Assembly: GCA_012518875.1 (NCBI GenBank)
Contig: JAAYRI010000025.1
Coordinates: forward strand, 1 to 61,973
From: Peptococcaceae bacterium
GTDB taxonomy: Bacteria > Bacillota > Desulfotomaculia > Desulfotomaculales > Pelotomaculaceae
Direction of reading: 5' to 3'
Length of the DNA stretch: 61,973 bases
A program made the translations under genes and the position numbers. The notes below the pieces were generated by a model, which saw only the letters and a program-made list of their open reading frames with translations, had not been told where the DNA came from and searched no databases. Shown here piece by piece: positions 1-61,973 of this stretch (the first letter of the stretch is position 1; each line of letters opens with the position of its first letter).

Positions 1-293
1 AACTCCAGCTTTTGTGGCACATAACCTATCAGTGGTTTTCTGGTGTGACAATTTTTAATATCTAGAAACCGTAAGGTACCGGTGTGGGGAACCTCACCCA
101 TAATTGCTTTGAGCAGTGTTGTTTTGCCGGCCCCATTAGGCCCAATCAATGCTGTTAGCTCACCGCAATGTATATGAAGGTTAATATCCCTGAGGATTTC
201 AGTCTTGCCTATTGTTACACCAAAAGACTCCAGCTTGGTGCAGCAAAGGCCACAGGCTTTCGATTGGGCCCTGGCAATTGCTTTGTCATTCAT
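1..293 (-). CDS. znuC: Metal (Zn/Mn) ABC transporter ATP-binding protein, N-terminal part (truncated by window edge)
   Basis: Manual reverse-strand reading from ATG at 293: MNDKAIARAQSKACGLCCTKLESFGVTIGKTEILRDINLHIHCGELTALIGPNGAGKTTLLKAIMGEV... with Walker A GPNGAGKTT; overlaps the 3' end of znuA. Confidence 0.85.
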   Translation of the reverse strand, partial: MNDKAIARAQSKACGLCCTKLESFGVTIGKTEILRDINLHIHCGELTALIGPNGAGKTTLLKAIMGEVPHTGTLRFLDIKNCHTRKPLIGYVPQKLE

Positions 294-1212
294 TTTGGTA
301 AAGTGCATCTCCTAATATATCCATATTTTTTTCCATAATATTTAAATATGCATCTGTTTCCAATTTTCCTGTAACTGCTGTATCAAATGTATATAGTTTT
401 GCACCCGTTTCCCGGGCCACAGTTTCTGCGGATCTGGCCTGGTATTGAGGCTCAGTAAAAATAACCCTGGTGCCTGTCTCTTTAGCAATTCTAATCGTCT
501 CAGACAACTCTGCGGCACTTGGCTCAGCACCTGGTTCTGATTCTATGACAGAGATGATATTTAATTTAAATTCCCGTGCGAAGTAAGGAAATGCATCATG
601 AAAGACAATAACATCCCTTCTATCGACATTATCAATCGCCTGGTGCATCCTAAAGCGCAGATTTGCCAGTTTTGTCGTATATGCCTCAGTGTTGGCAGCG
701 TAGCGATCCGCGCGGATAGGATCAAGTATAGCCAGTTGTTCCCCAATATTCTCCACCTGCTTGATCGCGTTAGTGATGCTCACCCAGACGTGTGGGTTAT
801 ATGTACCATCCTGATTCTTTATCAAATGTATGTCTTTGCTGGCATCAATAATTTTCAGTTTTGGTAACTGACTGATTATTTTATCCATAAAGTCTTCCAT
901 CCCGGCTCCATTTATAACTAGAATATCCGCCTCGTCTAACTTTTTTAAATCCTCAGGGTTCAATTGGTAGTTATGAAGGCAACCGGCGGTAGGAGGAGCC
1001 AAATTGATTAGCTTTATGCCGGGTATGTTTTTTGTAACATTTGCTGCCTCTATATATATTGGATAAAATGTTGTAACTATAACAACATTATCTGGAACAG
1101 TAGTTTTTCCTGTTTCACCTTTCATGGTTTGGTTACCACATGCGGACAGAAATAAAAGCAAAAAAATAAGAGTCAAAAGTCTAATTATAAAACTGTTTCT
1201 CATTTTAGACAT
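286..1212 (-). CDS. znuA: Metal ABC transporter substrate-binding lipoprotein (ZnuA-like)
   Basis: Lipobox LSAC; VVTTFYPIY, NPHVW, FHDAFPYFAREF, FTEPQ motifs of cluster A-I metal-binding SBPs. Confidence 0.9.
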   Translation of the reverse strand: MSKMRNSFIIRLLTLIFLLLFLSACGNQTMKGETGKTTVPDNVVIVTTFYPIYIEAANVTKNIPGIKLINLAPPTAGCLHNYQLNPEDLKKLDEADILVINGAGMEDFMDKIISQLPKLKIIDASKDIHLIKNQDGTYNPHVWVSITNAIKQVENIGEQLAILDPIRADRYAANTEAYTTKLANLRFRMHQAIDNVDRRDVIVFHDAFPYFAREFKLNIISVIESEPGAEPSAAELSETIRIAKETGTRVIFTEPQYQARSAETVARETGAKLYTFDTAVTGKLETDAYLNIMEKNMDILGDALYQNE

Positions 1213-1227
1213 GATTTCACCCCATTC

Positions 1228-1680
1228 TCACTTTTTCACATCTCCATTTTCTACCGCACTACAACAAGATGGGCAGTAACCATATATTTCAAAAGCATGC
1301 CCAACAATTTTGTAGCCCTCGTTTTTTAAAACGTCTGTGTGCATATCCAGCAAACATTTTTCTAGACAAACTGCCTCACCGCAACCAAGACATATTAAGT
1401 GATGATGGTAATGGTGATGGTGCTTGAGAATTTCAAAACGGCTTTTTTCACTATTCCTCAGGTTAATTTTGACCAAGCATCCTATTTCAGCCAGTAAATT
1501 TAAATTACGATAAACAGTGTCCAAACTAACACCGGGATGTTTGTTCCTTACTTCTTTGTGCACATCCTTTGCTACCGGCGGTTTGTCAGCTGTCAGCAAA
1601 GCATTAATGATCGCCCTGCGTTGCGGGGTGATTTTAAATCCTTTTGCTTTTATTTTTTCGATTATTTCACTTTCCGTCAT
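1228..1680 (-). CDS. Fur-family transcriptional regulator (probable Zur from context)
   Basis: KITPQRRAII, SLDTVYRNLNLL, HHHHYHHHLICLGCG, C-terminal CPSCC; first gene upstream of znuA/znuC on same strand. Confidence 0.9.
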   Translation of the reverse strand: MTESEIIEKIKAKGFKITPQRRAIINALLTADKPPVAKDVHKEVRNKHPGVSLDTVYRNLNLLAEIGCLVKINLRNSEKSRFEILKHHHHYHHHLICLGCGEAVCLEKCLLDMHTDVLKNEGYKIVGHAFEIYGYCPSCCSAVENGDVKK

Positions 1681-1742
1681 TGTGCCTCCAAATAAGAAGA
1701 TTCCTATTTACTATCTATTATATTAATACCTAGCCTAATATA

Positions 1743-1786
1743 TGTCAAACAAAAACCAGCATTTTTCAGCTGGCTTTTGTTTGACA
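1743..1786. terminator. Long inverted repeat, 18-nt arms with one mismatch (probable terminator)
   Basis: tgtcaaacaaaaaccagc-atttttca-gctggcttttgtttgaca downstream of the glycosyltransferase gene. Confidence 0.6.
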
Positions 1787-1807
1787 TGCAATCTAAAATT
1801 TTTGTTT

Positions 1808-2980
1808 TTATTTCGCTTCTTTTAAACCATGATAACAATTTAGAAGCATTGTGGTACAGTTTACAGAATCGAGAGCGGCAGCATTCCTTTCGGCATTTTT
1901 CCCCATCCGGGACCTATGCTCATCGTTGTTTAGTAGGCTAATAATCCTTTCTGCAAATTCCTCCGTGCTTGGGGTGGTAAGATAACCATCAACACCGTCT
2001 TCAACCATCTCTGCAGCTCCGTTTGCTCTTATAGCAACCACTGGCAGCCCGGCAGCCTTAGCTTCTGTAATCACAATTCCCTGGGTTTCGGATAAGGATG
2101 AAAACACAAATATGTTTGAACCTGCATAGCAATTGATTACGTCCTGGGGTGATAAGGTGCCTGTAAAAACAATGCTGTCCTCAAGATCTAAGTCAACAGC
2201 AATTTTTTTAAGCTCTGCTTCTTCCGGACCGCCCCCAACAATTAATAAAACTACATTGTTAACCCTGTTTTTTACCACCCTAAAACTTTCCAACATAAAG
2301 GGGATGTTTTTCTCCTGGCCCAATCTGCCAACAAATATTAGGATCTTGTCATCTGGAGAGATTTTGTATTCCTTGCGCAGCCATTCCTGCTCCCCTTTTT
2401 TATACTCAGCTGTCTTAATGCCTGTTGGCACCTTTTTTAAAACTGTTTTTACACCGATTTCTTGCAGGTAATCAGCCACTACACCGGTGGGCACTATGAC
2501 CAGATCGCACAGGTTACAAAAATCACGACTAACCTTTTGCGCCAGATCCTTGGAGAAGGACTGGGCAATTTGCGCAATATCCTTCGAACCTGATTTTGTA
2601 AAGGGCATGTAGTGGACATAATGTTCATATAAGGTATGGTAGGTAAATACCAGTGGCACATTAATTTTTCGTGCATACCTTGCACCTAGCCTGCCCAGTA
2701 GGAATGGTGAATGAACATGTATTAGGTCAAGATTTAGCTGTTTAATAGTCGGCCTCAATTTTAGAGAAAAGGGTAATGCCACCGTAAAATCGCGGTTGGT
2801 AGGGGATGGAATGGAAGCAAAGCGAAATATTTTGCTGTCCTCACTGCAGTTTTTATAGTTTGGGGCAAAAATATAGACATCGTGACCCAATTTGGTCAGT
2901 TCCTCGTTAAAGGTCTGAATGGAACGAACGACGCCGCTTGTATATGGCAAATAACTGTCGGTGAATATACCTACTCGCAC
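1808..2980 (-). CDS. Glycosyltransferase family 4 protein
   Basis: N-term MRVGIFTDSYLPYTSGVV; GRLGQEKN; EAKAAGLPVVA; typical GT-B/GT4. Confidence 0.9.
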   Translation of the reverse strand: MRVGIFTDSYLPYTSGVVRSIQTFNEELTKLGHDVYIFAPNYKNCSEDSKIFRFASIPSPTNRDFTVALPFSLKLRPTIKQLNLDLIHVHSPFLLGRLGARYARKINVPLVFTYHTLYEHYVHYMPFTKSGSKDIAQIAQSFSKDLAQKVSRDFCNLCDLVIVPTGVVADYLQEIGVKTVLKKVPTGIKTAEYKKGEQEWLRKEYKISPDDKILIFVGRLGQEKNIPFMLESFRVVKNRVNNVVLLIVGGGPEEAELKKIAVDLDLEDSIVFTGTLSPQDVINCYAGSNIFVFSSLSETQGIVITEAKAAGLPVVAIRANGAAEMVEDGVDGYLTTPSTEEFAERIISLLNNDEHRSRMGKNAERNAAALDSVNCTTMLLNCYHGLKEAK

Positions 2981-3254
2981 TCAGTATTCCTCCATGATGA
3001 TTTTGTGGTTTATTCTAACACAAGCAACTAGCTTGCAGCAAGTTGCCATCTGTACAACCTATTTGTAAGAGAACCTCTTCATACTGAAAACACCTCATGT
3101 TTGCTACCGATCCTGGCCCCTGTATTACACATTATAACCACAATAAGGATTATTTCTAACATTTAAGCACCCCTTTTTAATTTATTAAATACAGGGTGCT
3201 TATGCTAAAATCACTATACAGGATGGCAAATGATGATCTAGCCTCCAACACAGT

Positions 3255-4376
3255 TTAATTCCCCAGGCAAATGCCCACGTGTCTGGCAGCGTGGACCATA
3301 TCATTATCTATGGGCACCATCCGGATTTCCCCCACCGCCTCTGCCAATGGTACTGATTCTATATTAGGGGTACGCAGACAGACCATTTCACCAAACCTGC
3401 CCTCCATGACCAGGTTTACTGCACCAGCACCATAACGCGTGGCCAAAATTCGATCAAAGGCTGTGGGCATCCCACCTCTCTGTAAGTGGCCCAACACAAT
3501 TGATCTAGACTCCATTCCTGTTTCATCTTCAATTTGCCTGGCCACTATATTACCAATGCCGCCCAGGCGAATAGGATCGAAGCTCTCTTCAACCCTTCTT
3601 AGAACAGTCATTTCTCCACCTAGAGGTTTGGCTCCCTCTGCTACTACCACGATGCTAAACATTTTCCCAACATCCCGCCTACTGTAAATTTTCTCATATA
3701 CCTTTTCAATGGAATAAGGGATTTCGGGTATCAAAATAGCATCAGCCCCGCCTGCTATACCAGACTGCAGGGCAATCCACCCGGCGTAACGTCCCATCAC
3801 CTCAAGTACCATTACCCGGTGGTGGGACTCGGCAGTAGTGTGCAGTTTATCTATTGCTTCAGTGGCAGTGTTTAAGGCTGTATCAAAGCCAAAAGTCTGA
3901 TCAGTAGCTGAAAGGTCGTTATCTATGGTTTTGGGCACACCAACAACGGGCAGCCCCTTTTCTTCATATAATTCCTTGCCGATGCTCAGACTGCCATCAC
4001 CGCCGATGATAATTAGGGCATCTATGCCATGTATGTTGATATTTTCTACAACCCGGTCGGAAACATCTCTAAATACCTGTTCCCCCTTGATTACCATTTG
4101 ATATTTAAAGGGGTTGTCCCTATTGGTAGTACCCAATATGGTTCCACCGCGGGGTAAAATACCAACTACATCATTCACAGTTAACTCTCTCGCCCGGTTT
4201 TGGATCAAACCACCAAAGCCATTTTCAAAACCAACAACAGACAACCTGTGGCTGTTAATTGCAGTCTTAACAACGGCCCGGATCACAGCATTTAGGCCTG
4301 GACAATCTCCACCGCCGGTAAGTACACCAATACGTCTGACCTTACTTCCCGAGATCATACAAATATAACCTCCCAT
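3255..4376 (-). CDS. pfkA: 6-phosphofructokinase (G104/K124 type)
   Basis: LTGGGDCPGLNAVIR, IIGGDGSLS, PKTIDNDL, EVMGRYAGWIA; real start probably at MISGSKVRRIGV. Confidence 0.92.
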   Translation of the reverse strand: MGGYICMISGSKVRRIGVLTGGGDCPGLNAVIRAVVKTAINSHRLSVVGFENGFGGLIQNRARELTVNDVVGILPRGGTILGTTNRDNPFKYQMVIKGEQVFRDVSDRVVENINIHGIDALIIIGGDGSLSIGKELYEEKGLPVVGVPKTIDNDLSATDQTFGFDTALNTATEAIDKLHTTAESHHRVMVLEVMGRYAGWIALQSGIAGGADAILIPEIPYSIEKVYEKIYSRRDVGKMFSIVVVAEGAKPLGGEMTVLRRVEESFDPIRLGGIGNIVARQIEDETGMESRSIVLGHLQRGGMPTAFDRILATRYGAGAVNLVMEGRFGEMVCLRTPNIESVPLAEAVGEIRMVPIDNDMVHAARHVGICLGN

Positions 4377-4495
4377 TTGCTAAAAATAATAGGCACCACT
4401 ACTGCTACAAAATATAGCTGACACAGGGCCGGCGGTTATTTTGTAATTAATGACAGGTTTTTAGTGACTTAGTACGCCGACAGGCACCGGTATTT

Positions 4496-7252
4496 TTAGA
4501 CTTCAGGAATGCCTGCCCCGGCCAACAGTTCTGACAAGGTTTGTTTTAGTTTACCCTGGATTTCCCCATAACCTGCCCAATCACCATTTTTGAGTCTGTC
4601 TTGCGCTTCTTCATAAAGGCGATTAGCTTTTTGTGCCAGTTCGGCAATACTTGCAGCAGGGGCCGTCGGATCAGCCAAGGTCTGGTGGTCTTGCGAAACA
4701 GGTATCCCCACACCTGCACCGAAAATTTTCTCCAGGGCGATTTCCAGCGTTGGTTCCATAACAATCTTATCCCCGTGTGCCAGTATTACCCGGCGCAGTT
4801 CCGGCATTTTGCTTTGCTCAGCCTGCAGATAGATAGGCGCAACATAAATGAGGGCATCCTTGATTGGTATTACCAACAGGTTTCCCCTAATCACGCTGGA
4901 TCCCCTCTGGTTCCAGAGTGACAATTGCTGTGAAATAAGGGTGTCCTGGTTGAGTCTGGCCTCAATCTGTGTCGGCCCATAGACAAGCTCTTGCTTGGGG
5001 AAATTGTACGATAAAAGCGTACCATAATTATCCCCATCAGATCTGGCTGCCATCCAGGCAATCATGTTTTTCTTCTTCTGCGGGGTGAAGGGCAGGATTA
5101 AAACAAATTCCGGCTCACTCTCTCCGGGCATTTTAATGATCGTATAGTATGGTTCAATCTGTTTTTCTTCACTACCCAGGGTCTCATTGGCTATGTTCCA
5201 CTTATCCTCCCGATTGTAAAACACCAGGGGATCCTCCATATGATAGACGGCATATATTTCCGCCTGCACCTGGAAATAATCTACCGGGTAACGAATATGC
5301 TTTTGTAAATCCTCCGGCATTTCTGACAAAGATTTAAACATACCGGGAAAGACCATGCTATAGGTCTGAATAAGTGGGTCATCCTGATCACTGATGTAGA
5401 AATCAACCTGTCCAGTATAGGCATCAACCACAATTTTGGCAGAATTTCGGATATAATTATTTACCCCATCGAAAGGCTCCGAATAGGGAAATTTGCTTGT
5501 TGTTGTGTAAGCATCCCACATCCAATACAGCTTGCCCTCACTGAGGATCATATAGGGATCACCATCATATTTGAGAAAGGGCGCTATTTTAGGCACTCTT
5601 TCCTTGATATTGCGATAATATAAAACCCTGCTGTTATTATCAATTTCACTAGAAAGTAGGATCTTGTAATCCCCCAGGGCCAACGCAAATATGGCCCTGT
5701 TCCAGAAGTTATTTAGCTTAACACCGGCATTTCCTTCATATGTGGAAAGGACATTAACATCCCCCTCGGGATAGTTAAATTCCTGTGATTTTGTGTTCAC
5801 CAAAATATCCTGGTCTGTTTTTTCACCAAAATATATTTCCGGTCGTTCTACTTTCAGATTAGTATCACCCACGGGAGGGATGTCCTTCAAGAAAAACCTG
5901 GGCAACCCCTCTGTGGTCAACTCATTGACCGGACTCATAGCAATCCCATAACCATGAGTAAAGAACAGTCTCTCGTTAACCCATGTTTTGGCCTGAGGAG
6001 TCAAATGATCCTGGTTTAGCTCTCTGGGGGCCAGCATGACCTGGCGATAATGGCCATTTATTGTATAGCGATCAATATCAATATCAGAGAATTCATAATA
6101 GAGCCTGATCTCTTGTAGCTGGCCATAGGTCTGTTTCAGTGGTTCCCAATCCCAGAGCCGAATATTGCCAATCGTATCCTGGTTAGCCCGAATGTCATCT
6201 GCCGTAAGGGTTTTGCCGGCAGGGAAATTTTCTTTCACAATCTTATCCAAATTGTAGGCCATCCGGGTAAATTTGATATTTCTCTCCAGATACGGCTTCT
6301 CTATAGCCGCTTCATTAGGTGTCACCACAAACTTTTGGATAAAAGCCGGGTAAAGCCCGCCCAGCGCTATAGACGCCACCAATAGAAAACCAATGGTGTA
6401 TACAACCAGCCTGAATTTACGAAGAAATAAGTTAATTAATATGGCCAGAGCACACAAAAGGGCAATGACAACCAGGACCTTATAGGCCATCAGGGTAGCA
6501 TGGGTAGTTGTGTAACCCGGCCCCCATACAGCACCATGATGGGAAAAAAGCAATGCATATTGTTCCAGCCGGTACCCGATAGCCTTAACAATAAAGAAAA
6601 CTGCGGCCAGAAAGGAAAGATGATAGCGTGCAGATATATCATGCAGTAACCGGCCCGGATCTCCTTGTAAAAAATTGGCTGACAGGTATGCAACCAGCAC
6701 CCAAAATGCCGTGACCAAAACAGCCATGCTGGCCACACTGTAGAGAAAAATATAAAAAGGCAACTTAAACACATAAAATCCTACATCCTTCTGAAAAACC
6801 GGGTCAAGGATGCCATAAGCACTAGGGTGCAGGAATTTTTGCAACACTATCCAGTCTTTGGCCACTGAAATATTAAAAAAGATAGCCATTACCAAACTGA
6901 TTAAAATAAACAGTGCCAACAGAAACCGTGGTGTCACTAATTGGTTAAGTGAAGCGCTTTGGATGGTAATTAGATCCTCTTCCTGAATGACCTTGGCTTT
7001 TTGAGTAGCTCTCAAAAGTGACCCACGGGTTAAATATAGGTTGATAAAAAGGAATACAAAAATAGCAAAGCCAACTGCAAACCTGAGACCTGCTTTGGAT
7101 AGAAGAATAGTCGTAAAAACCTGTTGGTAATTTAAAGACTGAAACCAGAGCCAATCAGTATATAGTCTGGCCCCATAAAGACCAAGCAAGACTATAATGA
7201 GCACAATCGCAAGTATAATATAATTAATTATTCTACTAAGTCTAATCTGCAA
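4496..7252 (-). CDS. UPF0182 family large membrane protein (COG1615)
   Basis: N-terminal multi-TM region followed by family-typical long extracytoplasmic domain (YLERNIKFTRMAYNLD, YTINGHYRQVMLAPREL). Confidence 0.88.
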   Translation of the reverse strand: MQIRLSRIINYIILAIVLIIVLLGLYGARLYTDWLWFQSLNYQQVFTTILLSKAGLRFAVGFAIFVFLFINLYLTRGSLLRATQKAKVIQEEDLITIQSASLNQLVTPRFLLALFILISLVMAIFFNISVAKDWIVLQKFLHPSAYGILDPVFQKDVGFYVFKLPFYIFLYSVASMAVLVTAFWVLVAYLSANFLQGDPGRLLHDISARYHLSFLAAVFFIVKAIGYRLEQYALLFSHHGAVWGPGYTTTHATLMAYKVLVVIALLCALAILINLFLRKFRLVVYTIGFLLVASIALGGLYPAFIQKFVVTPNEAAIEKPYLERNIKFTRMAYNLDKIVKENFPAGKTLTADDIRANQDTIGNIRLWDWEPLKQTYGQLQEIRLYYEFSDIDIDRYTINGHYRQVMLAPRELNQDHLTPQAKTWVNERLFFTHGYGIAMSPVNELTTEGLPRFFLKDIPPVGDTNLKVERPEIYFGEKTDQDILVNTKSQEFNYPEGDVNVLSTYEGNAGVKLNNFWNRAIFALALGDYKILLSSEIDNNSRVLYYRNIKERVPKIAPFLKYDGDPYMILSEGKLYWMWDAYTTTSKFPYSEPFDGVNNYIRNSAKIVVDAYTGQVDFYISDQDDPLIQTYSMVFPGMFKSLSEMPEDLQKHIRYPVDYFQVQAEIYAVYHMEDPLVFYNREDKWNIANETLGSEEKQIEPYYTIIKMPGESEPEFVLILPFTPQKKKNMIAWMAARSDGDNYGTLLSYNFPKQELVYGPTQIEARLNQDTLISQQLSLWNQRGSSVIRGNLLVIPIKDALIYVAPIYLQAEQSKMPELRRVILAHGDKIVMEPTLEIALEKIFGAGVGIPVSQDHQTLADPTAPAASIAELAQKANRLYEEAQDRLKNGDWAGYGEIQGKLKQTLSELLAGAGIPEV

Positions 7253-7282
7253 ATACTCTACCTCCTGATTATAATGGTCTTG

Positions 7283-7489
7283 TTACATCGGCTTGGGTAT
7301 CTTTTGCTGGTTATCTGCCTCATGCTTCAATTTAGCCTGACATCTTAAACATACCGACATTGGTTTCTTTTTGGGAATATCATCATCTTCGTCCTCATCT
7401 TCAAAAGGATCGGCAGGATCGGCACTTGCTAGTATTTCATCATCAATAGGCCTCCCACACAACATACAGCGCATTTTCAAACCCATCAC
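7283..7489 (-). CDS. Small zinc-ribbon-like hypothetical protein
   Basis: CxxC...CxxC (CMLCGR...CLRCQAK) with acidic linker; overlapping alternatives lack conserved features. Confidence 0.5.
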   Translation of the reverse strand: MMGLKMRCMLCGRPIDDEILASADPADPFEDEDEDDDIPKKKPMSVCLRCQAKLKHEADNQQKIPKPM

Positions 7490-7667
7490 CCCTGCTGTTT
7501 TTTGTAACCCATATGTAGGTCCCTAAGCCATACCAGGACATTACTAGGACATTTCGCTGCTGGTCCTTGCAATTCCTGCTCAAATAAAAAATTACAAGGG
7601 TATCAAACAGTATAAAAGCAGCCTGATCACCAACCAATTATCCCAGCCAAACCATAAAAAGAATAAA

Positions 7668-7697
7668 AAAAAACCGGCTCATCAAGCCGGTTTTTCC
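7668..7697 (-). terminator. Rho-independent terminator downstream of deoC
   Basis: aaaaccggct-catca-agccggtttt flanked by A/T tracts. Confidence 0.75.
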
Positions 7698-7711
7698 CTC
7701 TGGTTGTCCCT

Positions 7712-8395
7712 TCATAATTCATTTATTATGGCCGGCCCACTACTGGTGCCGATTCTATCCGCTCCTGCCGCCAGCATGTTTCTAATGGTAGCCAGGTCTC
7801 TGATACCACCCGATGCTTTTACACCAATCTTGTTATCGGCAGCCCTCTTTAATAGGGCTACATCGGCTACGGTAGCACCACCCCCTCCCCAGCCTGTTGA
7901 AGTTTTTACAAAATTTGTGCCGGCCCTAATCGCCAGCCGGCAAGCCTCTATTTTTTCGCTGTTGGTTAAAAGACATGTTTCTAATATCACCTTTATTAAT
8001 GTGTCCTTGTTTTCACCCCTGGCACTAGCCACAACATCCATTAGATCCCTTAGCACCTGTTTTAATAGGCCTTCTTTTAAAAAACCCACATTAATAACCA
8101 CATCAAGTTCAGCGGCGCCGTTTTTAACAGCCTCAGCAGCTTCAAAGGCCTTAATTGATGACGTGGAAGCCCCCAGGGGAAACCCAACAACAGTGCAGAC
8201 CTTTACAAGTGAACCAGCTAGTTCGTTAGCTGCTCTGGAAACATAACAAGGATTCACACACACGGTAGCAAAACCATACATTTTAGCCTCAGCACACAGC
8301 CTTATAATATCACCAGTTACTGCATCAGATCTGAGTAAGGTATGATCTATTAATGCTGCCAGTTCCAATTTGTTGTTGCACACATTATACTCCAC
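7712..8395 (-). CDS. deoC: Deoxyribose-phosphate aldolase
   Basis: LIDHTLL, VCTVVGFPLG, ELDVVINVG, KTSTGW, VKASGGIRD. Confidence 0.95.
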   Translation of the reverse strand: MEYNVCNNKLELAALIDHTLLRSDAVTGDIIRLCAEAKMYGFATVCVNPCYVSRAANELAGSLVKVCTVVGFPLGASTSSIKAFEAAEAVKNGAAELDVVINVGFLKEGLLKQVLRDLMDVVASARGENKDTLIKVILETCLLTNSEKIEACRLAIRAGTNFVKTSTGWGGGGATVADVALLKRAADNKIGVKASGGIRDLATIRNMLAAGADRIGTSSGPAIINEL

Positions 8396-8419
8396 AATTT
8401 ATACCCCACAATTTCACAG

Positions 8420-9373
8420 TTATTTTTCCCGGGCCATTTTAACCAGCCGATCGATGAGATCAGGAAACTCAATCCCGGCAGCCCTGGCTGCATCAGGAAA
8501 AAGACTGGTCTCTGTCATGCCGGGCATGGTGTTTATCTCCAGGATATATGGCAAACCATCATTTCCCAAAATAAAGTCGATCCGGGCCAGTCCCCGGCAG
8601 CCGATTGCTTTATAGGTACTAGTAGCAAGACCCTTTATCTGTTCCTGACTTTCTGTGGAAATTCGTGGTGGGATAATATGTTCACTCATGCCCACGGTGT
8701 ATTTAGCATTATAGTCATAAACACCCGTAGCAGACACTATCTCTATCAGTGGCAAGGCAATAGGCTTCTCGTTGCCCAGCACTGAAGCAGTAAGCTCGAT
8801 TCCCTCAATAAATTGCTCCACCATGGCAACAGGATCATATTTAAAAGCCAGGGTAAATGCCTCAGCCAGTTCGCTCCTTTGTCTGACAAATGAGATGCCG
8901 ATTGTCGATCCTTGGGTTGGTGCCTTCACCACAAGAGGCAAATCCATTTCCCCCAGCACCTGTTCACAGATGTTTTTTAAGCCTACTGCCGTGGCTGTAG
9001 ACTTACTTATTGCTAAAAAACGAGGTGTGGGCAAACCCGCAAAAAGTAGCATCTTTTTACTGGCTATCTTATCCATGGCCAACGCGCTAGCCAGCACCCC
9101 CGAACCTGTGTAGGGAATATCCAGCATTTCAAGCATACCCTGAACAGCGCCATCTTCCCCGTACCTGCCATGCAGGGCCAGAAAAGCCAGATTTACACCT
9201 GCAGCCTTTATTTTTTCAGCAATATCGAAACCTACATCTATTTTTATAGTATCATAACCCTTGGTTTTAAGAGCATCATTAATGGCTGCGCCCGTTCTCA
9301 AGGAAACCTCCCGTTCTGATGAGCGGCCACCCATTAAAACACCAATTTTTAGCGCCATTGTACCTACCTCCAC
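8420..9373 (-). CDS. ddl: D-alanine--D-alanine ligase
   Basis: GGRSSEREVSLRTG, LHGRYGEDGAVQG, EINTMPGMTETSLFP. Confidence 0.95.
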   Translation of the reverse strand: MEVGTMALKIGVLMGGRSSEREVSLRTGAAINDALKTKGYDTIKIDVGFDIAEKIKAAGVNLAFLALHGRYGEDGAVQGMLEMLDIPYTGSGVLASALAMDKIASKKMLLFAGLPTPRFLAISKSTATAVGLKNICEQVLGEMDLPLVVKAPTQGSTIGISFVRQRSELAEAFTLAFKYDPVAMVEQFIEGIELTASVLGNEKPIALPLIEIVSATGVYDYNAKYTVGMSEHIIPPRISTESQEQIKGLATSTYKAIGCRGLARIDFILGNDGLPYILEINTMPGMTETSLFPDAARAAGIEFPDLIDRLVKMAREK

Positions 9374-9519
9374 GAATATATTTAATCAGGACTGATTTCA
9401 TTATATTCGTTCCCGGCTAAGAAAATCCTTCGGTCACAGTGTTTTCCCTTGACTCAAAAGGCATGAATTAATATAATAATGTTTGGATCAAGTAAGTTAC
9501 CCGACATTCATTATTATAC

Positions 9520-9594
9520 AGGGGAGTAGCTCAATGGTAGAGCACTGGTCTCCAAAACCAGGTGCTGCAGGTTCGAGTCCTGTCTCCCCTGCCA
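9520..9594 (+). tRNA. tRNA-Trp (anticodon CCA)
   Basis: AGGGGAG/CTCCCCT acceptor, anticodon stem-loop ctggt-ctCCAaa-accag, TpsiC ggttcgagtcc, encoded CCA. Confidence 0.95.
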
Positions 9595-9602
9595 GTAAAT
9601 AT

Positions 9603-9632
9603 AGACCCCCGCTGGGGTCCTATTTTTTTAGC
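9603..9632 (+). terminator. Terminator downstream of tRNA-Trp
   Basis: gacccc-gctg-gggtc followed by ctattttttta. Confidence 0.6.
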
Positions 9633-9740
9633 TTTTATAGACATAATTATTATGGGACAATAGAAAACCCCATGTGCAAAACCCAGGGGCTGAGCAAATG
9701 ATGCTGCCTCATTAATTTTTTTGTTTTTCTTTGTTTCTGT

Positions 9741-9986
9741 TTATTTTTGTGGTGGAAAGCAACCGGAACACTGAGGCCTGGTGCTATCCTGCCCAATTTC
9801 CTCCAGCACAATATCAATTGCTCTGGCCAGTATGCCATTGAACATACCAAAAAGTTCATGTACCGTTGTGTCTTTTGTAACATTAATTGAAAGATCGTTC
9901 ATTGCCCTCTCAATATATTCTGCCCCTTTGCTTTTGTTCTGCAAAAAATAACTTAAATCCATATCCACCCCAGCACATCCTTTCAA
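9741..9986 (-). CDS. Hypothetical protein (likely start at MDLSYFL)
   Basis: ORF between tRNA and fusA-like gene; MDLSYFLQNKSKGAEYIERAMNDLSINVTKDTTVHELFGMFNGILARAIDIVLEEIG is well-structured; no family recognised. Confidence 0.5.
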   Translation of the reverse strand: MKGCAGVDMDLSYFLQNKSKGAEYIERAMNDLSINVTKDTTVHELFGMFNGILARAIDIVLEEIGQDSTRPQCSGCFPPQK

Positions 9987-9999
9987 TTTAATTATAGTA

Positions 10000-10028
10000 A
10001 AAAAAGCGGGTGTGCAACCCCGCTTTTT
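10000..10028 (-). terminator. Terminator of EF-G-like gene
   Basis: aaaaaagcggg-tgtgcaa-cccgctttttt. Confidence 0.8.
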
Positions 10029-12044
10029 TTATTTTTCAGCCTCAGCTTCAGCTTTTGTCTTTTTAATGATGTCTTCAGCCTGGCGGGCAGGTACCTCTTC
10101 ATAACTGCTAAATTCCATGGTAAATGAACCGCGGCCCTGGGTCATTGATTTAAGGTCGATAGCATAACGGTACATTTGTGAAAGGGGAACAGTAGCCATA
10201 ATTTTTGTTAGCCGTCCAACCTGATCAGTCCCCAGCACCCGGCCACGCTTAGTATTAAAATCACCGATAATATCACCCATAAAGTTTTCCGGCACCATAA
10301 CCTCCACATTCATAATTGGTTCCAGTATGATCGGTTTGGCCTGTAATGCTCCTTTTTTAAAAGCCAGCGATGCTGCTATTTTAAAGGCTAGCTCGGAAGA
10401 GTCCACAGTATGGTATGAACCGTCATACAATGTGGCCTTGATCCCGGTTGTGGGAAAGCCGGCCAGTACCCCTTCCTGTAGGGCCTCACGCAGCCCTTTT
10501 TCCACTGCTGGAAAGTATTGCTTGGGAACTGAACCACCGAATATTTCCTCCTCAAATACAAAATCCTCTTCCGGACAGGGTTCAAAACGCATCCAAACAT
10601 GGCCGTATTGTCCCCTACCGCCTGATTGTTTTTTGTGTTTTCCTTCTACCTCTACCTTGGCCCTGATAGTCTCCCGGTAGGGCACCTTTGGGTCCTCTAT
10701 TTCCACGTCAACCCCAAATTTACGCTTGAGTTTTTCGATCATTGTATTGATATGCAGTTCACCCATACCGGTTAGCAAGGTCTGCTTAATCTCACTGTTT
10801 TTTTCCACCCTCATGGATGGATCCTCCTCCAAAAGTCTGGACAGGCCATCCCCCAATTTATCCTCATCATTTTTACTCTTGGGAGCAATAGCCACAGTTA
10901 AGGTGGGTGTTGGGAAATCAATTCCCTCCAGAGTCACAGGGTGATCCTTGTCACACAATGTATCGCCTGTGCCGGTATCTTGAAGTTTGACCACAACAGC
11001 AAGATCCCCTGTGGGAACAACATCTGTGGTCGTAGTGTTTTTGCCACGGACAAAGAGCACATTGCCAATCTTTTCGATTTTTTCTTTGCTGCTGTTAAAG
11101 GCAGTTGTGTCACTCTTGAAGCTGCCGCCGTATACACGCAGAAAATTCATTTTGCCCACGTAAGGGTCAGCAATGGTCTTGAATACCAGGGTTGACATAC
11201 TGTCCCCATTTTCCTCCGGTGCCGGCATAAAGTCTGCTACAAAATCCATCAAATGAGCGGCGCCAATATTTTTGGTAGCTGATCCGGTCAAAACAGGGAC
11301 TACATTGCGCAGGGCGATACTCTTTTTTAATCCGTCTTTTATCTCTTCTGGGCTTAGTTCCTCACCTTCGAGATATTTCATGGTCAGCTCATCATCACCC
11401 TCGGCAGCTGCTTCAATTAACTGTTCGCGGTAGAGATCCACCTCATCAGCAAGGTTAGCCGGTATGGGTATTTGTTTTCCTTTTCCTTCCCCTTCATAAG
11501 CAACACCACTGATCATATCTACCACACCGCTAAAGGTATCAAAGGATCCGAGAGGAATCTGCACCGGAACAAAATTAGCCTTGAACTTTGATTTAAGATC
11601 ACCCAGCACTTTTTCAAAATTTGCATTTTCCCGGTCCATTTTATTTATGAAAACAATTCTAGGCAGGTTGTATTCATCTGCTATGTCCCATATAACCTCA
11701 TGCTGGACCTCAACACCGTCCACAGCCGATAACACGAACATAGCCGAATCCGATACCCTTAATGCACCTTTAACCTCGCCTATAAAGTCCGAAAAACCAG
11801 GTGTATCCAGCAGGTTGATCTTAATACCGTTCCATTCACATGGAACCAAACTGGTGTGAATAGTAATTTGTTTTGATATTTCTTCCGGGTGGTAATCAGA
11901 AACTGTTGTGCCGTCTTCCACCCTACCCAGGCGGGACAGAATCCCGGTATTAAAGAGCATTGCCTCTACCAGGGAGGTTTTACCGGCACCACCGTGTGCT
12001 ACCACCCCCAGGTTGCGTATTTGCCCGGTTTGATAATTCCTCAA
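10029..12044 (-). CDS. Elongation factor G-like GTPase (EF-G paralog)
   Basis: G1 AHGGAGKTSL (not canonical AHIDAGKTT), DTPGFSDF, NKMDRENA, EF-G domains II-V. Confidence 0.9.
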   Translation of the reverse strand: MRNYQTGQIRNLGVVAHGGAGKTSLVEAMLFNTGILSRLGRVEDGTTVSDYHPEEISKQITIHTSLVPCEWNGIKINLLDTPGFSDFIGEVKGALRVSDSAMFVLSAVDGVEVQHEVIWDIADEYNLPRIVFINKMDRENANFEKVLGDLKSKFKANFVPVQIPLGSFDTFSGVVDMISGVAYEGEGKGKQIPIPANLADEVDLYREQLIEAAAEGDDELTMKYLEGEELSPEEIKDGLKKSIALRNVVPVLTGSATKNIGAAHLMDFVADFMPAPEENGDSMSTLVFKTIADPYVGKMNFLRVYGGSFKSDTTAFNSSKEKIEKIGNVLFVRGKNTTTTDVVPTGDLAVVVKLQDTGTGDTLCDKDHPVTLEGIDFPTPTLTVAIAPKSKNDEDKLGDGLSRLLEEDPSMRVEKNSEIKQTLLTGMGELHINTMIEKLKRKFGVDVEIEDPKVPYRETIRAKVEVEGKHKKQSGGRGQYGHVWMRFEPCPEEDFVFEEEIFGGSVPKQYFPAVEKGLREALQEGVLAGFPTTGIKATLYDGSYHTVDSSELAFKIAASLAFKKGALQAKPIILEPIMNVEVMVPENFMGDIIGDFNTKRGRVLGTDQVGRLTKIMATVPLSQMYRYAIDLKSMTQGRGSFTMEFSSYEEVPARQAEDIIKKTKAEAEAEK

Positions 12045-12419
12045 AATATGTGCCTCCTTTTGTAAATAATGGTTCCCCTAAACAGACTTTATATACTTAT
12101 TTAAAACCAAAACTGGGCCAATATGGATAAAAACAAAAAAGAAGAACCTTCTGGAAGTTCAACTGTTGTTAAAATTAGCTGCCCAAGTCTTAACCCAATT
12201 AAAGTTCCTTAGTATTTTACAGATGGTATTTCTACAGTAAATCTTTAAAATCCTTGTTTTTTTAGAAATTGAATTTATTTTTTATAAAAATCCTAGCCAA
12301 CTAGAACATCAACCATTCATAGGAAAAATAAGGCCGAATAGGTATAATGAGGAACCACCTCCCTACCAAATTTCATTGATCACAAAAGGGTAATGGGTAA
12401 AGGAAGGAAAGGTCTTACA

Positions 12420-13967
12420 ATGGCTAAACAATCATTCGTATATGGTGCTCTATTTCTTGTATTGTCCGCCTCTTTTAACAAAATCCTGGGTTTTGTCTAT
12501 CAAATATTGATGATTAGGCTCATCCTTCCCGAAGGCATGGGACTTGTGGCCATGGTTTACCCTATATATGTCCTGATTATTGTTTTGGCTACAGCCGGTA
12601 TACCCGTGGCTATTGCCAAGCTGGTAGCAGAGGAAATGGCAATGAATAACCCACGTGGTGCCTATAGAATATTTTTTACCTGTTTTATACTCTTAATCCT
12701 TACAAGTGTTTCGCTCAGTATCATTTGTTTACTATCTACACCGTTTTTACTTAAATATGTTTTTCCCAACCCAAAGGTTTATTATATTTTCCTAAGTCTA
12801 TTGCCAGGGGTAACAATTGTAGCATTATGTTCGGCTATTAGAGGGTTCTTCCAGGGTTTACAAAAAATGAAGCCGATTGCCGCAAGTCAGTCGTTAGAAC
12901 AACTAGTAAGAGTTATGTCCGGCCTTTTTTTTGCTCGTCTGTTTTTACCGAAAGGGGTGGAATATGCCGCAATTGGGGCCTCGCTTGGTGTAGTAATCGG
13001 TGAACTATCAGGATTTCTATTGATTACTATTTTTTATTTTAGGTGTCGTTCCAGGCCACCTGCCCAGGCATCCGTTGATCCGGCCAAATGTAGTGCCGGC
13101 AGCCTGGCGGCAAGAATATCCAGCCTGGCGGTGCCGGTCACATTGACACGGTTTGTTTCTACATTCTTTCTATCCCTCGATGCCATACTGATACCGCATC
13201 GCCTGCAGGTTAGCGGCATCAGTTTAGCAGGGGCCACCGCTATATATGGACAGTTTGTAGGCATAGCCCAAAGCCTTCTATTCGTGCCGGGCATAATTAC
13301 TATGTCCCTGGCCACCGCTTTAGTCCCTGCCATATCAGATGCCATTTCTATAGACAAATTTCACCTCGTGCGTTCTAGGTGTGAGACAGCAATTAGAATG
13401 ACCATCCTGGCCGGCATACCCTTTGCAGTTATATTTATTCTTCTTGGTAATAGAATCTGCGGCTATGTTTTCGGTTACCCGGAGGCAGGAAATAGTTTAA
13501 GAATCCTTGCCATGGGTGGACCCTTCCTTTATCTGCAGCAAACCACCACCGGCATCCTGCACGGCATGGGAAAGGCTGTCCTCCCCTTTAAAAACCTTTT
13601 TATAGCCTCAATTTTTAAGCTATGTGCCCTTTTCTATCTAACCGGGTTGCCACATCTGGGCATTTATGGCGCCGCTGCCGCCACAGCCACAAGTTTCGCC
13701 TTGATGGCTATTTTGAACATGATCGATATCAGAAATCAAACCGGACTAATTATTGACGTTAAAAGAATAATATTAAAACCGTTGGCAGCGGCCACTGCAA
13801 TGGCTATAGTGCTCTTCTTCTCATATGAAACCCTTTCCGGTCAGGCCGGTTCAGAAATGTTTGTCATGTTCAGCTCCATGGCTGCAGGTGTTTTGGGGTA
13901 TATGCTGTTGTTGATCATTAACGGGGGGATTGATAAAAAAGATTTATCAATGCTAAGGGGGTTATAG
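12420..13967 (+). CDS. SpoVB/MurJ-like polysaccharide flippase (MATE/MOP superfamily)
   Basis: MAKQSFVYGALFLVLSASFNKILGFVYQILMIRLI... multi-TM; ATG at 12420 has an RBS (ggaaagg) better than the ORF-track start. Confidence 0.85.
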   Translation: MAKQSFVYGALFLVLSASFNKILGFVYQILMIRLILPEGMGLVAMVYPIYVLIIVLATAGIPVAIAKLVAEEMAMNNPRGAYRIFFTCFILLILTSVSLSIICLLSTPFLLKYVFPNPKVYYIFLSLLPGVTIVALCSAIRGFFQGLQKMKPIAASQSLEQLVRVMSGLFFARLFLPKGVEYAAIGASLGVVIGELSGFLLITIFYFRCRSRPPAQASVDPAKCSAGSLAARISSLAVPVTLTRFVSTFFLSLDAILIPHRLQVSGISLAGATAIYGQFVGIAQSLLFVPGIITMSLATALVPAISDAISIDKFHLVRSRCETAIRMTILAGIPFAVIFILLGNRICGYVFGYPEAGNSLRILAMGGPFLYLQQTTTGILHGMGKAVLPFKNLFIASIFKLCALFYLTGLPHLGIYGAAAATATSFALMAILNMIDIRNQTGLIIDVKRIILKPLAAATAMAIVLFFSYETLSGQAGSEMFVMFSSMAAGVLGYMLLLIINGGIDKKDLSMLRGL

Positions 13968-14735
13968 ATCAGGCGCCTGGCCGCCTATTTTTTTACAGAT
14001 GTTTTCCAGTCTATTCATAAAATCATAATCCGTCAGGTCAAATTGGACTGGGGTCATTGATATATATCCTTCCCTAATGGCCCAAACATCCGTCTCCGGG
14101 TCATCTTTGTCCAGATCAAAAGGTTCACCACCCATCCAAAAATAAACCCTGCCCCTGGGATCAATCCTTTTGTCGAATATATTTACATACCTTCTATCAC
14201 CCAACCTGGTCACTTTTATACCGCGGGGAGCACAGGGAGGCGTATTTATGTTTAGCAGGGTGCGCGGTGAAAGCTCGCCGTCTATAGCAGAAACCACTTC
14301 TTTAATTATTTTGGATGAAAAGGAAAAATCATTAAACTCAAAGCTGGCCAGTGATATGGCTATAGAAGGAATGTCGTTAATCATCCCTTCCACTGCCGCC
14401 GAAACGGTGCCTGAATAGAGTACATCCGTACCCAGGTTGGGCCCGAAATTTATTCCTGATACAACCAGGTCGGGTGGTTCCGGCAGTAATGCTTCTAGTC
14501 CCAATTTAACACAGTCGGCCGGGGTGCCGTCAACCTCCCAACCTATAGCGCTGGACCCTGGGTAAGTCCATTCCTTAACCCGTAGTGGTCTGTCCAGCGT
14601 GATTTTATGACCGGTGGCGCTTCTTTCACGATCCGGTGCCACAACATAGACCTGATGCTGATCCTGCAGTGATTCCCTCAATGCATTTAAGCCGGTGGCC
14701 CGGATACCGTCATCGTTACTAATTAATATTTTCAT
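13962..14735 (-). CDS. surE: 5'/3'-nucleotidase SurE
   Basis: MKILISNDDGIRATG, VAPDRERSATGH, VSGINFGPNLGTDVLYSGTVSAA; 3' end overlaps the flippase gene by 6 nt (convergent). Confidence 0.95.
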   Translation of the reverse strand: MKILISNDDGIRATGLNALRESLQDQHQVYVVAPDRERSATGHKITLDRPLRVKEWTYPGSSAIGWEVDGTPADCVKLGLEALLPEPPDLVVSGINFGPNLGTDVLYSGTVSAAVEGMINDIPSIAISLASFEFNDFSFSSKIIKEVVSAIDGELSPRTLLNINTPPCAPRGIKVTRLGDRRYVNIFDKRIDPRGRVYFWMGGEPFDLDKDDPETDVWAIREGYISMTPVQFDLTDYDFMNRLENICKKIGGQAPDL

Positions 14736-14747
14736 AATCCGTCTCCA

Positions 14748-14936
14748 TTAAATTTCATAGATAGAAATACTCATAGTCTCGTTTAATTTGTTTTTTGTTA
14801 GCCCAAAGATGACTCCTTTATCCTTTAAGGTTTTGTTTAAAAAATCAACTACCTTGTACATATCATCATATGTTTTGAAGCTCCTTACGGCAATTAAATC
14901 AAGTCCTGCTCCCCCAGAATGCTTTATTTCTTTCAT
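14748..14936 (-). CDS. YpmA-like / DUF4264 small protein
   Basis: DDMYKVVDFLNKTLKDKGVIFGLTKN resembles B. subtilis YpmA pattern. Confidence 0.65.
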   Translation of the reverse strand: MKEIKHSGGAGLDLIAVRSFKTYDDMYKVVDFLNKTLKDKGVIFGLTKNKLNETMSISIYEI

Positions 14937-15007
14937 GTCTAGAAATGGCCACCTCCACTAGGGATATTCAATACAAATATGCGAACGCGTCACCAATTTG
15001 GACCCAA

Positions 15008-15568
15008 TTATCCCTTAATTAGAGAGAATGCCTCCGCCCTGGTGGCTTCGTTCTTTTGAAACCCACCCCTTACAGCTGAGGTTATGGTTTTTGATCCTGG
15101 CTTTTTCACACCCCGAAATGTCATACACATATGCTCCGCCTCAATTACAACCAGGACACCGTATGCATTTAATGTGTTCATGATACTGTCTGCAATTTGG
15201 GTTGTCAGACGTTCCTGTAGCTGGGGCCGTCGGGCATAACCGTCCACTACCCGCGCTAATTTCGAAAGACCGGTAACATTTCCTTTGCGGGGTATATAGG
15301 CCACATGCGCTTTACCGTAAAATGGCAACAAGTGATGCTCGCACATGGAGTATAACGGGATATCTTTTACGATTACCATTTCATTATGCTGTTCGGAAAA
15401 TATTTTTTCTAAATGTTTTTCGGGGTCTTCGTGCAATCCTTTGAATATTTCTGCGTACATTCTTGCCACCCTGGCCGGTGTTTCCCTAAGACCCTCCCGC
15501 TCAGGGTTTTCACCAATAGCCTCGAGAATTAGTCTAACAGCGTGTTTAATTTTCTTTTCATCAAACAT
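15008..15568 (-). CDS. folE: GTP cyclohydrolase I
   Basis: [48 protein letters not shown]. Confidence 0.95.
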
Positions 15569-15723
15569 TTTCGGCTCTCCCCGTAAAATATTACTATATA
15601 AATTACTTACATCTGGTTTTCTTAGAATACATTCCCGTCCTCATTATAATTTTCCCCTGATTAAAATTGATATTCTTACAAACAATAAACACTGACAACA
15701 ACATTTTTACCGGAGGTATTTAA

Positions 15724-15900
15724 ATGGGTAGGTTTACAAAAGGAAACAACTTTGTCCACAAAAAAACCGGCTCAGCTACAATGATCAACCTGGATGGCGG
15801 GGAACATGATTTTGTTGATAGTGATGCAATAGCCGACAAAAAGAACAAAATAAAACCAAAAAAACAAACAAGGCTAGCCAGCCGGCCTAAAAACAAATAA
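15724..15900 (+). CDS. Hypothetical basic 58-aa protein
   Basis: MGRFTKGNNFVHKKTGSATMINLDGGEHDFVDSDAIADKKNKIKPKKQTRLASRPKNK; strong ggaggt RBS upstream. Confidence 0.6.
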   Translation: MGRFTKGNNFVHKKTGSATMINLDGGEHDFVDSDAIADKKNKIKPKKQTRLASRPKNK

Positions 15901-16101
15901 TCGACCGGCCCATGCCTGTTCCAATCGTGGTTACACTACATTAGCCTTTTTCCACTATGGTTCGGCATGAAATGAAAAAATCCCGGATGGTATGGCAGTG
16001 AATACTATAAGCAAGAAAATCCTGATCTTTATAGGTTTTAGTGTCATATTTAATAACTAGTTACATAAAGATAATTATAAATAGTTTCTGGGGGTGATGC
16101 A

Positions 16102-16494
16102 ATGTCTTTGGTAAATGGGGACAATATTATATCCGGGTTTAAACCAAATGCCATTATACAGGGGATAGTAATAACTCTGGTATTATCACTTGTTTTCAGT
16201 ATTGCTGCCGGTCTGATCTATCATTTTTCATCTTTAACCGAATTTGCTCTCCCATGGTTTGCTGTCGGGGTTCTGGCTGTGAGTTCATTTATAGGTTCCG
16301 CCGGAGCCGGAAGGAATGCCGGCACCATGGGAATTTATCATGGCGCCATTGTAGGTCTAGCCTTTTTTTTGATTGTTTGTCTGGTTGGCAGTCTTATTTT
16401 AACGAGTTTAGCTGCTACAGGAATTGTATATAAATTTATAGTCACCACAACCTCAGGAGCATTAGGTGGTATGGTTGGGGTCGGTATGTCATAA
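16102..16494 (+). CDS. TIGR04086-like small membrane protein
   Basis: Four predicted TM segments, Gly-rich (SSFIGSAGAGRNAGTMGIYHGAIVGLAF). Confidence 0.6.
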   Translation: MSLVNGDNIISGFKPNAIIQGIVITLVLSLVFSIAAGLIYHFSSLTEFALPWFAVGVLAVSSFIGSAGAGRNAGTMGIYHGAIVGLAFFLIVCLVGSLILTSLAATGIVYKFIVTTTSGALGGMVGVGMS

Positions 16495-16563
16495 TAATAA
16501 CTAAAAAACGTTGCCTAACACCAGGTTTAGATTTTACCCGATAATTTTTTCATCACAATATAT

Positions 16564-16596
16564 AAAATACTTTGTCCATTGTGAACAAAGTATTTT
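16564..16596. terminator. Bidirectional terminator
   Basis: aaaatactttgt-ccattgtga-acaaagtatttt between convergent genes. Confidence 0.75.
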
Positions 16597-16627
16597 ATTT
16601 GTTGTACCAGGCATCTACCGCCTACCA

Positions 16628-17422
16628 TTAGTAAATGATTTTTTCTTTATGACTATAAATGTTAAATTTTTGCCCCCGGGCAAAACCGATCACAGTAACA
16701 CCAAACCTATCGGCTAGTTCTAGGGCTAGTTGCGTAGGCGCTGATCGAGAAACCACCAAAGGTACTCCTCTTCGGACAGCCTTAATCAGTATTTCCGAGG
16801 ATACCCTACCACTCAACAAAAGGATTTTATCGGCATTATTTATTTGGTTCAAAAAAGAATAGCCGAGGACTCGGTCAACCGCATTATGTCGACCAATATC
16901 CTCATACATGACAAACATGTTTTTACTATCCGCCAGCGCCGCACCATGCACTCCACCAGTTAGACGGAAGGTGGAGGACTTTTCTTCCAGCAAATCGATC
17001 AGCCTCGGTACCATATCGGCTAAAAAGCCTGCTGAAGATTCAACCGGGGATAGTTTGTCCACATCATTGCCGGATGGTGAAGCCCCTTTTTTGTCAACAT
17101 TATAGCCGGCAGTCTGTTGTTGGTGGCCCTTTTTTTGGGTTGTCGCTGCGGTAGTCTCAACGCGCACCCATTTTTCTTTATCATTGCAGTTAATTTTTTT
17201 TATATCCCCTAGATCCTGCAAAAGTCCTTCGCTAAGCAAAAAACCCACGGCTAGCTCTCTATAGGCAATAGGTGAGCAAACCAGGGTAGCAATTTCTAGC
17301 CCGTTTAGGAATACCGTTAAAAACGCCTCATTTACAATCATGGTGTACCCTTGTTGCATGACACCCTCTTCATATAAAACAATATTTTGTTTTTGATATA
17401 TTGGCAATTGGATCCCAGACAT
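16628..17422 (-). CDS. fdhD: FdhD-like formate dehydrogenase accessory protein (CxxC motif missing)
   Basis: ELAVGFLLSEGLL, LTGGVHGAAL, YEDIGRHNAVDRVLG, SGRVSSEILIKAVRRGVP; no cysteine pair in the catalytic loop. Confidence 0.8.
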   Translation of the reverse strand: MSGIQLPIYQKQNIVLYEEGVMQQGYTMIVNEAFLTVFLNGLEIATLVCSPIAYRELAVGFLLSEGLLQDLGDIKKINCNDKEKWVRVETTAATTQKKGHQQQTAGYNVDKKGASPSGNDVDKLSPVESSAGFLADMVPRLIDLLEEKSSTFRLTGGVHGAALADSKNMFVMYEDIGRHNAVDRVLGYSFLNQINNADKILLLSGRVSSEILIKAVRRGVPLVVSRSAPTQLALELADRFGVTVIGFARGQKFNIYSHKEKIIY

Positions 17423-17611
17423 GACATTCCCTCCTGTTCGACAGCCCTTTGCTTTTTAAAAAACAATATACCCCTGAACATAATTATAGCATGATTAGAT
17501 TCTCCATAAGGAGTAGTATCTCCTTTCCCCATTAAAACAGCAACCCCCAGACATTTTTTATGCTGGAGGCTGCATGTATTATACTGATCCATCAGTTGTT
17601 GTTTATGGTTC

Positions 17612-18454
17612 CTAGTACTCCTTGGGCATACCTTTCAGTTCGGCCTGGCTGAAAACAGGTCCATCCACACAAACAAATTTGGATCCAATGTTGCAACGGC
17701 CACATTTGCCCAGGCAGCATTTCATCCTCATTTCAAGGGTGGTGATAATCTGTTCATCCTTAAAGCCCAGCTTCGCGAAAACAGGCAAGGTAAACTTAAT
17801 CATGATTGGTGGACCGGCAATGATTGCTACCTTATTTTTAGGTGAAGGAGCAACCTCCTCCACGTAGTTGGGCACAAAACCAACATGGCCCTTCCAGTCA
17901 TCTTGCGGGCGGTCGATGGTGGTATATATCCCAGTGTTGTGGAGCTTGGGCCAGCGTTCGGCCAGATCACCCTTAAAGCACATATCATCTACTGATCGTG
18001 CACCATAAAGAACCTCCACCCTGCCGTAGTCACTACGATACTGATCGGAAAGGGCAAAGTCAATCAATGAACGAATAGGCGCCAGGGCAAAACCGCCACC
18101 CACGAAAAACAAATCCTTACCTTTCATAGCCTCATAAGGAAACCAGTTTCCATATGGGCCCCGCACACCAAATTTTTGGCCTACCTCCATCTGATGTAGG
18201 ACTTCAGTTAATCTGCCGACTCGTTTAACAGTGAACTCAAGGAACTTCCCCCTGGTAGGAGATGATGTGATGGAGATGGTGGATTCACCCTCACCAAACA
18301 CAGATAGCATACATACCTGACCCGGTTTATTACCAAAGTTCTCCATGATTTCCGGGTCATCAAATTCTACCGTAAAAGTCTTAACATCACTGGTTTCGTC
18401 AACGATTTTGGTAATTGTCACGGGATATGGCGTCAGAGCAGTAGGATTAGGCAT
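17612..18454 (-). CDS. flxA: FlxA-like FAD/NAD-binding oxidoreductase (2Fe-2S C-terminal motif)
   Basis: GPYGNWFPYEAMKGKDLFFVGGGFALAPIRSLI; C-terminal MKCCLGKCGRCNIG..VCVDGPVF. Confidence 0.85.
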   Translation of the reverse strand: MPNPTALTPYPVTITKIVDETSDVKTFTVEFDDPEIMENFGNKPGQVCMLSVFGEGESTISITSSPTRGKFLEFTVKRVGRLTEVLHQMEVGQKFGVRGPYGNWFPYEAMKGKDLFFVGGGFALAPIRSLIDFALSDQYRSDYGRVEVLYGARSVDDMCFKGDLAERWPKLHNTGIYTTIDRPQDDWKGHVGFVPNYVEEVAPSPKNKVAIIAGPPIMIKFTLPVFAKLGFKDEQIITTLEMRMKCCLGKCGRCNIGSKFVCVDGPVFSQAELKGMPKEY

Positions 18455-19499
18455 TCTGCGCCACCTCCTTCAAGTCATTGATAATTTTAGTAATGTCGAT
18501 ATTAACCGGACATTTCCTAATACAGCGGCCACAACCCACACAGCCAACCATATTGTACCTGTCCAGATGGTACTTCAACTTGTGCATGAAGCGGTTACGG
18601 ATGCGCTCCTTCCTGGTCGGACGCGGGTTATGTCCACCCGCCATGAGCGTATATTCCGGGTACATACAGGAGTCCCAGCAGCGGATGCGATCACCTGTAA
18701 TATCACCGGTAGTAAAGTCAAAGATATCAAAACAGTGACAGGTTGGACATACATAGGTGCATGTTCCGCAACCAATGCATTTTTTGTACGGATCCTCGTC
18801 CCAATAGGCCAATTCAAAATCGCTGTCCAACAGCTCCTTCACACCGGTCAGATCAACCTTTTTGACAAATTCACCGGCTAGTTTTTTGGCCAGTTCCTCT
18901 TTGTCTTTGGCCAGTTGATCCGTATTTTCGCTGCTGAAGAATTGGCTATTTGCATCTACTAAAGCCTGGCCTTTGTCAGTATTAATTTCCACATAGTACT
19001 TGTCACCAATTTCAGTAAACAAAAGATCTGAGCCCGTCCCATCACATGGCCCACCTCCAAAAGCATAGCAGAAGCAGGTGCTGAGGACCTTTGAACAACT
19101 CAAACCGATGATTACTGTGTTTTCACGTTTGCTGGAGTAAAATTCGTCACCAAATTTTTCCCCTTCGAAAACCGGATCCAAGGTTGTTATCGCTTTGATG
19201 TCGCATGGGCGCGCGCCAAAAAGCACTGTTTTCTTGGCGCTTTCAGGTTTGACAATCTCTAGTGAATCCCCCGTATATGTGTAAGAAAAAATCTTTTCGC
19301 TCTGGGGTAGAAAACACCCTTTGGGGGATACATCCGAATTGGTGTAATCCAGAAATGCATCCTGGGCAGAAGATATTTTTTTAAATAATGTTATTGTTTC
19401 TTCCTTTACGGGTGCAACCAGATCATAATCCTTCGCTAATTTATCCAACAGCCCAGACAGTTGCCCCTTATTTACAATTTTTGCCTTCAATCTCAGCAC
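18447..19499 (-). CDS. flxC: 4Fe-4S dicluster protein (AsrA/FlxC-like)
   Basis: CIGCGTCTYVCPTCHCFD and CVGCGRCIRKCPVNIDI; within hdr-flx gene order. Confidence 0.75.
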   Translation of the reverse strand: MLRLKAKIVNKGQLSGLLDKLAKDYDLVAPVKEETITLFKKISSAQDAFLDYTNSDVSPKGCFLPQSEKIFSYTYTGDSLEIVKPESAKKTVLFGARPCDIKAITTLDPVFEGEKFGDEFYSSKRENTVIIGLSCSKVLSTCFCYAFGGGPCDGTGSDLLFTEIGDKYYVEINTDKGQALVDANSQFFSSENTDQLAKDKEELAKKLAGEFVKKVDLTGVKELLDSDFELAYWDEDPYKKCIGCGTCTYVCPTCHCFDIFDFTTGDITGDRIRCWDSCMYPEYTLMAGGHNPRPTRKERIRNRFMHKLKYHLDRYNMVGCVGCGRCIRKCPVNIDITKIINDLKEVAQNA

Positions 19500-19505
19500 C
19501 TCCTT

Positions 19506-20468
19506 TTACATAAACTCCTCGGGATCGCCAAGGGAGAATTCACCCAGCGCCGACAGCAATCCCTGTTTTGAACCTGGTGTTGGAGAATCAAATAAATCCT
19601 TAAGATCCTTGTGGATCTTCTGGTTCAGCTTACGAATCGGAATATCCATGGGGCAGACGCGGTCGCATTCACCGCAGTCCACGCAGCGCCCTGCCACGTG
19701 AAAAGCCCTGGTGATATGGAATACAGTGTTCTCCGAGAGGTTGGTCCGCTTGGAAACCCACATCGGCTTCATCTGGTCAAACACACAGAGCGCACAGGTA
19801 CAAACACTACATACATTACGACAGGCATAGCAACGCAGGCAGCGGCTAAATTGCTTGTCCCAGTAGGCACTCTTCTCTTCAAGCCCCAGCTGTTCCAGCT
19901 CTTCTACCTCAGCAAATCTTTCTGCATAATTCTTTACAGGCAGCTCTTCACCGATAGTGAAGTCTGCTATTACAGGGTTAGGGTTTTCACAAACCAGGCA
20001 CCTGTGCAACATATAGTCCTTTTTGTTAAAGGTGTGATCACCGGTGCTGGTTTTCACCACAAAACTATCCCCATTGTCAACTGTTTCTTTCAGGGCAGCA
20101 TCGGGCTTAATTTCATCTGCAACCTTTTGCCATTCAAGCTGTCCGGCGCAAGGCACACCGATTACTACTATTTTGTCCCGGCTAATCTGGTTATCGTCCA
20201 GGAGCCTAATGACAGACCTGGAGTCACAACCCTTAACCACAACGGCCACATTTCCCGGCGCGTTTTTGTAGTCAATCAGGTATTTAGCCAGGTTGTTGGC
20301 ACAGAACGGTCCCCAGGTCAGTGCGGACACACCTTCAGGGCTATCGATAAATACAGGTGTGGTCCGGGCTAACTCCGTTCCTTGGCCAAAGCCTATCACT
20401 AGATCGACCTTTTTCTCTTCCAGGAGCTTTTTTGCTTGCTCTCTGATTTGCTTGGTTAGATTCATCAT
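19506..20468 (-). CDS. flxB: 4Fe-4S protein (FlxB-like)
   Basis: CLRCYACRNVCSVCTCALC, CVDCGECDRVCPMDIPI; ATG overlaps the readthrough stop of flxD (ATGA). Confidence 0.75.
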   Translation of the reverse strand: MMNLTKQIREQAKKLLEEKKVDLVIGFGQGTELARTTPVFIDSPEGVSALTWGPFCANNLAKYLIDYKNAPGNVAVVVKGCDSRSVIRLLDDNQISRDKIVVIGVPCAGQLEWQKVADEIKPDAALKETVDNGDSFVVKTSTGDHTFNKKDYMLHRCLVCENPNPVIADFTIGEELPVKNYAERFAEVEELEQLGLEEKSAYWDKQFSRCLRCYACRNVCSVCTCALCVFDQMKPMWVSKRTNLSENTVFHITRAFHVAGRCVDCGECDRVCPMDIPIRKLNQKIHKDLKDLFDSPTPGSKQGLLSALGEFSLGDPEEFM

Positions 20469-20905
20469 AATATCTCATCCCTCATCTTTGTATTCGGACC
20501 CAGGGATTTTATTTTTTCAGTTACTTCATCCATCGTACTAGCAAATTTAGCCCCCTCAGAAGCGGATATCCAGCGCGCCGTTAGACGGCCGGGCTCAAAA
20601 CCAACATACTCCAACAGACGCTTGAGCAACAAATAACGCCTGCGGGTGAAATAATTGCCACTAGAATAGTGGCAGTCTCCGGGGTGTCACCCAGAAACTA
20701 AAACGCCGTCTGCACCCTTTTGAAAAGCCCTTAGCACAAATGCCGGGTTAACCCGTCCGGAGCACGGTACACGGATTACCTTAACATTAGGCTTGTATTT
20801 CATCCGGCTTACTCCAGCCAGGTCAGCGCCGGTATAACTGCACCAATTGCAGGTAAAACCAACTATGTTCGGATAAAACTCCTTATTCTCAGTACCTATC
20901 GACAC
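20465..20905 (-). CDS. flxD: FlxD/MvhD-like hydrogenase iron-sulfur subunit, predicted selenoprotein (UGA at 20687-20689 read as Sec)
   Basis: ORF track stops at 20687, but same-frame continuation gives ...[80 protein letters not shown], matching the conserved GCHPGDCHY family C-terminus. Confidence 0.9.
20656..20674 (-). promoter_or_regulatory. Candidate bacterial SECIS hairpin
   Basis: RNA UGCCACUA-UUC-UAGUGGCA (8-bp perfect stem) beginning 12 nt after the UGA. Confidence 0.5.
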
Positions 20906-22881
20906 AGGGCGTCCACCTCCGAAAGCAGTTGTAGGTTAGTATACCCTTTCAGGTTCGCCGCACCAGCCCGGCAGGCCACCGTACAGTTGCCGCATCCCTG
21001 ACAAAGACCGGTGTTAACACTGGCCACGATTCGTTCTACAGGCTGACCAGCAATCCTTTCGGTAATGGTCTTTTCTGAAATCGCCTTATAGGGGCATACC
21101 TCTTTACATACAAGGCAGCCGGAACACATTTTTTCATCTATATGACAAATCATCGGGTCAGTAGCCATTTGATCATTACTTAACAGTGCAGCTACCTTGG
21201 CCGCGGCCCCGCTGGCTTGGGATACAGTGTCCGGTATGTCTTTGGGACCCTGGCAAGCACCGGCTAAAAACACACCGCCGGTCATTGTTTCCACAGGTCT
21301 TAGTTTGGGGTGAGCTTCTATAAAGAAACCATCCTTGTCAATATTGACCCCTGCTAACTGGGCAATTTTTTCCGAACCTTCTGTTGGCACCATAGCCGTG
21401 GCCAGAACAACAAGATCTGCCTCTATATGGACAGCGCTTCCCAGCAAGGTATCTGCCCCCATCACAACAAGCTTGTCTCCCGACTGATATATTTTAGAGA
21501 CCCTGCCCCTGATGTACTGTGCCCCTTCATCGACAGTACGGCGGTAGAATTCATCGTAGGCTTTGCCCGGTGTACGCACGTCCATGTAAAAGATATAAGC
21601 GTGGCCACCCTCAATTTTTTCTATCACCTGGTGGGCATGCTTGGCTGTGTACATACAACAAGCACGGGAACAGTATTCCTTAGCCTTGGCCTCATCTCTT
21701 GAACCAACACATTTAATAAACACAACTGTTTTCGGTTCTTTTCCGTCCGAGGGACGTTGGATCAATCCGTTTGTAGGACCGGAAGCATTTACTAAACGTT
21801 CAAATTGAAGGCCCGTGATAACATCCTTAAAGCGGCCATAACCGTATTCCCCATAAATCTCTTCCCATTTAATCAGGTCATAACCTGTAGCAATTACAAT
21901 AGCTCCTACCTTTTCTTCTATTAATTCATCTTTTTGTTCAAAGTCTACAGCGCCTACAGGGCAGAGTTTTTTGCAAATACCACACTTGCCATTTTTTAAA
22001 TAACGACAGTTATCAGGGTCAATTACCGGTTTGTTCGGGACCGCCTGTGGAAACTCGATGTATATCGCTTTTCTTTTGCCCATCCCCAGTTCAAAGGAAC
22101 TGGACACCTTTGTGGGACATTTTTCAGTGCACAATCCGCAACCGGTACATATCGTATGATCTACAAAACGTGCTTTTTGTTTTATTGTTACTTCAAAATT
22201 GCCAATATAGCCTTGTACATCAACTAATTCAGCATAAGTCATTATGGTAATATTCGGATGCTGTGCAGCCTGGACCATTTTAGGCGTACTGATACAAGCA
22301 GAGCAGTCCATAGTGGGGAAGGTTTTGTCCAGTTTAACCATATTACCGCCTATTGTTGATTCACGTTCCAACAAAATAACCTCATGCCCACTATCTGCTA
22401 TGTCAAGGGCTACCTGTATACCCGCAATGCCCGCGCCAACTACCAGTGCCTTTTTTGTAATTGGAATTGACGATTCAAACAGGGGTTCCACCTGAGATAC
22501 CTTCGCCAGCGCTCTCTTTACAAGTGCTATAGCCTTTTGGGTGGCTGCTTCTTTATCATTTGAGTGAACCCATGAACATTGCTCACGAATGTTTGCCATA
22601 TCAAACATATAAGGGTTCAGTCCGGCCCGGGCAATTGCCTTGCGAAATGTAGGTTCGTGAAGCATGGGCGTGCAGGACGCCACAACCACCCTGTCTAAAT
22701 TATGTTCCTTAACCTTGCTGATGATCAGGTTTTGGCCGGGTTCAGAACACATATATTTGTAATCAGTTGCAAAGGCAACCCCTGGATAATTTTTAGTCTC
22801 CTCCACAACCCTTGGTACATCAACCACTCCACCAATATTGGAGCCGCACCAGCAGATGAAGAGACCAATCCTTTTAGCCAT
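20896..22881 (-). CDS. hdrA: Heterodisulfide reductase subunit A-like flavoprotein
   Basis: [32 protein letters not shown], multiple ferredoxin motifs ([36 protein letters not shown]). Confidence 0.95.
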
Positions 22882-22907
22882 ATTTCATCGCTCCCGTAAG
22901 GAATTAA

Positions 22908-23771
22908 TTAACCAACCACACTTAGTACCTTCTTGGTATCCGTAAAGTGTGTTTTAAACCCTAGTTCATCCGGGCTAATACCCATTGACAAGCCCAAGAG
23001 CTCGGTAAAATAAAATACCGGTATATCGTAGGACTTCCTCAGCTTCCTATTAACACTCTTCTGGTGCCAATCAAGGTTGAGATGGCAGAACGGGCAAGCC
23101 ACCGCTATACAATCAGCATCACTTTCTACCGCTGCTGCAAGAATCCTGTCAATCATTCTCACCGCGACATCCAGATTGGAAACACCTAGAGAAGCCCCGC
23201 AACATTCTGTTTTATGGGCCCAGTCCAGCGCCTCTGCGCCTGCTAATTTCATGATGTTATCTATGAACATAGGGTTTTCTGGATCGTCAAAGCCTGTTAT
23301 TTCAGGCGGCCTGACCAGCAAGCAACCATAATAACAGGCCACCTTAAGACCTGTCAAAGGTTTGACAACTTGTGATTTAATGGTCTCTGGATCCACTATC
23401 CCGATTGCTTCTACTATTGATTTTACTTTTAGTGTCCCCTTGTATGGCTTACCGGTTATACTATTTACTTTATTTCTAAGGTCTTCATTTTCAATCATTT
23501 TTTTATTGGCGTTGGCCAGCTGCTGATAGCATGCTGCGCACCCGGTGGTTACTTCATCAATTCCCATGCCTTCCGCTATGCCCAAGTTACGGGATGGCAG
23601 GGCGATGTTTAATAGATGGCTTTTGCCATGGGATGCAGTAGCTCCGCAACAACTCCAATCCGGTATCGTAACCAGTTCCATACCTAGTTTTTTAGCTACT
23701 GCATGGGTTGACAACTCGTATTCCTTGCCGGTCCCATGATAACTGCATCCCGGAAAGTAAGCGTACCTCAT
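22908..23771 (-). CDS. hdrB: Heterodisulfide reductase subunit B-like
   Basis: YFPGCSYHGTGKEYE; two CCG domains (SCCGAT..., ECCGASLG...CPFCHLNLD). Confidence 0.95.
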   Translation of the reverse strand: MRYAYFPGCSYHGTGKEYELSTHAVAKKLGMELVTIPDWSCCGATASHGKSHLLNIALPSRNLGIAEGMGIDEVTTGCAACYQQLANANKKMIENEDLRNKVNSITGKPYKGTLKVKSIVEAIGIVDPETIKSQVVKPLTGLKVACYYGCLLVRPPEITGFDDPENPMFIDNIMKLAGAEALDWAHKTECCGASLGVSNLDVAVRMIDRILAAAVESDADCIAVACPFCHLNLDWHQKSVNRKLRKSYDIPVFYFTELLGLSMGISPDELGFKTHFTDTKKVLSVVG

Positions 23772-24349
23772 TTCACACCACCTTCCATTTTGCGCACCTC
23801 GGCAAATATACGGGCAACCTCCGCCGCACCCTGTACCTTTGTCGGCAACAACTTCAGTTTGCCTCTCTGGAACATAGGCATTCCCATATCGGCATTATTA
23901 AACAATTTTCCGCTTTTTAAGTTGTTTTGCATAACCAACCCGACCTCATAAGTTCTCCCAAATCTTTCAACTGTCCCCAACAAAGCGTCGTACATAACCT
24001 CCACGTATTTGGCCTTTCCCGGGGGTGTAGTGCCACTTTTCCCAGCCATGATCCGGAGAGCTCCCATCACCTCGGCAACCTCCACGTTGCATGGGCAGCG
24101 GGTTGTGCATGTAGAGCAGTTTGAGCAGATCCAGATGGTCTGGCATTTAAGCAATTCATCCTTCATACCCAACTGGACCATGCGAATAACCTGGTTCGGT
24201 TTGTAATCCATGGCGAATGTCAAAGGGCAACCAGCAGTACATTTGCCGCACTGATAACATTTTTGTACAGGTTGTCCGCTCTCAATACCTATCTCTTCGG
24301 TAAAATCCGCATTTTTTACAATTGATTCATTTACATTAATGGATTCCAT
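23768..24349 (-). CDS. hdrC: Heterodisulfide reductase subunit C-like
   Basis: CYQCGKCTAGCPLTF, CSNCSTCTTRCPCNVE; start MESINVNES preceded by RBS gaggggt. Confidence 0.92.
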   Translation of the reverse strand: MESINVNESIVKNADFTEEIGIESGQPVQKCYQCGKCTAGCPLTFAMDYKPNQVIRMVQLGMKDELLKCQTIWICSNCSTCTTRCPCNVEVAEVMGALRIMAGKSGTTPPGKAKYVEVMYDALLGTVERFGRTYEVGLVMQNNLKSGKLFNNADMGMPMFQRGKLKLLPTKVQGAAEVARIFAEVRKMEGGVK

Positions 24350-24962
24350 AACAGACCCCTCTTTGCAGAAAAATCTTAACCAAAAGGGCAAATCCTCGCT
24401 CGATCACTTTGGCCGCATTAAAATGTCTATTCATTTTTCTATTAAGTGATGTCACTCACCTGCCATTCCCCAAAAAAAATAATATATTCTGCATAATACA
24501 ACACCTGCGGTTTAGTGAAACTAAAGGTGCACAAAAACCATTATTTAATTGACTAATAAATCAGATTAATTAAAGACCTGCTGATATTATAAAACGTTTG
24601 AGACGATGTGTCTAGGGTAGTATTCCTAGGAATATGTATGGTTATTGTAATATGCCCAGGGGATTGCGGCAAGACAGTGTGGCTGTAAACTTTTACAATT
24701 ATAATACTCATTATAAGAAATGTAAATTCTTTTAAACTGCAAATCAACCAATTTTACTTAATATGTTAAGAGGGCAGACCATAATAGTCTGCCATGTAAT
24801 ATTATTTCCATATTTTCAGCAGCCATGATCTTAAAAATGCGGGAAGCTTAACAAAATACACACGCAAGGATACTCACATCCCTTCATTAGGTTAGCTGCT
24901 AATATATTATTTTAAACACTGATTAAATGTGCTATCTTTTTCATTGTAACGTTTGCCATATA

Positions 24963-27776
24963 TTAACTTTGTGGTTGATGGTCCCGGCCGTCTTTAAACC
25001 AAGCGTAAATTTTTTTAGCGATAAAATCTACATCCCCTCTCAGGTGCCGTTTAATGGGAAGGGAAACAAGAAATTGCCTACCATAGCTTCTGCTCAGGAG
25101 CCGCCCATCGAGGACAACCACACAGCCGTCGTCTTTGCTGCTCCTAATCAACCGGCCAAACCCCTGTTTAAAACGTATAATAGCCTGGGGTATACTTAAT
25201 AGCCTAAAACCATCCTGGCCCCGACTGGCCAAATCCTCCAGACGAGCCTCAATAATGGGCTGGGCGGGGGAGGAGAAAGGCAACTTAACGATGATCACAC
25301 AGGTCAGGGCCTCACCTGGCACATCTATTCCCTCCCAAAAACTTAGCGAACCAAATAAAGCCAGCCTGCCCCCTGCTTTAAACTCGTCCAACAAACGGGA
25401 CCTACTACCGTCTATGCCATGGCCCAGCAAACAAATATCGTGGGGCTCTAAAAGAGGTTTTAATCGCCTGTAGGCATCACGTAGGATTCTATGTGATGTG
25501 AATAATACCAATGTTCGACCACCGGCGGCTAAAATAAATTTATAAAGAGCGTTTTTGATTTTGTCCAAATAAATATCATCATCCACTGCACCCTGCACAG
25601 GTAGATCACGGTTTATACACAGCATCACCTTGTGATCGTAAGAAAAAGGGGAATCAAAGCTGGCCTTTAATATCCTTTCCTCATTAAGGTATTTAAGCCC
25701 GGTTCGATCTATAATATGGCTAAACCCTCTGTTTACTGTTAACGTTGCAGAAGTGAGGATAACTGTATCCTTATTTTTGAACAAGAGGTCAAATAAAAGA
25801 GTTCCCACATCAATGGGAGCAGCGTTTAAGGCACAATTCCTACCAGCAGTGCGGGCATTGACCTCTATATCTACCCAGTAAACAAACTTCTGATCACTAC
25901 ACTGTAATATAAAACACAGATCCTCTGCCCAGGTCAAGCCGGCCACACTCAAACCGGAAACATCCCGCTGTTCACCCGCCCATGCTTCATCGGTAATTGA
26001 CCAAATCTCCATCAGGGCAGCGCAATCCTTGATTTCATCAGCAAATCTGCGTAATTGTTGGACACATTTTTCACCATTTTCCAGAAGCAGCCCCTGGTTT
26101 TCACCGGCTAAAGGTAACCTGAGAGATATATTGTTATAGGCATATTCTTGGCCTAAATTTACATCACAAAGAGATTCAAAAAATTGTCTAGAACCTTCTA
26201 ACAATTCCAACCTGGTTTCCTGTGCTATCTTGATCAGTTCAAACCATTTAGCGCCATCTGTAGGCGGCGCCTTTTCCGCCAGCTTGGCCAGATCCTTGCC
26301 TACCGACCACAACCACCTGTTAAATGTCTTTCTATTAATTTGTACCCCCAGGTGGGTTGTAGCCGATTCTTCAATGTGATGGGCTTCATCAACGATTAAA
26401 GGCCCAAATGGAGGCAACACTCTGTTATCCGCCTTAATATCAGAAAAAAGCAATGAATGATTTGTGATAATTAAATCGGCATTCTCAGCGTTTTTTCTGG
26501 CTCTGTTAACAAAACAATCCTTTTGGTAGGGGCAGCGCAACCCCAGACAACCGTCAGCCTCCCCGCAAATAGTCAACCAGATTTCATTTTCCATTGGGTT
26601 GGTATTCAATTCTCCCCGATCACCTGTTTCAGTAGTGTTGAGCCACAACAATACCCTGGCAAAAAAGGCTGCTTCATCAGGCTGGTGCGTACCTGTCAAT
26701 ACATTAAACCACCTGCGCAGACAGATGTAATTTTGCCGCCCTTTAACAAGCGCGGCACGAAAAGGTTCCCTGATCATTTTGGTGAGCATGGGTATATCTT
26801 TCAACCATAGCTGTTCCTGCAGGTTAATGGTATGGGTAGCGACCAAAACCCTTTCCTTGTTTTTAATGCTCCATAGTATGGCCGGAATTAAATAAGCAAT
26901 GGTTTTGCCCACCCCCGTCCCGGCTTCCATCAGCAAAAATTTGCCTTCATTCAAGGCCCGGGTAATTTCGCATACCATTGCTTCCTGCTGGGGGCGGTAT
27001 TCATATTCCGGTAGCACATCTGCCACCAGGCCATCTTTTTTTAGCAGTGAAACCACTTCATTTTGGGTCAATACCAGTTTTTCTGCAGGTGGAGCACCTA
27101 TAAACCTGGGGGGCTGGTTACCACTTTTATCATTGGAATGTAGATACGAAGCACGGGCTATTTTCCGATCGGGGAATTTTCTTAAAAATTCTTTTATATA
27201 ATTACTGACAGGAACATTCCATGCAGAACGGGCATCATGAAGCAATCTATTCAACTGAATCAAAACGCCAGGATCCAGGTTGCGTAATTTCCCCAACAGC
27301 ACAAGCATCAGTGTAGCAGTGGCCAGTGCATCCCTAAGAGCCCTATGGCTACCCTCAGAGCTGATATCCAGCCTGGCACAAAGGGATTCCAGGCGGTAAC
27401 CTAAAGCATCGGGCACCAAGAGGCGTGCTAGTTCGATTGTGTCATAATGGGGATTATTAAGAGGAAGCCCATGGGCAGCTGATAGGAAATCAAGATCAAA
27501 ACGAATGTTGTGCCCTACTATGGAGCTATTGCCTATATAATCAACCACATCTTTAATCACTTCAGATATTGGCGGCGTATTAACTAGAACCGCATCATCA
27601 AGACCGGTAAGCCTTTTGATTCTCAGGGGTAGCACCATGCCAGGGTTGACCATGGTATGATACTGATCTACAATCTGACCCTGTTGGATCCTCACCAGGC
27701 CTATTTCTATGATTCTATCCGATATGGGGTTAAGACCTGTGGTTTCCAGGTCACAAACAACATAATTTCTCTCCAT
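24963..27776 (-). CDS. dinG: DinG-type helicase with N-terminal DnaQ-like 3'-5' exonuclease domain
   Basis: CDLETTGLNPISDRIIEIG exonuclease motif; EAGTGVGKTIAYL Walker A; DEAHH; XPD/DinG C-terminal motifs. Confidence 0.92.
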   Translation of the reverse strand: MERNYVVCDLETTGLNPISDRIIEIGLVRIQQGQIVDQYHTMVNPGMVLPLRIKRLTGLDDAVLVNTPPISEVIKDVVDYIGNSSIVGHNIRFDLDFLSAAHGLPLNNPHYDTIELARLLVPDALGYRLESLCARLDISSEGSHRALRDALATATLMLVLLGKLRNLDPGVLIQLNRLLHDARSAWNVPVSNYIKEFLRKFPDRKIARASYLHSNDKSGNQPPRFIGAPPAEKLVLTQNEVVSLLKKDGLVADVLPEYEYRPQQEAMVCEITRALNEGKFLLMEAGTGVGKTIAYLIPAILWSIKNKERVLVATHTINLQEQLWLKDIPMLTKMIREPFRAALVKGRQNYICLRRWFNVLTGTHQPDEAAFFARVLLWLNTTETGDRGELNTNPMENEIWLTICGEADGCLGLRCPYQKDCFVNRARKNAENADLIITNHSLLFSDIKADNRVLPPFGPLIVDEAHHIEESATTHLGVQINRKTFNRWLWSVGKDLAKLAEKAPPTDGAKWFELIKIAQETRLELLEGSRQFFESLCDVNLGQEYAYNNISLRLPLAGENQGLLLENGEKCVQQLRRFADEIKDCAALMEIWSITDEAWAGEQRDVSGLSVAGLTWAEDLCFILQCSDQKFVYWVDIEVNARTAGRNCALNAAPIDVGTLLFDLLFKNKDTVILTSATLTVNRGFSHIIDRTGLKYLNEERILKASFDSPFSYDHKVMLCINRDLPVQGAVDDDIYLDKIKNALYKFILAAGGRTLVLFTSHRILRDAYRRLKPLLEPHDICLLGHGIDGSRSRLLDEFKAGGRLALFGSLSFWEGIDVPGEALTCVIIVKLPFSSPAQPIIEARLEDLASRGQDGFRLLSIPQAIIRFKQGFGRLIRSSKDDGCVVVLDGRLLSRSYGRQFLVSLPIKRHLRGDVDFIAKKIYAWFKDGRDHQPQS

Positions 27777-27802
27777 TTTTATAGCCCCGCATGCAAAATA
27801 TA

Positions 27803-27830
27803 GGTAAAACCCCGGCGCGAGCCGGGGTGA
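27803..27830 (-). terminator. Terminator downstream of peptidylprolyl isomerase gene
   Basis: accccggc-gcga-gccggggt, T-tract on minus strand. Confidence 0.75.
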
Positions 27831-27886
27831 TTTTGGAACATCCCAGATAGAAACCCCAACCCTTATGGGGTTAGAAATATCACGTT

Positions 27887-28315
27887 TTACTCCTCATCCG
27901 TAGCAATGACTTTGATCATTTTGTCACCCTGTTTGATCTTGTCCACCACTTCCATTCCCTTGGTAACCCGGCCGAAAACGGTATGTACACCGTCCAGATG
28001 GGGAAAGGCATCATAACAGATAAAAAACTGGCTGCCTCCTGTGTCCTTGCCGGCATGAGCCATGGAAAGTGAGCCGCGCAGGTGTTTGTTGGGGTTTATT
28101 TCACATTTTATTTTATAACCTGGACCACCTGTCCCGCGACCTTCCGGACATCCACCCTGGGCCACAAATCCAGGTATCACTCTGTGAAAGATGAGACCGT
28201 CATAGAATCCTTTGTTAATTAAAGATATGAAATTGTTCACTGTGTTTGGTGCGTCCTGTGCAAATAGTTCGATTTCAACAGTTCCTCTTTCTGTCTCTAT
28301 TACTGCCTTTTTCAA
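27887..28315 (-). CDS. Peptidylprolyl isomerase (cyclophilin type)
   Basis: [37 protein letters not shown]. Confidence 0.95.
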
Positions 28316-28331
28316 AAAAACACCCCATCTT

Positions 28332-29018
28332 TTATATTTCCAAGCTTTCGCCCGGATTCATAACTGCCACCTTACTTTTGGTATCCTTTTCCACATCTAA
28401 TTTGAATTTATAGGGGTCCTGTTCGATAAGGGGAAAGGTGTTATAATGCATAGGTATAACCAAACCCGGCTTGAGCATTTTTACCGCCTCGAGGGCATCC
28501 TCCGGACCCATTGTGTAATTATCCCCGATGGGGATCATGGCTATATCAATCTTGTTCAGCCTACCGATTAGCTCCATATCCCCAAATAGACCGGTATCGC
28601 CACTATGGTAAATGGTTTGGCCGTCTAAATTGAAGACAAAACCACAGGGTGTCCCCAGGTATTCCAGTGGGCTTTTTTCACCATATCCCGAACCATGCCA
28701 GGCCGGTGTCAGCTTAATTTTTACGCCGTCAAAAATATGGCTACCGCCTATATGCATACCATGGGCATCCACCCCTTTGCTCGAGCAAAAAACAGCCAGT
28801 TCATGAACGGAAACGACTGTTCCCCCCGACTGTTTGGCGATTGAAAGTGTATCACCAAAATGATCCCCATGTCCATGGCTAACCATAATCAAGTCAGCAT
28901 TTATATCTTCTGGTTTATGTTTTGCTGTCGAGTTACCTGTCAAAAAAGGGTCAATAACTATCCTTTTACTTCCTTCAATTAAAAAACCAGCGTGACCTAA
29001 AAATATTATTTTCACCAC
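28332..29018 (-). CDS. UPF0173-family metal-dependent hydrolase
   Basis: [40 protein letters not shown]. Confidence 0.93.
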
Positions 29019-29167
29019 TTCATCTCCCCTCTATATTTTCATATAGTCTATTATCTCTAAATTATACCCAATAATTATTTACATTTCACTTCTTTTCCAT
29101 GGATACTTAATAAAACAAAAATTGCGCCACTGGAGACGCAATTAGAAAACATCAAAACTGCAGTAAA

Positions 29168-30127
29168 CTATACCTTTTTTAAATCTTCAATAACCCAATT
29201 AATAATACTTTCTGAAGCAGTGTAGGGATCAACCTCCCGCTCTGCCACCTTCTCCAGCAGGTCGTGTACCCGGCCCGGCCTCTCTACCTCTTTCCGAACC
29301 AGCTCCTGCCACTGATGGTTTACTATATCTAGTGTTTCACTTTTGGTCCTTTCCCTACGCCTTTCGCTAAATAATCCTTTTTCATTGAGATAGTTGCGGT
29401 GGGTTTCTATAGCCTCAAGAAGTTCAGCTATTCCTTCACCTTTGTTCAAGTTGGATGTTGGTTTGACTGGTGGCCGCCACTTTATATGGTCGTCCTGCAT
29501 GTCCAGCATTAAATTTACCTCTAATATAAGAGTGTCTGTACCGGGCATGTCGCATTTATTTATGGCAAAAATATCGGCTATCTCCATTATTCCTGCCTTC
29601 ATGGATTGAATACTGTCACCCGCACCAGGGGTCAGTACCACCACAGTAGTATCGGCAATGTACATGATATCGAGCTCAGATTGGCCCACACCCACTGTCT
29701 CAATAATTACCCAATCCACCCCAAAGGCATCCATTACCTTAACTGCCTCTTTTGTGGTTTTGGCCAAACCCCCGAGGCTGCCCCTGGTGGCCATACTGCG
29801 GACAAAAACCCCATCATCCATAGCATGTTCATTCATACGGATACGGTCTCCAAGAAAAGCGCCACCGGAGAAGGGGCTTGATGGGTCAACTGCAATCACC
29901 CCTACTGTTTGATTGCGCTTTCTAATCTCACGTACCACGCTGTCAACAAGCGAGCTCTTTCCCGCACCGGGTGAACCAGTCAAACCTAGTATATAGGCCC
30001 GCCCCGTATGTGGATGTAACTTGCGCAGAACATCCTCCTTTCCCGGTAGACTATCCTCTACCAATGAAATGAGTCTGGCCAACATCCGGTGCTCCCCGTC
30101 CCAAAAACCTTGTGGTATTTCCGCCAA
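29168..30127 (-). CDS. meaB: Methylmalonyl-CoA mutase-associated GTPase MeaB
   Basis: LGLTGSPGAGKSSLVD, AVDPSSPFSGGAFLGDRIRM, ETVGVGQSE. Confidence 0.93.
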   Translation of the reverse strand: MAEIPQGFWDGEHRMLARLISLVEDSLPGKEDVLRKLHPHTGRAYILGLTGSPGAGKSSLVDSVVREIRKRNQTVGVIAVDPSSPFSGGAFLGDRIRMNEHAMDDGVFVRSMATRGSLGGLAKTTKEAVKVMDAFGVDWVIIETVGVGQSELDIMYIADTTVVVLTPGAGDSIQSMKAGIMEIADIFAINKCDMPGTDTLILEVNLMLDMQDDHIKWRPPVKPTSNLNKGEGIAELLEAIETHRNYLNEKGLFSERRRERTKSETLDIVNHQWQELVRKEVERPGRVHDLLEKVAEREVDPYTASESIINWVIEDLKKV

Positions 30128-30305
30128 AAATACACCCCCCAGAACAAATAATTATAACGCACTCTCCAAAAAATTAAAACAAGAGGTCTTTTTTATATAT
30201 CTTCTTCATAAAACATTATTTTCCTCTATAGTAAATTGGCTTTTGCTAATAAAAGACATAAATTAAAAGGCGTTATAGCTGTAAAGGGCTGCAAAATTGG
30301 ATTTA

Positions 30306-31244
30306 TTATTTTAATTCTGCCAAATGTTTTTCAACGGCAAAAGCAGCTGTAGCACCATCTGCAACAGCAGTTACTACCTGGCGGAGCAGCTTTTGGCGAA
30401 CATCACCGGCAGCAAAAACACCCTTTAATGTGGTTTGCATATTTTCATCCGTCACTACATAACCCTTCCCATCTATTTTAACCAGATCCTGCAGCAAAAG
30501 CGAATTGGGTTTGTTGCCCACATAGATAAACACGCCATCGACTTTTAATGTTTTTTTGCTGCCATCACGTACATCCCTTACCCTAATCCCTTCAACCAAT
30601 TTCCGGCCCAGTATTTCATCTGCCACACTATGCCAGACAAATTCAATTTTTTGGTTTTCAAAGGCTCTCTGCTGTAATATTTTTATCGCCCGCAGTTCAC
30701 CTCTGCGGTGAATCACAAAAACCTTTTCTGCAAATCTGGTCAAAAAAATAGCCTCTTCTACAGCCGCATCACCACCACCAATAACTGCCACACTCTTGCC
30801 TCTATAAAAGGGCCCGTCACAGGTGGCACAGTATGAAACCCCACGGCCGATAAGTTCTTTTTCCCCTTCTACACCCAGCATCTGAGGCTGTACCCCTGAA
30901 GCCAATATCACTGCCCGGGTGATGATTTCCCCGCTATCGGTCCTTAAGTGAAATTCCCGATCACCGGTTTCTATTTTTTCTACATGGGCCGACATAATTT
31001 GACAACCGAAACGCTTCGCTTGTTTTTCCATTTGGATCATCAAATCCGGCCCGCTTACACCCTCACTGAAACCAGGGTAGTTTTCGATCAAATTGGTGCT
31101 GATCACTAGACCACCAGGAACACCACGCTCAAGTATAACTGTATCAATGGATGCCCTGGATGCGTATATCCCCGCGGTAAGCCCTGCCGGCCCACCGCCA
31201 ATGATTACTAGATCTCTTTTATCCATATTTTCACCCTCCGACAA
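30306..31244 (-). CDS. trxB: Thioredoxin-disulfide reductase
   Basis: GGGPAGLTAGIYASRA, CATCDGPFY, GGGDAAVEEA, GVFAAGDVR. Confidence 0.93.
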   Translation of the reverse strand: MSEGENMDKRDLVIIGGGPAGLTAGIYASRASIDTVILERGVPGGLVISTNLIENYPGFSEGVSGPDLMIQMEKQAKRFGCQIMSAHVEKIETGDREFHLRTDSGEIITRAVILASGVQPQMLGVEGEKELIGRGVSYCATCDGPFYRGKSVAVIGGGDAAVEEAIFLTRFAEKVFVIHRRGELRAIKILQQRAFENQKIEFVWHSVADEILGRKLVEGIRVRDVRDGSKKTLKVDGVFIYVGNKPNSLLLQDLVKIDGKGYVVTDENMQTTLKGVFAAGDVRQKLLRQVVTAVADGATAAFAVEKHLAELK

Positions 31245-31462
31245 ATATGTCCTTCAGTTATTATTGCATTCTTCCCTTACTATTATTAACCAGGAAAACG
31301 AAATGTTTTACCCTTACCCTTTGGCAGCATTTAGCCGATAATAAAAAAAGTCCCTTAAGCAGATTTTAACAAATCATGAAGGGCTAGAACCTACAGCAAC
31401 TACAACCAGTGATGCCATTGCTCCATCTAGTTGATAATACCATAACTTAACATATATTAATC

Positions 31463-31538
31463 TGGCTGGGGCGGCTGGATTCGAACCAACGAAATGCCGG
31501 AGTCAGAGTCCGGTGCCTTACCACTTGGCGACGCCCCA
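31463..31538 (-). tRNA. tRNA-Gln (anticodon CTG)
   Basis: Reverse strand tggggcg...ccgga-ctCTGac-tccgg...cgcccca-gcca cloverleaf. Confidence 0.93.
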
Positions 31539-31600
31539 GTATTAACACCTTATGATATAGCGCTACATCTACCTATCAGTGTGCATGGGACTACAAATAT

Positions 31601-32245
31601 TTAAGCACATATATTTTTCAGTATATCTTCCATAACCTTATTAATATCTTGATCCCCATCAATATTCAACAAAAGCCCTTTTGCCCTATAATAACCGATC
31701 AAGGGGTTGGCGTTTGCTTCATATATATAAAGGCGGTTATTAACTGCAGTTTCGTTATCATCACTGCGCTGATATAGTTCACCACCGCAATTGTCACAGA
31801 TCCCCTCTGTTTGCGGTTTCTTAAACATTATATGGAAGCTAGCTCCACAAGAACGACAAATGCGACGTCCTGTGGTTCGTTCTACCAATTTTTCATGGGG
31901 CACCACAATGTTAATAACAGCATTAAGACTGAGCCCAGCCTCCTTCAGCATTTCATCAAGCTCTTCTGCTTGAACAACATTACGAGGAAACCCGTCCAGC
32001 AAAAAACCGCGCACACTATCAGGCTGGTAGATTCTCTCTTTCACCATACCTACAACCACATAATCGGGCACCAGCTCGCCTTTGTCCATATATTCCTTGG
32101 CTTTTAACCCCATTTCAGTACCTTTTTTAATCGCAGACCTGAACATGTCACCTGTTGAGATATGTACTATACCCAATTTTTTTACGAGCGCTTCAGCCTG
32201 GGTCCCTTTTCCCGCCCCGGGGGGGCCCATAATTAAAAAATTCAC
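31601..32245 (-). CDS. adk: Adenylate kinase (zinc-binding lid)
   Basis: [32 protein letters not shown]...CDNCG. Confidence 0.97.
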
Positions 32246-32444
32246 TAGCCATCCCTCACAAAATATTTTGATTGTTCTGTAAAACTAAACTAGTTTATTA
32301 TAACATGTAAACATTTTCTCTAACAGTAAAAGGGGAACATCTTGTCAAAAAAAAGCAACATACAGGCAATTTTTTTACATTGCCCACGGGCTTTAAAAAA
32401 ACCCGCGGCACATAGAATGTCCCCGCAGGTAGTATTGGTATCAA

Positions 32445-32521
32445 TGGTCGGGGCAACACGACTTGAACGTGCGACCTCACGGTCCCGAACCGTGCGCTCT
32501 ACCAAACTGAGCTATGCCCCG
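32445..32521 (-). tRNA. tRNA-Pro (anticodon CGG)
   Basis: Reverse strand cggggca...cacgg-ttCGGga-ccgtg...tgccccg-acca. Confidence 0.93.
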
Positions 32522-32625
32522 CCAGACATATATAACGCAAAAATAATTTTGTCATAGTCCAATGAAAAAGTCAAGCATTTAAAGCAGTGGGTGTACTTTT
32601 AAAGGTTTAAACTAAAAAATGTCGA

Positions 32626-32880
32626 ATGCATATTGTTATTATCGGCATTAAAGGGGGAAATAGCTTGCCTGTATCTCAATCTAGTACCACCTCAAGCGTA
32701 TTTCTTGTTTTGTATATTATTATCTCATGTAGCGCTGTAATTTGGGTCTATCTGGACACACGCAGAAAAGGCCGGCCTTTATCTGAAACTATAGGCTGGG
32801 CTATCTTTATGACGCCACCCTTATTCCCAATTGCTATTGTGACATACCTCTTTTTTCGTAAAAAAAATTTTTTTGACTAG
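32626..32880 (+). CDS. Small two-TM membrane protein
   Basis: FLVLYIIISCSAVIWVYLDTRRKGRPLSETIGWAIFMTPPLFPIAIVTYLFF. Confidence 0.55.
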   Translation: MHIVIIGIKGGNSLPVSQSSTTSSVFLVLYIIISCSAVIWVYLDTRRKGRPLSETIGWAIFMTPPLFPIAIVTYLFFRKKNFFD

Positions 32881-33123
32881 GTAATAGAATTAATGTTATA
32901 CCGACCCTGCCCCGTCTCTAGAAAAACCACCATCAGTGACAATATCAATCCCGGATAACCTTTCCAACCCCTTTGCATATCATATTCAAAATGGTGTATA
33001 TTGTCAGGCTGCCGGAATATAATAATTTTAATTAAGATCCTTCCAACACCGGCAGCTATGATGTCGGACCCGGATATGTTATGATAAAAATGGAAACAAT
33101 ATTAAACAAGTAGGTGCCATGAC

Positions 33124-33972
33124 TTGCAAACTATAGCTCTGGTTGGGCCAAGCGGCACTGGCAAAAGCCATCGGGCAGCAGGCATTGCCCATCAGCTTGG
33201 AGCCCAGGCAATAATTGATGATGGTCTTTTAATTCAGGGAAACCGCATTCTGGCAGGCTCGTCAGCCAAACGACAGCCAACCAGGATAGGGGCAATCAAA
33301 TCGGCCATCTTCTTGGAAGAGGATAAGGTTAATGAAATAAAAAAAGCTATCTCAGAACTAGCCCCGGTAAAAATATTGATCCTGGGCACATCCAAAGAAA
33401 TGGTTCTAAAAATAGCCTCACGGCTTGGATTGCCCCAGCCATCTAAATTTTTAAACATTGAAGATGTGGCCAGTGAAAAGGAAATCAGGAAGGCGAAGTA
33501 TATCCGGACACATTTTAGCAAACATGTTATACCGGCTCCTACACTGGAGGTTAAGAAAAGCTTCCCGGGTACACTTGTTGACCCATTACAAGTGTTTTTA
33601 AAAAAAAGAGGCACCTCAGGGAAAAAAGACTGGCTGGAACAATCAATTATTCGTCCTACATTTACCTTTCACGGTAAATTGTCCATATCTAACCACGCCC
33701 TTGAAGCTATTGCCGGCTATGCTGCCGGGTCGATTGATGGCGTAAACCAGCCGGGAAAAATAAATATCCATGTTGTGCAAGAGGGTATTGTAACAATTGA
33801 TATTGCACCTGTACTGACCTATGGTTATCCTTTACACATAATAGCTGCTGAAATTCAAAAAAGAATCATAGTTGCTGTGGAGGAGATGACCGGGCTGCAG
33901 GTGCAAATGGTTAATGTTCAGGTAAAAGGGCTAAGCCTCGATAAAAAATTCGTTTCTAAGGCGACCGTTTAA
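33124..33972 (+). CDS. P-loop protein with C-terminal Asp23/Gls24-like domain (TTG start)
   Basis: N-term LVGPSGTGKSHRA; C-term KLSISNHALEAIAGYAAGSIDGV...HVVQEGIVTIDIAPVLTYGYPLHIIAAEIQKRIIVAVEEMTGLQVQMVNVQVKGL. Confidence 0.8.
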   Translation: MQTIALVGPSGTGKSHRAAGIAHQLGAQAIIDDGLLIQGNRILAGSSAKRQPTRIGAIKSAIFLEEDKVNEIKKAISELAPVKILILGTSKEMVLKIASRLGLPQPSKFLNIEDVASEKEIRKAKYIRTHFSKHVIPAPTLEVKKSFPGTLVDPLQVFLKKRGTSGKKDWLEQSIIRPTFTFHGKLSISNHALEAIAGYAAGSIDGVNQPGKINIHVVQEGIVTIDIAPVLTYGYPLHIIAAEIQKRIIVAVEEMTGLQVQMVNVQVKGLSLDKKFVSKATV

Positions 33973-33983
33973 GTTGCCTTTTT

Positions 33984-34718
33984 TTAATAACTGGTGGCAA
34001 AGACATGGTTGCCAATTGTGGTTATCACCGGCAGTGTCTTGATCCATTTGTCTGAGCTTATATTGGGATTATAAAAGAAGAGAGCTCCTTTGCTGGGATC
34101 CTCCCCAGACATGGCATGTAATGCCGCCTGCACCGCCCGTTCATCAGGTTCCAGGTTAATGGAACCGTCACCAACAGGGGAAAACTGATAAACACGTTTG
34201 TCCTTTTGAAAAACTATATCATGTATAGTTTTAGGAAAATGTGGACTGGCCAGCCTATTTAAAACAACAGCACCCACTGCCACCTGTCCTTCAAAACTTT
34301 CACCTCTTGCTTCAGCGTGGATTACCCGGGCCAGAAGCATAATTTCTTCTTTTGACATTTTCCCCAGGGTGGTAGCCGCCATCGGCAACTGCAAAATCTC
34401 ACCTGCTAAAATCAGGCTGCTTTCTAATTTATTAGCATTCATAAGTTCATCAAGCGCAATGTGATACTTTGTGGCGATACTGTATAATGTGTCGCCACTT
34501 TGTACAGTATATTTGGCCACAGAAGGGCCAGTATGGCTTAAATGTGTGTTTTCTAATGTCTGAGTGCATTCACCCCATGCCACTGCTGTATTTATAATAT
34601 ACACTGCCAATATTAGCAATACTGATCTTAAAATATATCTTCGAAATATGTTTTTCATTGTTTTCTCCTTTCCTGATTCCAGAAGGTATTTTTGCTCATA
34701 GAAAATGTTTATATACAT
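33984..34718 (-). CDS. LysM + SleB-type cell wall hydrolase (spore cortex lytic enzyme-like)
   Basis: YTVQSGDTLYSIATKYHI LysM; LLARVIHAEARGESFEGQVAVGAVVLNRL; likely start MKNIFRR. Confidence 0.88.
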   Translation of the reverse strand: MYINIFYEQKYLLESGKEKTMKNIFRRYILRSVLLILAVYIINTAVAWGECTQTLENTHLSHTGPSVAKYTVQSGDTLYSIATKYHIALDELMNANKLESSLILAGEILQLPMAATTLGKMSKEEIMLLARVIHAEARGESFEGQVAVGAVVLNRLASPHFPKTIHDIVFQKDKRVYQFSPVGDGSINLEPDERAVQAALHAMSGEDPSKGALFFYNPNISSDKWIKTLPVITTIGNHVFATSY

Positions 34719-34762
34719 AAATTTTTATCTTTACGGTGTAGTATCTGCATATAAAAGAATAA

Positions 34763-34787
34763 AATACCACCCCAAATAGGTGGTATT
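34763..34787. terminator. Terminator hairpin
   Basis: ataccacc-ccaaatag-gtggtat with flanking A/T tracts. Confidence 0.65.
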
Positions 34788-34817
34788 TCTTTAAAACATG
34801 GCACAGTTACCGGCAAC

Positions 34818-35570
34818 CTAGTAGTCCCTGCGATCCTTTTCTTTTCGTTGCACAGCCCTGATATCAATATCAACCGTCATACGATAGGGACTGCACATTT
34901 CCAGTAGTCTTGATGTAGTTCTTTCCCCCAAATATTCTGCAATTTCATCCAGTTTAATATTTGTGGTAACAATAACAGGCAGCCTTTCGTTTAGGCGATA
35001 GTTAATAATAGAATATATTTTATTCCTGGTCCACTCTGTATAGTTATGTGCACCCAAATCATCAAAAACCAGTAGGGGTACCTGTCTAGCTGTGTCCAAC
35101 AGTTGATACTCGGTAGTCTGCTCCGGTCCCCCACCAGGGCCGTAGGTGGATCGTATCCTGTCCAACAGGTCGGGCACCTCAACAAATAACACCAAACACC
35201 CATGTTTATTTATTAGTTCATTTGCAATACTGCAGGCCAGGAATGTTTTGCCACTTCCCACTTTCCCTGTAAATAACAGCCCATCTGTGCGCGGATCCTT
35301 TAAAAATCTTTCAATAAAGTTCTTGGCAGCTTTATGGGCAATTTTTGCCAGTGCATAACTTGTCAACCCTGTTTCAGGATCAGTAAAATTTTTGTTGTAA
35401 TATCTAAACTGGAACCTTTCAAATGAGCAGTTAATAAGGTTTCTCGGCAGGCTGACATGCCGGTCTTTTTTTACACAATTGCAGGGTACAGCCGTTTCGT
35501 TATTAAGAATAATAATGCCCCGATCTCCGCAAATTTCACAGGTCACACTAGTAATACCTACCTTTCCCAA
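34818..35570 (-). CDS. DnaC/DnaI-like helicase-loader ATPase
   Basis: CEICGDRG; LLFTGKVGSGKTFLACSIANEL; LLVFDDLGAHNYTEW. Confidence 0.85.
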   Translation of the reverse strand: MGKVGITSVTCEICGDRGIIILNNETAVPCNCVKKDRHVSLPRNLINCSFERFQFRYYNKNFTDPETGLTSYALAKIAHKAAKNFIERFLKDPRTDGLLFTGKVGSGKTFLACSIANELINKHGCLVLFVEVPDLLDRIRSTYGPGGGPEQTTEYQLLDTARQVPLLVFDDLGAHNYTEWTRNKIYSIINYRLNERLPVIVTTNIKLDEIAEYLGERTTSRLLEMCSPYRMTVDIDIRAVQRKEKDRRDY

Positions 35571-35600
35571 AATGATTACTGCCGGTGCGGCAAATAGATA

Positions 35601-36422
35601 TTATGTTTTATTGTAAAGCGATCTAATAAAGGCCTTTTCCTTGGAATCCTTTTCCTTGCTTGAGGTGTTTCCTAACCCACTTCGCTGATATTTTCGCTGC
35701 CCGGCGGCAGAACGGCGTTTTAGAAAATCCTTGTCGTGTTCTGCTATTTCATCAAGGGTTTGCAGGTTATTTTTTTTCCATTCCATTAGGATACTATTAA
35801 TATATTTAAAGTTGTGTTTACCCCTCAGTACTGCCCTTTTTAAAGCCTCCATCACCAGCAGTGGGGCTGATTCCTTGGCCCAGAGATCAATTTGATCCAC
35901 CTCAATAGGGGAAAGGGGCCGGCCAAACTCTTTTTCAAAGGTAGAAATCAATTCCGTTGGCGGATCAAATTTATTATCTGCAGCCACCTTTATCAGGTCT
36001 TCAGATTTCATAATTTCCTCAGCTCTAATGGTAGCCCATACATCCGAAACTCTTAAAAAAAGTGGTTCATAATCATACCCCTGAAATATCACATTGTTTT
36101 CTTGATCATAGAATTCACTAACAGAAACAATATCCTTTTCCAATAACTCAGCCAGTTCCTTTTTTATTTTTGACGGATTTGCCTCCATCACTGTTGCTAT
36201 ATCCTCAGGAGTGGGACAATAATTTTTTTCCTCTATTTTAAATCTAATTAAATGAACTAGAAGCATCATTTGAAAATCAGTAATACCCATACGGCTATAT
36301 ATCTTAATCAGTAAACTGGGAACAAAGGTAATCCCCTCGAGTACCAGATCTGCACCAAAGGTTGCAGTTATATTAACCTTTTGATCACATTTAATAATGT
36401 TTTCACGCAAATTTCTAAACAT
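35601..36422 (-). CDS. DnaD-family replication initiation protein
   Basis: N-terminal wHTH-like region and DnaD domain (FEKEFGRPLSPIEVDQIDLW...AVLRGKHNFKYINSILMEWKKNNLQT). Confidence 0.85.
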   Translation of the reverse strand: MFRNLRENIIKCDQKVNITATFGADLVLEGITFVPSLLIKIYSRMGITDFQMMLLVHLIRFKIEEKNYCPTPEDIATVMEANPSKIKKELAELLEKDIVSVSEFYDQENNVIFQGYDYEPLFLRVSDVWATIRAEEIMKSEDLIKVAADNKFDPPTELISTFEKEFGRPLSPIEVDQIDLWAKESAPLLVMEALKRAVLRGKHNFKYINSILMEWKKNNLQTLDEIAEHDKDFLKRRSAAGQRKYQRSGLGNTSSKEKDSKEKAFIRSLYNKT

Positions 36423-36625
36423 TTAACCCTGCCTCATCCTTTTATCATGCTGTATTTAACGTAACTACTGCTATTTTTTACTCGGTTGGTAAAAATAACG
36501 GTTGGAGCCTATGATAAACAATAATTCAACCTTATCCCTCCTTCTTCCTGCCCGCCATTAAAAACAAAAATGGCCTTGGCGGCCATGCAATGCAAACGAA
36601 AGATGTTTTTCTCCATATACCAGAG

Positions 36626-38152
36626 CTATTTTATGGCATTGATTATCTCTTTTTTCAATCCCGTATATTTATTAAGCCAGCCAATTCTTTCTGCCCTTAG
36701 CTTTGCCACCCGTTCGCGGTAATCTGCTTCCTCAAAGTAATTTATTGGGTTATACTCGGCTATATTAATCCCAGGCATCTCCACCGGTACCTGATAGTGC
36801 CAGTCCGGATCAAAAGCCCATCTGATGTTACCCTTGGCTATTTGTTTCATAAGTTCTGTGGAAATTTTGATGGTAATTTTTTCGCCAGGTTTTTTGCCTC
36901 CCATGCCGATGCTTCCGGTGTTCAATAGGTAACATTCCATATCCGGGTTTTTCCTGAGAATGCGCAGTAGCCTATTCCCCTCATCGGACTCCTTGCCAAT
37001 TATAAACGGGTTTGTCCCCACCTCACGTTTGGACTCACCAGCGCGTGTCGGATCCCCAGCTGAGGTTTCGATTGATTCACCAAGCATAAAATATGCCGCT
37101 GCTTGTTCCGGGTTTAATTTTGCCACTGGGGGGATAATATCCTCCCTTCTAGTAATAAAAATTATCTTGTTTGCTTTATCCAGGTCTACCCTATTATCTG
37201 TGTTGGCCACCTCAGATCTTCTAATCACTGTTCTACCGTTTGTGGTTAGTTCAGAGTTGGTAAAGTCGATACTACCATCATCATAAACTTTAACATTTTC
37301 CAGGATAGCGTTTGGAGATATAGCAGCATCGTATAATACCTTCTGGGTAGGCTCCAGACCTTCTGTTTTTATATAAAAACCATTTTCAGTGCCGTTGCAA
37401 TATCCGTCCTCATCCATCATCACCATATCATCCTGTCTAATAAAAACCCGTTCCTCACCAGTTAACCCATGATCATGAATGGTCAGGGTTGTCTTGCCTG
37501 TCCCGCTTAAGCCAAACATAATAAAGCCAACATCCTCCAGGGCACTTTTAGCTGTGCGGACTCTTAACACCTTACCCCCCGCATGAAAGCCCAGTCCACC
37601 CCTTTTCTTCCACACATATAGCGCCATTCTTAAAAAAGATTTTTTTACTTCACCAAAATAATCAGAACCTAGAGCAAAGGTTATTCCCAGTTCCGGGTGC
37701 ACAAAAATCAGCCGCTCCGGCCATTCAGGCACCATCACGGTAGTTAAATCAGGCTCTAATTTAGTAGGGTTTGGTTCAAAAAGCATGTTGTGCCACATGA
37801 AGGGGATGCGGGCATATTCCTTTGTTATATACAACCTGCAATTAAGTTGAAATTGGGGGCTATTGCCCAGTTTTCGGTCAATACATATGACCTCTTTTTC
37901 CCCTAGATACTCATAAACCCTGGATGCCATTTCCCTCTCCTTTGCCAGGGATATTCCCTTTTGATCCACCCCCAGGTAGTCACCCTCCAGTATATAGGTA
38001 TACCTTGCGCTCCTACTTCTTATCCTTGAAATATAACTGGCACTTCCATAACATGTTGTTTTTTCTTCTACAGCAGCCATATTCCTCAACTGTTCTGCGC
38101 TGGGACTTATGATCAGTTTTGAGGCCTGAAACGGCTGAATAAACGAATGCAT
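36626..38152 (-). CDS. pckA: Phosphoenolpyruvate carboxykinase (ATP)
   Basis: GLSGTGKTTL, MMDEDGYCNGTENGFYIKTEGL; MHSFIQPF start has RBS ggggggag. Confidence 0.9.
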   Translation of the reverse strand: MHSFIQPFQASKLIISPSAEQLRNMAAVEEKTTCYGSASYISRIRSRSARYTYILEGDYLGVDQKGISLAKEREMASRVYEYLGEKEVICIDRKLGNSPQFQLNCRLYITKEYARIPFMWHNMLFEPNPTKLEPDLTTVMVPEWPERLIFVHPELGITFALGSDYFGEVKKSFLRMALYVWKKRGGLGFHAGGKVLRVRTAKSALEDVGFIMFGLSGTGKTTLTIHDHGLTGEERVFIRQDDMVMMDEDGYCNGTENGFYIKTEGLEPTQKVLYDAAISPNAILENVKVYDDGSIDFTNSELTTNGRTVIRRSEVANTDNRVDLDKANKIIFITRREDIIPPVAKLNPEQAAAYFMLGESIETSAGDPTRAGESKREVGTNPFIIGKESDEGNRLLRILRKNPDMECYLLNTGSIGMGGKKPGEKITIKISTELMKQIAKGNIRWAFDPDWHYQVPVEMPGINIAEYNPINYFEEADYRERVAKLRAERIGWLNKYTGLKKEIINAIK

Positions 38153-38464
38153 AATGATGTACTCCCCCCACATAATAATACAAAATGGATCTGGTGCTTT
38201 TATTTCTCTAATTATGGATTCAGTATACAACATTTCTAAAAAAATACAATACTATTTAAAACGCAAAAACCACATTTAGATGTATTTTTTGACCATTCAA
38301 AAGGTGGAGAGCAATAAATATACACTTATTGCTAATTATAAGTATTAAATGACTGCTATTGGTGCCAACAAAGGGTCTCACATACACATGTGTTTTCCAT
38401 ATAATTTCAATGCTATATCTCAATTTCTATGGGCACTATAAGTGAAGAGATGACAGGAGGTATT

Positions 38465-39481
38465 ATGCTTATGGTGCTAAAGGTAGGAATTAATGGATTT
38501 GGGCGGATAGGAAGGAACGTGTTTAGGGCCGCAATGGATCGCGATGAAATAGAGGTCGTTGCTGTGAACGATCTAACTAACGCCTGCACCCTCGCCCATC
38601 TTCTGGAGTATGATTCAGTACATGGAACCCTCGATGCCGACATTTACGCCAATGAAGAACGTGAATTCAGGGTAAACGGCAAAGATATTGAGGCTTTCGC
38701 CATAGAAGACCCCGGCGCCATACCATGGAGTGAATGTGACGTCCAGATAGTGATCGAATCCACCGGCCTTTTTACCAGGCGTGAGGAGGCCATTAAACAT
38801 ATGAATGGCGGTGCAAAAAAGGTACTGATTAGCGCACCGGCAAAAAATGAAGATATCACAATAGTCATGGGTGTTAACGAAAATAAATATGACCCGGCAA
38901 AACACCACATTATATCAAATGCATCATGCACTACAAACGGCCTGGCCCCCGTAGTCAAGGTGATCCACGAAAAATTTGGCATAGCCCGGGGCCTGATAAC
39001 AACAGTACACTCATACACCAATGATCAGCAAATACTTGATCTTCCGCACAAAGATTTACGGCGGGCCAGAGCAGCTGCCCTTTCCATCATCCCCACAACT
39101 ACAGGAGCAGCAAAGGCGGTGGCCCTGGTCATCCCGGAGCTGGATGGAAAACTAAATGGGCTGTCCATACGTGTACCTACCCCTAATGTATCTGTTGTGG
39201 ATTTGGTGGTGGAACTAGCCAAGCAGGCCTCGGTTAGGGAAATAAATCGTGAATTAAAAAATGCTGCAGCGGGGCCACTAAGGGGCATCCTACAGTTTTG
39301 CGAAAAACCCCTTGTGTCCCGGGACTTCAACGGCAACTACCATTCCTCAGTTGTGGACAGCCTATCAACAATGGTTGTGGATGGCGCTTTGGCTAAGGTT
39401 TTAGCCTGGTATGACAATGAGTGGGGATATTCCAACAGAATCGTGGATCTAGCCGCCTATATCGGTAGATTTGAACTATAA
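38465..39481 (+). CDS. gap: Glyceraldehyde-3-phosphate dehydrogenase, type I
   Basis: VGINGFGRIGRN, SNASCTTNGLAP, WYDNEWGYSNR; RBS aggaggt. Confidence 0.96.
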   Translation: MLMVLKVGINGFGRIGRNVFRAAMDRDEIEVVAVNDLTNACTLAHLLEYDSVHGTLDADIYANEEREFRVNGKDIEAFAIEDPGAIPWSECDVQIVIESTGLFTRREEAIKHMNGGAKKVLISAPAKNEDITIVMGVNENKYDPAKHHIISNASCTTNGLAPVVKVIHEKFGIARGLITTVHSYTNDQQILDLPHKDLRRARAAALSIIPTTTGAAKAVALVIPELDGKLNGLSIRVPTPNVSVVDLVVELAKQASVREINRELKNAAAGPLRGILQFCEKPLVSRDFNGNYHSSVVDSLSTMVVDGALAKVLAWYDNEWGYSNRIVDLAAYIGRFEL

Positions 39482-39492
39482 ATCATGCTGAT

Positions 39493-40416
39493 TTAAGAGC
39501 ATTGGTAAATGCCGGCTCCCTTCATGATTTCGGGGATGATTTCCTCCCAGGAAATAGCCATAATATGGAACCCTGCCAGGCCCTTAACATTTTCCTTCAT
39601 GAATTTTATTTGTTCGATACAAATAGAAATACCCTCAGCTTTCTGATCCTCTGCTTTCATCAGACGCCGCACAATTTCTTCAGGCACAGAGATACCAGGC
39701 ACACGGTTCTGCATAAATTTGGCAGCCCGCGAGCTTTTGAGCGGAGTAACCCCCGCCAGTATATGAGCCCTTTCGTGCAGCCCGCGCTCCACACACATTT
39801 CCATGAACCGGGCAAACCGTTCCACATCATAAATACATTGGGTTTGAATGAATTCTGCACCGGCGTTAATTTTTTTCTCCAAACGATCCACCTGGTATTC
39901 GAATGGGTCGGCAAAGGGGTTGGCCACCGCCCCAATAAAAAATTTTGGTTCAAATTCCTTTATTGCTGCCCCAGAGAAAAAGAGTTTTTCGTCACACATT
40001 CTTTTGGTAAGCTGAATTAGCTGTATGGAATCTATGTCGTATACATTTTTTGCAGAAGGGTGATTGCCAAACATTTGGTGATCTCCAGAGAGGCAAAGTA
40101 CATTTTTTAACCCCATACTATAAGCGCCAAGTAAATCACTTTGAATAGCGATCCTGTTTCTGTCCCGGCAGGTTACCTGAACAACTGGTTCGATACCGTT
40201 GTTCATAATATGGAAGGCTGCACTAATGCTGGACATATGGACAACAGCAGACTGACAGTCCGTAACATTGGCCGCATCTATGTACCCTTTGAGCTTCTTT
40301 GTGTGGCGGATAATATTGTGAGGTGATGAATGTTTGGGGGGCCCTAGTTCCGCTGTCACCACATGGCGACCGCTTTTTAATACCCTTTCCAGATTGCTGC
40401 CTACTGAAGTCAACAT
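39493..40416 (-). CDS. metF: Methylenetetrahydrofolate reductase
   Basis: TAELGPPKHSSP, CRDRNRIAIQSDLLGA, LCLSGDHQ, GAEFIQTQ. Confidence 0.9.
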   Translation of the reverse strand: MLTSVGSNLERVLKSGRHVVTAELGPPKHSSPHNIIRHTKKLKGYIDAANVTDCQSAVVHMSSISAAFHIMNNGIEPVVQVTCRDRNRIAIQSDLLGAYSMGLKNVLCLSGDHQMFGNHPSAKNVYDIDSIQLIQLTKRMCDEKLFFSGAAIKEFEPKFFIGAVANPFADPFEYQVDRLEKKINAGAEFIQTQCIYDVERFARFMEMCVERGLHERAHILAGVTPLKSSRAAKFMQNRVPGISVPEEIVRRLMKAEDQKAEGISICIEQIKFMKENVKGLAGFHIMAISWEEIIPEIMKGAGIYQCS

Positions 40417-40419
40417 TTT

Positions 40420-41109
40420 TTATATTCCCTCCTTGATCATCCTGCGCGGCCCACCATCACGTGATTGGGACCAATCCTTGGGGGGAATGATTCTTTTCAG
40501 CAGATCGAGACGACCCTGTGCCGCCAGACGTTTATAGATTAAATGCCATACACAGTCAAGCTCATTATTAATTTCACACTTACCGTTTTGGGCCCCACCA
40601 CATGGACCATTTAAAATACTTTTCGGGCATCGTGTTATCGGACAGATGCCCGCGGTGAGATGAATTATGCAGTCACCACAAAGACTACACCGCTCTTCCC
40701 AGATCCCCTGTTGGATGGATCCCCCCACAAACTTTGTATTCATCGCCGGTATGACATATTTATCATTATACCTCTCAGCCAGGTACTGGGGTCCCACCCC
40801 ACAGGCCATAGATATAATGGCATCAACGCCCTTTACCATATCCTGCAATTCATCAATAAACTCCGGATCGCATTGACGGGTGACAGTATGGGTTTTTATT
40901 TCAACAGGCTTACCCGCCAAACGACGCTTAATACGCAGGGTGCTGGCCAGTATTTCACATTCCTTTTCACCACCGGTAAGGCATACCGTCACACAGCTAC
41001 CGCATCCAAGCAAAAGTAGCTTGTTATAGCCCTCAATAAGATGTAATATTTCGGCTAGTGGTTTTTGTTCTGCTACAATCACTAGGGCCACCTTCCTCTC
41101 CTTATTCAA
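40420..41109 (-). CDS. metV: MetV-like zinc-finger/iron-sulfur partner of MetF
   Basis: GCGSCVTVCLTGGEKE; CSLCGDCIIHLTAGICPITRCPKSILNGPCGG; 3 bp upstream of metF. Confidence 0.85.
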   Translation of the reverse strand: MNKERKVALVIVAEQKPLAEILHLIEGYNKLLLLGCGSCVTVCLTGGEKECEILASTLRIKRRLAGKPVEIKTHTVTRQCDPEFIDELQDMVKGVDAIISMACGVGPQYLAERYNDKYVIPAMNTKFVGGSIQQGIWEERCSLCGDCIIHLTAGICPITRCPKSILNGPCGGAQNGKCEINNELDCVWHLIYKRLAAQGRLDLLKRIIPPKDWSQSRDGGPRRMIKEGI

Positions 41110-41452
41110 TGAATAACACTAGTCAATTGGTAGATAAGCGAAAATACTGACCATTTATTATAACATGGATGTGCCTCTAAAACAGCCGGACAAAAATGTG
41201 TTTGCCCCATTTTTGCCGGCAACAGGTTTGTTTTCCTTGCCTCAGCCGTTTATCCAGGATGGTTTTGTTTTATTATTTTTTTTACATATTGTATAATTTG
41301 TATTCTAATAGCGCATAATATGGTTACTCCGCTTTGGTGAGTTCTATCTCTCCCCGTCCAGCGCAAGCGCTGGACATTTTTTTATCTATTTTCCAGGCAT
41401 ACAGCTTGACGCGTTTTTCCGGGTAGGCTATAATTCTATTTGTAAGATTTAG

Positions 41453-41530
41453 CGGGATGTAGCGCAGTTTGGCTAGCGCGCTTGCCTTGGGAGCAAGAGG
41501 CCGGGGGTTCGAATCCCTCCATCCCGACCA
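41453..41530 (+). tRNA. tRNA-Pro (anticodon TGG)
   Basis: cgggatg...cttgc-ctTGGga-gcaag...catcccg-acca. Confidence 0.95.
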
Positions 41531-41533
41531 TCC

Positions 41534-41609
41534 GGCCCCATGGTCAAGTGGTCTAAGACACCGCCCTTTCACGGCGGTAACCCGGGTTCGAATCCCGGTG
41601 GGGTCACCA
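41534..41609 (+). tRNA. tRNA-Glu (anticodon TTC)
   Basis: ggcccca...ccgcc-ctTTCac-ggcgg...tggggtc-acca. Confidence 0.95.
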
Positions 41610-41669
41610 ATAGTATAAAACAGCATGGTTTGATGGGAAACCATGCTGTTCTTATTTATTATCTAAATA

Positions 41670-41822
41670 CTAAACGCTGGGTCTATTAACACCTCTGGTT
41701 TTGTTTTTTGTTTTTTTATTATGTGCCCGGCCGGTGTTCCATAGTTCCTGGTATCCAGTTTTTGTGGTACCGCCTTCTGCACATGGTTTAGCAACCTCTT
41801 CTATTTTTTTACCCACCTGCAT
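41670..41822 (-). CDS. Hypothetical 50-aa basic protein
   Basis: MQVGKKIEEVAKPCAEGGTTKTGYQELWNTGRAHNKKTKNKTRGVNRPSV; purine-rich aaaggggg upstream. Confidence 0.4.
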   Translation of the reverse strand: MQVGKKIEEVAKPCAEGGTTKTGYQELWNTGRAHNKKTKNKTRGVNRPSV

Positions 41823-42013
41823 ACCCCCTTTATATTAATAATATTTCCGATGTTATTGTGAATTATTTTGCTAAGCCTATTTATTTGGGAATGAACCTAT
41901 CTTGCTTTCAGGATATAGAAAAATTTTAGTTGTCTGCCTTGTTGACAGAGGGTATCCTGGTATGCTATATTTATGAGTGCAATTCACTTGCAGGACTGAG
42001 GATAATTTCATTA

Positions 42014-42100
42014 GCGGCAGTGGCGGAATTGGCAGACGCGCAAGATTCAGGTTCTTGTGCCCGCAAGGGTGTGGAGGTTCAAGTCCTCTCTGCCGCACCA
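42014..42100 (+). tRNA. tRNA-Leu (anticodon CAG)
   Basis: Class II tRNA with long variable arm; gcggcag...caaga-ttCAGgt-tcttg...ctgccgc-acca. Confidence 0.95.
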
Positions 42101-42104
42101 GTAA

Positions 42105-42140
42105 AAAAGGCTTCCAGGGTAGGAAGCCTTTTGCTATTTT
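42105..42140 (+). terminator. Terminator downstream of tRNA-Leu
   Basis: aaggcttcc-agggta-ggaagcctt-ttgctatttt. Confidence 0.8.
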
Positions 42141-42211
42141 ATCCTGTTGCATTCTCATAGCCTCTATCCCAGAATCTTGCCCAACAGAAAGCTAGCCCTT
42201 TATATTTCCTT

Positions 42212-43096
42212 TCATTCATCTAGAACAGGTGGTTCGCTACCCTGGAATGTTTCTCCCTGGCTACTGCTATGTTCCCCTTTTACTGCTTCGTTTCCATCGC
42301 CGCCAAAGTCAGTGGTGAAGTCATTACCAAACCCATCCATTACTGAACGTGCCCGGTCTGCCAACCCCATGCCGCTTTCCATTGACTGCACTGCCACTGA
42401 GTGCAGACTCTGCTTGATTGTAGGCCAAAGCATGGCAGCCAAAATAGCTGCACCAATGCCATAAGCAAAACCTTTGCGTTGCCCCGACCCCAGCGTTTCC
42501 AACACTCGCTGGAACCAACCGGATCCAACTGTGCCATTGCTGCCCAAAAGCTTTTGTTTAACTTCGTTAATACTAACCCCCTGCCCCCGTGCTTCAGCCA
42601 CAATAGAACGCGCTATATCCCGAATTTGCGGATCGATATTGACACCCGCTCTGTTCTCTATGGCCTGGATAGCATCTAATTCTTTGGCCAGGTCTCTCCT
42701 AATATCTTGCAGTGTCCTATGGCGTTGCTGGATCATCCTGCCTATATTTTGATCAGAGACAATATCGCCATAGCCGTGTAAGTCAGCCATGCGCTGGGCC
42801 TCTCTGGCCCTCATGTCAGCAAGCAATTCTTTTTTTACACTATCGGCGATAGCTTGATCATAGGGATTTATAGGGCTAGCATCAGATATGGCTCCATTTC
42901 CCCGGTTCACCGGCAATTCCCCCTGAAGATCATTTAGAACCTCTCTTTTTATCCGTTCCAAGTCTATCTGTCCAAATTGGTTGTTGGCTTTTTTGCTGTT
43001 ATTATACCTACCTTGCCCCAATGTCTCATTAAAAACAGGATCGGACAGTATTTCTTGCTTGATCGATTCCACTAGTCCCCGATTTGTTTCCTGCAT
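42212..43096 (-). CDS. Uncharacterised protein with repeated amphipathic helices and C-terminal DUF5132-like membrane anchor
   Basis: Repeats ESIKQEILSD, ERIKREVLNDL, DSVKKELLADM, QDIRRDLAKEL; C-term KGFAYGIGAAILAAMLWPTIKQSLHSVAVQSMESGMGLADRARSVM; RBS aaaggaggaatctac before ATG at 43096. Confidence 0.75.
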   Translation of the reverse strand: MQETNRGLVESIKQEILSDPVFNETLGQGRYNNSKKANNQFGQIDLERIKREVLNDLQGELPVNRGNGAISDASPINPYDQAIADSVKKELLADMRAREAQRMADLHGYGDIVSDQNIGRMIQQRHRTLQDIRRDLAKELDAIQAIENRAGVNIDPQIRDIARSIVAEARGQGVSINEVKQKLLGSNGTVGSGWFQRVLETLGSGQRKGFAYGIGAAILAAMLWPTIKQSLHSVAVQSMESGMGLADRARSVMDGFGNDFTTDFGGDGNEAVKGEHSSSQGETFQGSEPPVLDE

Positions 43097-43138
43097 GTAG
43101 ATTCCTCCTTTATAGTTCACCCCTGGACTTTTTTAAAG

Positions 43139-43762
43139 CTAGTCTTTATAGTTGGAGTAAAAACCACTGTCCTGGGACAGCCGCAAATCATTTAAGATAT
43201 CCATTTTTATTCTTTCCGCTTCTGCCCTTGAAACCTGTCCCCTGTTACTGTTACCCGCTTCCTTATTTTTCTTTCGTTGCTGTTTAAAACTATTAGCAGA
43301 CGGCTCTCGCCCCTTTACCCAGGCTTCCCCTTGTGCTTCTAATTCAGCTAACACTTCCTTTTTTATAGACTCTACCAGGAGTGAATTATCCCGTTTGGAT
43401 CTATCCGATATTGTAGCCTGCAGTTCATTTAGTATATCTTTTTTTATTTTTTCTCTTTCCTCCGGGCTAAACCCCTGATCCAGGTTCTCTCCTTTTCCAG
43501 AGCTGAGGGGCAATCCTCTGCCAATTTTCCTTTCAATGAAGCCTTCTACTGATCCCACGCCAACTAAAATATCCTGCCATATAGCCTCAACAAGATCATG
43601 GTAGGCTTGCCTGGTAGATTTTCGGCTATAAGAACGGCCGGCATAAAATAGATTATCTCTGTACCTATCATCCCCAGATATTTGAGCGTTCCTAAGCTGT
43701 AGGTCGGCCAGAATTTGCTGTTTAACACTTTCGGTTAATGCTTTTCTTGTTTCTAAGTTCAT
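43139..43762 (-). CDS. Uncharacterised protein with repeated amphipathic SIKKEVLAEL helices
   Basis: ESVKQQILADLQ, EKIKKDILNELQ, ESIKKEVLAELE, ERIKMDILNDLR; RBS aggaggaatccta before MNLETRK. Confidence 0.75.
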   Translation of the reverse strand: MNLETRKALTESVKQQILADLQLRNAQISGDDRYRDNLFYAGRSYSRKSTRQAYHDLVEAIWQDILVGVGSVEGFIERKIGRGLPLSSGKGENLDQGFSPEEREKIKKDILNELQATISDRSKRDNSLLVESIKKEVLAELEAQGEAWVKGREPSANSFKQQRKKNKEAGNSNRGQVSRAEAERIKMDILNDLRLSQDSGFYSNYKD

Positions 43763-43839
43763 TAGGATTCCTCCTATTGATATTTTTAGCAAGGGCAGCC
43801 CTACCAATTTCAATTAGTTTTCATGAAACACCCTTCGTC

Positions 43840-44274
43840 TCATCTGCCTCCAGGGTTGTTTTTTTCCCCTACCTTACTGGGATAATAAGACTCCTTCTGG
43901 AGACTTTTAAATCTTGCTTCAGCCACAATATCCTCAATTTCCTCACTGGCACGGGACAGAACTAGCCGGGCTTTATCCGTCAACATCATGCCGTTTTCTG
44001 TTAACAGTAGCGCTAGCGAGCGAAGGCTTTGTCTGGCAACGGGCCAGAACATACTAATCAGCACTGCAGCACCAATGCCATAGAAGAAGCCCCTATACTG
44101 CCCTTTCCCCGGCAAATTATGCCTATAGGAATCCCTAGCGGGGCCGGCTCTACCCTCCCTGCCCCTGATCGCAGCCAGTTCTCTAAGCAGTTCTCTTCTA
44201 ATGTCCTGTAAAATACGTTGCTGTCCACTTATATTCAAATCCATTGCAGCCATGCATGCCCATTGGTGCACCAC
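43840..44274 (-). CDS. Uncharacterised DUF5132-like membrane protein, paralogous to the C-terminus of 42212..43096
   Basis: LQDIRRELLRELAAIRG...GFFYGIGAAVLISMFWPVARQSLRSLALLLTENGMMLTDKARLVLSRASEEIEDIVAEAR. Confidence 0.7.
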   Translation of the reverse strand: MVHQWACMAAMDLNISGQQRILQDIRRELLRELAAIRGREGRAGPARDSYRHNLPGKGQYRGFFYGIGAAVLISMFWPVARQSLRSLALLLTENGMMLTDKARLVLSRASEEIEDIVAEARFKSLQKESYYPSKVGEKNNPGGR

Positions 44275-44507
44275 ATGGCCCTACCCCCTTTTCTGTCAGT
44301 AGTCCCTTTTAACAAAAGAGCCGCACAAGGTCCTTTGACCCCATCAGATCTTTTTCCAGGCCTATATTTTCCCCCTTTTGGGCATAGTGTTGCCTGCATT
44401 TCCTGAAATATGCAGTCCAGGATAATAAATAAATCCCTGGGTAGCATTTCCCCACATTCATTTTTCCATGCTGCTAAATACGCATAAAATAATGTAGCAG
44501 ATGGCAT
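44235..44507 (-). CDS. Hypothetical 90-aa protein
   Basis: MPSATLFYAYLAAWKNECGEMLPRDLFIILDCIFQEMQATLCPKGGKYRPGKRSDGVKGPCAALLLKGTTDRKGGRAMWCTNGHAWLQWI fills the gap before the divergent DUF421 gene; overlaps next ORF. Confidence 0.4.
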   Translation of the reverse strand: MPSATLFYAYLAAWKNECGEMLPRDLFIILDCIFQEMQATLCPKGGKYRPGKRSDGVKGPCAALLLKGTTDRKGGRAMWCTNGHAWLQWI

Positions 44508-44538
44508 AAATACAATGAATAGAAGGGGGGTATATAAT

Positions 44539-45213
44539 TTGTTGGGTATTGCAGGACGTTCAGCAATAGCCTTTCTTTGTGCTCTAACCCTGCTGCGTCT
44601 CGCGGGACGTAAGTCCATTTCACAGCTAAATTTCCTTGATTTCCTGCTGGCCAACCTGACCGGCAATATACTTGGCAACTATGTTGTAGGCCCAGCCAAA
44701 GGGGCAAGGGTGTTTGTAGCCCCCGTTGTGTTTATTGCCTCCGGTATTCTCACGGAACTGTTGACACTGAGGAGCCGCCCATTGAGAAAAATCCTCGAGG
44801 GGCAACCTTTAGTGGTGATCAAAAATGGGAAAATAATTAGAAAAAATATGGCCAATACACGCTATGACCTGGCAGAGTTACTAATGGCATTGCGGAAAAA
44901 AGATATTTTTGATCTTGGGGAGGTTGAGTTTGCAGTTCTAGAACCTAATGGTAAGGTCAGTGTGCAAAAAAAATCCCAGTATCGTCCGGTAACCCCAAAG
45001 GATTTCAAACTGTCTACAGGCTATGAAGGTCTTTCCTCTGTGTTGATCAGTGATGGAAAGGTATTGGAAAAAAACATGGAAATGAACGGGCTCACTCATG
45101 ACTGGCTTATGAAAACACTCAACAACAAGGGGGTAAAGGACGTGGCCGGGGTTTTTCTAGCCAGCCTGGCTACTGATGGCTCCCTTTATGTGGATATGAT
45201 GCCCAATAGCTGA
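44539..45213 (+). CDS. DUF421 (YetF-like) membrane protein, copy 1
   Basis: LLRLAGRKSISQLNFLDFLLANLTGNILGNYVVG...GQPLVVIKNGKI; TTG start with RBS aggggggt likelier than ORF-track ATG at 44515. Confidence 0.85.
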   Translation: MLGIAGRSAIAFLCALTLLRLAGRKSISQLNFLDFLLANLTGNILGNYVVGPAKGARVFVAPVVFIASGILTELLTLRSRPLRKILEGQPLVVIKNGKIIRKNMANTRYDLAELLMALRKKDIFDLGEVEFAVLEPNGKVSVQKKSQYRPVTPKDFKLSTGYEGLSSVLISDGKVLEKNMEMNGLTHDWLMKTLNNKGVKDVAGVFLASLATDGSLYVDMMPNS

Positions 45214-45319
45214 TATTTTTGCTTGTTCTAATTTAGGATAGGCCAATAACTGTTTCCCCACAACAAGATGGGCTAATGCCAAGCAGCTTCTCATAACTTT
45301 CATTTAGGTGGTGAATTAG

Positions 45320-46000
45320 ATGTGGAAATTGATGGGCAGATCCCTGGCCACCTTCATTTTTGCTACAATTCTCCTGCGTATGGCGGGCAGAAAGTCACTT
45401 GCTCGACTAAATTATTTTGACTATATCATGGTTAATTTGATGGGTGGGGTTTTAGGCAACTATGTGGTCGGACAGGCCAAAGGACCTATGGTTCTGGCTG
45501 CACCTGCCTTTGTTACAGCCGCGAGCGTTATCTCCGAAAAGGCAGCTGCGAAGAACAGGCAGGTTCGAAATGTCCTACAGGGGCAACCTCTGATAATAAT
45601 ACAAAACGGTAGGGTCATTAGGAGTGCCATGGGCAAAGCAAGATACAACATGGGAGAACTCCTGATGGCACTGCGGGAAAAAGGGGTATTTGATCCTGCC
45701 GAGGTGGAGTTTGCTGTGCTGGAGAATGACGGCAGTCTTGGCGTGCAGAAAAAATCACAGTTAAGGCCGGCTACCCCCTGTGACTTTAAGATGGGGACCC
45801 AGTATGAGGGGATTTCCTCTGTTCTGGTAAGCGATGGGGAAATCTTGGAGAATAACCTGATCAAGAATAACCTTGATCAAGGATGGCTAAATACTGAGCT
45901 CAAAAATAACGGGGTTAAAGACCTATCAGAGGTATTTTTGGCTTCATTAGCAACAGATGGTTCCCTATACGTAGATGTAAGGGCTAGTAAAACCAGGTAA
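45320..46000 (+). CDS. DUF421 (YetF-like) membrane protein, copy 2
   Basis: Same motifs as copy 1 (LRMAGRKSLARLNYFDYIMVNLMGGVLGNYVVGQAKG; FLASLATDGSLYVD). Confidence 0.88.
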   Translation: MWKLMGRSLATFIFATILLRMAGRKSLARLNYFDYIMVNLMGGVLGNYVVGQAKGPMVLAAPAFVTAASVISEKAAAKNRQVRNVLQGQPLIIIQNGRVIRSAMGKARYNMGELLMALREKGVFDPAEVEFAVLENDGSLGVQKKSQLRPATPCDFKMGTQYEGISSVLVSDGEILENNLIKNNLDQGWLNTELKNNGVKDLSEVFLASLATDGSLYVDVRASKTR

Positions 46001-46081
46001 AGTAGAATTGAACATTGTGCAGTTGGGATATATAAAATAGGCTAACAGGCTAAACCTAAACAATTTTCGGAGGAAGATAAA

Positions 46082-46315
46082 ATGAATCATGGTAACCTAT
46101 CTGAGGTCAGGGAAAAAATGTCCCAATCCTTACGCACGATAAAGGAGATAGTAGACCTAACATTGCCCTACCTAAAAAGCACCCAACGAAAAGAAGTAAT
46201 TGGTATGTGGGAGGATTTCCTCGGGGAATTAATCAGGCACATTAAAATAAAGGGCCGTGAAAACAAGTGTAACCTTTTTGCTAATATATCCTTTCATCGT
46301 GTCTGGAACAAATAA
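46082..46315 (+). CDS. Hypothetical 77-aa protein
   Basis: MNHGNLSEVREKMSQSLRTIKEIVDLTLPYLKSTQRKEVIGMWEDFLGELIRHIKIKG...; RBS ggagga. Confidence 0.6.
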   Translation: MNHGNLSEVREKMSQSLRTIKEIVDLTLPYLKSTQRKEVIGMWEDFLGELIRHIKIKGRENKCNLFANISFHRVWNK

Positions 46316-46343
46316 ACTAATGCAACAAAAAGGTAAAGGGAAG

Positions 46344-46370
46344 GGGGATACCCGGCAAAGAGGTATCCCC
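46344..46370. terminator. Hairpin between convergent genes
   Basis: ggggatacc-cggcaaaga-ggtatcccc. Confidence 0.55.
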
Positions 46371-46416
46371 GATTAATATATCTATTAGAAGTATCCCTAA
46401 ACAAAATTAAATACAA

Positions 46417-49400
46417 TCATGCCCCCTGCTTTTGACTGATGCCTGATGATTTGTTAGCCTTTTTGGTGAGAAAGCCCAAACCTCTATCGGCAATAACGCC
46501 AAGTCCCGACCAAACAAGTACCGGCAGCAATTGCTGCAAACTCAGGGGAGCAGTCCTAAGGATGGAACGGATAAAAGGTACATACATGGCCCCGGCAAGT
46601 GAGGCTAGAATAACTCCGCTACCCAATGTCACACCTCTATTTGCTCCCAACCGATTGCTATGCCCATAGTTTCCCCTACAACAATCAGACAGGTGGAAAA
46701 GACGCCCAAGACCCAAAGCAGCCATCGTTTTGGTCCTGGCTAGCTCCAGATTTTCACCCGCAGCCTGGGACCCATGGTAAACGGCAAATGCGCCCAGGCC
46801 CATCGTCAGACCACGGTTGATAATTTTTCTGCCCAACCCCTTGCTAAAAATGCTTTCATTATTCCTACGAGGCATTCTATTTAAAACGCCCTGTACCGGC
46901 TGTTCGTTAGCCAACAGCCAGGAAATGAGCGGATCGCTGGCCAGGTTCACCCAGATAAGCTGCAGGGCATTCAATGGCACGGGTCTCCCCAAAAGTGATG
47001 CTATTAGGATGACAACGCCGTCACCAATATTAGTGGTGGTGAGATAACGCACACATTTACGAATGTTGTCATAGACTGCACGCCCTTCTTTGATTGCTTC
47101 CGGTATCATAGCCATATTATCATTCATCAGGGTTACACCGGCAGCCTCCTTTGTCACCGCCACACTTGAACCCCCCATGGCAATACCCAGATGGGCCTCC
47201 TTGATGGCCGGAATGTCATTAACACCATCACCGATCATAGCCACAACCCTGCCTTGGGCTTTCAGAGCCTTTACCAGCCTTTGCTTGTTTTGGGGGGTAA
47301 TCCTAGCGTAGACCTTCACATCCCCTACTAGACGGGCCAATTCCTTTTCATTCATTTGTTCAATTTCCATACCTGTCAAAGCTTTAGCACCTTCCTGGAC
47401 AATATTCGTTGCCCTCGCTAAGGCCAGAGCAGTGTTCCTGTGGTCGCCAGTGATTAAAACCACATCCACCCCAGCCCGGCGGCATTTTTGCAAAGCCGCC
47501 TTCACTTCTGATCTAGGTGGATCAACAAGCCCAACCAGTCCCGCAAAAACAAGCCCTTCATCCGGATTTTCACTACCTATCAGGGGTTTATAGGCCAGGG
47601 CCAGGACCCGCATTGCCCGGAGGGACATGTCATTTACCTTTAGCAAAATTTCGTTTTTTGCATCTTCTGTTAAAGGCATCAAAATACCATGGCAGGATAG
47701 CCTGCTACACCGTTCAAGTAGAATGTCCGGAGCACCTTTGACAAAGGACCACCTAAATCCATTCCGGCAACGGCATACTACTATCATGCGCAAGGTCTCC
47801 GGATCAAACGGGATTTCTTCTAGTCTAGTAAAACCAGCAGTCAGATCTCCAGGTGGCATCCCAGCTTTCAAGGCCCCTATTAGTAGAGCACATTCTGTGC
47901 TGTCGCCAACCGCCAACCATCCATCAGGGCCTTTTCCTTGCAAAACAGCATTATTACATAAACACGCAATCTGAAAAAGTCTTTCTATAGATTTTTTGTC
48001 GGGTTTATTTTCCAATTCCATACTAGTATTAGCAAGCATGTATTCATTACCATTAAAGACCCAGTGTTGGCCGGGACATAATATCTCTGCCGCAGCCATC
48101 CTGTTTTTTGTTAATGTGCCTGTCTTATCACAACAAATTACTGACGTGCAGCCTAGTGTGTCCACAGTCGGAAAGTGGCGCACTATAACCCTTCGTTTAA
48201 TCATTCTTAAAGCACCACAAGCCATAGCCAGGGTAATAATGGGTGCTAGGCTATCCGGGATGAGTGAAATAGCCAGGCTTGTGGCATTGAGGATAATCTT
48301 GTTTGTGCTGTCACCATGCCAGATGCCGGCCAGGATAGATAGGCTGCTGACAGCTAGCCCGCCAAATACAAAGGTAATTCCTACCTCATCTAAATGTCTG
48401 TATAAAGGGATGGTCCCAGAGCCCTTTATACCAACAATTTTGGCAATGTGCCCCATTTCGGTATGGGGCCCTGTGGCCACAACCAATGCCTTTGCCCTAC
48501 CGCTAAGAATCCCTGTGCCCATGTAAATTGTCCCATTCCGGCCATTTATAGTACCTTTTTTATTTACGGGTACTGATTCACCTGTTAAAGATGCCTCTTC
48601 CACCACCAGCCGGCTGTCTCCAATAATACATGCGTCCGCAGGCACCTGATCGCCGGCCTTTACAATAATAACATCCCCCGGCACCAGGGAACGGGCCGGG
48701 ATATCTTTTTCTTTTCCGTCACGAATGGCAAGAGCTCTGGGAGCAATCATGGACTTGAGCATGCGCAATGAATTCTCAGTACGTTGTTCCTGTAAGGCCG
48801 CCAGCAAGGTATTGGCTAACAGTACCCCGGCACTTACAGCAGCATTACCGTGTTTGCCCAGGATTAGGGAAACCCCGGCCAGGCCAAGCAATACCTTGGA
48901 CATGACATTTTGCAGCTGCTGTCTGAAAAGCTCAGTTAAGGATGCTCTCGGGCATTCAGGCAGGGTATTATAACCACAGGCCACAATTCTGGCAGCAGCC
49001 TCATGGGAGCTTAAACCAGGGATTGGGCTGGATTTACGATAGGTAACATTTGGGGACACCGACGTTTGTATTAGGGTGGTTTTGCTTATGGCTCGTTGAA
49101 CCCCAAGGGGTATCCGGCCATAATTTTCTCTAACCTGGCGCTGGTTTGGCTTAATAAGCCGGGCAGGAACTGTTTTAGCCCGTACTGTCACCTGATAGCT
49201 TGAGGGATCAAGAGTTGCCGCTGCTTCCTCACAAACAACAGGCTGCTTTTCCTCCTGGCCAACTGATAATAACAAACGCCCGGAGTTAAGCAATATGGCC
49301 AGGGTACTAATATTTTGCAGCAATGCCATTGTAAATGGGGAAAGTAGACCTAAAACTCCAAATGATAAACCAATAAGGTTAGCACCCACGCTAACGATAA

Positions 49401-51183
49401 TATTTTGCCTGGCAGTAGAAAGACTTTGCCGGGCCAAAAAAAGTAATAAGGCTACCTGCCGGGAGTCTCCCCCGGTAATGATTATATCCGCTGATTTGAG
49501 GTCCAGGTCATGGGCCCTGGCTAGTGTTATACCAACATCAGCAGCTGATAACGCCAGAGCATCGCTGTCTTTTTCAACAATTAGTGCCAACACCCGCCCC
49601 TGTTTCCTTAATTTGCCAATGATCGCCGCCTTTTCCTGGGGTTTGCATTCCGGCCAGGTTTCTTCTAACTGCAGGCGTGACTTCATAGCATGTGTCTCAT
49701 CCCGAGGTTCTTCGGTCAGCAGTCCAATATATGGAACCCCGGCCCTGTGTATCATAGACACCGTTTTTAGATCGGTGTTGTTTGTTTTTTCCAGTAGTGT
49801 AGACTGGCCAAAGAGAACTGTGTTTACCCGGGCCATATGATCCATATGCCTGCCTGCCTTCACTAGTATGCCCCTTCCGGCTGCTGCGCCGGCGCCGGTC
49901 CCAAAGGCCATAGAGGAGGCCAGTCCGGCGGCCCCTGGTGTACCAACAACAAGTGTGGCCACAGCCAGCTTGACATCCCGGGTAACAAGAAATACACATG
50001 AAGAGACTATAAGAGAAAGGTAGGACAACCTGTTCATCAGGCGCACTGTTTGGATACTATGGGAAGAATAGGACCTGTCTTTCCCCTCTAATAGTTGTAT
50101 CTTGCGGCTTATATGTGTGTCCCGGCCTACCTTTTCCGCCCTAATATGCAGCTCTCCCTGCATCAGCAAACAACCGGCATAGACAGTATGCCCTTCCCCG
50201 GCAACAATCGGAGAGGGCCCCATAACAGGGCACATGCTGACTAGGGCCGTTCCCTGAACAACCGACCCATCAACAGGAATCCTTTCTCCCCTCTTAACTA
50301 TGATCTGGGAACCGGGGGAAATCTGGGTGCCGGGTATAATAATCTCCCCAGTGGATGTTTTTATTCTGGCAATAGGCTGCTTGCCTTGCAGCATCACCCT
50401 AACTCTATCCCGGGCATGTTCCTGAGCCAAAGTGCGCAGCAGGGTGCTTAGATAGGTCAGCCAGAGGATGAATAGCCCCAGGCGGCTTTCTTGAATGGTC
50501 AAGGCGGCAACTGAGGCTATGCCGGCTAGAAACTCACTGGTTAGGCGGCCCTTTTTCCAAAGGTGATCAAAGGCCGTTCTAAAGATAGGATAACCGGACA
50601 TAATAGTCAAAACGTTTTCGAAACCTAACAACCTGTTAGCGCCGGCACCCTTTCTTGGGAAATTCATTCCAGGCTTAAAAAGCACATAAACCAAAAAAAG
50701 CCCGGACACAACGGTCATAAAAAATTGGCGCGCCAGGGGCAAACGCTCCAACTCATAAAGATGCATTTCACCATCATCTTTTTTATTTCCCTTTTCCTTT
50801 TTCTTTGCTGGGACAGGTTGAAGCTTTTTGATGGCCATAATTTTTTTGATTTGCTCCTTGACCTGAACCCATGAAAGGATATCCGGCGCATAAACAACGA
50901 GTAACCGGCCAGAGACAAAACTCGCCTGGGAGTGAACAATTCCCCGCATTTGCCCCAGGCACCCTTCCAAAAATGATGCCAAAACCGGATTGTTATTGAG
51001 TCCCTGTAGTTCCACCCGCACTCTTCCCGGAAGAAAGTGTATCACCTTCAAGACAGTTCCCCCATAAAAATATGCCTCTTGACTGGGCCTGAATAACAAA
51101 GGCCATAACGTTGCTAGTATAACCTTCACCTCGCAGTTCATGCACAATAGTTCCCTTTTCATGCCCGGGCAATAACCATTCAA
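46417..51183 (-). CDS. Giant fused P-type ATPase: HMA_2-like domain + degenerate P1B-like ATPase + active P2-like cation ATPase (CtpI-like architecture)
   Basis: HFLPGRVRVEL; degenerate VLFGQSTLLE in place of DKTGTLT; second half [48 protein letters not shown]. Confidence 0.9.
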   Translation of the reverse strand: MNGYCPGMKRELLCMNCEVKVILATLWPLLFRPSQEAYFYGGTVLKVIHFLPGRVRVELQGLNNNPVLASFLEGCLGQMRGIVHSQASFVSGRLLVVYAPDILSWVQVKEQIKKIMAIKKLQPVPAKKKEKGNKKDDGEMHLYELERLPLARQFFMTVVSGLFLVYVLFKPGMNFPRKGAGANRLLGFENVLTIMSGYPIFRTAFDHLWKKGRLTSEFLAGIASVAALTIQESRLGLFILWLTYLSTLLRTLAQEHARDRVRVMLQGKQPIARIKTSTGEIIIPGTQISPGSQIIVKRGERIPVDGSVVQGTALVSMCPVMGPSPIVAGEGHTVYAGCLLMQGELHIRAEKVGRDTHISRKIQLLEGKDRSYSSHSIQTVRLMNRLSYLSLIVSSCVFLVTRDVKLAVATLVVGTPGAAGLASSMAFGTGAGAAAGRGILVKAGRHMDHMARVNTVLFGQSTLLEKTNNTDLKTVSMIHRAGVPYIGLLTEEPRDETHAMKSRLQLEETWPECKPQEKAAIIGKLRKQGRVLALIVEKDSDALALSAADVGITLARAHDLDLKSADIIITGGDSRQVALLLFLARQSLSTARQNIIVSVGANLIGLSFGVLGLLSPFTMALLQNISTLAILLNSGRLLLSVGQEEKQPVVCEEAAATLDPSSYQVTVRAKTVPARLIKPNQRQVRENYGRIPLGVQRAISKTTLIQTSVSPNVTYRKSSPIPGLSSHEAAARIVACGYNTLPECPRASLTELFRQQLQNVMSKVLLGLAGVSLILGKHGNAAVSAGVLLANTLLAALQEQRTENSLRMLKSMIAPRALAIRDGKEKDIPARSLVPGDVIIVKAGDQVPADACIIGDSRLVVEEASLTGESVPVNKKGTINGRNGTIYMGTGILSGRAKALVVATGPHTEMGHIAKIVGIKGSGTIPLYRHLDEVGITFVFGGLAVSSLSILAGIWHGDSTNKIILNATSLAISLIPDSLAPIITLAMACGALRMIKRRVIVRHFPTVDTLGCTSVICCDKTGTLTKNRMAAAEILCPGQHWVFNGNEYMLANTSMELENKPDKKSIERLFQIACLCNNAVLQGKGPDGWLAVGDSTECALLIGALKAGMPPGDLTAGFTRLEEIPFDPETLRMIVVCRCRNGFRWSFVKGAPDILLERCSRLSCHGILMPLTEDAKNEILLKVNDMSLRAMRVLALAYKPLIGSENPDEGLVFAGLVGLVDPPRSEVKAALQKCRRAGVDVVLITGDHRNTALALARATNIVQEGAKALTGMEIEQMNEKELARLVGDVKVYARITPQNKQRLVKALKAQGRVVAMIGDGVNDIPAIKEAHLGIAMGGSSVAVTKEAAGVTLMNDNMAMIPEAIKEGRAVYDNIRKCVRYLTTTNIGDGVVILIASLLGRPVPLNALQLIWVNLASDPLISWLLANEQPVQGVLNRMPRRNNESIFSKGLGRKIINRGLTMGLGAFAVYHGSQAAGENLELARTKTMAALGLGRLFHLSDCCRGNYGHSNRLGANRGVTLGSGVILASLAGAMYVPFIRSILRTAPLSLQQLLPVLVWSGLGVIADRGLGFLTKKANKSSGISQKQGA

Positions 51184-51293
51184 AATGTTGGATTTGTTTG
51201 TATTTCTATCACTTCAATCAATTTCCACTCCAAAAATGCGCATAGAAATCCACATTCCCTGGACAAAATAAACGTGTTAAAAGGGGGATTGTC

Positions 51294-51605
51294 ATGAGAT
51301 TAATCCAATGCATCCCATTCACCAGGTGGGCAACACCAGTTGAAATATTTGTCGTTGGCGCTATAGTTGGTGCAGTGGGCTTCCCTTTACTAAAAAAAGG
51401 GTGGGCAAAACTGGAGGCTATGAAAGCCGAGAAAGGTGTAAAAATTAGAAAGAAAAACCACCAGAATACCTTTTGGTGGACCGGGGTAATGGAGGAAGCC
51501 CGGGAAAGACACAAAAGACGAGTGGAAGGACTGGCACCGGAAGCCGGCAGTCCGTCTACCTCAGCCGGTGGTTGCATTCGATTTGGTGCCGGTTCTGAGT
51601 TCTAG
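51294..51605 (+). CDS. Small DUF5132-like membrane protein
   Basis: WATPVEIFVVGAIVGAVGFPLLKKGWAKLEAMKAEKG, adjacent to P-type ATPases. Confidence 0.6.
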   Translation: MRLIQCIPFTRWATPVEIFVVGAIVGAVGFPLLKKGWAKLEAMKAEKGVKIRKKNHQNTFWWTGVMEEARERHKRRVEGLAPEAGSPSTSAGGCIRFGAGSEF

Positions 51606-51629
51606 CCCATCTTTTTCCCTTCTATCCCA

Positions 51630-51651
51630 CCGCTTTTAAGCGGATTTTTTT
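51630..51651 (+). terminator. Rho-independent terminator
   Basis: ccgctt-tt-aagcgg-atttttttt. Confidence 0.8.
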
Positions 51652-51726
51652 TGTAACGGCATATATCCAAAGACTACTCTGTTCATCATCAATTTAATGC
51701 GAACAAAGAGGTTAGGAGGCAATTAA

Positions 51727-54700
51727 ATGGATTGTCCACGGAAATTCCATTACATACCAGGGCGGCTGCGGATAGATATACCTGGATTGCCTGGTAACAG
51801 GGCCCTGGCAAAAAAAATAGCCCATTATCTTACAAGAATACCAGGCATACATTCCGGATCTGCTAACCCTGTTTCAGGCCGTTTACTGGTTTTTTTTAAC
51901 CCCGATAAAATAACATTGAACCAATTATTGGCACACGTCCGGCTCAACACTGCATATTTTAATCCCACAATGGACGGGAAGCGGGGTAAAAAAAACAGGC
52001 CGAAAATAAAACAAGCAAGCATGTGTTTTATAGAGGATCAAATCGCAGCAGCAACAGCCGTTTCACCAATAGCCGGGACGGCATCACGCAACGTCGTCGG
52101 GTTACATACTCCCGGCAGTACCAGGCCCTGGCATACATTAAAGCCGTCTGAAGTGCTTACCGCCTTTCAAACCAAACCGGACCATGGCCTTCAGCCGGAA
52201 ACAGCACTGAAGAGACTTCAATACTATGGCCACAATGAGCTTGCCGCCAGTCCCCCACCATCTTTTGCGGTCCTACTGTGGGCACCTTTGCAAGGTTTCA
52301 TGAGCAAGCTTCTGCTGACTGCAGCAGCAGTATCCCTGCTGGTTGGCGAGTCCGCAGACGCCCTGGTCATTGTAGCTATTGTGGGACTCCAGGCCATACT
52401 GGAGGCCTTTCAAGGCTTTCGAGCTGAAAAATCCCTGACAGCCCTAAAGGAGTTAAGTGCCCCTACCGCCAGGGTAGTCAGGGGTGGCATCCTGCAAAAA
52501 ATATCTGCCCGGGATTTGGTCCCGGGAGATGTAATAGAAATTAAAGCCGGAGACAAGGTGCCTGCTGACGCCCACCTGCTGGAATCGAGCAATCTAACAA
52601 CTGATGAAGCAAGTCTAACTGGTGAGTCTATCCCTGTACCGAAAAACATAATTGCCAGTCACAGGTATCATGTTTCAACGGGGGATCAGGAGAATATGAT
52701 TTTTTCCGGCACCAGCATCACTTCCGGCCGGGCGAGGGCAATTATAGTGGCCACGGGAATGAATACTGAAATGGGTAAAATTGCCGGTATGCTGAAGGAG
52801 GTTAGGTCCGAAGTAACCCCTCTACAGCGGCGCATGGAATGGATGGGACAAAAAATAACCCGGTTGGTGGTAGCTTCTGTAGGTGCTATTTCCATTATTA
52901 GCCTGGCCAGAGGAAATAGCCTTCTAAATACCTTGCGTACCGGTGTTAGCCTGGCTGTAGGGGCCATTCCGGAAGGAATGCCGGCTATTGTTACAGTGGC
53001 GTTGGCTTTTGGTGTGCAGCGAATGGCACGGCGCAAGGCTATCGTCCGCAGACTCTCCGCGGTTGAAGCTTTGGGGAGCACAACAGTTATTTGTTCCGAT
53101 AAAACAGGTACCCTGACAAAAAATGAAATGACGGTAAAGGAAATTTATTGCGGTGGACAACACTATTACATATCTGGTGAAGGCTACCAGCCGGAGGGCG
53201 GATTTTTGCGCTGTGGGTATCCCATTAAACCGAAGGAAGCATACGACTTGACAAAAACCCTGATCACAGGAATATTATGCAATAATGCGGTGTTATACCG
53301 TGATAAAAAAGGTTGGCAGATACAAGGGGATCCTACGGAAGCTGCACTGCTAACGGCAGCCGCCAAGGCCGGGCTGTGGTGGAAAGACGCTCGGGATAAA
53401 CTATGCCGGGAACGTGAAATCGCCTTTGATTCCAGCAGGAGGATGATGACGGTTATTTGTAACAATGGGGGAGATAGTTATACTGCTTACACGAAGGGGG
53501 CAACTGGGACGCTTTTGAACCATTGTACAAAGATACTGAAAAATGGGATTGAGGTACCGCTGGAACCCTCTGAAAAGAAAAGAATCCTGGCCACGAACAA
53601 CATTATGGCCAACAAAGCACTACGTGTGTTGGGGTTAGCCTATAGGAATCTGGAGCTGGGGGAAAAACCTTGCCAGCACGATTTGGAACATGATTTGGTT
53701 TTTGCTGGATTGGCCGGGATGGTGGATCCTCCCCGCCCAGGTGTTAAAAAGGCCATTCATAAATGCCGGGGTGCAGGGATAAAGGTGATTATGATCACTG
53801 GTGATCATAAGAACACTGCCACAGCTATAGCCCGGGAGCTGGATATCTTACGGGGTGGGGCGGTAATAACCGGCAGGATGCTGGATAATATTTCAGAATA
53901 TGAACTGCTGGCGGCAGTGGAAAATATACAGGTATTCGCCCGAACCTCCCCGGAACAAAAGCTACGCATAGTTAGGGCCCTCAAAAAACGGGGCCATATA
54001 GTAGCCATGACTGGTGACGGGGTCAATGACGCCCCGGCGGTCAAAGAAGCTGACATTGGCTTATCTATGGGGCTGGCCGGTACTGATGTGACACGAGAGG
54101 TAGCGGGAATCACTCTGGTAGACGACAACTTTTCTACTATAGTTGCCGGTATTGAGGAAGGGCGAACTGTGGGGGAAAACATTGATAAGTCCATTCGCTA
54201 TGTTCTCTCGGGAAATGCTGGTCAGGTTCTGGCTGTTTTCCTGGCAGCAATCAGTGGTCTTCCTTCACCACTCCTGCCGGCCCAGCTTTTGTGGACAAAC
54301 CTGGTTACAGAGGGGTTTCCAGCCATGGCCCTGGCGGCTGACCCCCCCAGCACCGATTGCATGCGCCGTAGATCAATGCAATCAGGCAGAAATGTCTTGA
54401 ATTCAGGTTCCTCGCTGGAAATTATCCGCAAAGGTATTTTATCTGGAATCACTACCTTCGGCGTTTACGCCGGTGGACTAAGCACAGGCTGGCTACCGGG
54501 GAAAGCCCGGACCATGGCCTTTGCCCACCTCGTTATGAGCAGGGTATTTAATCTCTTTGACAGCCAGCGGATTAATCATGGCCGATCTGCTGCCAAAACA
54601 AAGAACCATTTTATCCTGCCTGCCGCAGGGCTGTCTACAGCCATGCTGGCCTTGACCATGTATGCCCCTTGTTTACAGCCTCTTTTTTCAACAGTACCAA

Positions 54701-54798
54701 TGGGGGTTGGGGACTGGGCTCTAATTGGGGTTACCTCCGGTATTGCCGGCCGAATGGATTCTCTTTTGCGCGGGAGCACTGTTATAAATAAACACTAA
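51727..54798 (+). CDS. HMA_2-containing P2-like cation-transporting P-type ATPase
   Basis: [79 protein letters not shown] ttaggagg. Confidence 0.93.
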
Positions 54799-54910
54799 AA
54801 AGGCCTACCAACCCCTTGTATCCGAACCGATGGATCCTGATTGCGGGTTTTATCCACTACCAGGCCGTTTCACTGTTTTACACTACCTTACCTATGTTAA
54901 CATGCAGCCC

Positions 54911-55078
54911 TTATTCAATAAAAAGCCGGGCAACAACAAATGTTGTTGCCGCCAGACAGATACTGTAGGCAAAAATTCTTTCAAATTCACTGTCACCCTC
55001 TTCCAACCAATTTTGCACCTTATCTGCAAAGCTATTACACCATTTGTCTACCCCAATACCCTCCCATAGACGCCCCAA
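54911..55078 (-). CDS. Hypothetical 55-aa single-TM peptide (TTG start)
   Basis: MGRLWEGIGVDKWCNSFADKVQNWLEEGDSEFERIFAYSICLAATTFVVARLFIE; strong RBS gaggagg 8 nt before TTG. Confidence 0.5.
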   Translation of the reverse strand: MGRLWEGIGVDKWCNSFADKVQNWLEEGDSEFERIFAYSICLAATTFVVARLFIE

Positions 55079-55253
55079 GGTATACCCCTCCTCATTCGTA
55101 CATACGTTTGCCTATATACTAACAGCGAACCTATGTTCAGTCAATAGTTCCATTGATAACGAATAATGTAGAAGCTGATCCCGAGGGGCAGCCGAAATAG
55201 GTCATTTTTAACTGTCACTTTTCAATCACCCCTGTTGTAGCCTATAGGGGGTG

Positions 55254-56249
55254 ATGAATTTGGCAAAACAGGCCAACGCTATATTTGAAGGAGGAGGTAT
55301 AAAAGCCTTTGGTATACTCGGTGCTTTATACGAAGCTGAAAATAGAGGATACACCTGGGTTAATGTGGCTGGGACATCAGCAGGAGCAATAGTGGCCTCC
55401 TTCATTGCCGCCGGGTATACGGCTGAAGAAATCAAGAATTTGGTGTGGGATCTCGAATTTAGTAAATTTAAAGATAAGGATTGGCTGGCCCGAATACCAT
55501 ATTTAGGTCCCCCTTTGAGGCTCTGGTTTAAAAATGGACTCTATAAGGCTGCTTTTCTTGAGAATTGGCTCAAGGAGATCCTGGCCAATAAAGGGATCAA
55601 TACCTTTGGTGACCTGGTATTGAGGGATTTCGAAAATGATAGTAAATGCCGTTATAAGCTGACAGTTATTGCCACAGATGTTTCCCAAAGAAAACTTTTA
55701 AGACTCCCCTATGATATTAAAGACTACAATATTCATCCGGATGAACTTGACGTGGCCACAGCAGTAAGAATGAGCGCTAATTTACCGTTTTTTTACGAGC
55801 CTTACGCCTTAGCATATTTGACAAAGGAAAAACTGAGAAGATCTAGTTATATTATTGATGGCGGTGTCCTCAGCAACTTTCCGGTATGGATATTTGATCG
55901 GACCGGTACACCAACCTGGCCTACCTTTGGTTTTAAAATAATTGAGCCAGACAGCATGAATCCTCTACCTGTTTCCAATCCTTTTGATTTGTTCAAAGCA
56001 ACCCTAACCACCATGTTGGAAGCCCATGACAGGCTTTTTGAAATGGATCCCAAGAGCGTGGTCCGGACAATAGCCATTCCTTCTCACGGGATAAAAACTA
56101 CTGACTTCGAAATTACTAACAAGCAGAAAGAAAATCTTTTTCTGTCCGGTATGCAGGCGGCTAATAATTTCTTTGCCGGTTGGGACTTTAATGCCTTCAA
56201 AGCCACCTTTTTTAACCCGGATATAACCCAACCAATCTTCAAAAGATAG
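55254..56249 (+). CDS. Patatin-like phospholipase family protein
   Basis: EGGGIKAFGILGAL oxyanion motif, GTSAG nucleophile elbow, DGG dyad; start MNLAKQ. Confidence 0.92.
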   Translation: MNLAKQANAIFEGGGIKAFGILGALYEAENRGYTWVNVAGTSAGAIVASFIAAGYTAEEIKNLVWDLEFSKFKDKDWLARIPYLGPPLRLWFKNGLYKAAFLENWLKEILANKGINTFGDLVLRDFENDSKCRYKLTVIATDVSQRKLLRLPYDIKDYNIHPDELDVATAVRMSANLPFFYEPYALAYLTKEKLRRSSYIIDGGVLSNFPVWIFDRTGTPTWPTFGFKIIEPDSMNPLPVSNPFDLFKATLTTMLEAHDRLFEMDPKSVVRTIAIPSHGIKTTDFEITNKQKENLFLSGMQAANNFFAGWDFNAFKATFFNPDITQPIFKR

Positions 56250-56408
56250 CTGATCACTGCTATCAATGCTTCATAAATGCCAAAAAGGTTTGACTTTCCT
56301 CTGGCACAAAGTTAATATTATTTCATGACTATTAAAATTCATTGAAACGATTTTCAATAATCAAGCTGCTGGACAGCTTTAATTTTTTTATCGGGGGGAC
56401 AAACCGCC

Positions 56409-56714
56409 ATGCTCACAAAAACAATAACAAAAAACGGTGAAGGAAACAGAATTATAGTTACCGTTATCGGCCCGGATAAGGTGGGCATTATCGCTACTGT
56501 GGCCCAGGTGCTCGCTGACAATAGAATTAACATACTTGATATTAGCCAGACCATCCTGCAGGAATTTCTGGTAATGGTCATGGTCGCTGATATGGATAAG
56601 AGCACTGGAGACATGGCTGCCATCAAGGACAAACTTGCGGAAAGGGGCCGGGAAATCGGCGTTAGAATAGACGCCCAACACGAAGACGTCTTTAATTTTA
56701 TGCACCGGATTTAG
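56409..56714 (+). CDS. ACT domain protein (UPF0237-like)
   Basis: [49 protein letters not shown]. Confidence 0.9.
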
Positions 56715-56731
56715 CAGGGAGGATTGCCTAC

Positions 56732-58090
56732 ATGCTCACCTTACAGGAAATTATGGAAACCGTTAATATGGTCCAGGAAGAGAATTTGGATATCCGCACC
56801 ATCACCATGGGGATCAGCCTGTGGGACTGTACCGATACCAACCCGCGCATTGCCGGACAAAAAATATACGATAAGATCTGCCGCCTGGCGGGTGGTCTGG
56901 TCCAAACAGGAGAAAACATTGAAAGAGAGTATGGTTTGCCCATTGTGAACAAAAGGATCGCTGTAACACCGATAGCTCTTGTGGCTGGAGGATGTATGGA
57001 GGACAACCTCAATGACTTTGCCATTACCCTGGATCAGGCGGCTGCTGCGGTTGGTGTCAATTTCATTGGTGGTTTTTCAGCTCTGGTGCACAAAGGTTTT
57101 ACCAAGGCTGATCACAAGCTGATCGACAGTATCCCGGAGGCCCTAGCCTCCACCACACGGGTTTGCTCATCAGTCAATGTCGCCACCACAAAGGCCGGCA
57201 TTAATATGGACGCCGTATACAAAATGGGGCAGGCTATAAAAAAGACAGCGGAAGCAACGGCTGAAAATGATGGTCTCGGTTGCGCTAAACTGGTAGTATT
57301 CGCCAATGTCCCGGAAGACAACCCCTTTATGGCCGGGGCTTTTCATGGGATAGGTGAGCCGGAATGTGTGATCAATGTCGGTGTTAGTGGCCCCGGTGTA
57401 GTCAAAAAAGCTGTGGAAACAGTCGGTGATGGCGATTTTGGCATACTGGCTGAAACAATCAAGAAAACAGCCTTTAAGATCACCAGGATGGGCGAATTGG
57501 TCGGTCGTACCACTGCCGGCAAACTTGGTGTTCCTTTTGGCATTGTTGACCTGTCACTGGCTCCCACCCCTACCATCGGGGACAGTGTGGCCGAAATTCT
57601 TGAAGCAATGGGCCTGGAATGCTGTGGCACACATGGAACCACTGCTGCCCTGGCACTTTTAAATGATGCGGTAAAAAAAGGCGGTTCTATGGCTTCGTCC
57701 TATGTGGGTGGACTGTCAGGCTCCTTTATCCCGGTAAGCGAAGACACAGGCATGATCAAGGCAGTAGAGGCCGGAGCCTTGACCCTGGACAAACTGGAAG
57801 CCATGACCTGTGTATGCTCCGTGGGCCTGGATATGATTGCTGTGCCGGGAGATACCTCCGCCGAAACTATTGCCGCCATAATCGCCGATGAGGCGGCCAT
57901 TGGTATGATTAATAAAAAAACCACCGCTGTGCGCATAATACCGGCAATAAATAAAAAGGTCGGTGATTATGTGGAATATGGTGGCCTACTTGGACGGGCA
58001 CCGGTAATTCCCGTCAAGCCTTTCTCTTCCGCGTCTTTCATCCGCCGGGGTGGCCGCATCCCGGCGCCAATTAGCAGCTTAACCAACTAA
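56732..58090 (+). CDS. UPF0210/PFL family (DUF711) protein
   Basis: [55 protein letters not shown]; immediately after ACT gene. Confidence 0.92.
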
Positions 58091-58117
58091 TTCTAACAGG
58101 ATAGACTATGAAACAGG

Positions 58118-58165
58118 AAAGCCTTTTTTGTCACACAATAGGTATGGACAAAAAAGGCTTTTTTT
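58118..58165. terminator. Bidirectional terminator
   Basis: aaagccttttttgtc-acacaataggtatg-gacaaaaaaggcttt-tttt, 15-bp perfect arms. Confidence 0.85.
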
Positions 58166-58167
58166 GA

Positions 58168-58479
58168 TTAATCCTTGATAAAATAGCTGATCAAAAAACT
58201 GATCACTGTGATCAACAAAGCGGCCATAAAAGCTACACCAAAACCCTGGATATCGAATCCCTTTACAACTGCACTAACCAACCATAGCATTAGGGCATTA
58301 ACAATCAGTGTAAACAAACCCAACGTCAGCATATTGATCGGCAAGGTAATCAGAAGAATTATCGGACGGATTGTGGCGTTGACAAAACCAAGGAGAACAG
58401 AGCCTACTATTGCCGCTAACACAGTCACATTAAACCCTTCGATAATGCTGGCTGTAACAATGATCCCTGCTACATTCAA
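58168..58479 (-). CDS. Phage holin family 4 / YvlD-like membrane protein
   Basis: GFVNATIRPIILLITLPINMLTLGLFTLIVNALMLWLVSAVVKGFDI. Confidence 0.85.
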   Translation of the reverse strand: MNVAGIIVTASIIEGFNVTVLAAIVGSVLLGFVNATIRPIILLITLPINMLTLGLFTLIVNALMLWLVSAVVKGFDIQGFGVAFMAALLITVISFLISYFIKD

Positions 58480-58646
58480 AATCCATCTTATTAGCCAGTG
58501 GGATATGATGGATATCTCCCCCCTTCCAAGATATCTAACCTGGTAACCTATATTATTTTTATTGTTAACTTAATCTTAGCGGGGGTTTGGGCATTTGTAA
58601 ATATTAATAGCACCTCTTTTTGCATCTAGCGCCTGAACGGCTGTTC

Positions 58647-59060
58647 TTAATCTTTTGTTACTTTAACCAGGACTTTTCTCTGCCTCGGGCCATCAAACTC
58701 GCAAAAGTAGAGACCCTGCCAGGTGCCGAGGACCATTCTGCCGCCACTAATGAAGACTGCCAGAGAAACACCAACTAGTGAGGATTTAATGTGTGCTGCC
58801 GAATTTCCCTCAGCATGCCTGTAGCCGTCATCTAAGGGCACGATTTTGTCTAGTTCCATGAGTATATCCCCGGCCACATCAGGATCGGCATTCTCGTTGA
58901 TCGTCAACCCGGCGGTAGTGTGCAGGGTGAACAACCTTACCGTACCTTCCCTGACACCGCTTGCCGCTACAATTTTTTCTACCCTGGACGTGATATCAAG
59001 AAACTGCATTCTTGCCGTGGTGCTAATATCCAGAGCAGAAATTTTCGATTCCATTTTCAC
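58647..59060 (-). CDS. YjbQ/UPF0047 family protein
   Basis: LFTLHTTAGLTINENADPDV; GNSAAHIKSSLVG; GTWQGLYFCEFDGPRQRKV. Confidence 0.93.
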   Translation of the reverse strand: MKMESKISALDISTTARMQFLDITSRVEKIVAASGVREGTVRLFTLHTTAGLTINENADPDVAGDILMELDKIVPLDDGYRHAEGNSAAHIKSSLVGVSLAVFISGGRMVLGTWQGLYFCEFDGPRQRKVLVKVTKD

Positions 59061-59114
59061 CCCTCCTTATAAGCAAAAGGCCCGGAACAACCCCTTCCCC
59101 TGGAATTGTAATTG

Positions 59115-60167
59115 CTAATTTCTCCTGTTTTTATAATGAAGAGGATCCCCCCATTGCCACAAACCGGGTGTAAAGCCACAGGCAGTGATTTCCTCAATCA
59201 AGGTTTCCGCCCTTTTGTAATTTTTATTTTCATATAAATAATAGTAGTCTCTGGTATCCTCAGGGGTAAGAACCGGCATTACTATGTTAGCCCCCGCCCG
59301 CAACCCCATTTTCAGTCCGTCCGGGTTAATACTTTGCAAGGCGGTAGATGCTACTATATTAATATCATGCATCAAAAGCCGGGATAAAGCCAGCATTTTG
59401 AGGGTCGTAGTATAGGGATCAAGTTGTGTGTCCAAAACCTTTGACAACGGGGCTGCATGATGGGGGATATAGGGGCCCATGCCCAGCATGTCTACATCCT
59501 CATCCTGAAAAAAAACTAGATCCTGATATAGATGTTCAGCTGTTTGGCCCGGTAAGCCAATCATTACACCTGTCCCGGTCTGGTATCCAATATCTTTTAA
59601 GGCCCGCAGACATTCCAAACGGGATTCTAGATGCTGTGCCGGGGGATGAATGCGTTTAAAAAGTGTAGGATCGGAGCTTTCTATCCGTAGCAGGTAGCGG
59701 TGTGCTCCCGCATCCCAGAGCTTTTTGTACTGCTGATAACTTAACTCACCCACACTGAGGGTTATACCCAAACCCCTGGAATTTTCATCCCTTTCCATGC
59801 TCAGTCTTTTAATCTCCGCCACAATTTCCGCCAACAGGTCGATATCTGCGGTATTATTACTCTCACCCGACTGCAAGCAGATAGAATGGTAACCCTTTTC
59901 AAAGGCCAGCATGGCCATTTGTATAATATTTTTTTTATCCAAACGGTAACGCTGCAAATTATGGTTATCCTTCCTTATGCCACAATATAGGCAATTACAA
60001 CCACAAAAATTACTGAATTCGATCAGCCCACGTAAATACACCTTATCGCCAACATTTTTTTTTCGGCATTTTTCTGCTGTTTGGATCAGGTCCTGGAGAC
60101 AATGGGGACTATCGGTGGCTAAAACATTTATAATATTTCTTGCAGAAAGCTGTATCACTGGAAACAC
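59115..60167 (-). CDS. hydE: [FeFe] hydrogenase maturation radical SAM protein HydE
   Basis: IEFSNFCGCNCLYCGIRKDN; GQTAEHLYQDLVFFQDEDVDMLGMGPYIPH. Confidence 0.92.
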   Translation of the reverse strand: MFPVIQLSARNIINVLATDSPHCLQDLIQTAEKCRKKNVGDKVYLRGLIEFSNFCGCNCLYCGIRKDNHNLQRYRLDKKNIIQMAMLAFEKGYHSICLQSGESNNTADIDLLAEIVAEIKRLSMERDENSRGLGITLSVGELSYQQYKKLWDAGAHRYLLRIESSDPTLFKRIHPPAQHLESRLECLRALKDIGYQTGTGVMIGLPGQTAEHLYQDLVFFQDEDVDMLGMGPYIPHHAAPLSKVLDTQLDPYTTTLKMLALSRLLMHDINIVASTALQSINPDGLKMGLRAGANIVMPVLTPEDTRDYYYLYENKNYKRAETLIEEITACGFTPGLWQWGDPLHYKNRRN

Positions 60168-60448
60168 CTCTTCAAGGCAGCAATCAATGCCCCCAGTTCT
60201 TGTTCATCAAGGCTCTCGTGATTGTCAATATATATACCATAGTCCTCATTAAGCCTTATCTTTTTTGCATTCATACAAATTTCATTACTGTTACCGAAGA
60301 GGTATGACCATCTATGGCCATGGATCCTGACCCAGCGCAACCTTAACCAGGGGTAGGAATTCAATATCTCCCTGTTGCAGATTTTTGCCAGTTCCTCACC
60401 ACTACTACAGTGACAGCTATTTGTGATGTTTCTTACTTTATAGCTCAT
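60155..60448 (-). CDS. Uncharacterised protein encoded between hydG and hydE
   Basis: 97-aa ORF overlapping the hydE start by 13 nt; no TM1266-type features. Confidence 0.6.
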   Translation of the reverse strand: MSYKVRNITNSCHCSSGEELAKICNREILNSYPWLRLRWVRIHGHRWSYLFGNSNEICMNAKKIRLNEDYGIYIDNHESLDEQELGALIAALKRCFQ

Positions 60449-60463
60449 ACCTGCGCCCCTTTT

Positions 60464-61927
60464 TTAAAGATACAGATCCCTGTCCCCAGCATCGATCTGC
60501 TGGAGAAATTTTTCCACTTTGGCCTTTACGGGTTCATTGGGCAAAGCTGAAATTTCTTTGGCAATCAACCTCTCGCCAATTTCCCTTGTTTCAGCACTGG
60601 CATAGTCTTTTAGATATTCTTTAAATGTGAGTATAGCATTAGGCATGCACAGATTGTGTACCTTGCCCTGTTTAGCAATATCCATAAAATAGTTGCCGGT
60701 GCGCCCACAACGATATCCTGCCGTACAAAATGAGGTGATGTAACCTATATCAGCCAGATCCCGAATGGTTTCATCAAGGCTGCGGTTGTCACCGAGGATA
60801 AACTGCTGCCGGTTATGAACTGGGTCACCTTTGCTGTATCCACCGATGGCAATGTTGGAGCCGGCGTCTATTTGGGTGCAGCCCACCTGTATAACCTCAC
60901 GTCTTACTGCAGCATTTTCCCTGGCAGTAAGGATCATACCCGTGTAGGGAACGGCAAGTCTAATTACGGTAACCAGTTTTTTAAAAATATCATCATTGAC
61001 TTTATAAGATGTTTTTTCGATAAATGGCGTGTTGACGGCTGGTTCGAGCCGAGGAAAAGAAATAGTATGAGGCCCCACCCCGCCGAAGTGTTTTTCTAAA
61101 TCAATGGCATGAGAAAGTAGGCCCATGACCTCAAACTTCCAGTCATATAAACCGAAAAGAGCCCCTATACCAACGTCATCAACACCCGCTTCCATGGACC
61201 TGTGCAAAGCGTAAAGGCGCCAGTGATAATCCGCTTTAATACCTCGCGGGTGGAGCCGCCTATAGGTCTGATGGTGGTATGTCTCCTGGAAAACCTGGAA
61301 GGTCCCAATCCCCACTTCCTTTAGGATTTCTAGATCCTCAATAGACATCGGCGCCGCGTTTATATTGCAGCGACGTATTTCTCCATTATCCAGTTTTGTT
61401 TCATAGGCTACCTTTAGAGTGTCGGCAATGTAGTGGACATCAGAGCTGGGGTGCTCTCCATAGACCAAAATAAGGCGCTTGTGTCCTTTGCTGACCAGGG
61501 CCTCTATTTCTTTTTGCAGCTCATTCATATTTAGCTGGTAGCGAACGCTGTCCTTGTTTTCTTTTCTATAGCCACAATAGACACAACTATTAACACAGTG
61601 ATTACTGATGTATAGTGGAGCAAAAATTACAATCCGCCGGCCGTAGACCTTTTGTTTTATTTTCAGTCCCACTTCATACATTTCTTGCCATATTTCTTCA
61701 TCAGTGCAGTTGAGCAGAACAGCCGTTTCCTCCAGCTCCAGCCTGTTTAGTTCCAGGGACTTGGCTATTACTTCCCTTACCTCATTCTTATCCGGCTGTT
61801 TTTTTGATTGAAGTAAATCATTAATGCGGTCCTCATTTATAAAATCCCTGCCGTTTTCCATATATTTTTTTATCTGCTCCGGTTTCACTATGTTGGCCAC
61901 CCAATCTTTAATCGATGTGTTATTCAT
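60464..61927 (-). CDS. hydG: [FeFe] hydrogenase maturation radical SAM protein HydG (variant C-terminal Cys motif)
   Basis: ISNHCVNSCVYCGYRKEN; GIGALFGLYDWKFEVMGLLSHA; CTAGYRCGRTGNYFMDIAKQGKVHNLCMPNAILTFKEYLKDYA. Confidence 0.92.
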   Translation of the reverse strand: MNNTSIKDWVANIVKPEQIKKYMENGRDFINEDRINDLLQSKKQPDKNEVREVIAKSLELNRLELEETAVLLNCTDEEIWQEMYEVGLKIKQKVYGRRIVIFAPLYISNHCVNSCVYCGYRKENKDSVRYQLNMNELQKEIEALVSKGHKRLILVYGEHPSSDVHYIADTLKVAYETKLDNGEIRRCNINAAPMSIEDLEILKEVGIGTFQVFQETYHHQTYRRLHPRGIKADYHWRLYALHRSMEAGVDDVGIGALFGLYDWKFEVMGLLSHAIDLEKHFGGVGPHTISFPRLEPAVNTPFIEKTSYKVNDDIFKKLVTVIRLAVPYTGMILTARENAAVRREVIQVGCTQIDAGSNIAIGGYSKGDPVHNRQQFILGDNRSLDETIRDLADIGYITSFCTAGYRCGRTGNYFMDIAKQGKVHNLCMPNAILTFKEYLKDYASAETREIGERLIAKEISALPNEPVKAKVEKFLQQIDAGDRDLYL

Positions 61928-61973
61928 ATAGCCGTTTGCCTCTTTTCCTTTTATTATTTAAATGAAGGCCCCT

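Follow-up and report, generated by a model that had tools for sequence, protein, structure and literature searches.

It is almost certain that the in-frame UGA at codon 73 of the flxD/mvhD gene encodes selenocysteine (Sec), and that flxD is a complete gene, in the stretch of DNA analysed here (61,973 nucleotides over its whole length, hereafter the window). With high confidence, flxD is read as an intact selenoprotein gene of an HdrABC-FlxABCD complex, in which the insertion of Sec at residue 73 would be driven by SelB and a hairpin downstream of the UGA. Sequence directly shows the reading frame, the genes of the Sec machinery, the operon, and that both the UGA and the hairpin are conserved; from these we infer Sec incorporation in vivo, binding of SelB, the route of the electrons and what selenium does.

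The flxD gene and the Hdr-Flx operon

Read on the minus strand from 20905 to 20465 with the UGA taken as a residue, flxD (20465..20905; GTG start) has 146 codons and a single internal UGA, codon 73 (20687..20689), at the position of the first Cys of the motif GCHPGDCHY. If the UGA is counted as a stop, the ORF is only 72 aa long. The terminal TGA of flxD (20467-20465) shares the sequence ATGA with the ATG of the next gene. This layout, a 72-aa ORF whose frame continues to 146 codons, had been described in the first-pass annotation and was re-derived from the sequence. The read-through protein matched PF02662 (FlpD/MvhD) with E=2.4e-55 and 186.2 bits (gathering score 22.3), the match covering all 123 profile positions (1-123) and residues 14-136 of the protein. 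The alignment with MvhD proteins that the earlier annotation had suggested placed a Cys of the solved chains 5odc_D and 8rvu_F opposite the UGA, across which both chains align (E=3e-52 to 4e-49), and by homology to 5odc the predicted fold of FlxD is already fixed. The Sec position is one of five conserved FlxD cysteines, and residue 73 is likely a ligand or a near neighbour of the FlxD [2Fe-2S] cluster. A second, remote FlpD-domain protein was found elsewhere in the genome (L018, contig C188; 669-aa frame, 52.8 bits), without the CHPGDC motif.

The minus-strand gene order between 24391 and 17612 is hdrC-hdrB-hdrA-flxD-flxC-flxB-flxA, followed by fdhD, and this order supports the assignment of the gene to FlxD that had been made before. 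Upstream of flxD lie hdrC (23768..24391; 4Fe-4S), hdrB (22908..23771; two CCG domains) and hdrA (20896..22881; 661 aa, flavin and Fe-S domains, without an in-frame UGA), and downstream an flxC-like Fe-S subunit (19506..20468; FrhB/FdhB C-terminal domain, 4Fe-4S), an flxB-like Fe-S subunit (18447..19499; related to sulfhydrogenase beta and AsrA) and an flxA-like FAD/NAD(P)-binding subunit (17612..18454; the presumed NADH entry point), all on the minus strand. hdrABC and flxA, B, C and D are adjacent genes on the same strand with the expected domains that are kept together in relatives, i.e., a predicted operon. Other UGA-interrupted frames in the window yielded no further convincing candidate; most look antisense or due to chance, as judged without family comparison, and the longest of them (UGA at 1230, minus strand) reads as two adjacent genes sharing one frame. 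An Rfam search of the window returned tRNAs only.

The Sec machinery of the genome and its relatives

The assembly is a draft of 227 contigs and 80% complete. The first-pass annotation had called for a search for selA, selB, selC and selD and had regarded a lack of selB or selC as fatal to its reading; both of these genes are present, together with selA. The tRNA-Sec (selC) scored 68.8 bits against a cut-off of 47 and has the anticodon TCA (UCA), selA (612 bits) and selB (361 bits) lie side by side, each above its curated cut-off, and a UGA-containing formate dehydrogenase FdhA (858.8 bits) is encoded in the same genome. The remaining gene, selD, was not found in the assembly, and because this is only 80% complete and selD scored above cut-off in 22 of the 25 family genomes, including close relatives, its absence likely represents an assembly gap.

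A tRNA-Sec match above cut-off was obtained in all 57 Sec-FlxD genomes tested; 56 scored at least 66 bits, and G041 scored 50 bits, which other tRNAs also attain. Among genomes with a single Cys-type FlxD match, 13 of 19 likewise reached at least 66 bits, so that a Cys-FlxD does not imply that the Sec machinery is missing. Two formate dehydrogenase alpha genes of the window's genome (L220 on contig C20 and L222 on C209) contain one UGA followed by a hairpin with the loop GGUCU, which is unlike the flxD hairpin and which we take to resemble the E. coli fdhF type. The SelD of family genomes (L080-L083) is itself a UGA-containing selenoprotein gene product (one UGA), with a GC-rich hairpin downstream that has the triloop GUG or GUA.

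Conservation of the UGA and of a SECIS-like hairpin

A UGA at the identical flxD codon was found in 62 Bacillota genes, the window's included, mostly in hdrCBA-flxDCBA operons and mostly within the motif GUHPGDC. Their sources are the family of the window and further members of its phylum that were sampled; 58 distinct genes (the window's included) were retrieved by pattern, and four more have CYY replacing CHY. That 62 genes share this UGA position excludes chance, and together with the full-length PF02662 match and the operon context it bears out the earlier suggestion of a hidden FlxD/MvhD selenoprotein. Hdr and flx neighbours were present at nearly all Sec-flxD loci having enough flank (exceptions: L092, without flxABC, and L108, L110 and L123, with the hdr set rearranged or incomplete). 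The best protein tree, built on few columns (136), requires 9 changes of the Sec label, and well-supported branches force 5 or more of these. The dN/dS was 0.03-0.05 before the UGA (where computable, in diverged pairs) and 0.07-0.15 after it; by these estimates, the flxD sequence 3' of the UGA is under purifying selection. Silent change after the UGA is lower in closer relatives, the effect expected from a hairpin within the coding sequence.

Such a SECIS-like hairpin, UGCCACUA-UUC-UAGUGGCA, lies at 20656..20674 (minus strand; 8 bp and a triloop), starting 12 nt past the UGA. The consensus in the Sec genes is UGCCACUA-NNN-UAGUGGCA, with the same 8-bp stem and 12-nt spacing, and all eight stem positions are paired (G-U included) in 62 of 62 Sec genes versus 0 of 105 Cys genes, the best of which had a hairpin score of 6.5 of 8. 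The codons 3' of the UGA are locked as TAT-NNT-AGT in 58/58 Sec genes: Tyr is TAT in 58/58 Sec versus 53/105 Cys genes, the next codon ends in T in 58/58 versus 20/98, and Ser is AGT in 58/58 versus 5/30 (AGT makes up 18% of the Ser codons of ten further genes in the window). Nine stem substitutions occur across the 62 Sec genes and pairing is retained each time via G-U; in four Sec genes the protein changes from His to Tyr while the stem pair is kept, which points to selection on RNA. The folding energy of the window's hairpin is -11.1 kcal/mol (z = -2.05 versus shuffles); for three Sec relatives z lies between -1.7 and -3.0, for two Cys relatives between -0.4 and -0.8. Hairpin presence agrees with the Sec or Cys state in 5 of 5 independent pairs on well-supported branches (p=0.0625; with only five such pairs available, the per-pair test alone stays above 0.05).

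These patterns bear on whether the UGA could be a real stop, leaving either an flxD pseudogene or two half-proteins, one of 72 aa and a re-initiated C-terminal piece. The standard code does give a 72-aa ORF, and Dred_0138, a comparable Desulfotomaculum reducens gene flanked by hdrA and two FeS genes, appears as a pseudogene in PMC4759654, but purifying selection before as well as after the UGA, the same UGA in 62 genes of many families, a locked hairpin limited to the UGA genes and the Sec machinery in the genome make a real stop very improbable. An equally slim chance is left for read-through by a suppressor tRNA or a reassigned UGA that gives Trp, Cys or Gly: the Cys of relatives indicates that Cys would work at this site, but flxD itself and other genes of the window terminate in UGA, Sec genes are present, a tRNA-Sec match accompanies every Sec-FlxD genome tested, and the hairpin would be left unexplained. 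That TGC or TGT became TGA through a sequencing or assembly error is scarcely conceivable, even in a draft of so many contigs, because the congener G018, assembled separately and ~91-96% identical around the operon, carries the same TGA (a base-calling error is thus very unlikely), as do other UGA-type relatives, and the UGA-associated hairpin is intact in the window. A TGC or TGT at 20687-20689 had been named beforehand as decisive against Sec; close relatives keep TGA there.

With the UGA read as Sec, SelB carrying Sec-tRNA(UCA) would bind the hairpin that begins 12 nt past the UGA, and would insert selenocysteine at residue 73, yielding a 146-aa [2Fe-2S] electron-transfer subunit. This FlxD may carry electrons from the NADH-oxidising FlxABC to the HdrA flavin within an HdrABC-FlxABCD complex, which might perform electron bifurcation or confurcation among NADH, ferredoxin and a disulfide in what would be a syntrophic-type anaerobe. 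The [2Fe-2S] cluster of methanogen MvhD hands electrons to the HdrA flavin (PMC6019823), and FlxABCD-HdrABC has been proposed to pass them likewise from NADH (Ramos 2015, as cited in PMC6687939).

Four MvhD paralogues from other genera of the window's family (L036 in G008, L130 in G006, L131 in G016 and L132 in G007) have a UGA for the second Cys of the N-terminal motif CNWC. These CNWU/CHWU paralogues keep Cys at GCHxxxC and form one clade on the tree, and their UGA marks a predicted second Sec site within the MvhD family, beyond published findings. Decayed mvhD copies with further stops (L134 on G006:C154 and L135 on G017:C34), in some of which the NWU motif has a UGA, lie beside intact ones and are apparent pseudogenes of Sec paralogues.

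Comparison with the bacterial SECIS model and known systems

In the bacterial SECIS model of Zhang and Gladyshev, as outlined in a review (PMC13188914, Fig. 2A), a stem of 4-16 bp carries a loop of 3-9 nt located 16-37 nt from the UGA, with a folding energy of -7.5 kcal/mol or lower, and a G stands within the first two loop positions. The flxD hairpin keeps to the limits of this model (stem of 8 bp, loop of 3 nt lying 20 nt from the UGA, -11.1 kcal/mol), but, unlike the model, its loop UUC lacks a G at positions one and two, and no alternative hairpin with a conforming loop G was found near the UGA of the window's flxD. The loop G is present in 54 of the 62 Sec genes (UGN: UGU, UGC, UGG, UGA), and the loop is UUC in the other 8 (the window's gene and seven others), 7 of which belong to the Pelotomaculum family and one to another family (L091, G063). 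Since the UUC loop breaks the published rule, bSECISearch, which had been suggested as a check, would probably miss flxD of the window. Some bacterial SECIS elements break the model according to the same review (PMC13188914), so that the UUC loop is an extension of the model and not a contradiction of it. We lean towards the view that the UUC of the Pelotomaculum group is a natural G-less SECIS read by SelB; it would be shared by no fewer than two lineages (the Pelotomaculum family and G063) and sit in the fixed 8-bp hairpin characteristic of Sec-FlxD across Bacillota. The near-invariant stem, with a loop varying at one codon (UGN/UUC), offers a test set for the SECIS requirements of Gram-positive SelB.

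Selenoproteins of the FrhD/MvhD type are already known in Clostridia, and the window gene belongs to that family: Sec-FrhD was reported in 2006 from D. reducens (2), Moorella thermoacetica, Carboxydothermus hydrogenoformans and Syntrophomonas wolfei (PMC1794560, Table 3), and Sec-MvhD in 2009 from Desulfobacterium autotrophicum (PMC2702500). Judged by position, Dred_0138 of D. reducens is probably a misread selenoprotein of the FlxD kind. The FrhD/MvhD/VhuD selenoproteins (PF02662) and the window's FlxD are of the same protein family; compared by listed motif only, the review gives CxxU (PMC13188914), and the predicted Sec of the window's gene is at GUHPGDC. The first-pass annotation had stated that the same Cys is Sec in VhuD of methanogens, which we could not confirm because CxxU, given in the review with two Sec for archaeal VhuD (PMC13188914), fits the N-terminal CNWC and not GCHPGDC (the site of the second VhuD Sec aside). 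Beyond published work, the predicted Sec at the GUHPGDC site goes with a complete Hdr-Flx operon. A standard gene call halves flxD, and models of syntrophic energy metabolism can therefore miss the subunit that would link NADH oxidation to HdrA; Sec-FlxD would also link the supply of selenium to the Hdr-Flx complex in many Bacillota.

The described FlxABCD-HdrABC (Ramos 2015, as cited in PMC6687939) shares with the window operon hdrABC, an NAD/FAD subunit, Fe-S subunits and an MvhD-like FlxD; the FlxD of the window differs in being a predicted selenoprotein, and our search of the literature, itself incomplete, found none that names FlxD as one. With the MvhAGD-HdrABC of methanogens (PDB 5odc) the window operon has homologues of HdrA, HdrB, HdrC and MvhD in common, but in the window an NADH-type FlxABC replaces the NiFe hydrogenase, and flxD has a bacterial-type hairpin inside the gene.
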